Part shown: piece after piece, positions 1-64,000 of the stretch
Layout of the letters: each line of letters begins with the position of its first letter
How positions within the stretch are numbered: position 1 is the first letter of the stretch
Assembly (NCBI GenBank): GCA_018335875.1
Contig: JAGXRN010000009.1
Span: forward strand, 1 to 64,000
Direction of reading: 5' to 3'
Length of the DNA: 64,000 nt
Source: Dethiobacter sp.
GTDB taxonomy: Bacteria; Bacillota; Dethiobacteria; Dethiobacterales; Dethiobacteraceae
The notes under the pieces: model-generated
The model's database searches: none
What the model was told of the DNA's origin: nothing
Seen by the model: only the letters and a program-made list of their open reading frames with translations
Made by a program: the position numbers and the translations under genes

Positions 1-252
1 CTGCGCTTAAGCCAGTTGCCGGCGCCGAAAAGTGCCGTTCCACCCTATTATTATATCCATGCGTAGCCTCGTGCTTTAAAGGAAGGAGGGCTTGCTTTAG
101 CCTGCCATTATTGAGCTTACCAAAGAGCGTATTGCCATATGATGTTAATATTGTAATTTTTTGCAAATTATCCTTGGTTACCTTTAATATTTAACGAAGG
201 GACTTTCTGATACTACTCTATATTGCCCGCAGGATGTGCTTTTCTTTCATCT

Positions 253-1512
253 TTAAATAAATCTCAGCGCTTCGGCAGGGTCAAGGCGCGCCGCCTGCCT
301 TGCCGGTATGATGCTCGCCGCTAAGCCGATTACCACCGCAAGCAGGACAGCAAGGGCAAAAAGGTCAAAGCGCCAGGGGACAGAAATCTCCATGCCGGCT
401 AATACAGGGCCGGCTAAACGCGCGGCGGATGTGCCGGCAATGTAGCCGATGATCCCGCCCAGCACGCTGACAAATGCGCCTTCCATCAGGATAATCTTTG
501 TCACATGTGATTTTCGGAAACCAATGGCGCGGAACACCCCTATTTCACGCGTCCGTTCGCGGACGGCGCCGGACATGGTCAGTCCTACCACCAGCATGCC
601 CACAAACAGAATCAGGACAGATACCGACATACCGAAACGGGAGAGGCGGGTGAGCATTTCATCACGGCGGAGGGCTTCCTGGCGTAGGCTTGTCACCTCT
701 GCCCTGGGAAGTGCCTGGCGAAGTTGGGCAATCAAAGCATCCTCAGAACCCAAAGTGTAGTCGGCTGCCAGTTCAATCACTGTCACTTCATGGGGGCGGC
801 CCAAAAATGCCTGCGCTGCTCCCAGATTCATTAATATCTGTTCATCTTCGGATGAACCGCTGTCTTTGAGTACGCCAAATACGTGAAATCCCTGCCCTGA
901 TAAAGTAAGCCGGTCACCTTCCATTATGCCAAGGTTAGCTGCCAGGGTGGAACCCAGCAGGATTTCGTTATCTTTGAGAGACAGTTGTTCAAAGTCCTGC
1001 CGGGCGAGGTCAAGCCGTTCAAATTCCATCTCCTGCCCGTCGGATGTGACCATGGTGCGACGCCCGGTTTCGGCCATCTCTTGCGCGTCACGCAACCGCA
1101 GCCAGGGTTTGACCATAAACTCTTGCTGCAGATTGCTGCCTACCACAATTAAGTTTTGTCCAGTCTCCAGGGAAGCTAAGCCAAGCAGCTTAGGCGCCAC
1201 GGCACGTATCATATTACGGGAGGGAACACTTGCAATGGCCGCCACATCATCCATGGTCAGCCGCTCCACATCAAACATGACTTCAGGCAGTGTAATGCCG
1301 CCGTAGGAGAAGGTAAGCTCTCCCGCATCCGGAGTTATCACCACATTAGCGCCAAACTCCGCCACCTGGCGCGTCATTTCTGTTTTCATCGTTTCCACCA
1401 CTCCATACACTGACACCATGGTGGCAACCCCAATCACAAGTCCTACAAGAACAAATAACATTTTAGCCTTGCGGCGGCGGAGGTTATTGATGGCAATATG
1501 ATAAAGCTGCAT
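253..1512 (-). CDS. MacB/FtsX-type ABC transporter permease
   Basis: N-terminal RRRKAKMLFVLVGLVIGVAT TM segment, periplasmic domain, three C-terminal TMs, LDPAEALRFI C-terminus; next to an ABC ATPase. Confidence 0.9.
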   Translation of the reverse strand: MQLYHIAINNLRRRKAKMLFVLVGLVIGVATMVSVYGVVETMKTEMTRQVAEFGANVVITPDAGELTFSYGGITLPEVMFDVERLTMDDVAAIASVPSRNMIRAVAPKLLGLASLETGQNLIVVGSNLQQEFMVKPWLRLRDAQEMAETGRRTMVTSDGQEMEFERLDLARQDFEQLSLKDNEILLGSTLAANLGIMEGDRLTLSGQGFHVFGVLKDSGSSEDEQILMNLGAAQAFLGRPHEVTVIELAADYTLGSEDALIAQLRQALPRAEVTSLRQEALRRDEMLTRLSRFGMSVSVLILFVGMLVVGLTMSGAVRERTREIGVFRAIGFRKSHVTKIILMEGAFVSVLGGIIGYIAGTSAARLAGPVLAGMEISVPWRFDLFALAVLLAVVIGLAASIIPARQAARLDPAEALRFI

Positions 1513-1527
1513 AGTATCAAACCTCCG

Positions 1528-2244
1528 TTACCGTTTTTTACCTGAGACAAGCTGTAAAATCTCAGCTTTGTCTGTGCAAAGCTGCCCGTCCTTCATCAGT
1601 ATGGTGCGCCCCATATAGCGGGTATTGTCAGGGTTATGGGTCACCATCAGCACTGTAAGGCCTTCCTGGTTGAGCTCCTGAAACAACTCCATAATTTCAT
1701 CCCCTGTTTTGGTGTCCAGACTGCCTGTAGGTTCATCTGCCAGCACCACGGGCGGTTCATTAACTATGGCACGGGCAATGGCCACCCGTTCCTGTTCACC
1801 GCCGGACAGTTGGTTGGGCAGCCTGTTCATCTTCCCTGCCAGGCCGACACGGCAGAGAACGCCCTCAGCCATTTCCCGCTTTACTTTATTTGAGTTGCTG
1901 GTTGTTGTGAGGGGGAGCATAACATTTTCAATGGCCGTCAGATACGGTATCAGTTGAAATTGCTGGAAGACAAATCCCAGGTATTCACGGCGGAAATCGG
2001 CGCGCTTCTCCTGTGAAAGTGCGTATAAATCAATGCTGTCAATTTCAATGGTACCGGAGGTGGGCGGGTTGAGGCCGCCGAGAATAGAAAGCAGGGTACT
2101 CTTGCCGGAGCCGGAATGGCCCATTACAGCAAGGGACTCACCTTTATAAATATCCAGGCTTACTCCACGCAGCGCCTGCACTTCGTCGCCCATGGATGTA
2201 TATGTCTTTTTTAAGTCGTTCATGCATATCATGATCTCCGGCAT
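1528..2244 (-). CDS. ABC transporter ATP-binding protein (LolD/MacB type)
   Basis: Walker [10 protein letters not shown], signature [14 protein letters not shown], Walker [13 protein letters not shown]. Confidence 0.95.
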
Positions 2245-2271
2245 GCTCGTTCCTCCTTTGGTTGGTTCATC

Positions 2272-3471
2272 CTAAATGAAACGCAGGGCTTCCGCCGGGT
2301 CAAGCCGGGCGGCTTTTAATGCGGGGTAGGCGCTGGCCAGGACAGCCAGTACAACCGACAGTATCACCGATGGCAGAATCAAATCAAGCCGCAGAGGAAT
2401 GCTCCCCTGGAGTTGTGCCAAAAACGGGCCTGCCACACGGGCGGCGACGCTACCGAAGAGATATCCTGTCACTCCGCCAAATACGCTCACCAAACCAGCT
2501 TCCAGGAAAATAATCTCCATCACATGGACGCGGCGAAAACCAATAGCCCTGAAGATTCCGATTTCACGGGTCCGCTCATTGACGGAAGAAAGCATGGTTG
2601 TCAATACCACAAGCGCTGCAATTATCAGGACCACGCCGGAGAGAGCAAAGCCAAACGCTGAAAACTGGTCGATGGTCTGATAGCGGAACATTGCCGCCTG
2701 CCGCAGAGCTATGACACGGCTGTTGGGCAGCGCGCCGGAGAGCCCCGCCACAATTTCTTCAATAGGGCAGAAGTTGCAGTAGGCGGAAACTTCTATCATC
2801 GACAGTTCACCCGGACGCCCAAGCAGCCCCTGCACCACAGCCAAGTTGCCATAAATCAGGCCGTCCTCTTCGGTACCCATTTCGTTAAGTACTCCAAAGA
2901 CGGTAAAAGTGCGGCCGTTTAGATCAAGTGTGTCTCCTGCCTTTTTACGGAGCACCCGTGCCGCCGAAGGCCCCAGAATCAGGCCGTCTTCCGGCACGTC
3001 CAAAAGCGCCAGGTCCCCCACTTTTTCACGGGTTGACACACCTGCCTGCTCACGCAGGGAGAACCAGGGTTTTTGCGTAAACTCCCGTTTTGTCTCTACG
3101 CCTACAAGGAGGGCATTTTGATTGCCGACTTTTACAGCACCGATAAGCTTCGGGGAAACGATATTAATGTATTGCACCACGTCAGATTCATAGATTCCGG
3201 GTATGTCATCCATGGTCAGCGTCTGCACCTCAAAGGCGACATCGGAAACCACAGTCCCGCCATAGCTTAACTCCAACCCTTCAGAACGGGGAATAATCAC
3301 TGCGTTGGCGCCAAACTCATCAATCCTGTCGCCAAGCTCAAGGCGCATGGCCTGGACAATACTCAACATCGCCACCACTGTGGCTACGCCAACCACCATT
3401 CCCAGCATCAGGAAAAGCATTTTCATTTTGCGGCGTTTTAGATTACTTATGGCAACCTGAAATATATTCAT
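2272..3471 (-). CDS. MacB/FtsX-type ABC transporter permease with periplasmic CNFCP motif
   Basis: Same architecture as 253..1512; CxxC in the periplasmic domain. Confidence 0.9.
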   Translation of the reverse strand: MNIFQVAISNLKRRKMKMLFLMLGMVVGVATVVAMLSIVQAMRLELGDRIDEFGANAVIIPRSEGLELSYGGTVVSDVAFEVQTLTMDDIPGIYESDVVQYINIVSPKLIGAVKVGNQNALLVGVETKREFTQKPWFSLREQAGVSTREKVGDLALLDVPEDGLILGPSAARVLRKKAGDTLDLNGRTFTVFGVLNEMGTEEDGLIYGNLAVVQGLLGRPGELSMIEVSAYCNFCPIEEIVAGLSGALPNSRVIALRQAAMFRYQTIDQFSAFGFALSGVVLIIAALVVLTTMLSSVNERTREIGIFRAIGFRRVHVMEIIFLEAGLVSVFGGVTGYLFGSVAARVAGPFLAQLQGSIPLRLDLILPSVILSVVLAVLASAYPALKAARLDPAEALRFI

Positions 3472-3501
3472 CTGCTCACCTCAAACTAAGGCTTATGCTG
3501 C

Positions 3502-3933
3502 TTAAAGTTCGTAAACCTCGCCGTTGGCATAGCCGATACGGGCCACACGCACGCCGTCCTTGAAAATATAGATTTCCTGGTGGCAGCCAAAGTCTTCCAC
3601 TGTCGCTTCCACATCACTGTCGCCATAAGTTCCCGCGTAATATTGAAGACCGATTAGACGCATCTCTTCCGTGGAAACAGCAGCTCCGCCGCCCCCGCTG
3701 CCGCAGCCGCCGCAGCCGCCCCCGCCGAAAGCGCCATTTCCGCCCGTACGGGCAAAAATATAGTTATTGTAGCCAATAAACACGATTACCGCAATTAAGG
3801 CTATAATCACATAGTCTTTGATTGTTGAAAGTGAGTCTTTCTTGTAATGCCTTTCCCGCCCGACAGTATTACTCTCAATCTCATCAAAGCCGCCTTCTTC
3901 ATCCCAATCATCCCGATAAATATCATTTGGCAT
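3502..3933 (-). CDS. Single-TM protein with Gly/Cys-rich GGGGCGGCGSGGGG segment, unknown function
   Basis: ORF in operon context; TM DYVIIALIAVIVFIGY followed by GGGGCGGCGSGGGG. Confidence 0.7.
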   Translation of the reverse strand: MPNDIYRDDWDEEGGFDEIESNTVGRERHYKKDSLSTIKDYVIIALIAVIVFIGYNNYIFARTGGNGAFGGGGCGGCGSGGGGAAVSTEEMRLIGLQYYAGTYGDSDVEATVEDFGCHQEIYIFKDGVRVARIGYANGEVYEL

Positions 3934-3973
3934 TTTTACACCTCCGTTAATTTAAAACAGCTTTTAAATCGCG

Positions 3974-4558
3974 CTACAGCGTGCGGATACGCCAGTTAAG
4001 CACTTCTTCAAGTTCAATATTAATTATCCCGTTTTCAACCACTCCGTTCATATTAACCGGGGGATACGAACCACAGGCGACCGCACCGGAGATAAATTTA
4101 TGATCCTCAATGGTATAAGTGGTACGGCAGGTATCACAGAACAGTGTCTCTCCGGCCAGTGAAAAAGTCCGGCCTCGGCAGGGCTCACACATGCTGCTGC
4201 CGGCAAAGAGACGGCCTGAGGGCGTGATATAGGCCATCAGGGGGACCATGACGCCTTCATTGTTCTCTATTTCGAAGTATACAATATTCTTTTCATCAAC
4301 CACAGACAGAGGTATCTGGATTTTGCCGCCGCTGATTTCCGGCTCCACCCTGGTCATGGATACAAACTTACCCACATAAGAGCGTGTTGCCGCTACCGGC
4401 TCGCCAAAATATTCTCCCTGCGCCTCCTGGCCTGATTTAAGCATCACCATTGCCACCGCTGCAAACACCACAATCGCGACCGCCACCATAATCAGAGGAG
4501 CTTTGCTCTTTTGCGGCTGTGTAAATTGCTGTTTTTTACTAGTAGTTTGCTTCGACAT
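3974..4558 (-). CDS. DUF2318-like membrane-anchored CxxC protein
   Basis: SSMCEPCRGRTFSLAGETLFCDTCRTTY; N-terminal TM; good RBS (AGGAGGAATAAAATG). Confidence 0.8.
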   Translation of the reverse strand: MSKQTTSKKQQFTQPQKSKAPLIMVAVAIVVFAAVAMVMLKSGQEAQGEYFGEPVAATRSYVGKFVSMTRVEPEISGGKIQIPLSVVDEKNIVYFEIENNEGVMVPLMAYITPSGRLFAGSSMCEPCRGRTFSLAGETLFCDTCRTTYTIEDHKFISGAVACGSYPPVNMNGVVENGIINIELEEVLNWRIRTL

Positions 4559-4576
4559 TTTATTCCTCCTAAGCTT

Positions 4577-4593
4577 TACTAAAAGATGTAGTA
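4577..4593. promoter_or_regulatory. Candidate BlaI-type operator TACTAAAAGATGTAGTA (one mismatch to TACTACA-N3-TGTAGTA)
   Basis: Just downstream of a predicted minus-strand promoter and upstream of the 3974..4558 gene. Confidence 0.5.
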
Positions 4594-4603
4594 GCTGATT
4601 TAA

Positions 4604-4632
4604 ATTATAGATTCACGTGAAAGGAATTGCAA
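4604..4632 (-). promoter_or_regulatory. Predicted sigma-A promoter TTGCAA-N17-TATAAT with TTCACGTGAA palindrome in the spacer
   Basis: Exact 17-nt spacing read on the minus strand, upstream of the DUF2318-like gene. Confidence 0.6.
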
Positions 4633-4735
4633 GCATTTAATTGTGAATAATTTGTGAACATTTTTTTTAAAAAAAAAGACCAAGCTCTATCTTGCTCTCA
4701 GACAGAACCAGGTGCAACTTTTAAGCTATAATATA

Positions 4736-4894
4736 TTAAACTTTGAATTTCAGCGTCCAGGTCCGTATTATGCAATTCTCACTGATTTCGCTGGAAGATA
4801 TAATTTCTACATTATACCTGACCTGCTCGTCAAGTATCCGTAGATACAAAGGGAGACGCTTGATGACCTTCCCTGGGATAGTCCGTTTAGCCAT
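4736..4894 (-). pseudogene. Truncated Rex-like N-terminal winged-helix fragment (52 aa)
   Basis: IPGKVIKRLPLYLRILDEQVRYNVEIISSSEISE resembles the Rex DNA-binding N-terminus; RBS AGGAGGAGTTTAAA before ATG; no Rossmann domain; possible frameshift near the end. Confidence 0.5.
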
Positions 4895-4946
4895 TTTAAA
4901 CTCCTCCTGTCTTTGTTCTATTTGACCAAAAAAAGTATCACCACTC

Positions 4947-6101
4947 TTAAATGTGGCCAAGAGCTGTTATGGGGTCAATTGATGACGCCTTATAGGCAGG
5001 ATATGCTCCTGCAGCCAGGGTCAAAGTCAAGGCGCCCAACACTGAGAAGTAAGCTAACGCAGGATTAAAAGCGCTTTTTAAAGTCAGGTCAAGCAGAAAA
5101 GGAGCCAGCTTTAACGACATATAAGAGCCTGCTATATAACCGCCTGCTCCTCCTGCCAAGCCAATGAGGGCTACCTCTGTCAGTATAACTTCAAGTATAT
5201 GCCTGCGGCGGAAGCCCAGCGAGCGCATAATTCCAATCTCCCGTGTTCTTTCCCTGATTGAGGCAAGCATGGTGACTAAGACAATCAAAGCTGCAGTAAG
5301 TGAAAGCAGGATGACCGAAACAACGGAAAAAGAGAAAAAGCGGTCAACCACTTCCTGACGGCTTCTGACAACCTCCGCCAGGGCTGTGACCCTGGCATTG
5401 GGAAGAGCTTCCCCAATTTGACGTACTATCTCCGGAAGGGGACAAGTAGTGCAGTAAGCAGCCACCTCAATAAAAGAAAGCCTGCCGTCAAGTCCGAACA
5501 TGTCCTGAACTGTGAGCAGTTGCATAAAAACAAAGTCATCTTCCTCCGACCCCTGCTCCTCCAGCACAGCTGTAACGGTGAATTCATTTCCTTCAATTTT
5601 AACACTGTCGCCTGGGCCGAGCCCCAGGGAGCGAGCTGCCCTGCTGCCCAACAATACATCTTTAACTCCACGGGGGCGGTCACCGTAGTATCGCCACCAG
5701 CGTTTCATCTGCAGTTCCTGTGGAAAGTCAACGCCTACCACCAAAACCTGTTGACCTGAGATTTCTGCCGGTGTTAAAATCTTGGGCGCCACAAAAGCTA
5801 TGCTGTCACGCTCTTCAATAGTGTTAATCCTTATTACGTCTTCTGTCTCCAGGTAGCTCATTTCACCACCCGCCCCCGGGATAACAACATCCCCATAACT
5901 AAACGCTCCCACCTCCAGCGGAACTATCATTATATTGGCCCCGATTTCATCAAAGGTATCAGCTAAGCTTACAGCAGCCTCTCTGGTGATCGTGAACAGG
6001 CTTACAGCTGTTGTAACTGCAATCAATATCCCAACGAGTGGGAAAATAATTTTGGACTTACGTCGACATATATTTTTATAAGCCAGGTCATCAAGACGCA
6101 T
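4947..6101 (-). CDS. MacB/FtsX-type ABC transporter permease with periplasmic CTTCP motif
   Basis: Same architecture as 2272..3471. Confidence 0.9.
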   Translation of the reverse strand: MRLDDLAYKNICRRKSKIIFPLVGILIAVTTAVSLFTITREAAVSLADTFDEIGANIMIVPLEVGAFSYGDVVIPGAGGEMSYLETEDVIRINTIEERDSIAFVAPKILTPAEISGQQVLVVGVDFPQELQMKRWWRYYGDRPRGVKDVLLGSRAARSLGLGPGDSVKIEGNEFTVTAVLEEQGSEEDDFVFMQLLTVQDMFGLDGRLSFIEVAAYCTTCPLPEIVRQIGEALPNARVTALAEVVRSRQEVVDRFFSFSVVSVILLSLTAALIVLVTMLASIRERTREIGIMRSLGFRRRHILEVILTEVALIGLAGGAGGYIAGSYMSLKLAPFLLDLTLKSAFNPALAYFSVLGALTLTLAAGAYPAYKASSIDPITALGHI

Positions 6102-6104
6102 GAG

Positions 6105-6728
6105 TTAAACTTCTCCTTCGCTCATCTGACGGTCAATCACGGCAGGACGCGGCTGCCATGATTTGATCTCTTCCTCCGCAATCAGGACATACTCTCCGTC
6201 TTTATCGACCTCATAATCAATTTCTTCCGGAGGGTACTGAGGGCAACCTCCCGCAATCCCTTTAAGGTCAGTAAGCCGCCATGTAGTTCTGCAGGTGTCG
6301 CAGACCAATTCCGTTCCATTGATATGAAATCGCTGTGACCGACAGGGTTCACACATAGAAATAGCAGCAATTACACGACCGGAGGGTGAAATAAAAGCGA
6401 CAAGGGGAATTATCCTTGTGCCTCCGATGTATTCCGTGTATATTATCTTCTCATCAAGCAGCGCCTGCAGTGGTATACGGACTTTGCCGTTCACTGTTTC
6501 AATGTCGATATCTGTCATCTGGATGATTCCGCTGTAGCTCATGGGGCGGCCAATATTATAACTGCCCCCTTCCCAGCGCCGCGGTACTCCTGTTGCACCC
6601 CGATTGGCCCAGGCAAAAACCAGGGTACCCCCGATACCTGCCAGTATAAATATTAAGATCACAAGACGGTTGGGTCCATGGGATTTTCTTTTTGCGGCAA
6701 ATTCCCTTTTTTTATCATCCGGTGTCAC
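6105..6728 (-). CDS. DUF2318-like membrane-anchored CxxC protein
   Basis: SMCEPCRSQRFHINGTELVCDTCRTTW; paralog of 3974..4558. Confidence 0.8.
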   Translation of the reverse strand: MTPDDKKREFAAKRKSHGPNRLVILIFILAGIGGTLVFAWANRGATGVPRRWEGGSYNIGRPMSYSGIIQMTDIDIETVNGKVRIPLQALLDEKIIYTEYIGGTRIIPLVAFISPSGRVIAAISMCEPCRSQRFHINGTELVCDTCRTTWRLTDLKGIAGGCPQYPPEEIDYEVDKDGEYVLIAEEEIKSWQPRPAVIDRQMSEGEV

Positions 6729-6775
6729 AGGTCTTCCTCCTTATATCCAAAACCGCTAGGATGCACAGATATGTC

Positions 6776-7318
6776 TTAGAAATTATTGATGATGAGCTGC
6801 AAAGCTTCCATCAGATTTTGCGCCATAATTCCAACCCAGAAAACACGGGTGCCTTCCACCCAATAGAAATTCTCCATGCCGGCGCCTGTCACATAGTAAT
6901 AAGTATTGCTTTCTGTCTGTAGAACCTGCCTGTTTGTAAAAACAGTACTGGCCGGAATCTTTTCGTCCATAATATCCAGAAGATAATGTGCATCATCCTC
7001 GGTGCCGGAGACGCTGATCCAAAGGATAAAGCTTTCCCTGTCTCGTGTATAGGTAGCAACAAAAGCATCAGTCACCTCAATTCCTACACCGCCGTGCAGC
7101 ATTTCAATGTTTGCCTGCGCCGCCTCTCCTTCAACTAAATCGGTCAAATTGTAACCTCCGACATTGCCCGGAAAAATATGCCCCCTTACATTTCTGCCCC
7201 CCTGTCTCGCATTATTTTGTCCGGCGGGCAAAAGCCTGATGCTGATGACAGTGACCGCCGCCAGGACAGTTAGTACAATTAACAATGGAACCGCTTTTTT
7301 CACAGGATTCCCTCCCAC
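6776..7318 (-). CDS. Membrane-anchored extracytoplasmic protein, unknown function
   Basis: N-terminal TM/signal; GTG start probably slightly internal to the track ORF. Confidence 0.6.
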   Translation of the reverse strand: MGGNPVKKAVPLLIVLTVLAAVTVISIRLLPAGQNNARQGGRNVRGHIFPGNVGGYNLTDLVEGEAAQANIEMLHGGVGIEVTDAFVATYTRDRESFILWISVSGTEDDAHYLLDIMDEKIPASTVFTNRQVLQTESNTYYYVTGAGMENFYWVEGTRVFWVGIMAQNLMEALQLIINNF

Positions 7319-7458
7319 TAAACAGCATTCTTTTTCTGTAAAGCTTCACTGAGCATTTCAACTTCCGCGGCCAGCTTCTTCTGGCGGTGTCCCTGCAGCA
7401 GGCTGTAGCCGAAAAGAATAATCCAGATTGTCAGATAAGCTGCAAAAAAATAATACAT
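7318..7458 (-). CDS. ccmD: CcmD-like small membrane protein (46 aa: MYYFFAAYLTIWIILFGYSLLQGHRQKKLAAEVEMLSEALQKKNAV)
   Basis: Not in the ORF track; one N-terminal TM then a charged helix, directly after ccmC in the ccm operon. Confidence 0.7.
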   Translation of the reverse strand: MYYFFAAYLTIWIILFGYSLLQGHRQKKLAAEVEMLSEALQKKNAV

Positions 7459-7471
7459 TTTTCAAGCCTCC

Positions 7472-8173
7472 TTATTCTCTGATCAAGTCTTTTAACTCCT
7501 CAAGCTTCTCCGCTGCAAGCCGCAGGTAAATACCTCTGACAAGGAAGAAAACGTAGAGGAGAGTAAACGTCAACAGGCTGGCCATCAGGGTTCTAAACAT
7601 ATTGGGACCCATATGAAAGCCACCTGAGTCGACCACGGTTGGGTGAATACTCCACCACCAACGGATTGACATAAAGACCAGGGGCACGTTGAGAAATCCG
7701 ACAATGCCAAAAACTGCCGACAAGACCCTCTTTTTTTCTTCTTCAAGTGCAGTACCCCTGACCATGAGATATGCCAGGTAGATGAACCAGAGAATGAGCG
7801 TCGTAGTGAGACGCACATCCCAGTTCCACCAGACGTTCCACGAAGATTTGGCCCATATGGGCCCGGTAATAAGTACTATGGTCGTAAATACTACCCCGAC
7901 CTCAGCTGAAGAAAATGCAATGCGGTCAAGTGAGCGTGACCTTGTTTTCAAGTAAAGGATACTGGTCGCAAAAACGATAAAGAAGGCAAAAAACGCAACC
8001 CAGGCAGAAGCCACGTGAAAGTAAAAAATTCTCTGCACATCACCAAGGCGTACATCCCTGGGTACCCAGATAATAACCATGTAAATCACGGCGGCACTAA
8101 TAATATAAGTCAGCCAGGAAAAAATGTTGTACCAGGCAGGATAGGACAATTCCTTTTTCAGTGACATTTTCAC
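7472..8173 (-). CDS. ccmC: Heme exporter protein CcmC
   Basis: Multi-TM with WGTWWVWD-like element (WNVWWNWDVRLTTTLILWFIYLAYL); operon with ccmA/B. Confidence 0.9.
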   Translation of the reverse strand: MKMSLKKELSYPAWYNIFSWLTYIISAAVIYMVIIWVPRDVRLGDVQRIFYFHVASAWVAFFAFFIVFATSILYLKTRSRSLDRIAFSSAEVGVVFTTIVLITGPIWAKSSWNVWWNWDVRLTTTLILWFIYLAYLMVRGTALEEEKKRVLSAVFGIVGFLNVPLVFMSIRWWWSIHPTVVDSGGFHMGPNMFRTLMASLLTFTLLYVFFLVRGIYLRLAAEKLEELKDLIRE

Positions 8174-8847
8174 ACCTCCAGTAAGTAGTCAAACAGTAAA
8201 AAAGATAGTGCCAGCGAAAGTAAGTTAAAAGCTATAATCAGCAGCAGCCACGGCGCCGCCGCTAAAAGCCCATCGCCCGTCAGGACAGTCCTCGTCGCTT
8301 CAACCGAGGCGATCAAAAGCGGTACCAGAACGGGGAAAAGTACAAGCGGCAGCAGGACATCACTGGATCTGGTGTTGGCGGTTAAAGCAGATAAAAAAGT
8401 ACCGATGGCGATAAATCCCAAGGAGCACAGAAGCAGAAGCGGTATGAGCAGCAGCAGCCGTACTGTAAAAGAATAATTAAAAAGGATCAAAAACACGGGC
8501 AAAGATACCAATTCAATGGCAAACATAAAAAATGTGTTTGCCAGAACTTTACCAAAATAGATAGCTGTCCTGTCCACGGGACAGAGCATCAGTCCAAGCA
8601 GGCAGTCATTTATCTTTTCTGTGCTGAAGGAACGGTTAAGGCCAAGGATGCCGGCAAAAATGAAAGCAACCCATATCACTCCCGGAAAGATGTCCTGTGT
8701 AGTCCCCCTGGCGGGATTAAAGGCAAAGCTGATAATAACCACCACCAGAAAGGCAAAAATGAGTACTGAATTTATCATCTCTTTGGTACGCCATTCCGCC
8801 TTGATATCTTTTTGAAAAATATAATAACTTTTTCTTATAAGATCCAA
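8170..8847 (-). CDS. ccmB: Heme exporter protein CcmB
   Basis: Multi-TM protein between ccmC and ccmA; GVIWVAFIFAGILGLNRSFSTEK. Confidence 0.88.
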   Translation of the reverse strand: MDLIRKSYYIFQKDIKAEWRTKEMINSVLIFAFLVVVIISFAFNPARGTTQDIFPGVIWVAFIFAGILGLNRSFSTEKINDCLLGLMLCPVDRTAIYFGKVLANTFFMFAIELVSLPVFLILFNYSFTVRLLLLIPLLLLCSLGFIAIGTFLSALTANTRSSDVLLPLVLFPVLVPLLIASVEATRTVLTGDGLLAAAPWLLLIIAFNLLSLALSFLLFDYLLEV

Positions 8848-9564
8848 TTAGACATATCCCCCTACCTGCTGCGAGTATACTTCCCGGAAAACAGCATCCG
8901 AAAGCTTGGGCTCAGGCTGATTATGAATAATCCGCCCTTTTTTCAGTATCAGAAGACGGCTGCTCAGAGCCAAGCCTTGTTCATAGTTATGACTAACCAT
9001 AAAAACGGTGCCTTTGCCAGCTTTTATTTTTGCCAGCAATTTATTTAATACATTAATCGCCTCCCGGTCCAGACCGGTATAGGGTTCATCAAGAAAAAGA
9101 ATGTTCGGATCATTGATGAGACCCCTGGCAATAGACAGACGCTGGCGCATACCCCTGGAAAAAGTGCGGACAGGGTCTTGCAGGCAGTATGTCAATCCCA
9201 CTTCGTCAAGGATTTCATCCACGCGCCGCGAAAGATCCGGCACATCGTACATTCTACCGTAAAAATGAAGGTTTTCAGCCGCTGTCAGGTTATCATAGAT
9301 TAGTGTATTGTGAGAAATAACCCCCATCTGCCTGCGCATTTCAGTCAAATCTCCTTTTGTTGCGGAATAACCTTGAACAATCAACTCACCCGCAGAAGGG
9401 CGTGTCAGCAGACAGAGTATTTTCAGCAATGTCGTTTTGCCAGCTCCGTTTGGTCCAAGTAGTGTTATGAACTCACCTGCAGCGGCGGAAAAGCTGATTT
9501 CACTCAGTATTTCTTTCCTGCCGATTTTTTTGGATAAGTTGATTGCTTCAATCATCTGCGGCAC
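8848..9564 (-). CDS. ccmA: Heme exporter ATP-binding protein CcmA
   Basis: Walker A GPNGAGKTT, FSRGMRQRLSIARGL, LFLDEPYTGLD. Confidence 0.9.
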   Translation of the reverse strand: MPQMIEAINLSKKIGRKEILSEISFSAAAGEFITLLGPNGAGKTTLLKILCLLTRPSAGELIVQGYSATKGDLTEMRRQMGVISHNTLIYDNLTAAENLHFYGRMYDVPDLSRRVDEILDEVGLTYCLQDPVRTFSRGMRQRLSIARGLINDPNILFLDEPYTGLDREAINVLNKLLAKIKAGKGTVFMVSHNYEQGLALSSRLLILKKGRIIHNQPEPKLSDAVFREVYSQQVGGYV

Positions 9565-9569
9565 CCCTG

Positions 9570-10595
9570 TTATTCGACATATGCTGCCAGTAAATTTTCT
9601 ACTTCCTGTTTTTTCTTCTCCAGAGCAGTTTTGGCGACTCTCAAATGAGACTCGGAAATCTCACCCGCTTTATGTCTTGCCTCATATTCCCCTAACTTTT
9701 GCTCAATTACCTGCAACTTTGTATCCAGGTTGCGTATAATTTTTTCATCCTCACTTAAAAACTGCTGCATCTTTTCTTCTTTTTTAAGCTGCCACAGCTT
9801 TCTTGAGTATAGTGCCAGCAGGGACAAGGGAATGAGTATAAAGGCGAGGGAGAAAGCGTGAGGTTCCATGCGCCTGAAAGGCGAGTTATTCCACAATCGT
9901 ATATGTGAAGGGTTATGAAAGGCCGCACTGTAGCCCTGCCGAATTCTGTCCGACCCCCGGACAGGCAATTTAACCGATATTTCGCGGCGGCTGCCCGGCG
10001 AGACATTTGTGCGGTAGTATTGGTTAAAGAATAAGTCATCAGTCATTTGTACTACTCCTCTAAAATTTAGGTCTCCCGACGTTACCTCCGTCTCAGTGGA
10101 AGAAAGCAGCAAAAGCTCGCGGGTAAAGAATACTGTCTGCAGAGGAAATGTAAAGACGGCGCTTCCCGCGTTTTCAAGTCTGTACCTGAAAATAATCTGG
10201 TTATCTCCCGGCGGGAGAGGAGTTAAAATTTCCAGGCTCCCAGTCTCTTCGTTAAACTTGATCTCTCCATAACTCTGCATAACTTCAACTTCTGTTGCCT
10301 GCGTCGGAACAGGAAGACTAAAGATAACTGTGCGCCCGACTTCATCTATAGTTTCATCTCCACTGTAGGTATCGCCCAGGTTTTCCAACAATACAAACTC
10401 TCTTACTTCCAGGTAGCCATCGCCGGGCAGGATGAACATATGATACGTAGCTGCATGCACATCGGGAGCAGAAGCATTAAGATTGGCAACCGGAAGCATC
10501 ATTGTAACAAGTAGAATCAGGACAGGACAAATCAGTTTTATTCTTTCATGCACAAGCCGACATCTCACACTGTCGCTGATTCTATATGCTTTCAT
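9570..10595 (-). CDS. Signal-peptide/TM protein of the ccm cluster, unknown function
   Basis: Likely start MKAYRISDSV (track ORF extends to 10643); beta-rich extracytoplasmic region, TM, C-terminal coiled coil. Confidence 0.65.
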   Translation of the reverse strand: MKAYRISDSVRCRLVHERIKLICPVLILLVTMMLPVANLNASAPDVHAATYHMFILPGDGYLEVREFVLLENLGDTYSGDETIDEVGRTVIFSLPVPTQATEVEVMQSYGEIKFNEETGSLEILTPLPPGDNQIIFRYRLENAGSAVFTFPLQTVFFTRELLLLSSTETEVTSGDLNFRGVVQMTDDLFFNQYYRTNVSPGSRREISVKLPVRGSDRIRQGYSAAFHNPSHIRLWNNSPFRRMEPHAFSLAFILIPLSLLALYSRKLWQLKKEEKMQQFLSEDEKIIRNLDTKLQVIEQKLGEYEARHKAGEISESHLRVAKTALEKKKQEVENLLAAYVE

Positions 10596-10983
10596 TTGCA
10601 AGAGCCCTGGCCACTTCGCTTTCAACATCTGCCCCAATCTCATCCATCAGACGCTGTTCCAACTCTTCCGCGCTCAGATCTTCGGTGTCCTCGCCTTTTA
10701 GTTTCTTTTCCTGTACAAGCAGCGAGACTGCTTCGCGCTGGTAGCGCCCCTTCAGCTTTTCATAGTCCTCATCATCCAGTTTATTTGTCCTATAATCAAA
10801 CTCAATCTCGTTAAGAGCAGTAAAAACAGCCTCTTTATCTTTTTGCATTGCGGAGACTTCTCTTTCCAACTCCCATGAAAACTCGACACTGTCGCTTTGT
10901 GCAAAGGGCCTTGTAATCAAAAGCCCACTCACGACTATGGCTATAATACCACCTACAACCAGGATCAAGGTATTGCCATCCAC
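10582..10983 (-). CDS. CcmI-like cytochrome c biogenesis protein
   Basis: N-terminal TM then FTALNEIEFDYRTNKLDDEDYEKLKGRYQREAVSLL, typical of CcmI N-termini. Confidence 0.75.
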   Translation of the reverse strand: MDGNTLILVVGGIIAIVVSGLLITRPFAQSDSVEFSWELEREVSAMQKDKEAVFTALNEIEFDYRTNKLDDEDYEKLKGRYQREAVSLLVQEKKLKGEDTEDLSAEELEQRLMDEIGADVESEVARALANESI

Positions 10984-11012
10984 GGCTTTTCCTCCTCAAC
11001 AGGCAAATATTT

Positions 11013-11495
11013 TTAAAGGTACTTTAATTGTTCGCCAGCCAACAATTCTTTGTATTCTTCCAAATTAACATCATCTGCAAAATCTTCTTCACCGTCGCAA
11101 TCATCTGGATCCTTAACCCACTTGTTTAATACCAGGTAGACCAGGAGGCCTCCCGCCAGGATACCAAAAAACGGCACCACCCAAGCCAGCAGGTTAAACC
11201 CGGACCGTGGTGGGTAAGCAAGGATTCCTATACCGTAAATATCAACAAACCCCTGAATTATTTCCTTCTTCTCGTATCCGGCGTTTATCCTCTCCCAGAT
11301 TTGACCGCGCATCTCAAGCGCAGTATCATTATCGCAGGAGGGAAGGTGCATCCCACAGGTGTCAGCACACATCAGTTCCATTTCTATTTCCCTGAAAAGC
11401 TGCTGATTGGGCTCCTCGGCAGCCCCTGCCGTGGACGTTAAGATGATAACAAGCAGCAGTATTGCTGCCAGGAAGTTTCTTCCCTGTTTCTTCAT
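11013..11495 (-). CDS. ccmH: CcmH-type cytochrome c biogenesis protein with CxxxC...C motif
   Basis: MELMCADTCGMHLPSCDND, GIGILAYPPRSGFNLLAWVVPF, C-terminal TM; start refined to MKKQGRNF. Confidence 0.8.
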   Translation of the reverse strand: MKKQGRNFLAAILLLVIILTSTAGAAEEPNQQLFREIEMELMCADTCGMHLPSCDNDTALEMRGQIWERINAGYEKKEIIQGFVDIYGIGILAYPPRSGFNLLAWVVPFFGILAGGLLVYLVLNKWVKDPDDCDGEEDFADDVNLEEYKELLAGEQLKYL

Positions 11496-11497
11496 TT

Positions 11498-13465
11498 TCA
11501 ACCCCTCCGCAGGTATTTGGGAGTTAGGGCTCTGTCCCTGCCGGGCCAGAGAGCAAATGCAGTACCGAAGATCATCACATACATGCCTATCCAGACCCAC
11601 ATAATTCCCGGATTGACATTAATTTTAAAACTTGCCATACCGTCGTTTTCCCAGCGGTCGAGGACAACATATAAATCCTCCTTTAATGTCCCCCGGATGG
11701 CAATTTCTGTCCGTGGCTGCTGCCAGTAGGGATAAAATATCTTATCAGGCTGTAGTGTGCCAAGATAGCGTTCCCCTTTGTAGACCGACAGCGTAGCAAA
11801 AACAACCTCGTTATTCCCCTCGGCGCGCATCTGGAGATTTTGATAAGTAAGGTTGTAGTCGCCGATTGCCACTGACTCGCCATAGCGCATGGGTTTGAGG
11901 ACCTGCAGTGTATAAGAATTTGAGAAAATCATGCCTACGGCCACCATGATGATACCGATGTGGATAACATAGCCGCCATAGCGCCGGCGGTTTCTGACAA
12001 CAAGGCGCCCCAGGGCTGTCAATACAAATTCACCTGTCATCCGCATTCGGACTTTAGTGCCCCTGACAAATTCAATTATATGTGTAATTAAAACAAAGGC
12101 ACAGGCAGTAAGGCCGATAAGCGGTACGATTTTCCGCATACCCAGCAGATAAAGGGCCACTGTTACACCTACCGTAAAAATAACAGGATACAAGAAGTTT
12201 TTCAGCAAATTCCCCACGGTAGATTTTTGCCAGGCGATTAACGGACAGATACCCATCAGTATAATCATGGCCAGCAGGATTGGGCCGTTTACCTGGTTAT
12301 AAAAAGGTACGCTCACAGTTACTTTTATACCGGTAACCGCCTCAGAGATAACCGGATAAACCGTCCCCCAGAAAGTGGCAAAAGTAACCCCGAGCAAAAC
12401 CAGATTGTTTAACAAAAAGCTGCTTTCCTTGGAGATAAATGACTGGAATTCATTCTCCTGGCGCAGGATATGGAGCTTTGAAATCATGACGGCAAAGGGA
12501 ATGACAATTACCAGTACAGTCATGAACAGGAAATACCCGCCCAGGGGAGAATCCACAAAGGCGTGGACAGAGGCCAGCACACCACTGCGCACCAGGGATG
12601 TGCCAAAGATGGTCAGGGCATAAGTCAGAATAATCAAAGAGATATTCCACAGCCGAAGCATATTTTTTCTTTCCTGAATCATTACTGAATGGAGAAAGGC
12701 GGAACCGGTCAGCCAGGGAAGAAATGAGGCATTCTCGACCGGATCCCACATCCAGAGTCCACCCCAGCCCAGTTCAACATAAGCCCACTGGGCGCCGTAA
12801 AGGTTGCCGAGTGTTAAAAACAGCCAGGCTATGACAGTCCAGCGGCGTGTGACTTTGATCCAGTAGTCATCCGTCCTGTTGAACAGCATGGCGGCCATTG
12901 CATAGGCAAAAGGTATGGCAAAACCGACGTAACCAAGATAGGTTGTGACCGGGTGCAGGACCATCCCCGGGTGCTGGAGCATGGGATTAAGACCGTTTCC
13001 ATCAGCCGGCGTGTAGCCCAACCTCTCAAAAGGACTGGCGACAAAAGCCAGCATAGCCAGGAAAAAGAAGGTGTTAAATGTGAGTATGCTTGAAACAACG
13101 GGCAGCATGATATTATCGTCATGGCCCCTGGAATAGGTTACGATCAGTGTAAATAGGGCAACTATCCAGGCCCACAGTAGCATAGAACCGGAATTGCCCG
13201 CCCACCAGGCCGAGAACTTATAAAAACCGGCAAGATCCCGGGTTGTGTAGCTTGCTACATATTTGACAGAGAAGTCACTGGTAACCAGAGACCAAACCAA
13301 CGTAAAAGAAGCCAGTGTAACCAGGAAAGCAACTGCAGCTACACCCCCTTTGGCGCTCTTAATCAATCTTTTATCCTGACGCTTCATCCCTACCAGAAAA
13401 GCTACCATAACATAAACGCTGATTACCATGGCGAGAATTACTGAAAGATAACCTAGCTCAGCCAT
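11498..13465 (-). CDS. ccmF: CcmF-type heme lyase
   Basis: WGGLWMWDPVENASFLPWL WWD motif; multi-TM, 655 aa. Confidence 0.95.
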   Translation of the reverse strand: MAELGYLSVILAMVISVYVMVAFLVGMKRQDKRLIKSAKGGVAAVAFLVTLASFTLVWSLVTSDFSVKYVASYTTRDLAGFYKFSAWWAGNSGSMLLWAWIVALFTLIVTYSRGHDDNIMLPVVSSILTFNTFFFLAMLAFVASPFERLGYTPADGNGLNPMLQHPGMVLHPVTTYLGYVGFAIPFAYAMAAMLFNRTDDYWIKVTRRWTVIAWLFLTLGNLYGAQWAYVELGWGGLWMWDPVENASFLPWLTGSAFLHSVMIQERKNMLRLWNISLIILTYALTIFGTSLVRSGVLASVHAFVDSPLGGYFLFMTVLVIVIPFAVMISKLHILRQENEFQSFISKESSFLLNNLVLLGVTFATFWGTVYPVISEAVTGIKVTVSVPFYNQVNGPILLAMIILMGICPLIAWQKSTVGNLLKNFLYPVIFTVGVTVALYLLGMRKIVPLIGLTACAFVLITHIIEFVRGTKVRMRMTGEFVLTALGRLVVRNRRRYGGYVIHIGIIMVAVGMIFSNSYTLQVLKPMRYGESVAIGDYNLTYQNLQMRAEGNNEVVFATLSVYKGERYLGTLQPDKIFYPYWQQPRTEIAIRGTLKEDLYVVLDRWENDGMASFKINVNPGIMWVWIGMYVMIFGTAFALWPGRDRALTPKYLRRG

Positions 13466-13479
13466 TTGCCAACCTCCCC

Positions 13480-13872
13480 TTACGACTCTTCTTCATATTT
13501 GCTGGGGCATCTTGTCTCCAGGCGCTCTGCCCGGAAAGGCTCACCGGCACTGTAGTAACCGTAAATTATCACTTCGACGTCATCCTCAAAATTATCGGGA
13601 GTCACATCGTACCACAGGACAGGCAGCACGCCATTTCCGTCTGTAATTTCAAAATATAATTCCACATTGCTGATATCGTATCTGACGGAAGTCTCGATCA
13701 AATTTCCCTCAAGCTGCAGATATTGATCCTCGTACTTGACGGGGTCGGCCAGCAGTTCACTGATTGTTACAACCAATCCCGTCGCCCCGGCCATGATGGA
13801 TGAAACAATGAGGGTTATAACGGCTGCAAATACCAGCAAACCCGTTATGGTAAGCTTTGTCTTTACTTTCAT
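13480..13872 (-). CDS. ccmE: CcmE-type heme chaperone, CxxxY variant
   Basis: N-terminal TM, OB-fold-like sequence, C-terminal RCPSKYEEES. Confidence 0.8.
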   Translation of the reverse strand: MKVKTKLTITGLLVFAAVITLIVSSIMAGATGLVVTISELLADPVKYEDQYLQLEGNLIETSVRYDISNVELYFEITDGNGVLPVLWYDVTPDNFEDDVEVIIYGYYSAGEPFRAERLETRCPSKYEEES

Positions 13873-13905
13873 TAATGTTCTGCACCTCCCTGGGAGTGTC
13901 TCTTT

Positions 13906-14994
13906 TTAGTTATCATCTTCATCTATTTCAGCCACCAGACGATTGTATGTTTCCTCACTGATTTTTCCTTCCAGCAGCAGGCGGCGCGCTTTTTTCCTTT
14001 CACCTGACTGCGGTCCCTTCTTCTCAGTGGAGGGGGGCTGCGTTTTTTTCTTTTTTGTAATTTCACCTGCAGTCTTAACCTGTTTTTTTACAGCTTTGTT
14101 TGCTTTTACTTTGCTGTTTTTGTAGCTGCTTTTTCCGCTTGATTTTACGGCATAGGCTACAAACCCGCCTGTGACAACAAAGAAGAGCAGAAGCAGAGAC
14201 TGGATGGGGCGGGATATCTGGGAAATACCTACACCAGTGGGTCTGGAAGCGCCGGCAGAGCTATCTCCGGCGTAGGACGGGCCCGAAGCCACCCGGTTAT
14301 AGCCGGCAAGAAAAGAAATGCTCTCTCCGGCAGAAAGGGTTGACATACGGTTATAAAAATTGGTAAAGCCGTCACCACCCTTACTGTCCCATTGGGCAAC
14401 AGGCTCCATAAAAAACCCTTTAGCATCGACGGGTGGTTTCACAGAAAAGACAAAGTTTTCTATGTTATAGTAAGTAAAAAATTCATGCCTCAGGGTTTTT
14501 ATCACGTCCCCATCCAGGGGATCATAGTAATACTCAAACATAAAGGGGAAAGTCTGACCGGGGCCGATAGTTGTTGTTGGTGTCCACGTTAGCTCCCCGT
14601 AACCATCTCCCATTTCTCTAATCTCATATTGGATACATTTCATGCCAAACTCTGTTTCACAGACCATTTCTGCTTTCCCCAGCAGCAAATCGCTACGGCC
14701 GGGCATTAAAAATTTCAAGCGCCCGGTAAAATCTTCACTGGAATCATTTCTTAATTTACCGGTGAAAATAACGAGGGTTTCGGCACGGTCGTATTCGGGC
14801 CAGATCGCCACTTCCAGATCAGTTAGCACCAGAGGTTCAGGTACCAATTCATCCCTTCTCCCCTGGAATAGCCCTTCTTCTTCACTGCCTGGGGCCATAA
14901 AGGCCACACTCTGCAGCAGGAGCAGGATAGCAAGCAATATGTTGAAAACCCTGGCACAACTTTTCATTTTTTTAAGCATACAATCACTCCTCAA
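13906..14994 (-). CDS. Signal-peptide/TM protein of the ccm cluster, unknown function
   Basis: Signal peptide, beta-rich region, TM, Lys-rich linker, SHOCT-like tail RRLLLEGKISEETYNRLVAEI. Confidence 0.65.
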   Translation of the reverse strand: MRSDCMLKKMKSCARVFNILLAILLLLQSVAFMAPGSEEEGLFQGRRDELVPEPLVLTDLEVAIWPEYDRAETLVIFTGKLRNDSSEDFTGRLKFLMPGRSDLLLGKAEMVCETEFGMKCIQYEIREMGDGYGELTWTPTTTIGPGQTFPFMFEYYYDPLDGDVIKTLRHEFFTYYNIENFVFSVKPPVDAKGFFMEPVAQWDSKGGDGFTNFYNRMSTLSAGESISFLAGYNRVASGPSYAGDSSAGASRPTGVGISQISRPIQSLLLLFFVVTGGFVAYAVKSSGKSSYKNSKVKANKAVKKQVKTAGEITKKKKTQPPSTEKKGPQSGERKKARRLLLEGKISEETYNRLVAEIDEDDN

Positions 14995-15047
14995 ATCTCT
15001 TTGGCTTTAGTAAAGACAGCATGCGATCCTTCCCGCAGATCTGCAGG

Positions 15048-15197
15048 CTATATCACCAGTTTAACTGCAGCCGCAGGGGAGACACCGTGGCTTTCGCTCT
15101 CGCCCGGCAGCAAAGGCGGGTTACTTAACAGAGACAGCACAAACAAAAGCGCCAGCAGCACAAAAACAATTAAAGTAATTATCGTATTCTTTTTCAA
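15048..15197 (-). CDS. Small single-TM protein (49 aa, TTG start)
   Basis: LKKNTIITLIVFVLLALLFVLSLLSNPPLLPGESESHGVSPAAAVKLVI; RBS GGTGATGAG; not in the ORF track. Confidence 0.4.
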   Translation of the reverse strand: MKKNTIITLIVFVLLALLFVLSLLSNPPLLPGESESHGVSPAAAVKLVI

Positions 15198-15208
15198 AGC
15201 TCATCACC

Positions 15209-15539
15209 TCAAAATTCCAGAAATTCCTTCTCCCAGATAAAACTCAACTCATCAATACTGACCATGTCAATTATTTTTAATTCAATGTAGTCTACATCCC
15301 TGAAAAAAGATGCGGAAGGCATTGCCAACTCCAGGTAGCCCCAGGGGTGGTGGCTGGTATAATCCCTGATATCCCAGTTAAATCCCGTACTGATCTCTTC
15401 ATCACGGCTGTTTTTAATGAGTACGTGGCTTGCCAGGTCAACGCTCCCCAAGTCGGGGGAATGTGTATCCATATTCACCGCAAAAACAAGCTGCCGCCAA
15501 AACCAATACACTTTTACCGGAAAAACTTTTGTTTAGCAT
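15209..15539 (-). CDS. Exported protein of unknown function, apparently frameshifted near its signal peptide
   Basis: Frame A MLNKSFSGKSVLVLAAAC with RBS; frame B continues FAVNMDTHSPDLGSVDLASHV; one fewer T near 15480-15492 would join them. Confidence 0.5.
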
Positions 15540-15563
15540 TTTCACAATCCTTTCTGTTTAAGA

Positions 15564-15580
15564 TACTACAGCTTGTAGTA
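15564..15580. promoter_or_regulatory. Candidate BlaI-type operator TACTACAGCTTGTAGTA
   Basis: Perfect 7-3-7 palindrome upstream of the ccm-side genes. Confidence 0.7.
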
Positions 15581-15619
15581 AAAAAAATCAGCAAGATTCC
15601 TTCCCTGCGGCTAAGCAGG

Positions 15620-16804
15620 TCAAATATGCCGCATTGAATCAATGGGATCAAGACGTGAGGCACGGTATGCCGGGTAAAGACTGGCAAGAGTACTGATAAC
15701 CAGGGCAACGACAAAGACAGTGAAAAATAGATACGGTTTAAAAGTTATCCGTACAGTGGTATTTGCCAGTAATCTTCCTGCCGGCAGGGACAGCAGCAAT
15801 CCCAGCAGGTAACCGCTGAAGCCGCCTGCTATCCCCACAAAGACCGCTTCCGTCAAAATAATTTTGGCAACATGACTGCTTCTGTAGCCCATAGCCCTGA
15901 AAGCCCCGATCTCCGCTCTCCGCTCATGCACGGACCCCATCATGGTAACCATGACGATAATAGCACCCGTGAATAGAATTACCAGCGTAACTACCCGGGA
16001 AAGCCGGGTAAAGCTTTCAGCCAATTCAAGCCGTGAACCAACTTCGTTTTGCACCCGAATGACTTCAGTGTCCGTTGTTTGTTCTCTTAGCAGTTCAGTG
16101 ATTATGCCTGCTTTGGACGAATCTTCCTTTTTTAGTGGTATAGCTACCTCAATAAAGCTTAGCTCCTTCACTCCTAAAATTCTTGAAGCGGTTTCAATGG
16201 TGGCAAAAGCCATAAGGTCGTCCTGCTCTCCGGTTTCAGACAGAATTCCGGCTACAGTCAAAATCTGATTAGATGCAGTCAATAAATCACCCTGCACTAT
16301 TGCAAGCTTGGACGCCAGTTGGTAACCTAAAAGCAGTTCACCTTCCTGCGGCAGGGAACCCTTTTGGGCTTCCCACCAGGGCCGCAGTTTTACTTCTTCA
16401 GACGGGATTATACCAACCAGAAGAGCATCTTTTCCTGATAAATTTGTTTGGCCTGCTACACGGGGAGCGATAGCTGCCGGATATTCCCTAAGTATCTCTT
16501 TGAGATCATCTAATATGGTGTGCGAAAGACCCTTTTTTTCTGTATAAAGCCCTGAAGCGACTGTTATTCCCCGATAGGATAGTGATAATTGTTCACGCAG
16601 CGGCAATACCAGTAATTTTAGACCCTGTTCCTCAAACTGGAAGTTTACCTCATCCTGCAGCGTTGCCGCCACTGTAGAAAATGTTACCAGGGAGGCGACT
16701 CCGATTAGGATCCCAATAACGAGAAAAAATGTCTTGGCCTTACGGACCTTCAAGCTGGCAAGAGCTATATCTTTCAGTTGCACCGGTAATCCTCCGTGCT
16801 GCAT
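15620..16804 (-). CDS. MacB/FtsX-type ABC transporter permease
   Basis: Same family as 253..1512; C-terminus SRLDPIDSMRHI. Confidence 0.9.
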   Translation of the reverse strand: MQHGGLPVQLKDIALASLKVRKAKTFFLVIGILIGVASLVTFSTVAATLQDEVNFQFEEQGLKLLVLPLREQLSLSYRGITVASGLYTEKKGLSHTILDDLKEILREYPAAIAPRVAGQTNLSGKDALLVGIIPSEEVKLRPWWEAQKGSLPQEGELLLGYQLASKLAIVQGDLLTASNQILTVAGILSETGEQDDLMAFATIETASRILGVKELSFIEVAIPLKKEDSSKAGIITELLREQTTDTEVIRVQNEVGSRLELAESFTRLSRVVTLVILFTGAIIVMVTMMGSVHERRAEIGAFRAMGYRSSHVAKIILTEAVFVGIAGGFSGYLLGLLLSLPAGRLLANTTVRITFKPYLFFTVFVVALVISTLASLYPAYRASRLDPIDSMRHI

Positions 16805-17463
16805 ATTTTACCGTCTTTTATGCAGACTACCTTTTTCACATGATGAAGGTTACTCCTGTCGTGAGTTACTATAATCACCGTCAAACCTTCTTCGTTTAGA
16901 GATTTAAAAATATCCATGATTTCACGGCTTGTGGCACTATCCAGGCTTCCTGTAGGCTCATCAGCGAGAATTAAGGGTGGCTTGTTGACAATTGCCCTGG
17001 CAATGCCCACTCTCTGCTGTTCACCGCCAGAAAGCTGATTGGGCAGGCGGTTGTATTTTGCCTGCAGGCCAACTTTATCAAGGACAGTTTTGGCTTTATC
17101 CAGTTGCTGCCTGTGTGAAAGCCCTGATATGGCCAGGGGAAGCATTACATTCTCCAGTGCTGTCAGATAGGGTACCAGTTGAAACTGTTGAAAAACGAAC
17201 CCTATGTAAATACTGCGCAAATCAGCACGGCGTTCGTTGTTCAGGCTATAGACATCAATATTATCTATATCTACTTTACCTGAGCTTGGGGGATGGAGAG
17301 CCCCCATGATACTAAGCAGTGTGCTTTTCCCTGATCCTGAGGGTCCCATCAGTGCAGTGAAATCCCTTGCTTCAACACTAATATTTATACCGTTTAAAGC
17401 ATGTGTAATTTTATTGCCATTTGTGAATTCTTTTGTTACATTACTGATTTCAACAAGAACCAA
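16774..17463 (-). CDS. ABC transporter ATP-binding protein
   Basis: [35 protein letters not shown]. Confidence 0.95.
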
Positions 17464-17570
17464 CCGATGTCTCTCCCTTAAATACGATTTTCACTAGCCC
17501 TAACACCAAAATAATTGTGGAGACAGGAATCCGTATATACAGGTTATAACTTTGCGCAACTATATCTTAC

Positions 17571-17587
17571 TACTACAGTAAGTAGTA
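17571..17587. promoter_or_regulatory. Candidate BlaI-type operator TACTACAGTAAGTAGTA inside a minus-strand promoter
   Basis: Minus strand TTGACT-N17-TAAGAT with the palindrome filling the spacer, about 110 bp upstream of the ABC ATPase. Confidence 0.7.
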
Positions 17588-17659
17588 GTCAATATTTTCA
17601 CAAATATTTCACATTTACTACACTGCTCTATTCTAAAAAGGCAAAAAAAAAGCCCCCCA

Positions 17660-18643
17660 CTAACAGAGAAAACCAAGAAAAAATGACATCACGGTATAGG
17701 CGCTTAAAAGAATGGAAGTTGAAAGTGCCAGAGGTAATGCTTCCCCCCTACCCGTTTTGTTAAGCAACAGTGTTATACGTGTCTCCATATCCCGCTTCTG
17801 TCCAGTAAGGCCGGTTACCAGACCTGATCCAAACTCCCTTTCTTCAACCAATACGCGCCATACTTTAAGCAAGGTTGCAGCATATTCACGTCGATTTCCT
17901 GTAACTTCTATAGTTTTTTGATCACAGAGACGTTCACTCTCCAAAAGATATCGTTTTAACAGGATACTGCTGAATGGACTAAAAAACATAGCACCGCAGA
18001 GTAGGTGAAGCAACCAGTTTATCTTGGAGTCACCACGTCTGATGTGGACCAGTTCATGGGTAAAGACAGCTTCGAGTTCATGGTCGTCAAGCTTATATAA
18101 AAGTTTTGCGCTTATTACCACAACAGGGCGAATAAGCCCTGCACTAAAAGCGGCGAAATCACTACGGTTACTAAAAATTATCTCAGGAACACCAATGCCC
18201 ATAAGCCGTGCTTGTTTTCTGAGGAGTTGGTCAACCCGTTGACCTTCGGCAGGAGGCAGGACAATTGCATGCCGGCGCATACGTAATACAAGCAGTGAAG
18301 CAAATACAGCCTTCAAGAGCCCCAACAAAAGCACAACTGCCAGAAGAGGGCTGAGATAACGAATTGCTGCAGTACCTAGAGAACATAATGATGCAAATGT
18401 TTGCCACCCCATACCCTGAGGGTAAATACCTGACTGGCAGCGTTTTATAAGAACAGTACTATAAAGTATAAAGCCTGTTATAGGAGCGGTCAGTGCCAGC
18501 AGGTAAATATTCATGCGCTGTTTTGGGTCATCAATTTTAAAGAGTTTCAGCCAAAGCAGGGTGATCGGTATAATAAAAAAATACCCGAAAAGAACATAAA
18601 CAAAAAAAGAATGCAGGTCAGTCAACCGCACCGGATTCACCAT
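17660..18643 (-). CDS. M56-family (BlaR1-like) membrane metallopeptidase without a C-terminal penicillin-sensor domain
   Basis: VFTHELVHIRRGDSKINWLLHLLCG; start refined to MVNPVRLTDLHSFF overlapping the blaI-like stop; ends after the last TM. Confidence 0.85.
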   Translation of the reverse strand: MVNPVRLTDLHSFFVYVLFGYFFIIPITLLWLKLFKIDDPKQRMNIYLLALTAPITGFILYSTVLIKRCQSGIYPQGMGWQTFASLCSLGTAAIRYLSPLLAVVLLLGLLKAVFASLLVLRMRRHAIVLPPAEGQRVDQLLRKQARLMGIGVPEIIFSNRSDFAAFSAGLIRPVVVISAKLLYKLDDHELEAVFTHELVHIRRGDSKINWLLHLLCGAMFFSPFSSILLKRYLLESERLCDQKTIEVTGNRREYAATLLKVWRVLVEEREFGSGLVTGLTGQKRDMETRITLLLNKTGRGEALPLALSTSILLSAYTVMSFFLGFLC

Positions 18644-19061
18644 CCCCTTTTGTAGCAGCCAGCATTTTTTCCAGCTTCTCGATAGTATCCCGGTCTTTAT
18701 CCTGAACACGGTTGACAAAATGTGCAAGTGTGGCGTCTGCAAAATCTTCAAGTAGGCTGTCTACCACATTGCACACTACCTTCTCAGTAAATTCCCGGCG
18801 TGACATGGCAGGCTCAAAAAAAGAAGTATTTGAACTCTTTCTTTTCGTAAGGAGCTTTTTATCGGCAAGGCGCCCCATAATAGTCATTACCGTAGTATAG
18901 GCTATCTCGCGACGCAGGGCTAACTCCGCGTAGACATCACGAACACAGACCTCTTCGCCTTTTTGCCAGATTATTTCCATGATTTCACTTTCAAGGTGGC
19001 CAAGCATTTTGCTAAGCCCATGCATTCCCGGCCTAAAGTCAACAGGAAAGCGCGTTTTCAT
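18618..19061 (-). CDS. BlaI/MecI/CopY-family repressor
   Basis: MLGHLESEIMEIIWQKGEEVCVRDVYAELALRREIAYTTVMTIMGRLADKKLLTKRK winged helix; coupled to the M56 gene. Confidence 0.92.
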   Translation of the reverse strand: MKTRFPVDFRPGMHGLSKMLGHLESEIMEIIWQKGEEVCVRDVYAELALRREIAYTTVMTIMGRLADKKLLTKRKSSNTSFFEPAMSRREFTEKVVCNVVDSLLEDFADATLAHFVNRVQDKDRDTIEKLEKMLAATKGDGESGAVD

Positions 19062-19108
19062 AGGTTTCGCCTCCTTTGCGCTAGCACTCTAATTATACAG
19101 TATCATTC

Positions 19109-19125
19109 TACTACAGACAATAGTG
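19109..19125. promoter_or_regulatory. Degenerate BlaI-type half-palindrome TACTACAGACAATAGTG
   Basis: Lies about 50 bp upstream of the blaI-like start. Confidence 0.35.
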
Positions 19126-19245
19126 TGGTTAATTTTTATGTGTGTTACATATACATGCTGTCGGGATTGCTTCCTGCCATCATCCCTGTCTACAAAATAC
19201 AGACAATTGAGTAACAAGGAACTAAGAGTAAGGGGACTTGAAAAA

Positions 19246-19262
19246 TACTACACGTTGTAGTA
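19246..19262. promoter_or_regulatory. Candidate BlaI-type operator TACTACACGTTGTAGTA inside a plus-strand promoter
   Basis: TTGAAA (19238-19243)-N17-TAGAAT (19261-19266), palindrome fills the spacer. Confidence 0.75.
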
Positions 19263-19291
19263 GAATTATCTCCATAAGAAAGGAGCTGCTT

Positions 19292-19915
19292 ATGGAACAC
19301 TTAAGCATATACGGCTATGGCTACTGGCCGCTTGTTATTGGTAATGTGCTGTTTGCATCGTTTATCGTGTTCATGGTGTTCCGCCCCCGGACAAGGCGTG
19401 ATTGGAGAAGCATGGGCGCTTTGAGTTCGTTTTTTTTAGCCCTGTTTTTTGAAATGTTCGGTTTCCCTCTGACCATATACCTGCTCTCCTCGTGGTTGGG
19501 CAGCCGCTATCCTGTTGTCGACCCATTTTCACACAATAACGGGCACCTGCTTGGAGTCTTTTTCGGCAATCCCTTGCTCTCTTTTCTGGTTCATCCAGGG
19601 TCAGACATCATGCTTTTGTTCGCTCTGATTATTATCGCTGTTGGTTGGAAAAAAATACACAAGGGCGGCGGCGAACTGGTGACCGATGGAATTTACGCAT
19701 ATGTCAGGCACCCGCAATACCTTGGCTTCTATTTAATTATTTTTTCCTTTCTGCTCCAGTGGCCAACTCTGTTAACCCTGTTAATGGCGCCTATACTGGT
19801 GGTAATGTACAGCAGGCTTGCCAAATCCGAAGAAGAAAAAATGATAGAACAGTTTGGAGAACAATACGTACTGTATAGTGCTTCTACCAAAAAGTTCATT
19901 CCATATGTCTATTGA
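19292..19915 (+). CDS. Isoprenylcysteine/phospholipid methyltransferase-like membrane protein
   Basis: VTDGIYAYVRHPQYLGFYLIIFSFLLQWP and EEEKMIEQFGEQYVLY; start refined to MEHLSIYG with AGGAG RBS. Confidence 0.8.
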   Translation: MEHLSIYGYGYWPLVIGNVLFASFIVFMVFRPRTRRDWRSMGALSSFFLALFFEMFGFPLTIYLLSSWLGSRYPVVDPFSHNNGHLLGVFFGNPLLSFLVHPGSDIMLLFALIIIAVGWKKIHKGGGELVTDGIYAYVRHPQYLGFYLIIFSFLLQWPTLLTLLMAPILVVMYSRLAKSEEEKMIEQFGEQYVLYSASTKKFIPYVY

Positions 19916-20040
19916 CCTGACCAATAACAGAGATATTGAATCATTGGTTCACGATTAAGGCAATTATCAATACGCTGTGAGTATCGAGCCATCTTCGGCA
20001 CAAGTGGTACCGGTTGTCTATACCTGAGGGGGGCAAATAT

Positions 20041-20226
20041 ATGGAAACAAAAAGTGCTTTAACTAATAATGAAGTTTCAAAAACTGACCTTAACACCCTC
20101 ATCGAAGAGGAACGTGCCGAGATGTACCGGCTAAGCCATGCATTTGGCTATAATGATGAACGTACCCTACGGCAAAGTGAGAAGCTGGACTGTCTTCTGC
20201 TCGAAGCGATCCGGCTCTCCATATAA
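20041..20226 (+). CDS. Spo0E-like aspartyl-phosphate phosphatase family protein
   Basis: LNTLIEEERAEMYRLSHAFGYNDERTLRQSEKLDCLLLEAIRL with S-x3-D spacing; small size. Confidence 0.75.
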   Translation: METKSALTNNEVSKTDLNTLIEEERAEMYRLSHAFGYNDERTLRQSEKLDCLLLEAIRLSI

Positions 20227-20310
20227 TTATCTCCACACCATCTCCATCTTTTCTCCATCAGTCTGTAATAATTAAGAGTTATTATTAATTTATTAAGAAA
20301 GACAAGGAGA

Positions 20311-20667
20311 GTGATAAATATGAAAAAAGGATTGATTGTTTTTCTGGTAGTATCTCTTGTCCTGGCCGTGGCTGTGCCAGTCGTATTGGCGCTTACTGAC
20401 AGTCAGAAAGCTGAACTTGAGGCTCTGTATGAGCAGGAGTATGAAATCAAGCTGCAGATATTGGACAAACAGGAAGAGTCCGGCCTGGTTAATCCTGAAG
20501 ATGCCCAATCGCTTCGTGCGAGGCTGTCGCAAATGTGGGAAGTAAGGAAAGAACGGATGGCTGAAGGCAACTACTCCTTTGGCATTGGCAGAGGAGACTG
20601 TCATGGCGCAGGAGGCGCCGGCATCCGGGGCGGCGGTATGATGGGCCGGGGCGGTATGATGTATTAA
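20311..20667 (+). CDS. Secreted DUF2680-like protein with Gly/Met-rich tail
   Basis: Signal peptide; LTDSQKAELEALYEQEYEIKLQILDKQEESGLV; GGGMMGRGGMMY tail. Confidence 0.65.
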   Translation: MINMKKGLIVFLVVSLVLAVAVPVVLALTDSQKAELEALYEQEYEIKLQILDKQEESGLVNPEDAQSLRARLSQMWEVRKERMAEGNYSFGIGRGDCHGAGGAGIRGGGMMGRGGMMY

Positions 20668-20720
20668 TCTCCATACTTTTACAGCTGAAATAATGAACCG
20701 CTTTACGTAGGATAAGTCAA

Positions 20721-20760
20721 GTAAAAAGAAATGCCGGCCAATATTGGCATTTCTTTTTAC
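20721..20760 (+). terminator. Hairpin terminator, 15-bp stem
   Basis: GTAAAAAGAAATGCC...GGCATTTCTTTTTAC. Confidence 0.75.
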
Positions 20761-20779
20761 TAGGTTTAGGGGTGTTTAG

Positions 20780-22183
20780 ATGAGACAATTATCTGTTAGC
20801 AAGATAAAAGAAAAATGTCTTAGTAAAGCAGGCGGTATTTACAGCAACTTTCCCAGGAAAAGCACACAAGTTTGCATAGCTATTTTACTGGCTGCTGTGC
20901 TGACAGCCCTGGGTATGCGCTTGATTGCAACCTCTTATACTTATGTGGTTTATCTTGATGATGAAGAAATCGGCTACGTCCAGGACGGACAGGAAATTAT
21001 GGATTTTATGGTGTCGCTTAAGATGAGCCGGTCAGAGCTTACCGGTTTAGAAGTACAAGCTGTTCAGGAAGTACGTGTAGAGAAGGAACGTCGGTGGGGA
21101 ATCAAACCGGACGATGTCAGTGTCAGGGATTATCTTCTCAACAGGCTGAAATTCGACACATATGGTTATTTGATTACTGTCAACGACAACCCGACGCTAG
21201 CAGTACCCACCTTATCTGAATACGAACAGGTCCTTGAAAATTTAAAACTAGCGTATCTTAGCGGCAGTGAAAATACAGTTGTCCAGGAAATCGTTCTACA
21301 CGGAAAAGTAGAGGCGCAGTGGGACGTTGTGGATCCCGATTCTGTTTACAGTGCTGATAAAGCGGCTGAAATACTCAGACGCGGCACGGATACGCGCCAA
21401 ACTTACCTCGTGTCCCGTGGCGATACTATTTGGGGCATAGCTCGCGCCAATAATATAGCAGAAGACCAAATCAGGTCAGCCAACCCGCAGTTGCAAAATA
21501 GCGACCGCTTGCAGATAGGACAAGAACTGGAACTGGTAGTGGCGGAACCTTTGGTGCATGTGCTGGTAACTGAAGACATAACTGTAACAGAGAAAATCCC
21601 TTTTCAGACTATTTACCAAAATGACGCTGGCATATACAGTGGCGCCACCAGGGTTCTCACCAGCGGCAGTCAGGGTAAAAAAGAAGTAACATACCGTATC
21701 TCCAGGGAAAACGAGAAAGAAGTGGAGAGAAAAATTTTAAAGGAAACCGTGCTTGAAGAGCCCCGTACCCAAGTGGTAGCACGCGGTACCAAAGCAGCAC
21801 CTGTGGCCGGCAGCGGGCGTTTTATCTGGCCTATTAAAAGCGGGGGCAGAATTACTTCACGCTTTGGCCCGCGCTGGGGCAGCATACACTATGGTGTCGA
21901 CATCGGAGCTCCGCTTGGCACACCGATTGCGGCAGCAGACTCGGGAGTAGTGGTTTTTTCCGGCAGAGCAGGAAGCTACGGCAATCTGATAACAATCGAC
22001 CACGGCAACGGGTATTCTACCAGATACGCTCACAACTCTGTCAATGTGGTTTCTGTCGGGCAGAGAGTGCAAAAAGGAGCACAGATTGCCAACGTAGGCA
22101 GCACAGGATACTCAACAGGACCTCATGTTCATTTTGAAATTAGACGCAACGGCGCCCCGGTCAATCCTCTTGATTTTTTTTAG
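20780..22183 (+). CDS. M23 peptidase with LysM and G5 domains
   Basis: LysM YLVSRGDTIWGIARANNI; G5 VLVTEDITVTEKIPFQTIY; M23 HYGVDIGAPLGTPIAA...GPHVHFEIR. Confidence 0.92.
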   Translation: MRQLSVSKIKEKCLSKAGGIYSNFPRKSTQVCIAILLAAVLTALGMRLIATSYTYVVYLDDEEIGYVQDGQEIMDFMVSLKMSRSELTGLEVQAVQEVRVEKERRWGIKPDDVSVRDYLLNRLKFDTYGYLITVNDNPTLAVPTLSEYEQVLENLKLAYLSGSENTVVQEIVLHGKVEAQWDVVDPDSVYSADKAAEILRRGTDTRQTYLVSRGDTIWGIARANNIAEDQIRSANPQLQNSDRLQIGQELELVVAEPLVHVLVTEDITVTEKIPFQTIYQNDAGIYSGATRVLTSGSQGKKEVTYRISRENEKEVERKILKETVLEEPRTQVVARGTKAAPVAGSGRFIWPIKSGGRITSRFGPRWGSIHYGVDIGAPLGTPIAAADSGVVVFSGRAGSYGNLITIDHGNGYSTRYAHNSVNVVSVGQRVQKGAQIANVGSTGYSTGPHVHFEIRRNGAPVNPLDFF

Positions 22184-22295
22184 CTCTAATGTAAAGGATT
22201 TATATGGAAGGTAAGTGTCTTTAAATATGCTTTGTATTTTCATGCCTGCTAATAGCTTTACTAGCACTAAAAATGTCTGAGGGGGGGGCAATGCT

Positions 22296-22754
22296 TTGCT
22301 TGGAATCATTGTGAGTGCCGGCAAAAGATCCTGGCCTGTTTTTCTACTCGCTGCTTTGGGATTAGTACTTTTTTACCTAACGTTAATTAGCCTACTGTCA
22401 CGTTCTGTGGCTCATGCTCTGGAACTGCTGTGGGAAGACAAACTATATGTGATTTTGATTGCTTTTGGCTTCGGGCTTCAGTTAATGCTGTACAAATATT
22501 TCAAAGATCTAAAAGCAAGAAGTCAAAACGTGATTGCGGCAGCAGGAACAGGTTCATCCACTGCAACAATGATCGCCTGCTGTCTTCACCATCTGGGGGA
22601 TGTGGCCCCAATTATAGGGCTGTCGGGCGCTGCGATTTTCCTGGCACAGTATAAATCATATTTTATGATATCTGGTATTTTAATGAACTTCCTGGGGATT
22701 ACACTAATGCTAAGAATTTTAAGAAAGCACATAATTATGGCCTGTCACGGCTAA
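22296..22754 (+). CDS. Multi-TM membrane protein with CCLHH motif, unknown function
   Basis: Four hydrophobic segments; TATMIACCLHHLGDVAPIIGLSG. Confidence 0.65.
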   Translation: MLGIIVSAGKRSWPVFLLAALGLVLFYLTLISLLSRSVAHALELLWEDKLYVILIAFGFGLQLMLYKYFKDLKARSQNVIAAAGTGSSTATMIACCLHHLGDVAPIIGLSGAAIFLAQYKSYFMISGILMNFLGITLMLRILRKHIIMACHG

Positions 22755-22767
22755 AACGGAGGTTAGC

Positions 22768-23217
22768 ATGGGGATAAAAGGCAAGATTATAGTATTAATT
22801 GCAGTCGTTTTCTCCGTTCTGGTGCTTACTGGATGCTCCGAAAAAGTAAACAGAGAAGGAAGCAACCTCAATTCTGTGCGGGTTGAAAAAAAAGGTAATG
22901 TTACAGTAACCGTAGTTCTTCTGGACCTGGAAGGTGAGCAGCAGGATATTAGATTTGACATTACACTAGACACCCATTCAGTCAATTTGAGCAGGTATGA
23001 TATTCTAAGTGAGGTAAGTCTAAGCAGTGAGAATGGGGCCTCGCTTACAGGTGAAGAGCTTGTATGGGAGAGCGTATCCAACGAGACCCATCATATAAGA
23101 GGAAACCTTGTTGTTCCCGGTCAATTAATGAAACAGCCGGGATATGACAAGATTACACTTGAGATTTACAACCTGGACGGTGTGGATGTGCGGCAATTTA
23201 CCTGGAATTTAAAATAG
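22768..23217 (+). CDS. Lipoprotein, unknown function
   Basis: Lipobox VLTGCS; RBS GGAGG. Confidence 0.7.
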   Translation: MGIKGKIIVLIAVVFSVLVLTGCSEKVNREGSNLNSVRVEKKGNVTVTVVLLDLEGEQQDIRFDITLDTHSVNLSRYDILSEVSLSSENGASLTGEELVWESVSNETHHIRGNLVVPGQLMKQPGYDKITLEIYNLDGVDVRQFTWNLK

Positions 23218-23235
23218 ATATCAACTATATCGACA

Positions 23236-23283
23236 AAAAGTGAGAAACACTATCCGTTTAGTTGGATAGTGTTTCTCACTTTT
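23236..23283. terminator. Perfect ~20-bp stem hairpin (bidirectional terminator-like)
   Basis: AAAAGTGAGAAACACTATCC / GGATAGTGTTTCTCACTTTT. Confidence 0.7.
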
Positions 23284-23446
23284 ATGACAAACGAAGTGTG
23301 CATTTCTAACTAACAATTCTACATTATCTATTTTGTTAGTTTAACATGTACCTAAACCAGGACATACTTAAATTAAGCCCTAATTGATTATGAAATCTAT
23401 ACTCCTAATCTCCCGCGTATTTAAATAATCTGGGGAAGGTGATACC

Positions 23447-24178
23447 ATGAGTAAGGCTGTTTTAAAAGTTGAGGGCATGACATGCAGTGCCTGTGCCCGT
23501 TCGATAGAAAAGGCATTACAGGGCACTGAAGGTGTAGTTGAAGCGGGTGTTAACTTTCCTGCTAAGAAAGCGTATATAACTTTTAACGAAGGTATAACAG
23601 GCACTGACGCACTGTTGACAGCCGTGGAGAGTGCCGGCTATACTGCCATCGTAATCGAAGCTGATGTAGCTATATCTAAAACAGACACTAAAGAGAAGCA
23701 GGGAACAATAACCGAAGTTTACCGTATATCCGGAATGTCGTGCGCTAGCTGCGCGCAGTCGGTGGAAAAAATTATTGCCGATGTGGATGGTGTGTTTTCG
23801 GCAAATGTAAGCTTCGCCACTAACAAGCTGGCATTAGCTTATGTTCCGGGTAGAGTAGATTTAGATGCATTACGCAAATTGGTTGAAACCGCTGGCTATA
23901 AAATGGGAAAAAGCGCGGACGATTCTGCTGCTGATGTGGAAGAAGATGAAGAAAAAGAAGTAAAGGAAGCACACCGCCGAATGGTGATAGCAGGGGTACC
24001 TGCAGTTATTATCGTCACTTTGATGATCATTAACATGTTTGTGTATATGATTGAATTTAATATCTACACGACTGTGGTGGCAATCTTAGCATTTCCTGTC
24101 ATCTTTATTGCCGGGTCAAAAACGCATAAATCCAGTTTAAACGCAGTTCGGCACCGTAGTGCCAATATGGACGTACTA
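23447..24178 (+). pseudogene. copA: 5' part of interrupted copper-type P1B ATPase (two HMA domains)
   Basis: GMTCSACARSIEK and GMSCASCAQSVEK; breaks at SANMDVL; in frame with 25421..27205. Confidence 0.9.
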
Positions 24179-24207
24179 GTACAGCATTTTTCAAATAAGT
24201 ATGCAAA
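24179..24207 (+). repeat. IS630 left inverted repeat
   Basis: Matches the reverse complement of 25390..25418 at most positions. Confidence 0.85.
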
Positions 24208-24209
24208 CG

Positions 24210-25337
24210 CTAAACTTCTATATCATCCATTTTATATTTCCAGCGATAAACAACAGGCTCAGCATTGACTTCATCCATATACTGATAAATGCGCTGAACC
24301 AATTCATCTTTTGTCCTTACACGGATACCTTTTAAGCATACTCGTGCAAACTTGCCAAAGAAACTTTCTATCATATTTAACCAAGAGCCATGCTTAGGGG
24401 TAAATACAAAATCAAACCGTCCAGGGTGCTGTTCCAGATACCTACGCGTTTCTTTTGATGTATGCGCACTATGATTATCAAGAACAATTTTGATCTTCTT
24501 ATCCTTATCATACTTTTCATCAAGTATTTTCAGGAAATCAACAAAATCTGAGCTTTTGTGGCTTTCCCTGACAAGAGGGATGATTTCCCCAGTCATTAAA
24601 TCCATGCCGGCAAGAAGTGTTACCGTGCCTAAACGCTTGTATTCACTATCGCGGCCCACAAAGCCATGTTTCATACTTGGTCTCAAATCATCCATCGTGT
24701 TGGCAATTGCTTGGATGCCTGGTTTTTCATCATAAGATATCGTAATGATTCCGGTCTCTTCATCGCTTTCAAATTGCAGTTCCAGCTGTTTATACACAAT
24801 AAGGACATCGTTCATTTTTCGTTCGAATTCAGGATCTCTTTTTTCTAGATAATACCTGATCTTGTGGGGCTTTATGTCCGCTTCATTAAGAATAGTGTTA
24901 ACAGTAGATGGAACAATTGTTGATAGGTTTGGATATCCTGCATCATCACAGTTTTTTCTAATATGGCTCTGTAGACTACGTACTGTCCATAATTCCTGGG
25001 CATACCCAAAATCTGTAGGCCTTTGGCATGCAAGATTTCGCACATATACTTTATCTTCGTCTGTAAGAATGGCTTTACGACCTCTGCCTAAATCGTCTTT
25101 CAATGCCGATTCCACACCTGATGAAACGTATTTTTTTAGACATAGCTCTACTGAATTTCGATGAATATCCAGTTTTTCTGCAATCTTTACATTGCTCATA
25201 CCGTCTGAGCTAAGTAGTAGAATTTTTGCGCGTTGCACCTTTTGAGCTTCTGCTGTTCTTGTATTTGTAATTGCAGTCAAGTATTCAATTTCTGATTCAG
25301 CAAGTTTAAAACTGCCATATTTTTTAGGACGTGCCAT
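24210..25337 (-). CDS. IS630-family DDE transposase
   Basis: Homeodomain-like N-terminus; YDEKPGIQAIANT, VLDNHSAHTS, TPKHGSWLNMIESFFGKFARVCLKGIRV. Confidence 0.95.
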   Translation of the reverse strand: MARPKKYGSFKLAESEIEYLTAITNTRTAEAQKVQRAKILLLSSDGMSNVKIAEKLDIHRNSVELCLKKYVSSGVESALKDDLGRGRKAILTDEDKVYVRNLACQRPTDFGYAQELWTVRSLQSHIRKNCDDAGYPNLSTIVPSTVNTILNEADIKPHKIRYYLEKRDPEFERKMNDVLIVYKQLELQFESDEETGIITISYDEKPGIQAIANTMDDLRPSMKHGFVGRDSEYKRLGTVTLLAGMDLMTGEIIPLVRESHKSSDFVDFLKILDEKYDKDKKIKIVLDNHSAHTSKETRRYLEQHPGRFDFVFTPKHGSWLNMIESFFGKFARVCLKGIRVRTKDELVQRIYQYMDEVNAEPVVYRWKYKMDDIEV

Positions 25338-25389
25338 ACGTATCTACCTCCATAATGTTTATAGATATAGTATAGCACTTTTCAATATA

Positions 25390-25418
25390 TTTGCATAGTT
25401 ATTTTAAAAACATTGTAC
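25390..25418 (-). repeat. IS630 right inverted repeat
   Basis: Matches 24179..24207 inverted. Confidence 0.85.
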
Positions 25419-25420
25419 TA

Positions 25421-27205
25421 GTAACACTGGGTTCCATTCCGCCATTTCTTATCGGGCTCGCATCTTTTATTATTCCTGTAACCACGTTTATCGAAATGGG
25501 TGCAAACATAATGTTCTTTCATTTAATTGGGCGTTATTTAGAAGCACGCGCCAAAGGTCATGCCTCTCAGGCAATCAAAAAATTATTGCAAATGGGAGCA
25601 AAAACTGCGAAAGTTTTGCGAAATGGCGAAGAAATAGAGATCCCAATTGAAGCACTGCAACCCGGTGATGTGATGGTCATTCGGCCTGGTGAAAAAATTC
25701 CCACTGACGGTATCGTTGTGAAAGGGCATAGTGCTGTGGATGAATCGATGGCAACTGGTGAATCTCTGCCTGTGGAAAAAAGGGAAGATAGCGAAGTTAT
25801 CGGTGCCACAATTAATAAGCATGGTCTCTTGCACGTTGAAGCCACAAAGGTGGGTAATGATACTTTCCTCTCTCAGGTAATTAAAATGGTGGAAGAAGCG
25901 CAGGGCACGAAAGTCCCTATACAGGAATTTGCTGACCGGGTTACGGGTTACTTTGTTCCAGTAATAATTGTATTCTCCATTCTCACTTTTACAACATGGG
26001 CCATTTGGGGCGACTCAATGCGTAACTTACTTTTTGTCGTATCCCCCTTTCTCCCCTGGATAAACCCTACTGTTGGTCGTTTTACCCTGGCTTATCTTGC
26101 TTCAGCCGCAGTTCTTGTCATATCCTGCCCGTGCGCATTGGGGCTTGCCACACCAACCGCACTAATGGTTGGCAGTGGTATTGGCGCGGAAAAAGGTGTT
26201 CTGATACGCCGCGGCGAGGCGATTCAGACAATGAAAGACATTAAAGTCATCGCTTTTGATAAAACAGGTACTCTAACCAAGGGTAAACCTGCTGTTACTG
26301 AAGTAGAAGTCACCGGTGAACTTGCGGATGAACAGTTATTGAGCTATGCCGCCAGCGTGGAATCTGCTTCAGAACACCCACTGGGCCACGCCGTTGTAGA
26401 GGCAATTAAAGATAAAGATGTTAAACTTAAAGAGGTGTTGAATTTCACTTCACACACAGGCAAAGGAGTAAGTGGAGAGGTAGAGGGCTACACAATACTG
26501 GTAGGCAGTCGTTTGCTAATGCAAGATCACGGGGTTGAGGCCAGTGGGTTTAGGGAAAGGATGGAGCAACTTGAAGAACAAGGCAAAACGGTGGTTATTG
26601 TAGCTATGAACCATCAAGTTGCCGGTTTGATCGCCATCGCCGACACATTAAAAGAAGAAGCACATTTTGCTGTATCCGAACTAAAATCTTTGGGGCTGGA
26701 GACAGTAATGATTACTGGAGATAACATGCGAACTGCAGCAGCTATCGGCAAGCAGCTTGGCATCGATCATGTGGTGGCCGAGGTTATGCCTGACGGTAAA
26801 GTGGAAGAAATAAAACGGTTACAAGAAAAAATGGGTATAGTAGCCATGGTTGGGGATGGCATTAACGACGCACCCGCGCTGAAACAGTCTAATGTGGGGA
26901 TTGCCATAGGTACCGGTACGGACATTGCCATTGAAGCTGCAGACATTACGCTCATCCGTGGTGATTTGGCGGGCTTGATTACCGCAATTAAACTTTCACG
27001 AGGTACATTTACTAAAATTAGACAGAATTACTTCTTTGCCTGGTTCTATAATGCTATTGCAATTCCTATTGCAGCCATGGGATTATTACACCCAATGATA
27101 GGTATGGCTGCCATGAGTATGAGTTCCGTAAACGTAGTTTGGAATTCTCTTCGCTTGCGACGTTACAATGTTGACGCCGAATACAATGTAAAGCTAAAGC
27201 CGTAA
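25421..27205 (+). pseudogene. copA: 3' part of interrupted copper-type P1B ATPase
   Basis: [48 protein letters not shown]. Confidence 0.9.
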
Positions 27206-27252
27206 ACGTACTAATTTAATAAAATATTAACATCTCAGGTTAATAGTTTTCC

Positions 27253-27293
27253 AATAAAAGGTGGTTGGAATAAATCTCCAACCACCTTTTATT
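27253..27293. terminator. Bidirectional terminator, 17-bp stem
   Basis: AATAAAAGGTGGTTGGA...TCCAACCACCTTTTATT between convergent genes. Confidence 0.8.
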
Positions 27294-27333
27294 TTTGGAA
27301 TTTCGATAGGATACACACGTTATATTTGCTAAC

Positions 27334-27519
27334 TTAGATGCCCTTATTAATAATACTCTCGGGGATGACATCAATAATGTTTCCATCTTTTTCATCACAA
27401 TGTTCTTCTTTTTTGTCACAATGGCTCTTTCCGCCACCGTGCATACCACGCATCATGAAAATATGCATTAGCGGGCACAACAAAAATATTAAATAAGGTA
27501 AATAACGTTCCATTCTCAT
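27334..27519 (-). CDS. DUF2933-like small membrane protein, His/Cys-rich tail
   Basis: MRMERYLPYLIFLLCPLMHIFMMRGMHGGGKSHCDKKEEHCDEK; RBS GGAGG. Confidence 0.65.
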   Translation of the reverse strand: MRMERYLPYLIFLLCPLMHIFMMRGMHGGGKSHCDKKEEHCDEKDGNIIDVIPESIINKGI

Positions 27520-27523
27520 GCCT

Positions 27524-27539
27524 CCTACAATTTGTAGTA
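27524..27539 (-). promoter_or_regulatory. Candidate BlaI-type operator TACTACAAATTGTAGG overlapping the Shine-Dalgarno
   Basis: Minus strand TACTACAAATTGTAGGAGGCATGAGAATG. Confidence 0.6.
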
Positions 27540-27717
27540 AATTATGCCACAATAATTTCCATCCTTAAACAAAGAAGGGGGGTAGTTTAACGCCATACCT
27601 AGGGCTAAGAACTATGACCGTCGTTGCAATGAGCGACCCGGGGAATAAAAAAACGAATTTCTGCTGCCATTTTTTTGCCTCCTTCCTATGTGTGTCAAGC
27701 ATAGTGCTTATTCTAAA

Positions 27718-27864
27718 CTAACTGTTTTTATGGTTATTTTTATTTTGATTTTGAGGGTATTGTTCCAGACGGTTGATAGTGCAGCAATCGGGGGTTTGTC
27801 CCTGAAACTCCTTCTCGTTCGCCTTGGCCAGCTTGTCAATAAAACGCTTGAAAGCCTCAAACAT
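27718..27864 (-). CDS. Small putative metal-binding protein with DCC motif (48 aa)
   Basis: MFEAFKRFIDKLAKANEKEFQGQTPDCCTINRLEQYPQNQNKNNHKNS; RBS AAGGAGG; resembles the LDCC-motif family; not in the ORF track. Confidence 0.6.
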   Translation of the reverse strand: MFEAFKRFIDKLAKANEKEFQGQTPDCCTINRLEQYPQNQNKNNHKNS

Positions 27865-27904
27865 GAGATTTACCTCCTTGTAATAATGCTTATATTCAAT
27901 GGCG

Positions 27905-29116
27905 TTACCTGATGTAAGGAAGGGGGTTTACCCGCTCCCCGTTAATTCTGATTTCAAAGTGCAGGTGCGGTCCGGTAGAAAAACCTGTGGAGCCAACAAT
28001 AGCAATACGTTGGCCTTTCACAACAGGGGAGGCGTCCTCCACCAGAAAACTGTCGTTATGAGCGTATACTGTAGCTACTCCACCGCCGTGGTCTATGATG
28101 ACAAGATTGCCGTAGCCGCTGCCCATGCGGTATGTATAGGCGATACCTGAATCAGACGCCACCACATAAGCGGGCTTGCCGATGTATGAACGCGACTTGG
28201 GCCAGCGGTTATGGGGGATGCCGATATCTATGCCGCCGTGCCAGGAGCCCGGTTGGCGTGTAATAGGGTTAGTACGATAGCCATAACCTGAAGTAATCCA
28301 ACTTGGTCCAAATTCCTGCAGGGGCCACAGGTAGGCTCCGGTGCCTCTGGGTACTCCGCTTTGCGCAGCCTGCAGTTGCTTTATTAACTGCTCAATTTCC
28401 TCTGCTTCATCTTCCAGTTTTCTGATAGCATCTTCCCGTTCTTCAATTTCTCCCCGTAGTGCGGTAAGCAACTGTTCTTTTTCCCTGTTCTTAATCTCCA
28501 GTTCCTGCTTTTTGTCCAGGTTGGCCCCATGCAGAGATAACAGCTCCCGGTTACTTTCCTCAAGTGCTGCCACTAAGGTCTCTACTCTTTCTTTTTCTGT
28601 TTCAAACGCAATAAGCAGTTCCCTGTCCTGCTCCATTATTATACTTAGGTCGTTGTAGCGCGTCAGGAACTCGGTAAAAGAAGAACTGTTGAACAATACT
28701 TCCAGATAGCTGACACTCCCGTTCTCGTGGATAGCGCGCAGGCGAATCCCCAGCAGTTCTTCCATTGCATCAACGCGCTCTTGTGCCTCAGCAAGTTCAA
28801 CCTCCGCCTCGGAGATTTTTCTTTCGGTGTCGGTTATTTTGTTTTCAAGAGAGCGCAGTTCCGCCTCTACCCTGCTGATTAGGTTATCAAGATTTGCCAG
28901 TTCCCGTATCAGTGTGGTCTCCTGTCTTTTGCCGGCATCCAGCTCTTCCTGGGTTCTTTGCTGTTCATCCCTGACCGCGTCCAACCGGTCGTGTTGTTCA
29001 TCAAATTGATTTGCCAAAACGGGCAGGAACGCTCCTATCAAAAGTAATCCTGCCAGTATATAAACAAACAGCCTCAATACTTTTCTTGCCAAAACTATTC
29101 CTCCCTGGCTTCGCAA
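27905..29116 (-). CDS. Murein hydrolase activator/M23 peptidase with coiled coil (EnvC-like)
   Basis: Long coiled coil; WHGGIDIGIPHNRW...GPHLHFEIRINGERVNPLPYI. Confidence 0.92.
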   Translation of the reverse strand: MRSQGGIVLARKVLRLFVYILAGLLLIGAFLPVLANQFDEQHDRLDAVRDEQQRTQEELDAGKRQETTLIRELANLDNLISRVEAELRSLENKITDTERKISEAEVELAEAQERVDAMEELLGIRLRAIHENGSVSYLEVLFNSSSFTEFLTRYNDLSIIMEQDRELLIAFETEKERVETLVAALEESNRELLSLHGANLDKKQELEIKNREKEQLLTALRGEIEEREDAIRKLEDEAEEIEQLIKQLQAAQSGVPRGTGAYLWPLQEFGPSWITSGYGYRTNPITRQPGSWHGGIDIGIPHNRWPKSRSYIGKPAYVVASDSGIAYTYRMGSGYGNLVIIDHGGGVATVYAHNDSFLVEDASPVVKGQRIAIVGSTGFSTGPHLHFEIRINGERVNPLPYIR

Positions 29117-29171
29117 GTGCCGTCCCTGTTAAGCGCGCTTTTTTGAAATTATGATTTCTTAAATTGAGCGT

Positions 29172-29321
29172 TTAGCAGGAATAGTGCCCTATGGAACCAC
29201 AGCAGATTCCCATTGTTTCACAACTCCTTTCTTCTTCACTGTCACAATGTCCCTTACTACCACCGTGCATACCACGCATTATGAAAATGTGCATGAGTAA
29301 ATACGGCAAATACCGTTCCAT
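29172..29321 (-). CDS. DUF2933-like small Cys-rich membrane protein, paralog of 27334..27519
   Basis: MERYLPYLLMHIFIMRGMHGGSKGHCDSEEERSCETMGICCGSIGHYSC. Confidence 0.55.
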   Translation of the reverse strand: MERYLPYLLMHIFIMRGMHGGSKGHCDSEEERSCETMGICCGSIGHYSC

Positions 29322-29330
29322 GGCGTTCCT

Positions 29331-29346
29331 CCTACACTCTGTAGTA
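29331..29346 (-). promoter_or_regulatory. Candidate BlaI-type operator TACTACAGAGTGTAGG overlapping the Shine-Dalgarno
   Basis: Minus strand TACTACAGAGTGTAGGAGGAACGCCATGG; candidate TTGCAT-N18-GATAAT upstream. Confidence 0.6.
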
Positions 29347-29576
29347 AACAATATTATCACAATGCCTGGAACATGCATGCAAATAGTATAGTGCTATAAT
29401 ATTATAAACCTTAAACCTGACTTTAATGTCAATACATTTTTTATGCGTTAACAGACTTGATTCTATTGAGGACTCAACGTATACAAAAGGCTGACAATAT
29501 GTTTTATGCCAGCTTTTTGTGTATAGGGAAATTCTTTTTGACTAACAGAGCTTGAATTAGTTAAACCGGCAATTAT

Positions 29577-29777
29577 TTATTCACAGGCTTGAGTGGCGGT
29601 AGCACAGGTGGAAACTCCTCGCTCCATTTTTTGTACACATCGAGCCACTTGTGTGCCACCTTTTTGTGTCGCCATGTTTGACACCATGCTCGCAGCAAAG
29701 GCTGATCCACCAAAGGCCATTAGGGTTGCAACCATCGTGACAGTTACAACTAATTTTCGTATCTTCATCAGTTTCAC
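29577..29777 (-). CDS. Small secreted protein, unknown function
   Basis: Signal peptide VVTVTMVATLMAFGGSAFAA; two Cys in the mature part plus a near-terminal Cys. Confidence 0.55.
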   Translation of the reverse strand: MKLMKIRKLVVTVTMVATLMAFGGSAFAASMVSNMATQKGGTQVARCVQKMERGVSTCATATQACE

Positions 29778-29952
29778 CTCCTTGCCCTAAAACAACTATA
29801 ATAAAAATTTATGACTAAACAATAATATAAGTGTGAACAAACATTGTCTGCACAGTATCTTCACAATTCCCCGGGTCATTAATATGAGAAGTTAAAAATG
29901 GGTGGCTTGAGGAAAAATTCATCCCACCCACCCATTTATAAAAGTTTAGTGA

Positions 29953-30411
29953 TCAAGCTTCGATTTCAGCAAGGACAGCCTTTATCAGCTGAGGCAGCGC
30001 TTCCTGTACGGGCGGAGAGAGGCCGATGCTGAATTTATTACGTTCAGTGATTTCCATGGCAAAAAGGACTACTGCCTGCGGCATCCTTTCTTCACAGGAC
30101 TTCAGCCCACGCTCAAATACGGGAATAAGATTAAAGCCATGCACTGTCTTTTTCAGGATGTCAAGCGACGCCTCGTTGCCAGTCAGTTCAAAGCGCTCGA
30201 ACGCCCCGGCCCTGCGGCCCAAAGAGACGGCATCTATCAGGATCAGCTTACGCGAACCGAAGACCAGTTCATCAAGGAGAAGACCCGGACGCCTCATCTC
30301 CAGCAGTGTCACACCTGGACGCATCTTATTCCGCTTTAATTCCCTGACTGCATGAATGCCAAGACCCTCATCGTAAGCGAGGATGTTTCCGCAGCCAATA
30401 ACCCTCGTCAT
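29953..30411 (-). CDS. Hydrogenase maturation protease-like protein
   Basis: VIGCGNILAYDEGLGIHAVRELK and ILIDAVSLGRRAG. Confidence 0.8.
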   Translation of the reverse strand: MTRVIGCGNILAYDEGLGIHAVRELKRNKMRPGVTLLEMRRPGLLLDELVFGSRKLILIDAVSLGRRAGAFERFELTGNEASLDILKKTVHGFNLIPVFERGLKSCEERMPQAVVLFAMEITERNKFSIGLSPPVQEALPQLIKAVLAEIEA

Positions 30412-30507
30412 TTAATCTCACAGCCTTCCGGCTTCATTGTTTATTCTATTCTAGGAACTAAGCCAAATCCCTTTATAGTTTTCAGAATATTGTTAATATT
30501 AAGTAAC

Positions 30508-31083
30508 TTATTTTCTACTTCCTGGCTTGACCGCCGGAATACCCTGCAGGCAAAGGGGGCAGTCGGCTGAGTCAAAAGCTTTTGCATCCAGTTTTATCAG
30601 TGACGTAAAAGGTACATCAAAATCAGCCATGCCGCCGCTGCGGTCCACTATTGACCCTACTCCTACCACTTCTCCTCCCATATCTTTAACCAGGTTTACA
30701 ACTTCAAGCACTGAACCACCGGTTGTTACCACGTCTTCCAGCACCAGCACACGCTCGCCCGGCTTAACATTAAATCCCCGGCGCAGCTCCATTTCCCCAT
30801 CCTTATCGCGCTCGGCAAAAATACCACGCACACCAAGGCTCCGTGCAGTTTCATAAGCGATAATGACCCCGCCCAGTGCCGGGCCGATACACAGCTGGGG
30901 CTTTGCAGATGCAAAATGTTCTGCCAGGGCGCCGCAGAGAACCGCGGCATGGTGCGGGTACTGCAGAACACGGGCACACTGCAGGTAGCGGTCGCTGTGT
31001 TTTCCCGATGTGAGCAGAAAATGGCCTTCCAGCAATACTTCTGTTTCTTTTAAAATTTCTAAAACCTTATCTTCTGTTAACAT
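30508..31083 (-). CDS. pyrE: Orotate phosphoribosyltransferase
   Basis: VLVLEDVVTTGGSVLEVV PRPP motif; HFLLTSGKHSDRYLQCA. Confidence 0.95.
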   Translation of the reverse strand: MLTEDKVLEILKETEVLLEGHFLLTSGKHSDRYLQCARVLQYPHHAAVLCGALAEHFASAKPQLCIGPALGGVIIAYETARSLGVRGIFAERDKDGEMELRRGFNVKPGERVLVLEDVVTTGGSVLEVVNLVKDMGGEVVGVGSIVDRSGGMADFDVPFTSLIKLDAKAFDSADCPLCLQGIPAVKPGSRK

Positions 31084-31802
31084 TTTTCACCATCCATTTC
31101 AGCCAGCAGGCGCTGCAGTGCTTCTTGCGGCTTTGGTGCTGCAGTTACCGGGCGGCCCACCACCACGTAATCCGCGCCAAGATTTACGGCACAAGCGGGA
31201 GTTACAGTGCGCTCCTGGTCGTTTTGTGCCGCCCAGGCCGGGCGCACCCCTGGCGTTACTATTAAAAACTTTTCACCACACGTTTTTCTGATCAAGGGAA
31301 TTTCTCTGGCTGATGCCACCACACCGTCTAAGCCGGCGTCGCGGCAAAGCAGTGCCAGAGAGGAGACCTGCTCGTCAAGCGGCCTTGCTACACCCAGTTC
31401 ATCCCTTAGCTCATGCTCCGACATCGATGTCAGTACTGTCACGCCAAGCAACAGCGGTGGAGTAATCCCAAGTGCTGCTGCTCTTTTTTTTGCTGCTTCT
31501 GCAGCCTGTGCCATCATTTTACTGCCACCGGAAGCGTGCAGATTGAACATGAAAGCACCAAGGCCCACCACAGCTTCAGCCGCTCTGGACGCCGTATTTG
31601 GTATATCGTGGAATTTGAGGTCTAAAAAAACTTTAACCCCGGTGCCGGCGAGCTCAGTCACAATTCCCGGCCCTGTATTATTATAAAGCTGCAGTCCCAC
31701 CTTAAAAGCGCCGGCCAAATCCTTCAGGCCGGTTGCAAGTCCCAGCGCTTCCTCTTTAGTGTCCACATCAAGCGCTATTATTATTTTTTCCCGCAACCGC
31801 AC
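31077..31802 (-). CDS. pyrF: Orotidine 5'-phosphate decarboxylase
   Basis: VFLDLKFHDIPNT and VTPGVRP. Confidence 0.95.
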   Translation of the reverse strand: MRLREKIIIALDVDTKEEALGLATGLKDLAGAFKVGLQLYNNTGPGIVTELAGTGVKVFLDLKFHDIPNTASRAAEAVVGLGAFMFNLHASGGSKMMAQAAEAAKKRAAALGITPPLLLGVTVLTSMSEHELRDELGVARPLDEQVSSLALLCRDAGLDGVVASAREIPLIRKTCGEKFLIVTPGVRPAWAAQNDQERTVTPACAVNLGADYVVVGRPVTAAPKPQEALQRLLAEMDGEKC

Positions 31803-32776
31803 TCGCCTCCCGCTTCTGTTTTATTCTCTTTCGCCAGTCCTATTATCTGCCCCAGCGACGAAAAGCTGTTATCACTCAGGTAGGCAGAAATCCCGTCGAT
31901 TATCTGCGGGCAGATGAGAGGGTTGTTAAAATTGGCGGTGCCTACCGCCACTGCGCTGGCGCCTGCCAACAAGAACTCTGTGGCATCCTGCGCGCACGAG
32001 ATACCCCCGAGGCCAATAACAGGAACATTCACGGCTGACGTGACCTGCCAGACCATGCGCAGAGCCACCGGTTTTACTGCCGGACCGGAAAGGCCTCCTG
32101 TCAGGTTGGCCAGTACCGGACGCCGCGTCCTCACATCAATGGCCATTCCGAGCAGTGTGTTTATTAGAGAAAGTGCGTCAGCGCCGCCTGCCTCAGCAGC
32201 ACGGGCAATTTTTACTATATCTGTCACATTGGGCGACAGTTTTACAATCAGTGTCTTTTTTGTCAGCAGTCTTATCTTTTGCACCAGTCTCTCTACCAAA
32301 CCCGGTTCAGTGCCAAAAGCCATGCCCCCTGCCGAGACATTGGGACAGGATATGTTCAATTCAAAAGCAGCTACTGCCAAGTCTTTTTCCATTGCCCTTA
32401 CAACTTCACAGTAATCTTCCACCGAATGGCCGGCCACATTGACAATTACAGGGACACCGTATTTGGCAAGCGAGCTGATTTTTTCTCTGGCCGAGGCGGC
32501 GCCGGGATTTTGCAGGCCAATAGCGTTTAAAAGGCCCGCCGCTGTCTCTGCCAGGCGCGGGGGAGGGTTGCCTGGGCAGGGCGAAGCTGTGGTGCCCTTG
32601 ACAATAATAGCACCAAGGACAGCAAGGTCAAAATAGTGCGCATATTCCTCCCCGTAACCAAAGCAGCCTGAGGCGGGCATCACCGGGTTTAGCAGCGTCA
32701 TACCGCCAATCTTCACACTTAGGTCAGGTTTCATAGAAATACATCCTCCCCTCGAAACACGGGGCCATCCGTGCAT
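31781..32776 (-). CDS. pyrD: Dihydroorotate dehydrogenase (type 1B)
   Basis: FELNISCPNV, VKLSPNVTDI, GLGGISCAQDATEFLLAGASAVAVGT. Confidence 0.95.
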   Translation of the reverse strand: MHGWPRVSRGGCISMKPDLSVKIGGMTLLNPVMPASGCFGYGEEYAHYFDLAVLGAIIVKGTTASPCPGNPPPRLAETAAGLLNAIGLQNPGAASAREKISSLAKYGVPVIVNVAGHSVEDYCEVVRAMEKDLAVAAFELNISCPNVSAGGMAFGTEPGLVERLVQKIRLLTKKTLIVKLSPNVTDIVKIARAAEAGGADALSLINTLLGMAIDVRTRRPVLANLTGGLSGPAVKPVALRMVWQVTSAVNVPVIGLGGISCAQDATEFLLAGASAVAVGTANFNNPLICPQIIDGISAYLSDNSFSSLGQIIGLAKENKTEAGGECGCGKK

Positions 32777-33552
32777 ATCCGACTGTAGTCAATCCCATTG
32801 GCCCTCATTGCTGTGACACAGCCCTGGCACGCTCCCACCCCACAGGCCATCTGGGCTTCCAGCGAGACAAAAACGTCCCGCTTAAATCGGGCGGACAGTC
32901 GAACTACTTCGCGCATCATAGGCGGCGGCCCGCAGCAGTAGACAGGCGCATCGGTTTCTTCAAGAGCAATGGAAGCTGGCTCGGTAACCAGCCCACGGTG
33001 TCCTGCCGTGCCGTCGTCGGTGGCCAACACCACACTGGTGGCAACTTTCCCAATCTCTTCAGGCAGGTATAATTCCAGGCTGTTTTTTGCTCCGGCAAAA
33101 AAGTGCACCTTTTTCCCCGCCCGCCACAGGATCCGCGCCAGAAAGAACAGAGGTGCAATCCCTATTCCACCGGCCACAAGCACTGCTTCTTCGCTGTCAG
33201 CAACAGCGAACCCGTTTCCCAGCGGTCCAAGCACGTCCAGTACCTCACCGGGCTTTTTTCCAGACAGCAAGTCTGTCCCCCTGCCGCAGACGCGGTAAAG
33301 CAGTACAGTTTTATCTTCAGTACAATCGTGGATGCTGAGCGGACGCCGCAGCAGCGGGTCCAATGTTTCAGATACCGAAACATGGACAAACTGTCCGGGT
33401 TCTGCCTCCAACCTCCCTGAGAGCACAAGGCGCCTGATGCCATCTGCAACCTCGCAATGCTTTTCGATTTGCATCAAATTAATTTTCATTATTAGATCCC
33501 TCATTTGCATGTCCGCTGACAATACCGTCCCGCATAACCACCTTCCCCGCAA
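32731..33552 (-). CDS. pyrK: Dihydroorotate dehydrogenase electron transfer subunit
   Basis: LLRRPLSIHD, GIGIAPL, CGVGACQGC; start probably at MKINLMQIEKH. Confidence 0.93.
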   Translation of the reverse strand: MRGRWLCGTVLSADMQMRDLIMKINLMQIEKHCEVADGIRRLVLSGRLEAEPGQFVHVSVSETLDPLLRRPLSIHDCTEDKTVLLYRVCGRGTDLLSGKKPGEVLDVLGPLGNGFAVADSEEAVLVAGGIGIAPLFFLARILWRAGKKVHFFAGAKNSLELYLPEEIGKVATSVVLATDDGTAGHRGLVTEPASIALEETDAPVYCCGPPPMMREVVRLSARFKRDVFVSLEAQMACGVGACQGCVTAMRANGIDYSRICTDGPVFRGEDVFL

Positions 33553-34825
33553 CCATGGTTAAAACGGGAGTACCATACACTTCCCAATCGTGAAAAGGTG
33601 TATTTTTCCCCTTTGAGTAAAATTGATGGCGGTTTATAACACGCTTTGTCTCAAGGTCAAGTATTACCAAATCGGCAGCACTCCCTGGAGACAGGGTTCC
33701 GTAAGGCAGGCCAAGAATAGCCGCAGGAGAACAAGACATCTTTTCTACCAGGAGGTCCAACGGCAGCATTCGACTTTTTACAAGATGGGTATACAAGACA
33801 GCAAAGGCAGTCTCCAACCCCACAATGCCAAAAGGCGCGGCAGTAAAATCGCCGCTTTTTTCACTCTCGCTGTGAGGAGCGTGGTCGGTAGCAACTGCAT
33901 CTATTGTCCCGTCTGAAAGCCCCTCACGCAGCGCCTCCACATCAGCGGCAGTACGCAGCGGCGGCTTCATTTTAGCCATAGCAAACAGTGCTGCTACAAG
34001 CTCATCGGTCAGCAGCAGGTGGTGTGGCGTAACCTCCGCCGTAACATTCACGCCTTCTGCCTTTGCTCTGCGTATCATTTCCACGGCCCTGGCTGTAGAG
34101 ACATGCATAATATGGAGCCTTGCGCCTGTCTCCTGTGCAATTTGCAAATCACGCTTTAACATACGGGTCTCTGCTGCGGCAGGAATACCCGACTGCCCCA
34201 GTCGCAGGGAAACGCTGCCTTCATGCAGCTGCCCCGCGCCGGAGATGGCTTCATCTTCACAGTGCTGGAGCAGGGGAATATTGAGCTGCCGGCATTGGAT
34301 GAGTGCTTCCCTTAATAAATCAGTGGCGGCCACTCCCCGTCCATCGTCAGTCACAGCAACCACTCCGGCTTCTTTCATGCCGCCTATATCCGCCAACTCC
34401 CGCCCAAGCGAGCCCTTAGTCACAGCACCCACAGGCCAGACGCGTACCAAACCGGCAAGTTCCGCTTTTTCCCTCACATACCTGACTACATCTTTATTGT
34501 CCAATGACGGGTTTGTGTTTGGCAATGCGGTAATGCTTGTGTAGCCGCCTGCAGCTGCCGCCCGGCTGCCGGTCAGAACAGTCTCTTTATACTCCTGGCC
34601 GGGTTCCCGCAAGTGGGTATGCATATCGAACAGGCCCGGAATAACTATTTTCCCTGCGGCGTCGATCACTTCCATGCCTTCAGGTTCTATCCCCGGAGCC
34701 AGTGCTTTTACCCTGCAGTCACTGATTACAAGGTCATACCGCCCATTAATTCTCCGGGACGGGTCGACAACCATCCCACCTTTAATCAGAAGCACAAGAT
34801 TTCCCCCTGTTAAACATGATTGCAT
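33479..34825 (-). CDS. pyrC: Dihydroorotase
   Basis: DMHTHLREPGQEYKET and DAVATDHAPHSESEK. Confidence 0.95.
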   Translation of the reverse strand: MQSCLTGGNLVLLIKGGMVVDPSRRINGRYDLVISDCRVKALAPGIEPEGMEVIDAAGKIVIPGLFDMHTHLREPGQEYKETVLTGSRAAAAGGYTSITALPNTNPSLDNKDVVRYVREKAELAGLVRVWPVGAVTKGSLGRELADIGGMKEAGVVAVTDDGRGVAATDLLREALIQCRQLNIPLLQHCEDEAISGAGQLHEGSVSLRLGQSGIPAAAETRMLKRDLQIAQETGARLHIMHVSTARAVEMIRRAKAEGVNVTAEVTPHHLLLTDELVAALFAMAKMKPPLRTAADVEALREGLSDGTIDAVATDHAPHSESEKSGDFTAAPFGIVGLETAFAVLYTHLVKSRMLPLDLLVEKMSCSPAAILGLPYGTLSPGSAADLVILDLETKRVINRHQFYSKGKNTPFHDWEVYGTPVLTMVAGKVVMRDGIVSGHANEGSNNEN

Positions 34826-34833
34826 TTCCTAAA

Positions 34834-35502
34834 CTAACCTGAAACAGCAGTACTGTACCAGTTCCGGTCCGGATGCTCCGGGTAGTGCAAGAGACGTTGC
34901 GCCACCGCAATCCCCATCATATATAGCGCCGATGTGGATAGGTGGGTCTGAACTGAAGAGTCAAACAGGATGTTGGCTGAGGGGGCAAATTCCTCATCTC
35001 CCGTCCATAGAATTATCCCAAGGGGAACGAGGGGAAAGACCGGGATAATCATACCCACATGACCAAGAGTTGTTGGGACACCTCCCAAAAACCCTGCCGC
35101 CTGGCGAAACATCTCAGGCTGCGGGCCGAACTTCCTGGCCAGCGGAAATATAGCTTCCTTCTGAAACGGCGCGAAATGGTGCGGCCCCCCGGGAAGCTGC
35201 AGAAAAGAGAGCCACTGGTTGCGCAATGGCAGGCTGCTGGCTCCTGCCAGATATTGAAGGATAATTATCTGCTCCTCGTGTGACGGGGCAGGCCAACCAT
35301 CTACAGTTATCCCGCCTTCAGGGTGAATCACCAGGCAAAGGCGCCCCAGGTATAAAAATTCAATTTTTCTTTCTTCGGTTTTATAAGAACCCCCTGCAGC
35401 CTCGGCCATAAATGACGGGTCTTTGGCAGCAAAGTTCTGCAGTGATTCTAGATAGGCTTGTCTGTACTGCATAAACTTACCTCCTGAGTTAAATCTGTAC
35501 AA
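34834..35502 (-). CDS. DUF3786-like protein
   Basis: FPLVPLGIILWTGDEEFAPSANILFDSSVQTHLSTSALYMMGIAV; likely start MQYRQAYLES. Confidence 0.75.
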   Translation of the reverse strand: MYRFNSGGKFMQYRQAYLESLQNFAAKDPSFMAEAAGGSYKTEERKIEFLYLGRLCLVIHPEGGITVDGWPAPSHEEQIIILQYLAGASSLPLRNQWLSFLQLPGGPHHFAPFQKEAIFPLARKFGPQPEMFRQAAGFLGGVPTTLGHVGMIIPVFPLVPLGIILWTGDEEFAPSANILFDSSVQTHLSTSALYMMGIAVAQRLLHYPEHPDRNWYSTAVSG

Positions 35503-35629
35503 TATTCGTCGCTTTTACCTGCTTCACCTTTTTTTATTAATATAAAAAAGACGTAAAACGTCGAATATGCTCAGGATAAGTCTTTCCAGACCGGCCCGCC
35601 TATGGTAAAATAAAGGCACTGGAGGGGGG

Positions 35630-36451
35630 ATGGATTTGGCTAAACAAAAACCCGCATTGCTTTATACCACAGCTGTTGCAACTCTGCTTACCCTGCTGCT
35701 CGCCGGCGCTTTTTTTAATCTGATTCCGTGGACAAGCAGTGCCACAGAGGCTTACCCCGGCACACAGCAACAGCCGGGAGAAGTTCCCGTTGACCCTCCC
35801 GGTGCTGTGGAGCCGGAACCAGGGCCGCAGCAAAAGCAGCCCTTATTCGAAGGCAACATTAACCGCCTGCCGCTGGAAATGATAATTGACTTATTAAGTT
35901 TTATGGAATCCCCCATCGCAGGCGCCAGGATTAATATGACAGACGGCCAGTTGCCCGGTGCGCCTCGCGCCTACAGAAACGGCACCCACGAGGGCACAGA
36001 TTACTATAATGGTTTTTCCGGCACCCCCATTGCCCGGGGCACTCCAATCCTGGCTGCAGCTGATGGAATAGTGGTCCGCATAGACCATACATACATAGAA
36101 ATGACAAGAGCGGAGAGGGATGAATATCACCGCATCAGCGCTGCATCACTCACCACCCCCGAGGATATCCTTGATAAGTATCGCGGGCGGCAGATTTGGC
36201 TCGAACACAGCGGAAAGGTGATAACGCGTTATGCGCACCTCGATACAGTTAAAGATGATTTAGCCGTGGGAGACAGTGTCACGGCCGGGCAGCAAATCGC
36301 CACTGTTGGCAATTCAGGGACAGGTCCCGCCATTACAGGCGCCAACACAGAAATGCACCTTCACTTTGAAATCTGGCTGAACGGCTATTATCTCGGCCAG
36401 GGTCTGAGTGCTGCTGACACACGTACAATTCTTCGCGGTATTTTAGAATAG
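35630..36451 (+). CDS. M23 family peptidase
   Basis: HEGTDYYNGFSGTPIARGTPILAAADG and TEMHLHFEIWLNG. Confidence 0.9.
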   Translation: MDLAKQKPALLYTTAVATLLTLLLAGAFFNLIPWTSSATEAYPGTQQQPGEVPVDPPGAVEPEPGPQQKQPLFEGNINRLPLEMIIDLLSFMESPIAGARINMTDGQLPGAPRAYRNGTHEGTDYYNGFSGTPIARGTPILAAADGIVVRIDHTYIEMTRAERDEYHRISAASLTTPEDILDKYRGRQIWLEHSGKVITRYAHLDTVKDDLAVGDSVTAGQQIATVGNSGTGPAITGANTEMHLHFEIWLNGYYLGQGLSAADTRTILRGILE

Positions 36452-36452
36452 C

Positions 36453-36923
36453 CTAGATGACGGGCAGGACAATTTTCCTGCCCGTTTTCGCTTTTCTAAA
36501 CAACGGGTTAAATAGCACCTCGTGGTTTATCCTCCACAGATTATCCTGGTAGCGCAGAGCTACACGCATACAGTGCTCAGGGAAACGTTCATAGCGCAAA
36601 AGCGATGCAACCTGGTAGTAAAACTCCCTGCCCTCCCTGGACAGGGCGAAGCGTTCACTTTGGAGCAGGTCATTTTTATCCAGGTCTGAAATAATACTCT
36701 GAACCTCAAAACTGTGAACACCTGTTGTGCCTTTGTAGAAATCATACCTGATGCACGAGCGTTCGGACGGTTGGCTGCTGGCTGTGGCAAGAAACAGGAA
36801 GTTGTGCATTGTACGCTGACGGTCAAAATTAAAAGCAGACAAAAGCTTAAGCAACAACACATGATGTAGTGTATAAGTAAAGGAATAAACGCTCATAAAT
36901 CCTACCCTCTCACAATTCTCCAC
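36453..36923 (-). CDS. Hypothetical protein
   Basis: 156-aa ORF with no overlapping better ORF. Confidence 0.5.
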   Translation of the reverse strand: MENCERVGFMSVYSFTYTLHHVLLLKLLSAFNFDRQRTMHNFLFLATASSQPSERSCIRYDFYKGTTGVHSFEVQSIISDLDKNDLLQSERFALSREGREFYYQVASLLRYERFPEHCMRVALRYQDNLWRINHEVLFNPLFRKAKTGRKIVLPVI

Positions 36924-36974
36924 ACATATACAGTTTGGCTCAAACCGCCGAAATTATTACAATAACCAAAAATT

Positions 36975-37002
36975 AAACGCCGGGAAACTGTTCCCGGCGT
37001 TT
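36975..37002 (-). terminator. GC-rich hairpin AAACGCCGGGAA-ACTG-TTCCCGGCGTTT
   Basis: 12-bp perfect stem; T-run on the minus strand. Confidence 0.55.
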
Positions 37003-37060
37003 ATGAGTTTGTTGAAAAAATCATAGTTTGACTCAGGTAATATGATATTCCCGAGAATAT

Positions 37061-37096
37061 ACTCAGAAAATATGACAGAAAACCCGTCCCCGTGTC
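37061..37096 (-). repeat. REP-like GGGGACGGG element, copy 1
   Basis: + strand actcagaaaatatgacagaaaacccgtccccgtgtc; same orientation as 39330..39364. Confidence 0.6.
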
Positions 37097-37312
37097 TTAT
37101 ACCCGTAGTTTTTTTGTTTAGAAGGACCCTCTAATCATTGACGCAAGAAAACACATTACTGCATATGATATAGTGCATTTGCTTCTTTGATATACATACA
37201 ATTGGCAGTACTTGGGAAAGTTATCAAATAGAATGTTCGCTTTGAGAGGCGAACTTCTGCCGTGTTCGTGTTTAAGCACGAACATATTGATTACGCGGTG
37301 AGGAGCGATTCT

Positions 37313-37693
37313 ATGGAATACATGACGATTACCTGCGATATAAAAAATTCATGTAAACTGAATAATCGGGAAGAAGTTCAGATAGAACTGATTAATACGC
37401 TTAAAGAAATAAACAGGCAGTATGCACATGTTATAGCTTCCCCTTTTATCATTACCCTGGGGGATGAATGGCAAGGGTTAATGAATGTGGAATGCAATTA
37501 TAATGAGATTATTGCGTTTATTCAGGCCAGAATGCCTGATATTACGTTTTATACAGGGATTGGGATCGGCGAAGTTACGATATCTAACTTTGAGCTAACT
37601 GTAAACCAGCTGGACGGGCCTTCTTTTCATAAAGCCAGGAAAGCAGTAAAACTCGCAAAGCAACTTGATTACTCTCTTGTCCTGATTAAATAA
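37313..37693 (+). CDS. Short SatD-family-like protein (no C-terminal HTH)
   Basis: MEYMTITCDIKNS...TLGDEWQGL...FYTGIGIGEV...DGPSFHKARKAV; start after GTGAGGAGCGATTCT. Confidence 0.7.
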   Translation: MEYMTITCDIKNSCKLNNREEVQIELINTLKEINRQYAHVIASPFIITLGDEWQGLMNVECNYNEIIAFIQARMPDITFYTGIGIGEVTISNFELTVNQLDGPSFHKARKAVKLAKQLDYSLVLIK

Positions 37694-38450
37694 AAATTAA
37701 ATATCTCTGGATAACAAAACCAATAAAAAAGGCCACAAAGATACTAATAAAGCTGCCAATTAAAAAATACTCTACAAACGCATCATCTTTAAACTTGCGG
37801 AATCTTGCTACTGATTTTACACCTAATATTAAGCCGGCCCAGGAAGCATTATTGGTAGCTACAACGGTAATTACCAGGAGCCTTTCCAACAGGCCGATAA
37901 TGTATCCACCATCTTGAGCGCCCGCATCTTCGATTTGGCTTCCTCTCATTTTTTTTATGTATATGCGGATAAAAATACCGGTTCCCCAAATCCCGACTAC
38001 CAGGAGATTGAATACGGCAAGTATACGTATAAAGGCCCCGGTGCCGGCTAGACTTTCTAGCTGACGTATGAAAGGATTCAGCCATGGAGCAGGTGCCAAT
38101 TTTTGCTTTAAAATAATTACTAAAAACATGATTACCGTGATATGCAGTAACTGGTCAAAGAAAAATGAAACAAGGCTATCCTTCCCAAAACGTGCTTTCA
38201 TCTTGTCTATCAAATAATGAGTAGCTGAAATAATAATTAGGAAAAACAACAAAAATGGTGTCCAAACGTAATGGATAATGGCAAAAACCCCCGCGAAAAA
38301 ATGAATAAGTATATGCAGTCGTAAACCCCGTTTTCTTTCGTCCGGTTCATCCGAAAACCTCATGTCGCAAAGTTTTGTTGTTTGAAAAGGGAAGTCAGCC
38401 AAAAGGTGAGCGAGCAATAGTGACAAAACCAGCGCAATTTGCGTCAACAT
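37686..38450 (-). CDS. DUF3307-like multi-TM membrane protein
   Basis: LLLAHLLADFPFQTTKLCDMR and LRLHILIHFFAG; start refined to MLTQIAL. Confidence 0.78.
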   Translation of the reverse strand: MLTQIALVLSLLLAHLLADFPFQTTKLCDMRFSDEPDERKRGLRLHILIHFFAGVFAIIHYVWTPFLLFFLIIISATHYLIDKMKARFGKDSLVSFFFDQLLHITVIMFLVIILKQKLAPAPWLNPFIRQLESLAGTGAFIRILAVFNLLVVGIWGTGIFIRIYIKKMRGSQIEDAGAQDGGYIIGLLERLLVITVVATNNASWAGLILGVKSVARFRKFKDDAFVEYFLIGSFISIFVAFFIGFVIQRYLIFI

Positions 38451-38451
38451 A

Positions 38452-39192
38452 CTAGCTCCTTTCCAGGAGACAGTAGTACGCCAACAGGCTTTCAATCACT
38501 TCTCCGTTTCGCTTAATTGTAAATACTTCAGCACTATTTAATCTTTTACTAATATTGCTGATAGATTTTTTTTCTGTTTGTTCCACTATTTTTCTGTATG
38601 AACCATACTTTAAGTAATCAAGGTATATCTTTTTTTGATTAAATGTCATTTTATTTTTTAAAATTTCATTGTTTTCAATAATAATGTTTACTAATTCATT
38701 GAGTGTAATTGAATTAAGAAAGTTTATATCTCCGGACAGTTCTTCAGAAGTGGCCGCTATTTCATGCTTGAAGGAATTTCGACCTGTTTCATCAACACTA
38801 AAATATACTTTTTTTCTTTTACTGGTAACGCGATCCTTTTTCGCAGATTCAACTGCTTGTCTGGCATGGTGGAAACAAGGTCCATCCATATTACGAAGAT
38901 CATTGTCCAGTGAAGTGGACAATGGGCCAATACCCATCCCTGCATAAAGTTCAATGTCATCATTCCAGAACATACGTTGAAAGGCTTCCACAATGTCGTA
39001 AATTTTAGCTGGCTTATGGGTAATTACCTGCCACTCATCTCCAAGCGTGACGCCCGCCGGTGCAGCAAGCATTTCCTTGTAACGCCCGTTAAATTTAATA
39101 ATATTATTATTGAGGCGGAGTTGGAGCTCGTTTCGCTTATCACTTCGCCTTGAGCCAACAAGATCAAAGATGACTACACCATACAATGACAT
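38452..39192 (-). CDS. SatD-family protein with C-terminal HTH
   Basis: VVIFDLVGSRRSD, VTLGDEWQ, ELYAGMGIGPLST, MDGPCFHHARQAVESAKK; sigma-70 region 4-like C-terminus. Confidence 0.78.
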   Translation of the reverse strand: MSLYGVVIFDLVGSRRSDKRNELQLRLNNNIIKFNGRYKEMLAAPAGVTLGDEWQVITHKPAKIYDIVEAFQRMFWNDDIELYAGMGIGPLSTSLDNDLRNMDGPCFHHARQAVESAKKDRVTSKRKKVYFSVDETGRNSFKHEIAATSEELSGDINFLNSITLNELVNIIIENNEILKNKMTFNQKKIYLDYLKYGSYRKIVEQTEKKSISNISKRLNSAEVFTIKRNGEVIESLLAYYCLLERS

Positions 39193-39300
39193 GTTTTCAC
39201 CTGCCTAATATCTTTGGTGCCATTATAACAGTTTTTTCCAAGCTATACAATTCTAAAACAGCGTGCTGTGTTGTTTATGATTGTAGCTCTTATGACCTAT

Positions 39301-39388
39301 GAGACCCGTCCCCTTGGCTCACAAGCTTGACTCAAGAAAAAGATGACAGGAACCCCGTCCCCCCGTCAACCCCCCCCGTCAACCCCTT
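39301..39388 (-). repeat. REP-like GGGGACGGG elements, copy 2 and degenerate copies
   Basis: gagacccgtcccc plus actcaagaaaaagatgacaggaaccccgtcccccc and tandem cccgtcaac, directly after the cobB stop. Confidence 0.6.
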
Positions 39389-40114
39389 TTAGCGGTAGAC
39401 GTCGAGGGCGTCGAGAATGCCGGTAAGAACTTCGCCGGCAGGCGAGCGGATTACTACACGGGCCATTTCATCATAGGGTGTTGTGCCGCGGTTGATTATT
39501 AGAAGATTCTTGCTGTAACGCGGCAGATATCCTGCCGGGGCTACCTGCAAGCTTGAGCCTACAACCAACATACAATCGCAGCGCATGGCTTCACGCTGGG
39601 CTCTCTGAAAAGCAGGAGGCAGGTCTTCGCCAAAAAGTGTTATATCAGGTTTTATTACGCCGCCGCAGCTTGAACAAGCGGGCTCATCGACGAATTCATG
39701 CAGTTTATTTTTGCTCCCGCAGGAAAGACAGGTACCTGCTGTTATCGACCCGTGCACTTCAAGCACATTTTTTGAACCTGCTTCCTGGTGCAGATTGTCA
39801 ATGTTCTGTGTAATAACCGCCTGCACAAAACCGCGCCTTTCCATCTCAGCAAGCGCCAGATGTCCGTTATTAGGCACTGCTCCGTTGATAACACGCAGCA
39901 GCGGCATTATTCTGCGGTAAAACCGCTGCGGGTCACTGTTAAAGCTTTCGATTGTAAAATCTTCCGGGTCTTCATTCTCCCACAGGCCTGTACCCGGACT
40001 GCGAAAATCCGGTATACCGCTTTCAGTAGAAATGCCTGCTCCAGTGAGCACAACAGCATGACGGGCTGACCCCAGTATGTTGGCAGCTCTGTTGATTAGT
40101 TCTTCAATGGGCAA
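39389..40114 (-). CDS. cobB: Sir2-family NAD-dependent deacylase
   Basis: VLTGAGISTESGIPDFRSPGTGLW, TQNIDNLHQEAGS, CxxC pairs, VVGSSLQVAPAGYLP. Confidence 0.95.
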   Translation of the reverse strand: MPIEELINRAANILGSARHAVVLTGAGISTESGIPDFRSPGTGLWENEDPEDFTIESFNSDPQRFYRRIMPLLRVINGAVPNNGHLALAEMERRGFVQAVITQNIDNLHQEAGSKNVLEVHGSITAGTCLSCGSKNKLHEFVDEPACSSCGGVIKPDITLFGEDLPPAFQRAQREAMRCDCMLVVGSSLQVAPAGYLPRYSKNLLIINRGTTPYDEMARVVIRSPAGEVLTGILDALDVYR

Positions 40115-40163
40115 AAAGCCACCCCCCTTTTTCTAATTATACCATATTAAGGGAATATTTCCA

Positions 40164-41045
40164 CTAATCATGCGGAGGATTTTTTTTTATCTTCCTGAGA
40201 GCATGTGAAACAGCTGCCTTAACCTCCTCATCATACCGCCTGTTGTCAATTTGTTTTGGCTCACTGCCTAAACTTCCGGAGAACAGATAGCAGGGGGGCA
40301 GCAGATTGAGCGCAGATGTGATTATTTCAAGCCTGCACTGCCGGCAGGAGCAAATCTTATTTTTATCCAGCGTAAAGGTTTCATCAAGGCGTCGGACGAC
40401 AAGTTCTTCCATTAAATTATGCAGCCCGGGCGGTTCACTGCCGGCAGTGTTTGGAGTACTTTCTGATTGTTGGGGATTATTTCGCTGCAGAAAACCCGCA
40501 GCCCAACCCGTTGCAAGCAAAAAGAACTCCTGGTTTTGATCCATTGTTTTACTGTACTCATCAAGCAGCATTTCTTCGAGGCGCTTGGCCGCCCTAATCC
40601 TGCTGCGTACAATACGCAGTGACTGCCTGATAGTAATTTTGTGGCCGCCTTCGATATCCAGTGTGCTTGGCGCCGGTTCCTTCCCGACGCCTGTTATTGA
40701 CCGCAGGCGGAAATAACCATAGGCAGGGTCGCATCCTACCCGGGGGGTGGAAGCTTTAAGCGGGAGAAATATCAGAAAAGGTGAGAAAGCAAGGGGAGTC
40801 AGATTTACCTGGCCAAGCAGGGAGCCATATTTGCGCCTGGCATCCTGTATATTAATAGCAAAAAACCTGGCAAGCTGTTCTACAAATGAGCGCAACCCCC
40901 GTGACTGCCAGCCGGTTGTACCGTCCCGGTAAAAAAGCGTTATTCCCTGTCCTACACCTTCACGGTAGGATGGAATAAAAGCTGCAATACTCAGTACCTC
41001 CTGAAATGACAATTTGTATGCCAAAAAAGAACCCCCTTCATCCAT
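40164..41045 (-). CDS. ComK-like domain protein (tentative)
   Basis: RSFVEQLARFFAINIQDARRKYGS...LIFLPLKASTPRVGCDPAYGYFRLRSI...GGHKITIRQS is reminiscent of ComK. Confidence 0.45.
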   Translation of the reverse strand: MDEGGSFLAYKLSFQEVLSIAAFIPSYREGVGQGITLFYRDGTTGWQSRGLRSFVEQLARFFAINIQDARRKYGSLLGQVNLTPLAFSPFLIFLPLKASTPRVGCDPAYGYFRLRSITGVGKEPAPSTLDIEGGHKITIRQSLRIVRSRIRAAKRLEEMLLDEYSKTMDQNQEFFLLATGWAAGFLQRNNPQQSESTPNTAGSEPPGLHNLMEELVVRRLDETFTLDKNKICSCRQCRLEIITSALNLLPPCYLFSGSLGSEPKQIDNRRYDEEVKAAVSHALRKIKKNPPHD

Positions 41046-41109
41046 ATGTAGGGGGACATTCTACTATATGCAGTTAATTGTGCCTGGGTTCCAATGTAGG
41101 TAGCGTATG

Positions 41110-42285
41110 CTACTTGTCCCTTTTAAGATATGAAATCATATTTTGATAGGCCTTATGGTCAATATTCAGTGTTGCATTTATCTCTTTAAACCTGTTGGAG
41201 ACACTTCCTGCTGAGACCCCGTACTCCTGTGCCAGCTCTTTTTGTGTGAGGTTCAGGAAATGGAAGCGCGCCAGGCTGTACTCGAGAGCTGCAGCCCAGG
41301 TTTCATACTTTGCAATGCGTGGCACATCTGGGTATACCGAGTTGATATAGTCAAGCCAGATCGCCTGAATATCATCAAAAAACCCCTCGTCATAGCAATC
41401 ACTGCGGCGCATGTTTTCCATGGCGCAATCCATGACCTGCTGCCATTCTTCCCGCCAGACAGGCGTTTTAACCGGGTAGCTGTCAAGATCCATACTCTTT
41501 AGCTCGCCATCGTTAAAGACCTGCACAGTGCCGCCCTGTCCCATGTTTTTAAGTTCCAGCAGCGCCAGTTGGCGAATTCTTTCTTTGATCCACGGATTTT
41601 TTATAAAATCCTGCAGCGCCCTGCAAGCTGCTTCACCACCCTGTGTGCCGTAAAAACGGAGAATATTTTCTTTGAATTCGTCTGAACCATGATACAGCCG
41701 GTTGCTTAGTGCCTGCCGGAAGCCGGTGCTGCCGGAAAACATACTGCTTAGCTCTTCAGGGCTCTCAGAGCGAAGTATTTCTTCCAGCACTAAATCCTTC
41801 TCCGCGTAAGCAGGTAGATCACCTGGCGCCATGTCGTCCTCCAGTGCATCAAGAAGCTCCATGGCCTCAAAAACCATATCTCCTTCGGGATCGGCATCCA
41901 GATATCGCTGCAGATATTCCCTTGATTTGTTCATATCCTCCAACAGCCCGTAATTTATGGCCAGTAAAAAATAACAGTCGGCAAGGGTATTGTCAAGATC
42001 TAATATAATATGGTGAAAAATACGGTTAGCTTCCTTGAGACGTCCCAATTTGCTGAGCAGGCAGGCAAGGTTGTAATGATTATATGGATTCTTTGGTTCC
42101 ACTTCTACAGCTTTCCTGAAATGCATGAGGGCTTTGTTTAATTTATTCTTCTGATAATAGGTCATACCCTTCTGCAAATAATAACCCGCTTCCCGCTCAA
42201 AAGGTACAACTTTATACCTATTGGCGGCTCTTTGCTCTCTGGAGCTTTTCATGTTCTCACCACCGAACTCTGTTATTTTAATCAA
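41110..42285 (-). CDS. TPR-repeat protein with C-terminal HTH-like segment
   Basis: AGYYLQKGMTYYQKNKLNKALMHFRKAVEVEPKNPYNHYNLACLL; LTQKELAQEYGVSAGSVSNRFKEI. Confidence 0.8.
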   Translation of the reverse strand: MIKITEFGGENMKSSREQRAANRYKVVPFEREAGYYLQKGMTYYQKNKLNKALMHFRKAVEVEPKNPYNHYNLACLLSKLGRLKEANRIFHHIILDLDNTLADCYFLLAINYGLLEDMNKSREYLQRYLDADPEGDMVFEAMELLDALEDDMAPGDLPAYAEKDLVLEEILRSESPEELSSMFSGSTGFRQALSNRLYHGSDEFKENILRFYGTQGGEAACRALQDFIKNPWIKERIRQLALLELKNMGQGGTVQVFNDGELKSMDLDSYPVKTPVWREEWQQVMDCAMENMRRSDCYDEGFFDDIQAIWLDYINSVYPDVPRIAKYETWAAALEYSLARFHFLNLTQKELAQEYGVSAGSVSNRFKEINATLNIDHKAYQNMISYLKRDK

Positions 42286-43352
42286 CCTGTATCCGCATTC
42301 ACTAAACCGAGGAACACACTGCGATCAAGCAACCGATCCCATTCCGTCCAACCGGTGGCATCACTCCCCCTGCTTACTACTTTGGCAAACTGGTTGAGTC
42401 TGGCTGAAGTCAGGTCTGCATGAAACAGTGCAAAGGCTTCAAATGTCTTTGGCACCTCCGGTGAACCCCATTCTTTGTGTCCGTGATGACTCAATATCAA
42501 ATGAGACAGTTCCATTCCCAGCTCTTCCGGGAAACAATCGATGACAGCCAATTCTTTGTCTATCATTTCCTTTCCCAGTGAAATATGGCCAAGCAATTTC
42601 CCTCTGGTGGTTAGTTCAAAAGTAAGGCTGTTGACATCATATTCATCGATCTTGCCTATATCATGCAAAAGTGCGCCGCTGTAGAGGAGTGAAGCGTTAA
42701 GATTGGGATATAAAGTTAAAATATGGCGGCAAAATGAGGCAACCTCCAGGGAATGTTCAAGCAATCCTCCCAGGTAATTATGGTGTACCGAGCGGGCTGC
42801 AGGCGCCTTTGCAAACCGGGATAAAAATTCCTCATCTTCAAAGAACGCTCTCAGCAATCTCCCCAGGAAAGGATCGGCAACTGCGCCCAAAACATTATTT
42901 AATTCGGCAAGCATATCGCTCTCATCTCTTGGAGCTACTGCCTGAAAGTAGCGTCTTTCCGCATTGCTCACAGCCTCAAGGCTGTAGATAACCAGCTGCA
43001 AGCCCCTGTATTCGCCAACCTCGCCCCGCACATGCACAATATCGCCTGTTTTAAACTTGGAGGCCACTTCCGGCCCTTTTTCCCACACTACCGCACGGAC
43101 AGTACCGGAAATATCCGCAAGCGTCATCCTCAGGAACTGCTCACCTGAGCGGTTTGGCTGGTTAAAAGAGACAAGTGATTTTTCAGTGACGAGAAATTCG
43201 CTGTCCACAGCAACTCCAACTTTAAGATCTCTGACAAATTGCTTCAACTCACAGGCCTCCATAACTCTTTCTTTGACACTATATTCCCCACAGCTGACGT
43301 TTTTCCTCTTTCGGAGAAGTAAATCAATAAAAACGAGCGGTCTTTTACACAA
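42282..43352 (-). CDS. 3'-5' exoribonuclease YhaM-type (OB fold plus HD domain)
   Basis: HHNYLGGLLEHSLEVASFC, SLLYSGALLHDIGKIDEY, ILSHHGHKEWGSPEVP. Confidence 0.85.
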   Translation of the reverse strand: MCKRPLVFIDLLLRKRKNVSCGEYSVKERVMEACELKQFVRDLKVGVAVDSEFLVTEKSLVSFNQPNRSGEQFLRMTLADISGTVRAVVWEKGPEVASKFKTGDIVHVRGEVGEYRGLQLVIYSLEAVSNAERRYFQAVAPRDESDMLAELNNVLGAVADPFLGRLLRAFFEDEEFLSRFAKAPAARSVHHNYLGGLLEHSLEVASFCRHILTLYPNLNASLLYSGALLHDIGKIDEYDVNSLTFELTTRGKLLGHISLGKEMIDKELAVIDCFPEELGMELSHLILSHHGHKEWGSPEVPKTFEAFALFHADLTSARLNQFAKVVSRGSDATGWTEWDRLLDRSVFLGLVNADTG

Positions 43353-43359
43353 GAAAAAA

Positions 43360-43378
43360 AACCGGCCACCGGCCGGTT
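43360..43378 (-). terminator. Terminator AACCGGCC-GGT-GGCCGGTT followed by T-run
   Basis: Minus strand, downstream of 43527..44399. Confidence 0.75.
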
Positions 43379-43526
43379 AAAATAGCGGATAGCGCGCTTC
43401 TTGCCACAGAATCCACACCATCCCACTCATAGTTTACCAAAGTTGCTTATACTAGTAAACTTTTTCCGAAAAATTCCATCACTTCATAAGATTTACTAAA
43501 TTGCAGCTGAAAATATATTAATGCGG

Positions 43527-44399
43527 CTACAGCGCTGTGAATTTACCGTGGCTGTTTGTGATTTTACCCATTTCTTTCAGTCGGGAAAGATGTTTTTGCA
43601 GAATGTTTTTTTCAAAGAATAAAAAAAGATAAAGCGGCTCCCTGTAGCGGGGGTAGATTAGCTTTTTACCCACCAACTCATCAAGTGAGCGTGGTTCTTT
43701 AAGTGCAGCCAGTATTGCTCTGTCGCGGCCTGCAAAAAACGCGGCATAATCAGTCAGCCTGCGTTCAATATTGTCCGCAAAGTAACCTTCACCATGACCT
43801 GAAAGAAAATGACCGGCATCAAGATTCATCACTTTAAGTATGGATTTCTCAAATGCATCCAGATCAGACCTCTCATGGGCATACCACGGCCCAAAGGAGG
43901 TAAGGTCGATGTCAGCGCCAATCAGCAGGCCGCTCTTTTCTTCATAAAAGCAGCAGTGGCCGGGAGAGTGTCCAGGTGTATGAATGACACGCAGCTTTGT
44001 GCGGCCAAAATCAAAAATCTCACCATCCAGGAAAGTACCGTCAACCCTCGATTCACGGTAGCCGGCATTGGCGAATATGGGCTGGGCCTGCTCCGGGGTG
44101 AAGCTGTCAAACCCGGTAAACTTCAGGAATTCCTGGCGCGAGAGAATCGGCAGCTTATCTTCCTCATGACAAAACACCTGCGCTTTGGGAAACATGCCGT
44201 TGCCTCTTATGTGATCGGCATGGAAATGGGAGTTTAGCAGTATATCCACTCTCCCCGCCAGGGGAGCAAGCGCATCTTTGCCTGCCGCGCTGTCAATCAG
44301 CGCACATACTTCATCCTTGATGTATACACAGTTGCAGTAAGGGAAAAGCCCGCGGTTGTTTCCGGGCACCAGGTATATTGTGTCGGTGATTTTCAGCAT
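43527..44399 (-). CDS. MBL-fold metallo-hydrolase
   Basis: LLNSHFHADHIRGN, VIHTPGHSPGHCCFY, FLSGHGEGY. Confidence 0.9.
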   Translation of the reverse strand: MLKITDTIYLVPGNNRGLFPYCNCVYIKDEVCALIDSAAGKDALAPLAGRVDILLNSHFHADHIRGNGMFPKAQVFCHEEDKLPILSRQEFLKFTGFDSFTPEQAQPIFANAGYRESRVDGTFLDGEIFDFGRTKLRVIHTPGHSPGHCCFYEEKSGLLIGADIDLTSFGPWYAHERSDLDAFEKSILKVMNLDAGHFLSGHGEGYFADNIERRLTDYAAFFAGRDRAILAALKEPRSLDELVGKKLIYPRYREPLYLFLFFEKNILQKHLSRLKEMGKITNSHGKFTAL

Positions 44400-44411
44400 A
44401 TTTCCTCCCTG

Positions 44412-44453
44412 AAAAAAGGCGGCCTGACCCGTAGGGAGTCAGACCGTTTTTTT
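44412..44453 (-). terminator. Terminator of the metF-end of the acs operon
   Basis: Minus strand GGTCTGACTCCCTACGGGTCAGGCCGCCTTTTTTC. Confidence 0.75.
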
Positions 44454-44465
44454 GTAAATAAATTG

Positions 44466-45383
44466 CTAAAACTTAGGTCTTGGCAAAAGCCCGGCACGAG
44501 TCACAATTTCCGGCACGATTTCTTCCCAGGCTACGGCCATGATGTGGACGCCTGCCACTCCTTCGACATTCTTTAAATGTTCAATGGTTTCTACGCAAAT
44601 CTGAATTCCTTCTTCTTTTTTGTTGGCAGCGCCCTTCATGCGTTCCAGAACCTCATCGGGGACAATCATCCCTGACACATTGTTCTTCATATAGCGCGCT
44701 GCGCCCAGTGATTTCATGGGGATTACGCCTGCCAGGATGGGAACCTTTTTATGGATGCCCAGTTCTCTTACTTTTTCCATCCAGCGTTCAAAGCGCTCCA
44801 TGTCAAAGATGGCCTGTGTCTGAAGGAAGTCGATTCCCGCCTCCACCTTTTTTGCCAGGCGGTAGGCACGATACTCAAAGGGGTCTGCAAACGGGTTTTC
44901 CACAGCGCCAATTAAGATGTTGATAGGCGCTTCCAGCTTTTCTCCTCCGGCAAAGACCTGCTCATCGCGCATATTTTTCAGCATGCGGATTAGCTGCATG
45001 GAGTCGATGTCATTGACATTCTTGGCCTGCGGTTCATTGCCAAACTTGGCATGGTCGCCCTGCAGGCAGAGGATGTTCTTGATGCCCAGCGCCACAGCAC
45101 CCAGCACATCGCTTTGGATGGCGATGCGGTTGCGGTCGCGGCAGGTGATTTGGATGATGGGGTCAAGGCCCATGTGGACAAGCATGGCGCCGCAGGCGAT
45201 GCTGGAGGTGCGGACAATAGCTGTCTGATTGTCAGTGAGGTTGTAGGCGTCCACATATTCTCTCATCATCTCGGCATGATGCTCTACTTTTTCTCCTTCA
45301 GCGCTTTTTGGGGGTCCCAGTTCGCCGGTTACCACAAAAGCGCCGCTCTTTAAAACCTTTTCAAGATTGCTTCCTGCTATCAC
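44466..45383 (-). CDS. metF: Methylenetetrahydrofolate reductase
   Basis: VVTGELGPPKSAEGEK, NLTDNQTAIVRTS, CRDRNRIAIQSDVLGA, DFLQTQAIFD. Confidence 0.9.
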   Translation of the reverse strand: MIAGSNLEKVLKSGAFVVTGELGPPKSAEGEKVEHHAEMMREYVDAYNLTDNQTAIVRTSSIACGAMLVHMGLDPIIQITCRDRNRIAIQSDVLGAVALGIKNILCLQGDHAKFGNEPQAKNVNDIDSMQLIRMLKNMRDEQVFAGGEKLEAPINILIGAVENPFADPFEYRAYRLAKKVEAGIDFLQTQAIFDMERFERWMEKVRELGIHKKVPILAGVIPMKSLGAARYMKNNVSGMIVPDEVLERMKGAANKKEEGIQICVETIEHLKNVEGVAGVHIMAVAWEEIVPEIVTRAGLLPRPKF

Positions 45384-46048
45384 AGTTTTACATCCTCCCT
45401 CACCATTTTTCTCGGCCCACCGGAGTGAGTCGTCGACCAGTCCTTGGGAGGTTTGATTTCAGCTAACGCGTCCAGCTTGCCAAACTTCTCCAGACGCTCA
45501 TAAATTAAATTCCAGCCGCAGTCCACGTCTTTGCTGATTTCACATTTGCCGTATTGTGAACCGCCGCACGGTCCGTTGAGCATACTCTTGGAACAGCGGG
45601 CGATAGGACAGATACCCATTGTCTCCTCAAGCACACAATTTCCGCAGCCCAGGCAGTTTTCCATCCAGACGCCCTGCTGCACCGGCAGTCCCATAAAAGT
45701 TGTATTGATGCCGGGCAGGGTCAGTTTATCCTGGTAGTGCATATTCATTGTCTGCACACCCACACCACAGGCCAGAGAGACTATAACGTCGGCTGCTTCA
45801 ACTCCTTTGCGTGTTGACTCCAGGAACTCAAACTCACACTGCCTCTCCACGGTATGGCTTTCCACCTCTACCGCTTTACCGGCTTTTTTGCGTGCCAGTG
45901 AAATGGCCAGGGCAGTTTCACGGGCTTCTTTGTCGCCGCCGGCCATGCAGACTGTTACACATTCGCCACAGCCAAGCACAAGCACTTTCTCATATTTTTC
46001 AACCGCCTTCAGGATTTCCTGCAGGGGTTTACGTTCGCCGACGATCAT
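45380..46048 (-). CDS. metV: MetV-type methylenetetrahydrofolate reductase zinc-binding subunit
   Basis: LGCGECVTVCMAGG, CLGCGNCVLEETMGICPIARCSKSMLNGPCGG. Confidence 0.9.
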   Translation of the reverse strand: MIVGERKPLQEILKAVEKYEKVLVLGCGECVTVCMAGGDKEARETALAISLARKKAGKAVEVESHTVERQCEFEFLESTRKGVEAADVIVSLACGVGVQTMNMHYQDKLTLPGINTTFMGLPVQQGVWMENCLGCGNCVLEETMGICPIARCSKSMLNGPCGGSQYGKCEISKDVDCGWNLIYERLEKFGKLDALAEIKPPKDWSTTHSGGPRKMVREDVKL

Positions 46049-48141
46049 TTACTTTCACCTCCCCCGCCAATTTCAGCTACATTTTTAGCTTTAGCAAGGA
46101 AACTTTCAGCCGTCTGGGCGAAGTTCCTGACCTCGTCCGGGGCAAGATTAAGATGTTCCACACGCTCCTGGGCAAGGCCAAGTTCAGCGATGATTTCTTT
46201 GGCACGCATTACGCGCTGGCCGGCCCATTTGGCAACATCACGGTACGAGCACTCTTCTTCCTGCTCGCAGCCTGCAACAAACACAGCCTCGGCTCCAAGT
46301 TCAAGCGCCTGCAGCATATTTACAACCTCGACCTTGGCAACGCAGGGTACGCGCACCACAGCAAGGTTTGCAGGCCGGCCGTTATTCAGGTACTCAAGAA
46401 AACTCTGCTCGGCGAAAGCGCCGTAGCTGCAGCAGAATACCACAGCAGCAGGCCCGTTTTGCTGTGCCGACTTGACTGCTTCTTCCAACCTGTCCAGGGA
46501 TGCCTGTGCGTAGTAGTTGCGGAAACGGATAGCACTCGCCGGGCAGATACCCACGCAGAGCCCGCAGGCCTGGCACTCTACATTGCGGATGGTGAATATA
46601 CCGTTCTCGTCAATGCTTGGCACGCCATAGGGGCAGGTGCGCAGGCAGGTAAGACAGACAGCACACAGTTCATCGATGCATTCAGCACCTGCTGCACAAT
46701 CCATGCAGCGCCTGCTCTCACAGAGAGCCATCTGCTCGGTGTAGCCGGTTTCGGCGTGTTCAAAATGGGTCTTGCGGGTTTTGGCATCAAGCAGAGGTAC
46801 AGAAACACGCTCCACAAGCTTTACTTTTTCAATTGTAGTAGCCGACAGCCCATCAAACGTTGTAAATTGTTCCACTTTATCAGCATCAAAGGGTACGCCA
46901 TCAAGGTGAGCCTTCACAGCCAAAGCAGTTTTGCGCCCTGTGGACATGGCCTTGACAGCGGAGCCGGGGCCAAATACCAGTTCACCGCAGGCAAATACGC
47001 CGGGGCGCGTAGTCTGCAGGGTGCGGGCATCAAATTTGATAATTCCCCGCTCCGTGAGCTCAATACCAAACTCTTTCAGGTAAGACAGGTTGTCGTTGCC
47101 CTGCCCGATAGCAAAAATGACAGTATTGCCGTCAACAAGCTGGCATGTGTCACCCAGTTTGGGGCTGAAGCGTTTCTGCTCATCGAATACTGACAGGCAT
47201 TCCTGCACTTCCAGCCCTGTAATATTGCCGGACCCATCGAGTGTTATTTCCTTGGGTCCCCAGCCGGGAAACATCTCAACTCCTTCGTCGATGGCCTCTT
47301 CTATTTCCCATTCAAAGGCCGGCATTTCTTCGCGGCACTCCAGGCAACCCAATTTAACCTCTTTTGCACCGCAGCGCAGTGCCGTCCGCGCCACGTCCAT
47401 GGCGACATTTCCACCGCCGATTACGATTACACGACGGCCGGGTTCAAACTTAAACCCGTTAAACTTGGCATCATGCAAAAAGGGCAGGGCAAGCATTACG
47501 CCTTTGGCGTTATTGCCGGGAATGGGAATGGCACGGCTGACGGGCAGGCCCATGGCCAGCACCACAGCCTGATAATCTTTTGCTAAATCATCAATGCTGA
47601 AATCTTTGCCAAGTTCAGTGCCTGTCTTTATTTCCACACCAAGGCCGGCTACCTGGGCCACATCCCTGCGCAGCCACTCCATAGGCAGGCGATAGTGGGG
47701 GATGTAGCTTGCTACGGCGCCTCCGCATTCTGCGGTGCGCTCAAAGACAGTTACTGCAAAGCCCATTTGCGCCAGTTCTCTGGCTACCATCAGGCCGCCC
47801 GGGCCGCCTCCCACCACTGCCACTTTTTCGGGGCGGCTGGTCTCAACTTTTTTAACTTCCGGCCAGCTTCCGTTTTCCACAGCAAAGCGCTTAAGCGCCC
47901 GGATGGAGACTGCCCCATCCACGTCCTTGCGCCGGCACTCATCCTCACAGGGATGAGCACAGATCATGCCGCAGACTGCTGATAGCGGGTTTATTTTCAT
48001 AATCGCTTCCAGCGCCGAGGTATGGTTTCCGACGGCGATTTGCCGTACGTACTCCTGGACGTCAGTATTGATAGGGCAGCCTGCCTGGCAGGGAGGATAC
48101 TCCGGCAGCAAAGTTGCCGCGTTGTTTTTTACTTTACTCAA
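46045..48141 (-). CDS. Fused GltD-like flavoprotein / 2x[4Fe-4S] ferredoxin / MvhD-like protein
   Basis: CQAGCPINTDVQEYV, VVGGGPGGLMVARELA, CPYGVPSIDENGIF...CQACGLCVGICPASAI, C-terminal VVFCCSYGAFAEQ...VFVAGCEQEEECSYRD. Confidence 0.88.
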   Translation of the reverse strand: MSKVKNNAATLLPEYPPCQAGCPINTDVQEYVRQIAVGNHTSALEAIMKINPLSAVCGMICAHPCEDECRRKDVDGAVSIRALKRFAVENGSWPEVKKVETSRPEKVAVVGGGPGGLMVARELAQMGFAVTVFERTAECGGAVASYIPHYRLPMEWLRRDVAQVAGLGVEIKTGTELGKDFSIDDLAKDYQAVVLAMGLPVSRAIPIPGNNAKGVMLALPFLHDAKFNGFKFEPGRRVIVIGGGNVAMDVARTALRCGAKEVKLGCLECREEMPAFEWEIEEAIDEGVEMFPGWGPKEITLDGSGNITGLEVQECLSVFDEQKRFSPKLGDTCQLVDGNTVIFAIGQGNDNLSYLKEFGIELTERGIIKFDARTLQTTRPGVFACGELVFGPGSAVKAMSTGRKTALAVKAHLDGVPFDADKVEQFTTFDGLSATTIEKVKLVERVSVPLLDAKTRKTHFEHAETGYTEQMALCESRRCMDCAAGAECIDELCAVCLTCLRTCPYGVPSIDENGIFTIRNVECQACGLCVGICPASAIRFRNYYAQASLDRLEEAVKSAQQNGPAAVVFCCSYGAFAEQSFLEYLNNGRPANLAVVRVPCVAKVEVVNMLQALELGAEAVFVAGCEQEEECSYRDVAKWAGQRVMRAKEIIAELGLAQERVEHLNLAPDEVRNFAQTAESFLAKAKNVAEIGGGGESK

Positions 48142-48165
48142 ATGGCCCTCCTCCTTACAGCAGTA

Positions 48166-48969
<804 letters not shown>

Positions 48970-48984
48970 CTATCATTAAATGGT

Positions 48985-49015
48985 GCGGCCGTACAGTTTT
49001 CGGCCGTACGGCCGC
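48985..49015. terminator. Intercistronic GC-rich stem-loop between acsD and acsE
   Basis: GCGGCCGTAC / GTACGGCCGC 10-bp stem, 11-nt loop, no T-run. Confidence 0.5.
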
Positions 49016-49028
49016 GTTAGGTCCCAAA

Positions 49029-50003
49029 CTAAAGTTCGGCCTTAACCATGAGCTCGTCGATATTCTGTTTGATAAGCGCCGCCGCTTTGGGGTGGCGCAT
49101 AACAACGATGCCCATCCCGGCCTGTATCAGGGACATGGCGGTGGTTGCTTCCCACAGAATACCGCGGCCTTCCTGTTCACCCCAACCGGGATAATCTTCC
49201 ACAGAAGCATTGGCTTCTTTAACACGCCAGACTTCATAGCCGACGTTGCCAATCATGGGCATACCCAGCATTGTGTCACCCTGCAGGGCGCCGTTGCGGG
49301 CGCGCTCCATGATGGAGTAGCCGTATTCCAGGCCGTAGCCCATCGCGGCAATGGTTGGATCAATTACGATGCGCTTGGCAGGCAGGTTCATTTCAGTGAT
49401 AAGAATGTTCAACTGTTTACAGATGTTGATATCAATGGGTGATTGAGCAATAATGTTGTGCTTGTGAACCATACAGGCCGCTGTCAGGGACTTGTAGTTC
49501 TCCTGTTCAGCAACGCCGAGAAGAAGGTTTTCACCTGCTGCCGCCTCAGCGACGGCGGGCATGACAAGATTGTCTTTTTCCGGCTTGCCACAGCCGATAA
49601 TCACCAGCGGGCAGCCAACGGCAGCCAGCACATCTTTTACAACCTTTACGCAATCTTCGGGAGAAGCATCAGAAACATCGGGATCAGCGCTGCGCAGGCG
49701 GAGCACTATCAGATCTGCGCCGAATTCCTCCACGCATTTTTTCGCCCAGGCTGCCGCGTTGCCGTAGACATCACCATAAAAAGCATCAAAGCAGGCATTC
49801 CAATCTGTGGGTGCAGAGTCCCAGACCTCCAGGGCCACCACGGGACGGTTAGGGGTTTCACCCTCATAATGTTGGAAGGGCAGAGCGGCTTCGCCGCCTA
49901 CTGTAATGGTGTAAGCACGGGTGCCTCCCTGATCTTTGGTAGCGCCAAGGACCACCTCTCCTACCTTACTTCTATACCTTTCTTTCACTGCAATAAAAGC
50001 CAT
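49029..50003 (-). CDS. acsD: Corrinoid/iron-sulfur protein small subunit (CODH/ACS delta)
   Basis: [54 protein letters not shown]. Confidence 0.93.
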
Positions 50004-50019
50004 GAGGTACTCTCCTTTC

Positions 50020-51939
50020 TTATGCTTTATTAACGACTGTGACCGTGGGAAACAGGTTCATATCGGTGTGCGGCAGAAAGAGTGCGGATACAAACTCCTC
50101 CATGAATTCATTTCCCGCGGAAAGCTCAATGTAAGTCATTTTTTTACCCAGTTCCTGCGCTTCACGGTAGGCATCCTGGGAAAGAAGGGCCAGCCTTGAC
50201 CCTTTTACTGAAGAGTTGCCGATAAAGACATACTTTTCGGCGGGTAAATCGGGAAGCAGCCCGATGCCTATGGCATCACGGATATTGATATAGTTGCCAA
50301 AGCCTCCGGCGATCAGCACTTTGTCGATGGCTGACTCTTCAAGCGACACAGCTTTCAGCAGGCAGCGGATTCCGGCATAGACAGCTCCTTTGGCACGCAG
50401 CAGGTTCTTAACATCATTCTCAGTGATGACGATATCTTTGCCGCATTCAGTTACATCACCGGGGACCAGCACAAATTCGTAGCCGTCGTCTCCCTCGCGC
50501 ATGCGCGGGGTGTTGATGTCAGATTGCATTTTGCCCGCCCTGTCAATGATTCCTGTCTCGCGGAACTTGGCCAGGCAGTCTATCAGGCCTGAGCCACAGA
50601 TACCCATGGGTTTCATCTTGCCGATAGTGGACACTTCCACTTCAAAAGTCTCAGGGTCGATCACAACGTGTTCAATGGCGCCTTTCATAGCCCGCATGCC
50701 AAACGTTATACCGCCTCCCTCAAAGGCAGGGCCGGCGGAGCAGGCGGCGGTTACAAGCCAGTCTTTGTTGCCAAGCACCATTTCGCCGTTTGTGCCGATA
50801 TCGATAAAGAGGATTATTTCATCAGCTTTGGCCATGTTGGTCAGAAGCGTCCCGGAGACGATGTCCCCCCCTACATAAGAAGCGACAGAGGGGAAGCAGG
50901 CTATAAAAGCGTTTTGATTAATATTGAGCCCAAGGTCAGCAGCACTTACGGGCGGTGTGCTCGCCGCCAGCGGGATATAGGGTTCCAGGCGGATATATTT
51001 TGGTGTCAGGCCAAGGAACAGGTGGGTCATGGTTGTGTTCCCCGCCACCATCACCATGTGCACATCATCGCCGCTGACATGTCCTTGCGCCAGAAGATCG
51101 TCAATAAGCTGGTTGATGGTACTGATTACAGCCTTGTGCAAATCCTGCAGGCCGTCTACCTTTTCAGACGCATGGATCATCCGTGTTATTACATCGTCAC
51201 CATAGCGGGCCTGCTTGTTATACGTCCCTTTTTTACCCAGGGTCATTCCGGTCTCCAGGTCTATCAGGTAAACTACCACAGTGGTTGTGCCAATATCGAC
51301 GGCAAGTCCGAACGACTGCCGCGAAGAGTGCCCTTGTTCCAGATGCACAATATCAGCGCAACCGTTTAGCTGCGCCACAGTTGCCGTCACATTCCAGTCA
51401 CCTGCGCGGAGGATGTCAGCAAGCGTCCGCAGCGTGTTAAGCCCGATGTGGATATCATTGCAGTCCACTTCGCTACGCAGGGCCGCCTGCAGGCGGGTGA
51501 GGTCGGAGGCATTCTCGATCAGTGTGGGCGCACTCAGTGACAGTTTGAATTTGCGGCAAAGCGGCTGCAGTGGATAGCCTTCAGCCAGCTCTTCATCTTT
51601 TTCCACCAGGATTTCTTTTTCACCAAGCAGGACTTTATGCTCGTCCAGCCGGGAATCTCTGGGGATTTCGATAACAACATTGCCGTCCACCACAGTCTGG
51701 CAGGCCAGGACAAGTCCGGCCTGGCGCGCCTTGGCGGAAATATTGCCTTTACCTTTCAGCTTGACCCGGCCGTCCTTCACCTTTACCAGGCAGCGCCCAC
51801 AGGTTCCTTCGCCACCGCAATTGCTCTTTAGTTCCACTCCTGCATAGGAAGCGGCGCGGAGCAGCGAGGTCCCGGGCTCTACATGTGCTACCAGGTTATC
51901 GGGAAAAAAGAGGACCGAAACTTTATTCATAGTTGTCAC
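50020..51939 (-). CDS. 2Fe-2S/ASKHA-domain reductive activator of CFeSP (RACo/AcsV type)
   Basis: [44 protein letters not shown]. Confidence 0.92.
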
Positions 51940-51944
51940 CTATT

Positions 51945-53273
51945 CTATGCAAAATTAGATTTTGCGAATTTTGGAATACCGGAGGCTTCACGCGGACCGA
52001 CCATGATCTTCCAACCCGTGGCTTCTTCGGTGCTGCCGGAAAGTACAGCCACGTAACCGGGAAGGACCAGTGTCTTGTGGTTAACCTTGGACTCCATATC
52101 GTTTAGTTTCAGAGCTTTGCCAATAGACTCGCCTGTAAGCTTGCCTGCGGCCCAGGCGGTGAGGACTGAGATGCCGTCTGTGTTGACAGGTACTATATAG
52201 GCAGGCACCTTGCTGCTTTCAACTTCACCCTCCACGATAAAATAAGTGAGTGAGAAGTTGGTAGTGATATAGACGGGTGAATCCGGAGTCACATCGCCCA
52301 CGGCTACAGCCTTGGCTTCTACCTGGATTGGTTTTTGCGGGTCTGTAAAGAGGTTCTGGCGCCAGGACAGAAGCGGCAGCAGCTGCTCTTTTTTGGCAGC
52401 CTTCATGACGACAAGGCCGGCATACTTGGAGAGATAAACTCCTGCCTGTACAACTTCCTCAAAGGGGTCATCCTTGCTTGTAAAAGCCATTGCAGCGTAA
52501 CCAAAGGGGCGGAAACGCTTGCGGACAGCCGAGCGGCGCATCTGCGTCAGATCGGTCAGCACCTGGGATGTTTCCCTGCTGCCGCTGTCAAGAACTAATT
52601 CCTTGTAGCCAAGCTTTGTTATTTTCTCAACCAACTCGGACAGGTCGTCCAGTCCGTTGCCTTTAACAGCCAGCGGGCACGCATACTTTTGTGCCAGTGC
52701 AGTCATTGCCTCATAGTTATCATTGGTGGCGGCATAAACAAGGGGTTTACCGGCGGCCACCGCAGATAAAGCGGCTTCCATGGCGGCCATATCTTCGCTG
52801 ATGAGCACCATCGGCCTCTTTGTACCGGCAGCCACAGCTTCGGCAGCGGCCTTAAATTTGGCAGCGTCACCGGAGGCATTCTTCAGTGCCACCATGTCAG
52901 TGATAAAGCGTAAGCCCACGCGCTCGAATTCCAGGCCGGTGTATTCAGCAACTCTGGCTGCAACATCCTCCGTGTCGGAAATCTCTACCGCAATGGCGGT
53001 GGGATGATAAAAACGCTTGTCGTGGCGGAACAGTTCAGTTTCATCACCGAGTTCCACTGTGGTGTCGCCGACCCCCACTTTTACCAGGCGAATCGGCGGG
53101 GCGGCGGCGGCGCCCAGCGCCTCCTTGGCAGCTTCAGATACATGCGGGCATTTCTCCAGAGAGGCCTTACCGGCAGCCATAGCCATGGCAAATGCCAGGC
53201 AGGTGGGAAAACCGCAGTCACCGGTGTTGGTTTTGGGCAGCTGTTTGTAGATCTCAAGACCTGTTAAACCCAT
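51945..53273 (-). CDS. acsC: Corrinoid/iron-sulfur protein large subunit (CODH/ACS gamma)
   Basis: MGLTGLEIYKQLPKTNTGDCGFPTCLAFAMAMAAGKASLEKCPHVSEAAK. Confidence 0.95.
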   Translation of the reverse strand: MGLTGLEIYKQLPKTNTGDCGFPTCLAFAMAMAAGKASLEKCPHVSEAAKEALGAAAAPPIRLVKVGVGDTTVELGDETELFRHDKRFYHPTAIAVEISDTEDVAARVAEYTGLEFERVGLRFITDMVALKNASGDAAKFKAAAEAVAAGTKRPMVLISEDMAAMEAALSAVAAGKPLVYAATNDNYEAMTALAQKYACPLAVKGNGLDDLSELVEKITKLGYKELVLDSGSRETSQVLTDLTQMRRSAVRKRFRPFGYAAMAFTSKDDPFEEVVQAGVYLSKYAGLVVMKAAKKEQLLPLLSWRQNLFTDPQKPIQVEAKAVAVGDVTPDSPVYITTNFSLTYFIVEGEVESSKVPAYIVPVNTDGISVLTAWAAGKLTGESIGKALKLNDMESKVNHKTLVLPGYVAVLSGSTEEATGWKIMVGPREASGIPKFAKSNFA

Positions 53274-53333
53274 AATTACTTCTCCTTTCCCTCGGATATG
53301 ATTTTTAAGCGATTAACTGATGTTAAAAATTCT

Positions 53334-53368
53334 AAAGGGCGGGCAGGCTTTCTAACCGCCCGCCCTTT
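53334..53368 (-). terminator. Intercistronic GC-rich hairpin between acsB and acsC
   Basis: AAAGGGCGGGC / GCCCGCCCTTT 11-bp stem; minus strand followed by TTTAGAATTTTT. Confidence 0.6.
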
Positions 53369-53373
53369 TAAAA

Positions 53374-55563
53374 TTACATCAAGGGGTCCATGGTCAGGGC
53401 AGGATGCCCTTTCTCCTCAAGGAACGGCAGGATTTCGTCCACAGTGGTTCCAACAGACTCATCGGCTATCTTGTCGACGAAGTCAGCACCCAGGCCCTCC
53501 TCCTCGGCCCGTTTGCGGAAGTCATCTCCCAGGAACTCTTTGAGTTCTTTGGGCATCCAGACGATACGGCCAAGGCCGCCGTCAGCTGTAAGGAACTTCT
53601 TAGACAACATGTAGGTGCGGCCGATGCCCATAAAACCAGGCGCCTGTACACCGCCGCCCACTGAACCGGCTAAAGTGGAGAAAGTCATACCACTGGGAGT
53701 GTCTCCTGAATGCTCACGGGTGGTAACCATGAGGCCGTTGGCTTCGGGCACAATGGCCAGGATAGCTTCAAAGCAACCGCAGGAAGTCATGGGACGGTCC
53801 ATCAGGGTGTAGAGGTTGACCTCTTCCACGCTGCGGTTTGAAGTTGTATAGACATATTCATTGACCGACTGCCACATGCCCTTCTCTTCATCGATAACGC
53901 CCTCTTTCTTGATGGGACGGTTGGGGCCGTTGGGATCGATTTCGAAAGAAGCTTTGGCATCAAGCCAGCTCACAGCGCCGCATAAGCCGACGCGCTCCGG
54001 CGCCACCACACAAACATGGTTTGGCGCGAAGGACTGGCAGAGAATGCAGGAGTAAAGCTCTTCCACTGCTTCGTCGGTAAGGCCCTTGAGGCGCGCATCG
54101 CGGACGTTGTAGCGCTCGCGGGCTGCTTTTGCTAATTGGTCTACTTTTTCCTGCTCAGTAACTATGGTTACCTCAACGCGGCCCACGATTGCCGGGAATT
54201 CATCCTTGAACTTGGCAATTAAGAGCTCACCGTAATGCTTGAGCCTAAAGCCCTTGTTGAACGCTTCCTTGGAGACACGCAGCCAGCACAGGTCACGCTG
54301 GGCCACGTGCCACAGGCCTTCTCCGTAGTTGATGAAGTAATGGATCCGGCGCTCAAGCACACCTTCAAAGTCTTCCTGCATCTTGCGGCCAAAAATCTTG
54401 ACCGTGATGCCGAGGGGGTTGCTGCTGCCTTCCTTCATTTCGTCAAGGTCCGGGCCGATAACAGTAATCTTTCCGTCATCGATTTCTTTCTCATCCACCA
54501 TCTGTACCAGCTCAAAGCCGGTAGCTTTGCCGCCGCCGAATTCCACATGCATATCACCCTTGCGGATTGTCTCACCCTCAAAAGCGGGACCCACAGTGAT
54601 GGGCACGGGAATCTCCAGGATTTTCAGTTTAATGCCGCGCAGCTCCATGGCGTATTTGACAATAGTTTCATAGTTGGGATGCGAAACATACCAGTCGGGG
54701 ATTTCTTCTTCCAGCTCAGTGTCACAGATAACCGGGAAGCCAAGGAAAATGGCGGCCATGTGGGCAGCCACCTGGACTTCGTCGATCTCGCCAAGGTGGA
54801 GTACAAAGGCCAGAACACGGCGGCGCTGGTAGTCACGGTGTTGTTCGCGCAGGCCGGGGGCGATACCGCCGAAGGCCATGCCTGCACGAAGCGCATAGTT
54901 GACTGCATGGATTACCTGGGTGAAGTTGCCAAGCGGGAAAGCGATATAGTCTACGCCGAGCTTCATATTTTGCTCAAGCAGCTGTTCGATAACTTCGTTG
55001 ACCATGAAAAGCATCATGCCCTTGGCCTGAAGTTCCTGCACAATCTTGGCGGCGTCGGCGCTTGTGCGCGCCCTGCCGACGATAACTGCCTGGCCGGGGA
55101 TGGTCCAGTCAACCAACTGGATACCATACTTACGCAGGATGGGGTCGGTAAGATATCCTGTCCACGGAGCAACATGGGGCTCAGCGCCGTTCAGGTAGCG
55201 CAGGGACTCGATAATTTCAGCGGCATAGGCGGTTGATTCACCACAGAGGCGGGCGTTAAAGAAGCTAAGTTCTTCTCTGATCTGGCTGCGCATCCTGTTG
55301 AGGATTGGCGGCAACTCGCCCAGTTTGGTCACTTTTTCGCCTGACAGGCTGCTGATAACAGGCAGATAATAAGCTGTATCGGGATAAGCCACCGACTGAT
55401 CGGGGCCGTATTTGCGGATAGCCTGGTTCATTAGGATTTCCGCATAGCTGGTGGCGATTATTGCACCGTTGTAGGCTTTCTGCAACAGCTTCTTCGGGGC
55501 TTTATCTTCGGCCCCGGCAAATATTTCATCAAAGGCTGTTTTTGTAAAGGCTGTCTTTGACAT
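53374..55563 (-). CDS. acsB: Acetyl-CoA synthase (CODH/ACS beta/alpha-ACS subunit)
   Basis: SCILCQSFAPNHVCVVAPERVGLCGAVSWLDAKASFEIDPNGPNRPI, SCGCFEAI, GFMGIGRTYMLSKKF. Confidence 0.96.
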   Translation of the reverse strand: MSKTAFTKTAFDEIFAGAEDKAPKKLLQKAYNGAIIATSYAEILMNQAIRKYGPDQSVAYPDTAYYLPVISSLSGEKVTKLGELPPILNRMRSQIREELSFFNARLCGESTAYAAEIIESLRYLNGAEPHVAPWTGYLTDPILRKYGIQLVDWTIPGQAVIVGRARTSADAAKIVQELQAKGMMLFMVNEVIEQLLEQNMKLGVDYIAFPLGNFTQVIHAVNYALRAGMAFGGIAPGLREQHRDYQRRRVLAFVLHLGEIDEVQVAAHMAAIFLGFPVICDTELEEEIPDWYVSHPNYETIVKYAMELRGIKLKILEIPVPITVGPAFEGETIRKGDMHVEFGGGKATGFELVQMVDEKEIDDGKITVIGPDLDEMKEGSSNPLGITVKIFGRKMQEDFEGVLERRIHYFINYGEGLWHVAQRDLCWLRVSKEAFNKGFRLKHYGELLIAKFKDEFPAIVGRVEVTIVTEQEKVDQLAKAARERYNVRDARLKGLTDEAVEELYSCILCQSFAPNHVCVVAPERVGLCGAVSWLDAKASFEIDPNGPNRPIKKEGVIDEEKGMWQSVNEYVYTTSNRSVEEVNLYTLMDRPMTSCGCFEAILAIVPEANGLMVTTREHSGDTPSGMTFSTLAGSVGGGVQAPGFMGIGRTYMLSKKFLTADGGLGRIVWMPKELKEFLGDDFRKRAEEEGLGADFVDKIADESVGTTVDEILPFLEEKGHPALTMDPLM

Positions 55564-55595
55564 GCTCTTTCCTCCTTTTTCACAAAAGTTTCCGT

Positions 55596-57605
55596 TTACC
55601 AGCCGGTTGAAGCGGATGCCTCGAACTTTTCAGCAGTTTGGGCGTGAATCTTGAGCTTCCAGCTGCGATAGTCGAGAGCTTCCAGTATTTTTTCGGCACC
55701 CTTAGACGGGTCGGTTTCCCAGATAAAGAAGCCACCGTAAACGTCGTGCGCTATTTGCAGGGCTATACCGTTAACCAGTTCACTGCCTGTTACAGGCGGT
55801 ACCACGCCGACATGGGTCGGCAGGCCCATGGCCACGCACCAGGAACCAATGGCGATTGCCTTTTCACTCATAGCCTCAGGCGCGCTGGCTGCAAACGGGA
55901 TCTTGGGCACATCGACACCGAGGTCGTTGGCGATAGCAGTGGCCAGGTTCATAGCCCTGGTGTTGTCAACACAGGAACCCATGTGGAAGACCAGGGGCAG
56001 CTTGCCCTCCAGCTTATCAGCGTTAGCTTCTTCAAGCCTGCGGATGAAGGCTTTGAGCCCGTCGCCCGCATACTGGTCCACAGCTTCCGGCGAGAGCAGC
56101 CCAAGTTTGGCAAAGGAACCGGCAGCACAGCCGGTGGCCAGGACAAGGACGTTATTCTTGGCCAGTTCTTTGGCTACCACTGTGTGGCTCTCGTCATGCA
56201 TTACCTTGGTGTTGTTGCAGCCTGCCATCAGGACAACACCGCGCAACTCGCCCGACTTAAGGGAGTCGGTAAGCACTTTAACCGGCGCGTCGGCGTTGAT
56301 GGCGCCAAAGAGGCCAAACATGGTCTCCAGGCTGAACCCGGCCACAACCTTGCTCTTCATGGACGGAATGATACATTCTGCATCACCGCGCTCTTTATAA
56401 GAATCGATAGCGATGCGGATAACCTGCTTGGCCTGCTCCAGGGCTTTTTCCTCACTGTAGTCAATATAGTGGGAGCTTGGAATCTTGGCGTTTTTTGAAG
56501 TTGTGATAATCTTAGTGTTAAAGCACTCAGCCACAGTCTGGAGGCCGGGCATGATGCACTGCACGTCGACGACCATGGCGTCGATGGCGCCTGTCATCAT
56601 CGGCAGCTCCTGCGACAGGAAGTTTGTAACAGGGGGAACGCCCTGACGCATTAACACCTCATTACCTGTGCAGCAGATGCCCATCAGCTGAATACCGGCA
56701 GCGCCGGCAGCTTTAGCTTCGCTATCCAGCTCGCGCGCGGCCTGGACAATCATTTCAGACAGGAGCGGGTTGTGGCCGTGCACAGCGATGTTGACCTTTG
56801 CCGGGTCAATTACGCCGAAGTTGGCCTCGGTATAAACAGGTATCGGCACGCCAAAGAGCACGTCAGAGAGGTCTGTCCCAATATGCATACCGTTGTAATC
56901 GCAAAGCGCCACTTCAAGCGCCTTAAAGATCAGGTTAACGGGGTCAGCGTCCATGCCCATATGTGTTTGGGCGGTGGCGCTGGCAATAGTTTCAAAAATA
57001 CTTGTGGGCAGAATGTCACAATCGCTGAATTTCTGCAGGCGGCCCGGGGTAACTGTCTTTTCTATCCATTTAGATTTACCGCCTGTCATGCGGGTAAAAT
57101 CCTCAAGGCCTAGTTTAACAACGTCAGCGAGAATTTCAAGGTCACTGCGTCCTTCAGTTGCTATATTAAACCGGACGGCAATTGCCTTTAGCTTCTCTGG
57201 GCTCTTAATGCTATAGTCGGGAGCATGGCCCTCAAGCATAGCCTTTAAAGTAAGCAGGATATGCTTGGAATGATCTGAGTGAGCTGCTGCCCCGCCAAGC
57301 GCGGAGCGAACCAGATTACGCGCAACAATGGTGTAGGCTGTAGCGCCGCAGATACCCTTTGGCGCCTTGGCGGTTATCCGGCATGGCCCCTGGATACAGA
57401 TACGGCAGCATATTCCGGTATCCCCGAACTTACACTGTGGTTGCTGGGCAAGGTAACGGTCATAAGTTGTTTCCGTCGGAAGTTCTCTGGAGAGCACTTC
57501 TAATACGGCCGGGTCAATAGAACGGTTGCGATCGACCGCTTTCTTTTTTGCATCAGACATATCTTCACTAACCTCCTCTAAAAGATTGATAAAAATGGTG
57601 CACAT
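55596..57605 (-). CDS. cooS: Anaerobic carbon-monoxide dehydrogenase catalytic subunit
   Basis: CKFGDTGICCRICIQGPCRI, HMGSCVDNTRAMNLA, GCNNTK; likely start MSDAKKKAV. Confidence 0.95.
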   Translation of the reverse strand: MCTIFINLLEEVSEDMSDAKKKAVDRNRSIDPAVLEVLSRELPTETTYDRYLAQQPQCKFGDTGICCRICIQGPCRITAKAPKGICGATAYTIVARNLVRSALGGAAAHSDHSKHILLTLKAMLEGHAPDYSIKSPEKLKAIAVRFNIATEGRSDLEILADVVKLGLEDFTRMTGGKSKWIEKTVTPGRLQKFSDCDILPTSIFETIASATAQTHMGMDADPVNLIFKALEVALCDYNGMHIGTDLSDVLFGVPIPVYTEANFGVIDPAKVNIAVHGHNPLLSEMIVQAARELDSEAKAAGAAGIQLMGICCTGNEVLMRQGVPPVTNFLSQELPMMTGAIDAMVVDVQCIMPGLQTVAECFNTKIITTSKNAKIPSSHYIDYSEEKALEQAKQVIRIAIDSYKERGDAECIIPSMKSKVVAGFSLETMFGLFGAINADAPVKVLTDSLKSGELRGVVLMAGCNNTKVMHDESHTVVAKELAKNNVLVLATGCAAGSFAKLGLLSPEAVDQYAGDGLKAFIRRLEEANADKLEGKLPLVFHMGSCVDNTRAMNLATAIANDLGVDVPKIPFAASAPEAMSEKAIAIGSWCVAMGLPTHVGVVPPVTGSELVNGIALQIAHDVYGGFFIWETDPSKGAEKILEALDYRSWKLKIHAQTAEKFEASASTGW

Positions 57606-57644
57606 ACAGCCGCAAGAGCAGCCGGTGCAAAGAGAGAGTTACGC

Positions 57645-58442
57645 TTAACGCGTCACCTCCCTCAGGAGCTTTTCCACCAGATCTTCAATACCCGGCATCA
57701 GTCCGGAGCCGGAAAGCAAACCGCTTTCCTCCTCCAGCGCATTATCCAGGACTTCTTCATCAAAGGGGATAATTCCAAGCAGCTCCTCTTCTGTAAACTG
57801 TGAATGGATGAAGTCTTTTTCCTTCTCGCTGCGAACCTTGTTGGCCAGAATTTTAACACGCCGGATACCCAACTCCAGCGCCAGCTTCTGCACTACCCTG
57901 GCTGTCTGGACAGAAACCCGGGTGGGCTCGGTAACAATAACAATGACATCAACACCGCGGGATGTGCCGCGGGTCAGGTGCTCTATCCCCGCGCTCATAT
58001 CCATGATTACCATGTCGTCTTTATCAAGCAGCAGGCTGTTTAAAACAGCGTAGAGAAATGAATTCTCTTTGCAGTAACAGGCTGTGCCTCCCTGTTTGAC
58101 AGAACCCATGCGCATAAAGCCGATATTCCCAAGCTTGAGGCTGAATTTATCAATAAGATCGTCAACTTTTGGGTTGAGGGAGAAGAAAGCTCCCCCGCCA
58201 CCAGTACGCTCTTCCACCAGCTCTTTCATCTCAATAACAGGCCGCAACCCTGCCAACTCATCAGCAGGGAAACCTAAGGTGGCCCCCAGGCTCACATCAG
58301 GGTCGGCGTCTACTGCAAACACATTATAGCCCCGTGCGGCAAACGCTCTTGCCAAGTTGGCGGAAAAGGTGGTTTTGCCCACGCCGCCCTTACCTGAAAT
58401 GGCAATTTTCACACAATTCCCTCCTGACATAGATGTATCCAC
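57645..58442 (-). CDS. cooC: CooC-type P-loop nickel-insertion ATPase
   Basis: KIAISGKGGVGKTTFSANLARAF, FAVDADPDVSLGATLGF. Confidence 0.9.
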   Translation of the reverse strand: MDTSMSGGNCVKIAISGKGGVGKTTFSANLARAFAARGYNVFAVDADPDVSLGATLGFPADELAGLRPVIEMKELVEERTGGGGAFFSLNPKVDDLIDKFSLKLGNIGFMRMGSVKQGGTACYCKENSFLYAVLNSLLLDKDDMVIMDMSAGIEHLTRGTSRGVDVIVIVTEPTRVSVQTARVVQKLALELGIRRVKILANKVRSEKEKDFIHSQFTEEELLGIIPFDEEVLDNALEEESGLLSGSGLMPGIEDLVEKLLREVTR

Positions 58443-58639
58443 CCGTTTAGATGGACACCCATATTTCTATTCGACGATGCATAAAAAAATCCTTTTTTTT
58501 TAATAAAAAATGATTCTCCTGACCCACTACGAGAGATTAAGCAGACAAAAATACTGTTTTACGCCGTGCTGCTAACGCTTACGCCTATATTGTCAGACTT
58601 TTCACATTATTTAAGCAAACCCGCTCAGGGCAAGAAAAA

Positions 58640-58695
58640 GCAGCACCCGCCTGTGTCCCTGGCTTCCCTAACTGCTGCAAAAGGAGAGTGCTGCT
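58640..58695 (-). terminator. Large-loop hairpin with T-run downstream of clpC
   Basis: Minus strand AGCAGCACTC...GGGTGCTGCTTTTTC. Confidence 0.45.
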
Positions 58696-58736
58696 CTTAG
58701 TAGCCAATAGAAGTTCTAATTATTAGAGCATATTTT

Positions 58737-61235
58737 TTAGCCCTGATTATTTGCCGGCACTGCCTCAGCTTTGCTGAAGACAAGCACATCATCCACCACA
58801 TCGACCAAAATGGTGTCGTTGTGGGTGAAAGTACCCCGCAGCATTTTTTCTGAGATTTCATCTTCGATCAATTTCTGGATAACCCTGCGCAGCGGCCTTG
58901 CTCCGTAGGTAGGGTCATATCCTTCTTTTGCCAGCATCATTTTTGCCGCAGTTGTAATCTCCATCCGTAAACCGTAGTCACTAAGGCGCGTTGTGAGTTC
59001 GCGCAGCATTAAATCAACAATTTCTGTCAGATGCTCCTCTGCAAGAGGGTGAAAGACAATAACTTCATCGATTCTGTTGAGGAATTCAGGGCGGAAGGTG
59101 CGCTTCAACTCATCCATCACCTGGCTCTTCATATTTTCATAGGATTTATCATCCACACCGGGCCTGAAGCCAAGCACAGCCTGCTTGCGCAAGTGAGTAG
59201 CGCCAACGTTTGATGTCATTATGATTACAGCATTGCGAAAATCAACAGTACGCCCCTTACCGTCAGTGAGCCTGCCGTCTTCAAGCACCTGCAGCAGTAC
59301 ATTGAACACTTCCGGGTGCGCCTTTTCAATCTCATCAAAGAGGATCACTGAATAAGGCTTGCGCCGCACCTTTTCAGTCAACTGGCCTCCCTCGTCATAC
59401 CCTACATAGCCGGGGGGAGCGCCTACTAAACGCGCGGTGGTATGCTTTTCCATGTATTCCGACATATCAAGACGGACCATGGCATCCTCATCACCAAAAA
59501 GACTCTCCGCCAGGGCTCTGGCCAACTCTGTCTTGCCTACACCGGTAGGGCCGAGGAAGATAAATGAACCTATGGGCCTTTTTGGATCTTTCAATCCGGC
59601 CCTGGCCCTGCGTATAGCCCTTGACACTGCTTTGACAGACTCATCCTGGCCCACAACACGCTGATGCAGGATTGCTTCCATGTTAAGCAGGCGCTCGGTT
59701 TCTTCTTCGGCCAGTTTTTTCACAGGGATACCAGTCCACGCTGCAACGATATGGGCAATGTCATTGGCACCCACAGAGGATTGGTCAGTAACCTTGCGCT
59801 GCTCCCACTCTTTTTTCTGATTCTGCAGTGTTTCTTTAAGCTGCTGTTCCTTGTCACGCAGCTTGGCTGCCAACTCAAATTCCTGGCTGCGTATTGCCGC
59901 CTCTTTTTCATTGCGAAGAGTCTCCAGCCTTTCTTCCAACTCCTTTAAGTCCGGAGGCGCGGTATAGGCTTTAAGGCGCACGCGTGAAGCGGCCTCGTCT
60001 ATTAAATCTATGGCTTTATCAGGTAAAAAGCGGTCGGTGATATAGCGGTCGGATAGCCTGACTGCAGCATCCAGAGCTTCGTCGCTGATCTTTACCCTGT
60101 GATGGGCTTCGTAGCGGTCACGCAGTCCTTTAAGAATATCCAGTGATTCTTCCTTACTTGGCTCGCCCACGGTGATGGGCTGGAAGCGCCTCTCCAGTGC
60201 CGGGTCTCTTTCGATATGCTTTCTGTATTCATCCAAAGTTGTGGCGCCGATGGCCTGCAGTTCTCCGCGGGCCAGTGCGGGCTTAAGGATATTGGAGGCA
60301 TCGATGGCGCCCTCGGCGGCACCGGCGCCAATCAGGGTGTGGAGTTCATCAATGAATACAATCACGTTGCCTGCGCTGCGCAACTCGTCCATTAGCTTGC
60401 GCAACCGCTCCTCAAATTCACCTCGATACTTAGTGCCTGCCACCACGGCAGCCAGTTCGAGGGTCACCACACGCTTATTTTTCAGCGTCTCAGGCACCTT
60501 GGCCTCGATAATCCTCTGTGCAAGCCCCTCCGCAATGGCAGTCTTGCCCACACCGGGTTCACCTATCAGGCAGGGATTGTTTTTTGTGCGCCTGGATAGA
60601 ATCTGTATCACACGCTCTATTTCCAATTCACGGCCAATAACGGGGTCGAGCTTGCCCTCGCGCGCCAGCCGTGTCAAATCACGGCCAAATTGATCCACAG
60701 TGGGTGTTTGCGGCACTGCTTTTCCTGCTTCAACCGGTAATGGCTCGTCACTTGAGCCAAGCAGGCCAAGAACAGACTTGCGAGCCCTTTGCAGGTCAGC
60801 CCCCAGGTTGGTCAGCACCTGGGCGGCAATTCCCTCACCTTCACGTATCAGCCCAAGCAGCAGATGCTCGGTACCCACATAATTATGTCCAAGGTTCTGG
60901 CCTTCTTCAATTGCCAGCTCAATCACCTTCTTGGCGCGCGGTGTATAATTAACCCCTTGGTGGGTGGGACGCTGGTCCGTTTTGCCAAATAACTTCTCTA
61001 CTTCTGAACGTATGCTGTCCAGTTCAACACCCAGTGCAAGCAGAACTTTGGCAGCAATTCCTTCACCTTCTCTGACCAATCCAAGCAAAATGTGTTCAGT
61101 CCCCACAAAACTGTGATTGAAGCGCTTTGCTTCGTCCTGTGCCAGGACAAGAACTTTTTGTGCTCTTTCGGTAAATCTCCCAAACATAAACATTTTATCC
61201 CCTCCTAGATACCGTTTTTTAAACTTTGCCGGCAC
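58737..61235 (-). CDS. clpC: ClpC AAA+ ATPase
   Basis: Clp N-repeats, [18 protein letters not shown]-type segment, [15 protein letters not shown]. Confidence 0.97.
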
Positions 61236-62328
61236 CCAAACGTTTATTGATTAAGCGGGCTCTTTCCATATCACGCTCTAACCCATCCAGTTCCTTTCCC
61301 GTCCACACCTGGAGACAGGCAGGCTGCAGCATTACCATCAGTTCTTTCATGACACTGCCGTCAACTTCGTCAATCAGCCCGCTGTCGATCCCAAGACGGA
61401 CATCGGACAAAAGCTGCATCGCCTCCTGCGACGACAGTACACGGGCATAGCGCAGTATACCCAGAGCACGGTTTACACGGTCCGCCAGGCGTTCGCGCCC
61501 TTCATTCAAAAGAAGCTGCCTGGCCTGAAATTCCTGCTCAATAACCTGCTTTGTCACACTATAAAGGTTGCGCACAATTTCCACTTCACTCTGTCCCAGT
61601 GTAATCTGGTTGGATATCTGCACCAGGTTGCCCACCATTTCAGACCCTTCTCCATACAGGCCTCTCACTGCCAGGCCAACCTGGGCAATTGCAGCCAGCA
61701 CCCTGTTAATTTGCTTTGTCAGTACCAAAGCCGGCAGGTGAACCATGACCGAGGCACGCAGTCCCGTTCCCACATTTGTCGGGCATACTGTTAAGTAACC
61801 CCAGTTTTCGTCAAAAGCATAGTCAAGTTCCCGCTCAAGCAAATCATCGTAGCTCATGGCCTCCTGGAGCGCCTGTTCCAGCTGCAGCCCCGGCAGCAGG
61901 CACTGAATACGCAGGTGGTCTTCTTCATTGATCATAATGATAACTGCTTCATCCTGCCTCATAAGCACCGCGGAGTTGTGAGGTTCCCTGACAAGAAGCG
62001 GGCTTATAAGGTGTTTTTCTATCAGGACCTGCCGCTGCAGCGGGAGCACATCCTTAACCTGGAAAAAAGCAAAATCAGCAAAATCCCGGTTTTTCTGTTC
62101 ATAGATGCTTTTTACCTGTTTTTGAACTTCTTCAGTTTGGCTGTCGGGAGCAAGATAAGGAAAAGACATATTATTTATGTTTCTGGCCAGGCGTACACGG
62201 CTGCTCAGTACTATTTCACCATCGGGGCCATGTCCGTCCATCCATTTGCTGCTGATTTGTTCATAACCATCAGGCATTGCTCTTCCCACCTTCGTTATCA
62301 AGGCTTGTTTCCAGCTTCCTGATTTCAT
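61219..62328 (-). CDS. mcsB: Protein arginine kinase McsB
   Basis: [38 protein letters not shown]. Confidence 0.95.
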
Positions 62329-62803
62329 CGCGTATCCTTGCTGCCTCTTCGAACTCTTCGCGTGTTATACAGGCCTGCAAGTCCCGGCGCAGTACGTCTA
62401 TATCCCGGCGTACCTTAATAATGCCGCCTGTCCTGTGAGGAACCTTCCCCACATGCTGGGCAGAGCCGTGAATGCGTCGGAAAACCGGGAGCAGGCGGTC
62501 TTTAAAAGTGGAGTAGCAGCTGCTGCAGCCAAATCTTCCGATTTGTCCAAACTGGGCATATGTCAGGCCGCAGTTTTCACACTGTACTTTAACCTGAAAC
62601 CCCGGAGTCTGCCCCAGGGAAGGCTCCATACTAAGCAAGCCTGTTAAAAGATTTTGTATGGAAAAAGGCGTAGGAGCGGTAAAACCAAAGTCGCCTTTTT
62701 CGCCGGCACATTGCTCACAAAGGTGGAAGACTTCCTTTTCACCGTTAATTATTTTTGTCAGATGAACAGTAGCCGTCCTTTTTTCACATTCCTGACAAAA
62801 CAA
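62270..62803 (-). CDS. mcsA: McsA (UvrB/UvrC motif protein)
   Basis: MFCQECEKRTATVHLTKI, four CxxC motifs, C-terminal UVR motif. Confidence 0.95.
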   Translation of the reverse strand: MFCQECEKRTATVHLTKIINGEKEVFHLCEQCAGEKGDFGFTAPTPFSIQNLLTGLLSMEPSLGQTPGFQVKVQCENCGLTYAQFGQIGRFGCSSCYSTFKDRLLPVFRRIHGSAQHVGKVPHRTGGIIKVRRDIDVLRRDLQACITREEFEEAARIRDEIRKLETSLDNEGGKSNA

Positions 62804-62818
62804 GTTTATCGCCTCCTG

Positions 62819-63286
62819 CTAAGATTCATGTAGAAGGGCTTCAAGCATTCTGGCCAGCATGGCAGCCCTCAGTCTGCACAAGTTTTCTTCCTCCTGCCGG
62901 GCATCATTGCGCACAGCGGCTTTCATCAGCAGTGACTCACGTCTGGTAATTAATCTTGTGTCTGCAAGCCGCTCCACAAAGTCAATGGCCTCCTGCGGGG
63001 TAATGCCGTCCCGGACCAGGCTGCGCAACAACTCAACCAACTGCACAACCCTTTCACGGTTTAAGTCAAGACGCCTGATGCGCAGGTAGCCTCCGCCGCC
63101 GCGCCTGCTGTCAACCAGGTAGCCGCGCTCCGGAGTAAATCTGGTAGACATCACATAATTTATCTGTGAAGGCACACATTTAAACCGCTCTGCCAATTCT
63201 TTGCGCTGCAGCAGGATGGTAGCACTGGGACTGGCCTCCAACAGGCACTTAATATAGTTTTCTATGGAGTTCACTAAATTACTCAT
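62819..63286 (-). CDS. ctsR: CtsR transcriptional repressor
   Basis: LAERFKCVPSQINYVMSTRFTPERGYLVDSRRGGGGYLRI. Confidence 0.97.
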   Translation of the reverse strand: MSNLVNSIENYIKCLLEASPSATILLQRKELAERFKCVPSQINYVMSTRFTPERGYLVDSRRGGGGYLRIRRLDLNRERVVQLVELLRSLVRDGITPQEAIDFVERLADTRLITRRESLLMKAAVRNDARQEEENLCRLRAAMLARMLEALLHES

Positions 63287-63299
63287 CGCGACCCCTTTG

Positions 63300-63316
63300 T
63301 CTGACCTATTTTGACC
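63300..63316 (-). promoter_or_regulatory. CtsR operator GGTCAAA-ATA-GGTCAGA
   Basis: Matches the tandem heptad CtsR consensus with one substitution, upstream of ctsR. Confidence 0.85.
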
Positions 63317-63496
63317 TTTAAGTTTATTATAGTTTCCTATCCTCTTTTATTCAATAGGATTATTTTACCATGGCAGGGGATAACAGGCCGTTATGAGCAG
63401 AAAATCTTATTTATCTTACAATAACGTATTATTTCATTATCATGCAGAAAAAAAACGCCTCCCGGCGTGATATTTTTATGGCACAAGCGCCCATCG

Positions 63497-64000
63497 CTAT
63501 CTTTGCTGTCTTGGCAGTGAGCAGGTGCCTGTTTCCTCTCCATCCCAGGAAACTTCCAGCATACCCGCGACGCGGAGCAACTGCTGCATCAGGTTATGCG
63601 CGTTGAAGTCACCGGGTATTTTAACTTCAAAGTCAATTGTGATGGTTTCAGCGCCGTATGCTTCCATAAATTCCGTGGATGACAGATTGACATTGGTAAT
63701 GCTCATGCCGTGCTCGCCAAGAACAGTGCCCACACGGCCAAGGAGCCCTGGTTGGTCAACAGCACGTATCCACAGTGACTTTTTGCAGCGCCGCCTGCTC
63801 AGGTATGATTCAACTGAGGAAAGAGAAAAAAGAGAGATAAGCACCAGCACGGTGGCTGCTGCTGCTGCCACGTGGAGCCCAATCCCCACTGCAAGGCCGA
63901 TGCCTGCCACAACCCACAGGCTGGCCGCTGTGGTCAAACCCCGCACAGCACTTCCCTGGCGCATAATTGTACCGGCGCCTAAGAAACCAATACCGCTTAC
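63497..64000 (-). CDS. MgtC/SapB-family protein with C-terminal ACT-like domain, truncated by the window edge
   Basis: Frame stays open to 64000 (VSGIGFLGAGTIMRQGSAVRGLTTAASLWVVAGIGLAVG). Confidence 0.85.
   Translation of the reverse strand, partial: VSGIGFLGAGTIMRQGSAVRGLTTAASLWVVAGIGLAVGIGLHVAAAAATVLVLISLFSLSSVESYLSRRRCKKSLWIRAVDQPGLLGRVGTVLGEHGMSITNVNLSSTEFMEAYGAETITIDFEVKIPGDFNAHNLMQQLLRVAGMLEVSWDGEETGTCSLPRQQR

Follow-up and report, generated by a model that had tools for sequence, protein, structure and literature searches.

SatD and the membrane protein SatE form a widespread obligate operon, and the best explanation for our observations is that SatE is probably under the control of a nucleotide signal produced by SatD. 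Three results are the main additions of this analysis: a predicted SatD fold whose active site depends on the partner, a C-terminal module, unnamed in Pfam, as the true partner of SatD, and fusions of DUF3307 to PycTM. SatD and DUF3307 are both classed as families of unknown function, and they occur across Firmicutes and in Fusobacteria, Actinobacteria, Proteobacteria, and haloarchaea; the partner-tied, cyclase-like site and the Pycsar-fused DUF3307 give a concrete and cheap test for both families.

The window, a 64,000-nucleotide stretch of a Dethiobacter sp. contig, contains the island of three genes listed in Table 1. An earlier sequence-only reading described it as two SatD proteins around a DUF3307 membrane protein, and Pfam agreed, assigning PF16264 twice and PF11750 once. 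We named the DUF3307 protein SatE, presuming it to be the counterpart of satE in the Streptococcus mutans sat operon. Since satE begins 1 nt past the stop of satD2, these two genes form an operon; satD1 lies convergently on the opposite strand, and its 3' end overlaps that of satE by 8 bp. Every SatD motif that had been named was found on direct reading in both proteins (CD, GDEWQ, YTGIGIG, and DGPSFHKARKAV in SatD1; FD, GDEWQ, YAGMGIG, and DGPCFHHARQAV in SatD2). The C-terminal HTH noted on one SatD was likewise recovered as a helical/HTH region of SatD2, while SatD1 is the catalytic domain alone, without HTH, and keeps D9, D51-E52, and DGPSFHKAR. The two proteins share only 32% identity, and the duplication is therefore old. 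The same satD1-satE-satD2 triple was present in a second genus of Dethiobacteraceae (genome G002, loci L005/L010).

Table 1. Genes and predicted functional features of the SatD-SatE island, in window positions
Feature	Position	Strand	Description
satD1	37313..37693	+	126 aa; PF16264 SatD, E 1e-20, 74.8 bits (cut-off 29)
satE	37686..38450	-	254 aa multi-pass membrane protein; ATG at 38450; PF11750 DUF3307, E 4.6e-20, 72.4 bits (cut-off 23)
satD2	38452..39192	-	246 aa; PF16264 SatD, E 4.8e-19, 69.3 bits (cut-off 29)
SatD2 domains			Cyclase-like palm domain, aa 1-134; C-terminal helical/HTH region, aa 153-245
SatD2 D10	39163..39165	-	Predicted first metal Asp, on beta-1
SatD2 D52-E53, GDEWQ hairpin	39034..39039	-	Predicted second metal site
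SatD2 R111, DGPxFHxAR helix	38860..38862	-	
DUF3307 domain of SatE	38115..38429	-	PF11750; core motif HLLADFPFQ (H-x3-D-F/Y-x2-Q)
C-terminal SatD-partner module of SatE	37701..37925	-	G..IG.LER ... K...R ... EY.L.G..S; absent from Pfam

The two families were tightly associated in a set of 399 genomes drawn across the phylum, of which 69 had SatD and 68 had DUF3307, with the two together in 55 genomes (odds ratio, 96; P = 1.6e-41). DUF3307 lay within 2 kb of 57 of the 80 SatD matches and was on the same strand and downstream in 55 of these; the two exceptions were the convergent second SatDs of Dethiobacteraceae. For the 80 named loci, a partner was encoded directly downstream of satD in 76 of the 77 that could be evaluated. 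Intact SatD-SatE pairs in Streptococcus were adjacent in 81 of 82 cases, the genes of the pair carried by haloarchaeal plasmids overlap by 4 nt, and a pair was also found in Fusobacterium. The distribution as a whole is patchy.

Loci with SatD and no DUF3307 were considered as partnerless and rejected as such; the membrane partners there carry the C-terminal module only. The partner in Sphingomonas, Agrobacterium, and Natronosalvus is a minimal protein with 2 to 3 transmembrane (TM) segments, and that in Arthrobacter and several Firmicutes is a protein of 230 to 316 aa with a different N-terminal part. None of the partners without DUF3307 had a significant Pfam match. Because this C-terminal module is all that SatE and the other partner types have in common, we read it as the invariant partner of SatD, with DUF3307 as an exchangeable or optional part. 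The sequence-only reading had taken DUF3307 for the partner. The AlphaFold2 model of SatE was all-helical (pLDDT, 90.9), and Foldseek found no solved fold resembling it; only phage DUF3307 models matched, with a TM score of 0.76 on the target for the N-terminal part of SatE.

AlphaFold2 predicted SatD from a 39-sequence alignment (pLDDT, 91.5; pTM, 0.88) as a beta-alpha-beta-beta-alpha-beta-alpha-beta domain followed by helices, and this predicted structure, examined with Foldseek, contains the RRM-like beta-alpha-beta-beta-alpha-beta arrangement of the palm. The likeness to class III nucleotidyl cyclases proposed in the sequence-only reading was borne out at the level of the model. The best PDB matches were the class III guanylate/adenylyl cyclases 3et6, 5d15, and 1ybu, with further matches to 6ifr (Csm1/Cas10) and 3qyy (GGDEF); the best E value was 5e-4 with a probability of ∼1, and the TM scores were modest (0.3 to 0.36 on the query, ∼0.5 on the target). 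Profile-profile comparison with GGDEF was weak but co-linear (P = 0.002): D10 pairs with the metal Asp, GDE with GG(D/E)EF, and the AR..AK helix of SatD with the AD.ALY.AK helix of GGDEF. Comparison with class III was also weak (P = 0.017), with D10 and GDE falling on the class III Asps, so that D10 of SatD2 aligns with the metal Asp of both groups. In control comparisons, an unrelated profile gave a P value of 0.43, and class III against GGDEF, which are known relatives, gave 9e-6. The spacing of the Asps is 42 in SatD versus 44 in class III, and the metal Asps of Pycsar cyclases (D102/D146) are 44 apart as well (PMC11224242).

At the level of sequence families, SatD passed no Pfam cyclase cut-off, and neither PF00211 nor PF00990 matched the window proteins or the 39 members. 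Sub-threshold matches among these members were to GGDEF_2 (4/39) and mCpol (2/39; best mCpol E value, 0.002, short of the cut-off), and the partner SatE matched no known effector in Pfam or PADLOC. By their cut-offs, SatD belongs to none of PF00211, PF00990, and mCpol. A sequence search of solved structures matched SatD to HTH proteins only and SatE to nothing; nearly all SatDs carry an HTH at the C terminus. On the basis of the fold matches, the co-linear profile alignments, and the Asp spacing, SatD is best placed, as modeled, as its own family within the palm-fold nucleotide cyclase/synthase superfamily. It resembles class III adenylyl/guanylyl cyclases in predicted fold and metal Asp positions, but it is shorter and has a DGPxFHxAR helix in contrast to the N-x3-R helix of class III. 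It resembles GGDEF diguanylate cyclases in its predicted palm fold, the Asp on beta-1, the acidic hairpin, and the co-linear alignment; unlike them, it has an obligate membrane partner and an HTH and carries GDEWQ/GDExQ in place of the GG(D/E)EF signature.

DUF3307 also occurs without SatD, and 9 of 14 such loci had a class III or PycC cyclase no farther than 4.5 kb away, a proximity expected by chance at a rate of ∼7e-4 per locus. At L305, L307, L310-L313, and L316, DUF3307 proteins of 110 to 233 aa are encoded beside large class III cyclases, and several of these clusters include a GAF or GAF-HD gene. Judging from their TM-bearing N-terminal parts, most of these cyclases appear to be of CHASE2 type. 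Two further loci are Pycsar operons in which DUF3307 is C-terminal on PycTM. One of these (L314, 1-4138) contains the PycTM-DUF3307 fusion, PycC (PADLOC E value, 1e-29), E2, E1, and JAB; the other (L306, 227-4537) contains PycC, E1-E2, JAB, and the PycTM-DUF3307 fusion. We know of no earlier description of a PycTM-DUF3307 fusion with E1/E2/JAB. The motif H-x3-D-(F/Y)-x2-Q is common to cyclase-linked DUF3307, PycTM-fused DUF3307, and the window SatE, and DUF3307 may be an output or sensor domain of nucleotide-signaling membrane proteins. As SatD is absent from these loci, they lend independent support to reading SatD as a cyclase. The "cyclase plus membrane effector" logic of the sequence-only reading is strengthened both by these arrangements and by the obligate SatD-SatE operon.

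Outside bacterial operons, standalone DUF3307 genes occur in phages (PHROG 2470; Ralstonia phage RsoM2USA ORF187), where a role as a decoy or in counter-signaling is conceivable; in the literature searched, a single paper, on a phage, mentioned DUF3307.

The conserved Asps that had been proposed as a check on the cyclase comparison proved to be strictly conserved in partnered SatDs. All 200 partnered SatDs that were resolved had Asp at D10; D52 was kept in 203/203 SatDs, E53 in 202/203, and R111 in 195/203 overall and in 84/84 partnered Streptococcus SatDs. D10, D52, and E53 were all present in 212 of 217 SatDs with a C-terminal module nearby, and of the remaining five, four miss only the first aligned column and one has E53S. 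In contrast, among partnerless SatDs (counted where they were away from contig ends), the site was often lost. In six of the seven SatE-less Streptococcus SatDs, D10 was replaced by N or K or E53 was replaced by K, and R111 had often become Q as well. Eight orphan second SatDs in one Firmicutes family (f26; L229-L236) had lost the site and had no SatE partner, and all eight genomes also have a partnered SatD-SatE pair; one more partnerless SatD (L240) had lost E53 and R111. The site was intact in three partnerless SatDs (L071, L020/L238, and L135). The raw association between site loss and partner absence (Fisher P = 9e-20) is inflated by the relatedness of the SatDs, and we therefore counted independent losses, of which there were ∼4 (two in Streptococcus, one in f26, and one in L240), all partnerless. 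Thus, the catalytic site of SatD depends on the partner.

SatE-less Streptococcus SatDs with D10N had a dN/dS of ∼0.10, the same as the paired clades. We considered whether SatE-less SatDs might simply be pseudogenes and rejected this on the basis of the purifying selection, which indicates that SatD has some role beyond SatE. The orphan SatDs of f26 are also conserved and are possibly repurposed pseudoenzymes.

We propose that the SatD proteins are nucleotide cyclases/synthases of the palm fold, with relatives in class III cyclases and GGDEF/Cas10 domains, and that they would dimerize, coordinate two metal ions with D10 and the GDE hairpin, and convert nucleoside triphosphates into a small nucleotide signal. 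SatE would be its dedicated membrane receptor/effector, with the C-terminal membrane module as the SatD-specific part and DUF3307 or another membrane domain as the exchangeable output part. The HTH may let most SatDs act on transcription too. satD1 could serve as a second, HTH-less catalytic copy, and its product could form SatD1/SatD2 heterodimers. Weighing against the proposal are the failure of SatD to pass any Pfam cyclase cut-off, the weak profile-profile and modest Foldseek scores, the small number (∼4) of independent site losses, the three partnerless SatDs with an intact site, and the purifying selection on SatE-less SatDs. Should activity be found, this would be a new nucleotide-signaling circuit in bacterial stress biology, with a membrane module new to domain libraries.

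The order in which the two genes are lost was examined in 197 genomes of a single genus, Streptococcus, assigned through its YlxM. Both satD and satE were intact in 82 genomes, and neither gene was present in 96. SatD was intact with SatE broken (6 genomes) or absent (7 genomes) in 13, and no genome among the 197 had an intact SatE without an intact SatD. Two apparent cases of SatE without SatD (G441 and G319) were rejected; a divergent SatD lies directly upstream. In a phylogeny built from 91 satD genes, there were ∼8 separate SatE losses with SatD kept, 7 of them on strongly supported branches, versus 0 in the reverse direction (sign test, 0.008 to 0.016). Several of the SatE breaks are single frameshifts. 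The pair has two fixed places on the chromosome, one next to topA/trmFO and the other next to ylxM-ffh. In one genome (G637; L133 and L192), 17 kb separates SatD from SatE, and each occupies one of the two sites that hold the pair in other species; this fits action in trans and suggests that complementary halves were kept after reciprocal loss from two copies.

These patterns bear on the direction in which the signal would act. In a variant of the preferred explanation that we regard as possible and hold tentatively, a constant SatD nucleotide would keep SatE inactive, and loss or sequestration of the signal would free SatE to damage the membrane, as for OptS/OptE of Panoptes. The one-way loss of SatE favors this polarity, as do the two surviving halves in G637. 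Further, satD is the sole accessory gene of Streptococcus pyogenes with high essentiality and is present in 71% of genomes (PMC11323703), though nearly half of the Streptococcus genomes have neither gene, and in Panoptes, OptE without OptS inhibits growth (PMC12657218). Against it, the S. pyogenes datum concerns satD and not the presence of satE, and a single frameshift accounts for several of the SatE breaks. The loss order and the S. pyogenes essentiality together would be the trace expected of a restrained, costly SatE, but this reading is weakened by two facts: SatE-less SatDs are under purifying selection, so that a second role of SatD could by itself account for its retention, and in S. 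mutans, nonpolar mutants in each of the sat genes, including satD, are reportedly viable. SatD and SatE resemble Panoptes (OptS mCpol and OptE) in pairing a minimal, predicted palm-domain synthase with an adjoining putative membrane effector, and the loss pattern could fit a restrained effector; unlike in Panoptes, SatD matches mCpol only weakly and SatE is not S-2TM-beta. We are more doubtful of the fullest form of such a guard circuit, which would be widespread and hitherto overlooked and in which a constitutive palm-fold synthase would silence a membrane effector, satD would be essential where satE is intact, nucleotide-draining stress or phage factors would release SatE, and DUF3307 would be an output domain shared by SatD, class III, and Pycsar systems.

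The retention of partnerless SatDs without the Asp also indicates that a non-catalytic role exists, and it raises the rather improbable alternative that SatD works as a transcription factor that senses NTPs without catalysis, its palm binding nucleotide and its HTH controlling satE. The near-universal HTH is consistent with this, and GGDEF_2, found in CdaR-type regulators, was the commonest weak Pfam palm match. However, D10, D52, and E53 are kept in essentially every partnered SatD in both bacteria and archaea and are lost only without a partner, and SatD1 keeps the site without an HTH.

The S. mutans sat operon is known only to be induced by acid and to have a part, linked to Ffh, in acid tolerance, and the Streptococcus SatD-SatE pair often follows ylxM-ffh. 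No biochemical role for SatD or SatE of this operon was proposed in the literature that we searched. A signaling role would provide these long-known streptococcal "secretion and acid tolerance" genes with a function open to testing, and it could explain why satD, alone among the accessory genes of S. pyogenes, scored as essential. Anti-phage defence is possible for SatD-SatE; a circuit responding to envelope or acid stress is no less likely.

A Pycsar-type anti-phage system, in which infection would switch SatD on and its product would open SatE as a membrane-disrupting effector, is in our view unlikely. The PycTM-DUF3307 fusions and the patchy distribution are indirectly in its favor, as is an Agrobacterium pAt locus (L253) in which satD and a minimal partner have TA- or defence-like genes as neighbors (DUF4365, HEPN/MNT antitoxin, and HipA). 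SatD also resembles PycC in its predicted class III-like fold, its two metal Asps ∼44 apart, and the adjoining membrane protein (PycTM/PycTIR in Pycsar). However, no PADLOC model, including those for PycC and PycTM/PycTIR, matched the three window proteins, and SatD was missed by both the PycC and Guanylate_cyc models; it differs further in having an HTH and in pairing through the unnamed C-terminal module. A general defence-island setting was not supported: the neighbors of SatD were mostly housekeeping genes, with few strong PADLOC matches among 130 (a count taken with no matched background), and the Streptococcus pair keeps to its two fixed sites. Moreover, a search of phages and viral contigs turned up no SatD, and the literature searched had nothing that linked SatD to anti-phage activity and nothing on satE.

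It is very improbable that SatD is a Thg1/Cas10-group nucleotidyltransferase or polymerase acting on RNA or protein and not a cyclase, since, although the top fold matches include the Cas10 palm and this palm group contains non-cyclizing polymerases (PMC2904730), cyclases are the best fold matches, the domain is minimal with the HTH as its sole nucleic-acid-binding addition, and the partners of DUF3307 elsewhere are true cyclases.

Near the island, a 156-aa ORF at 36453-36923 fell into no family, its only match being a weak wHTH-PRTase-associated one (E value, 0.14). On the other side, a CobB-type sirtuin (39389-40114) adjoins a protein with a C-terminal ComFB domain (40164-41045; PF10719, E value, 4.6e-16).
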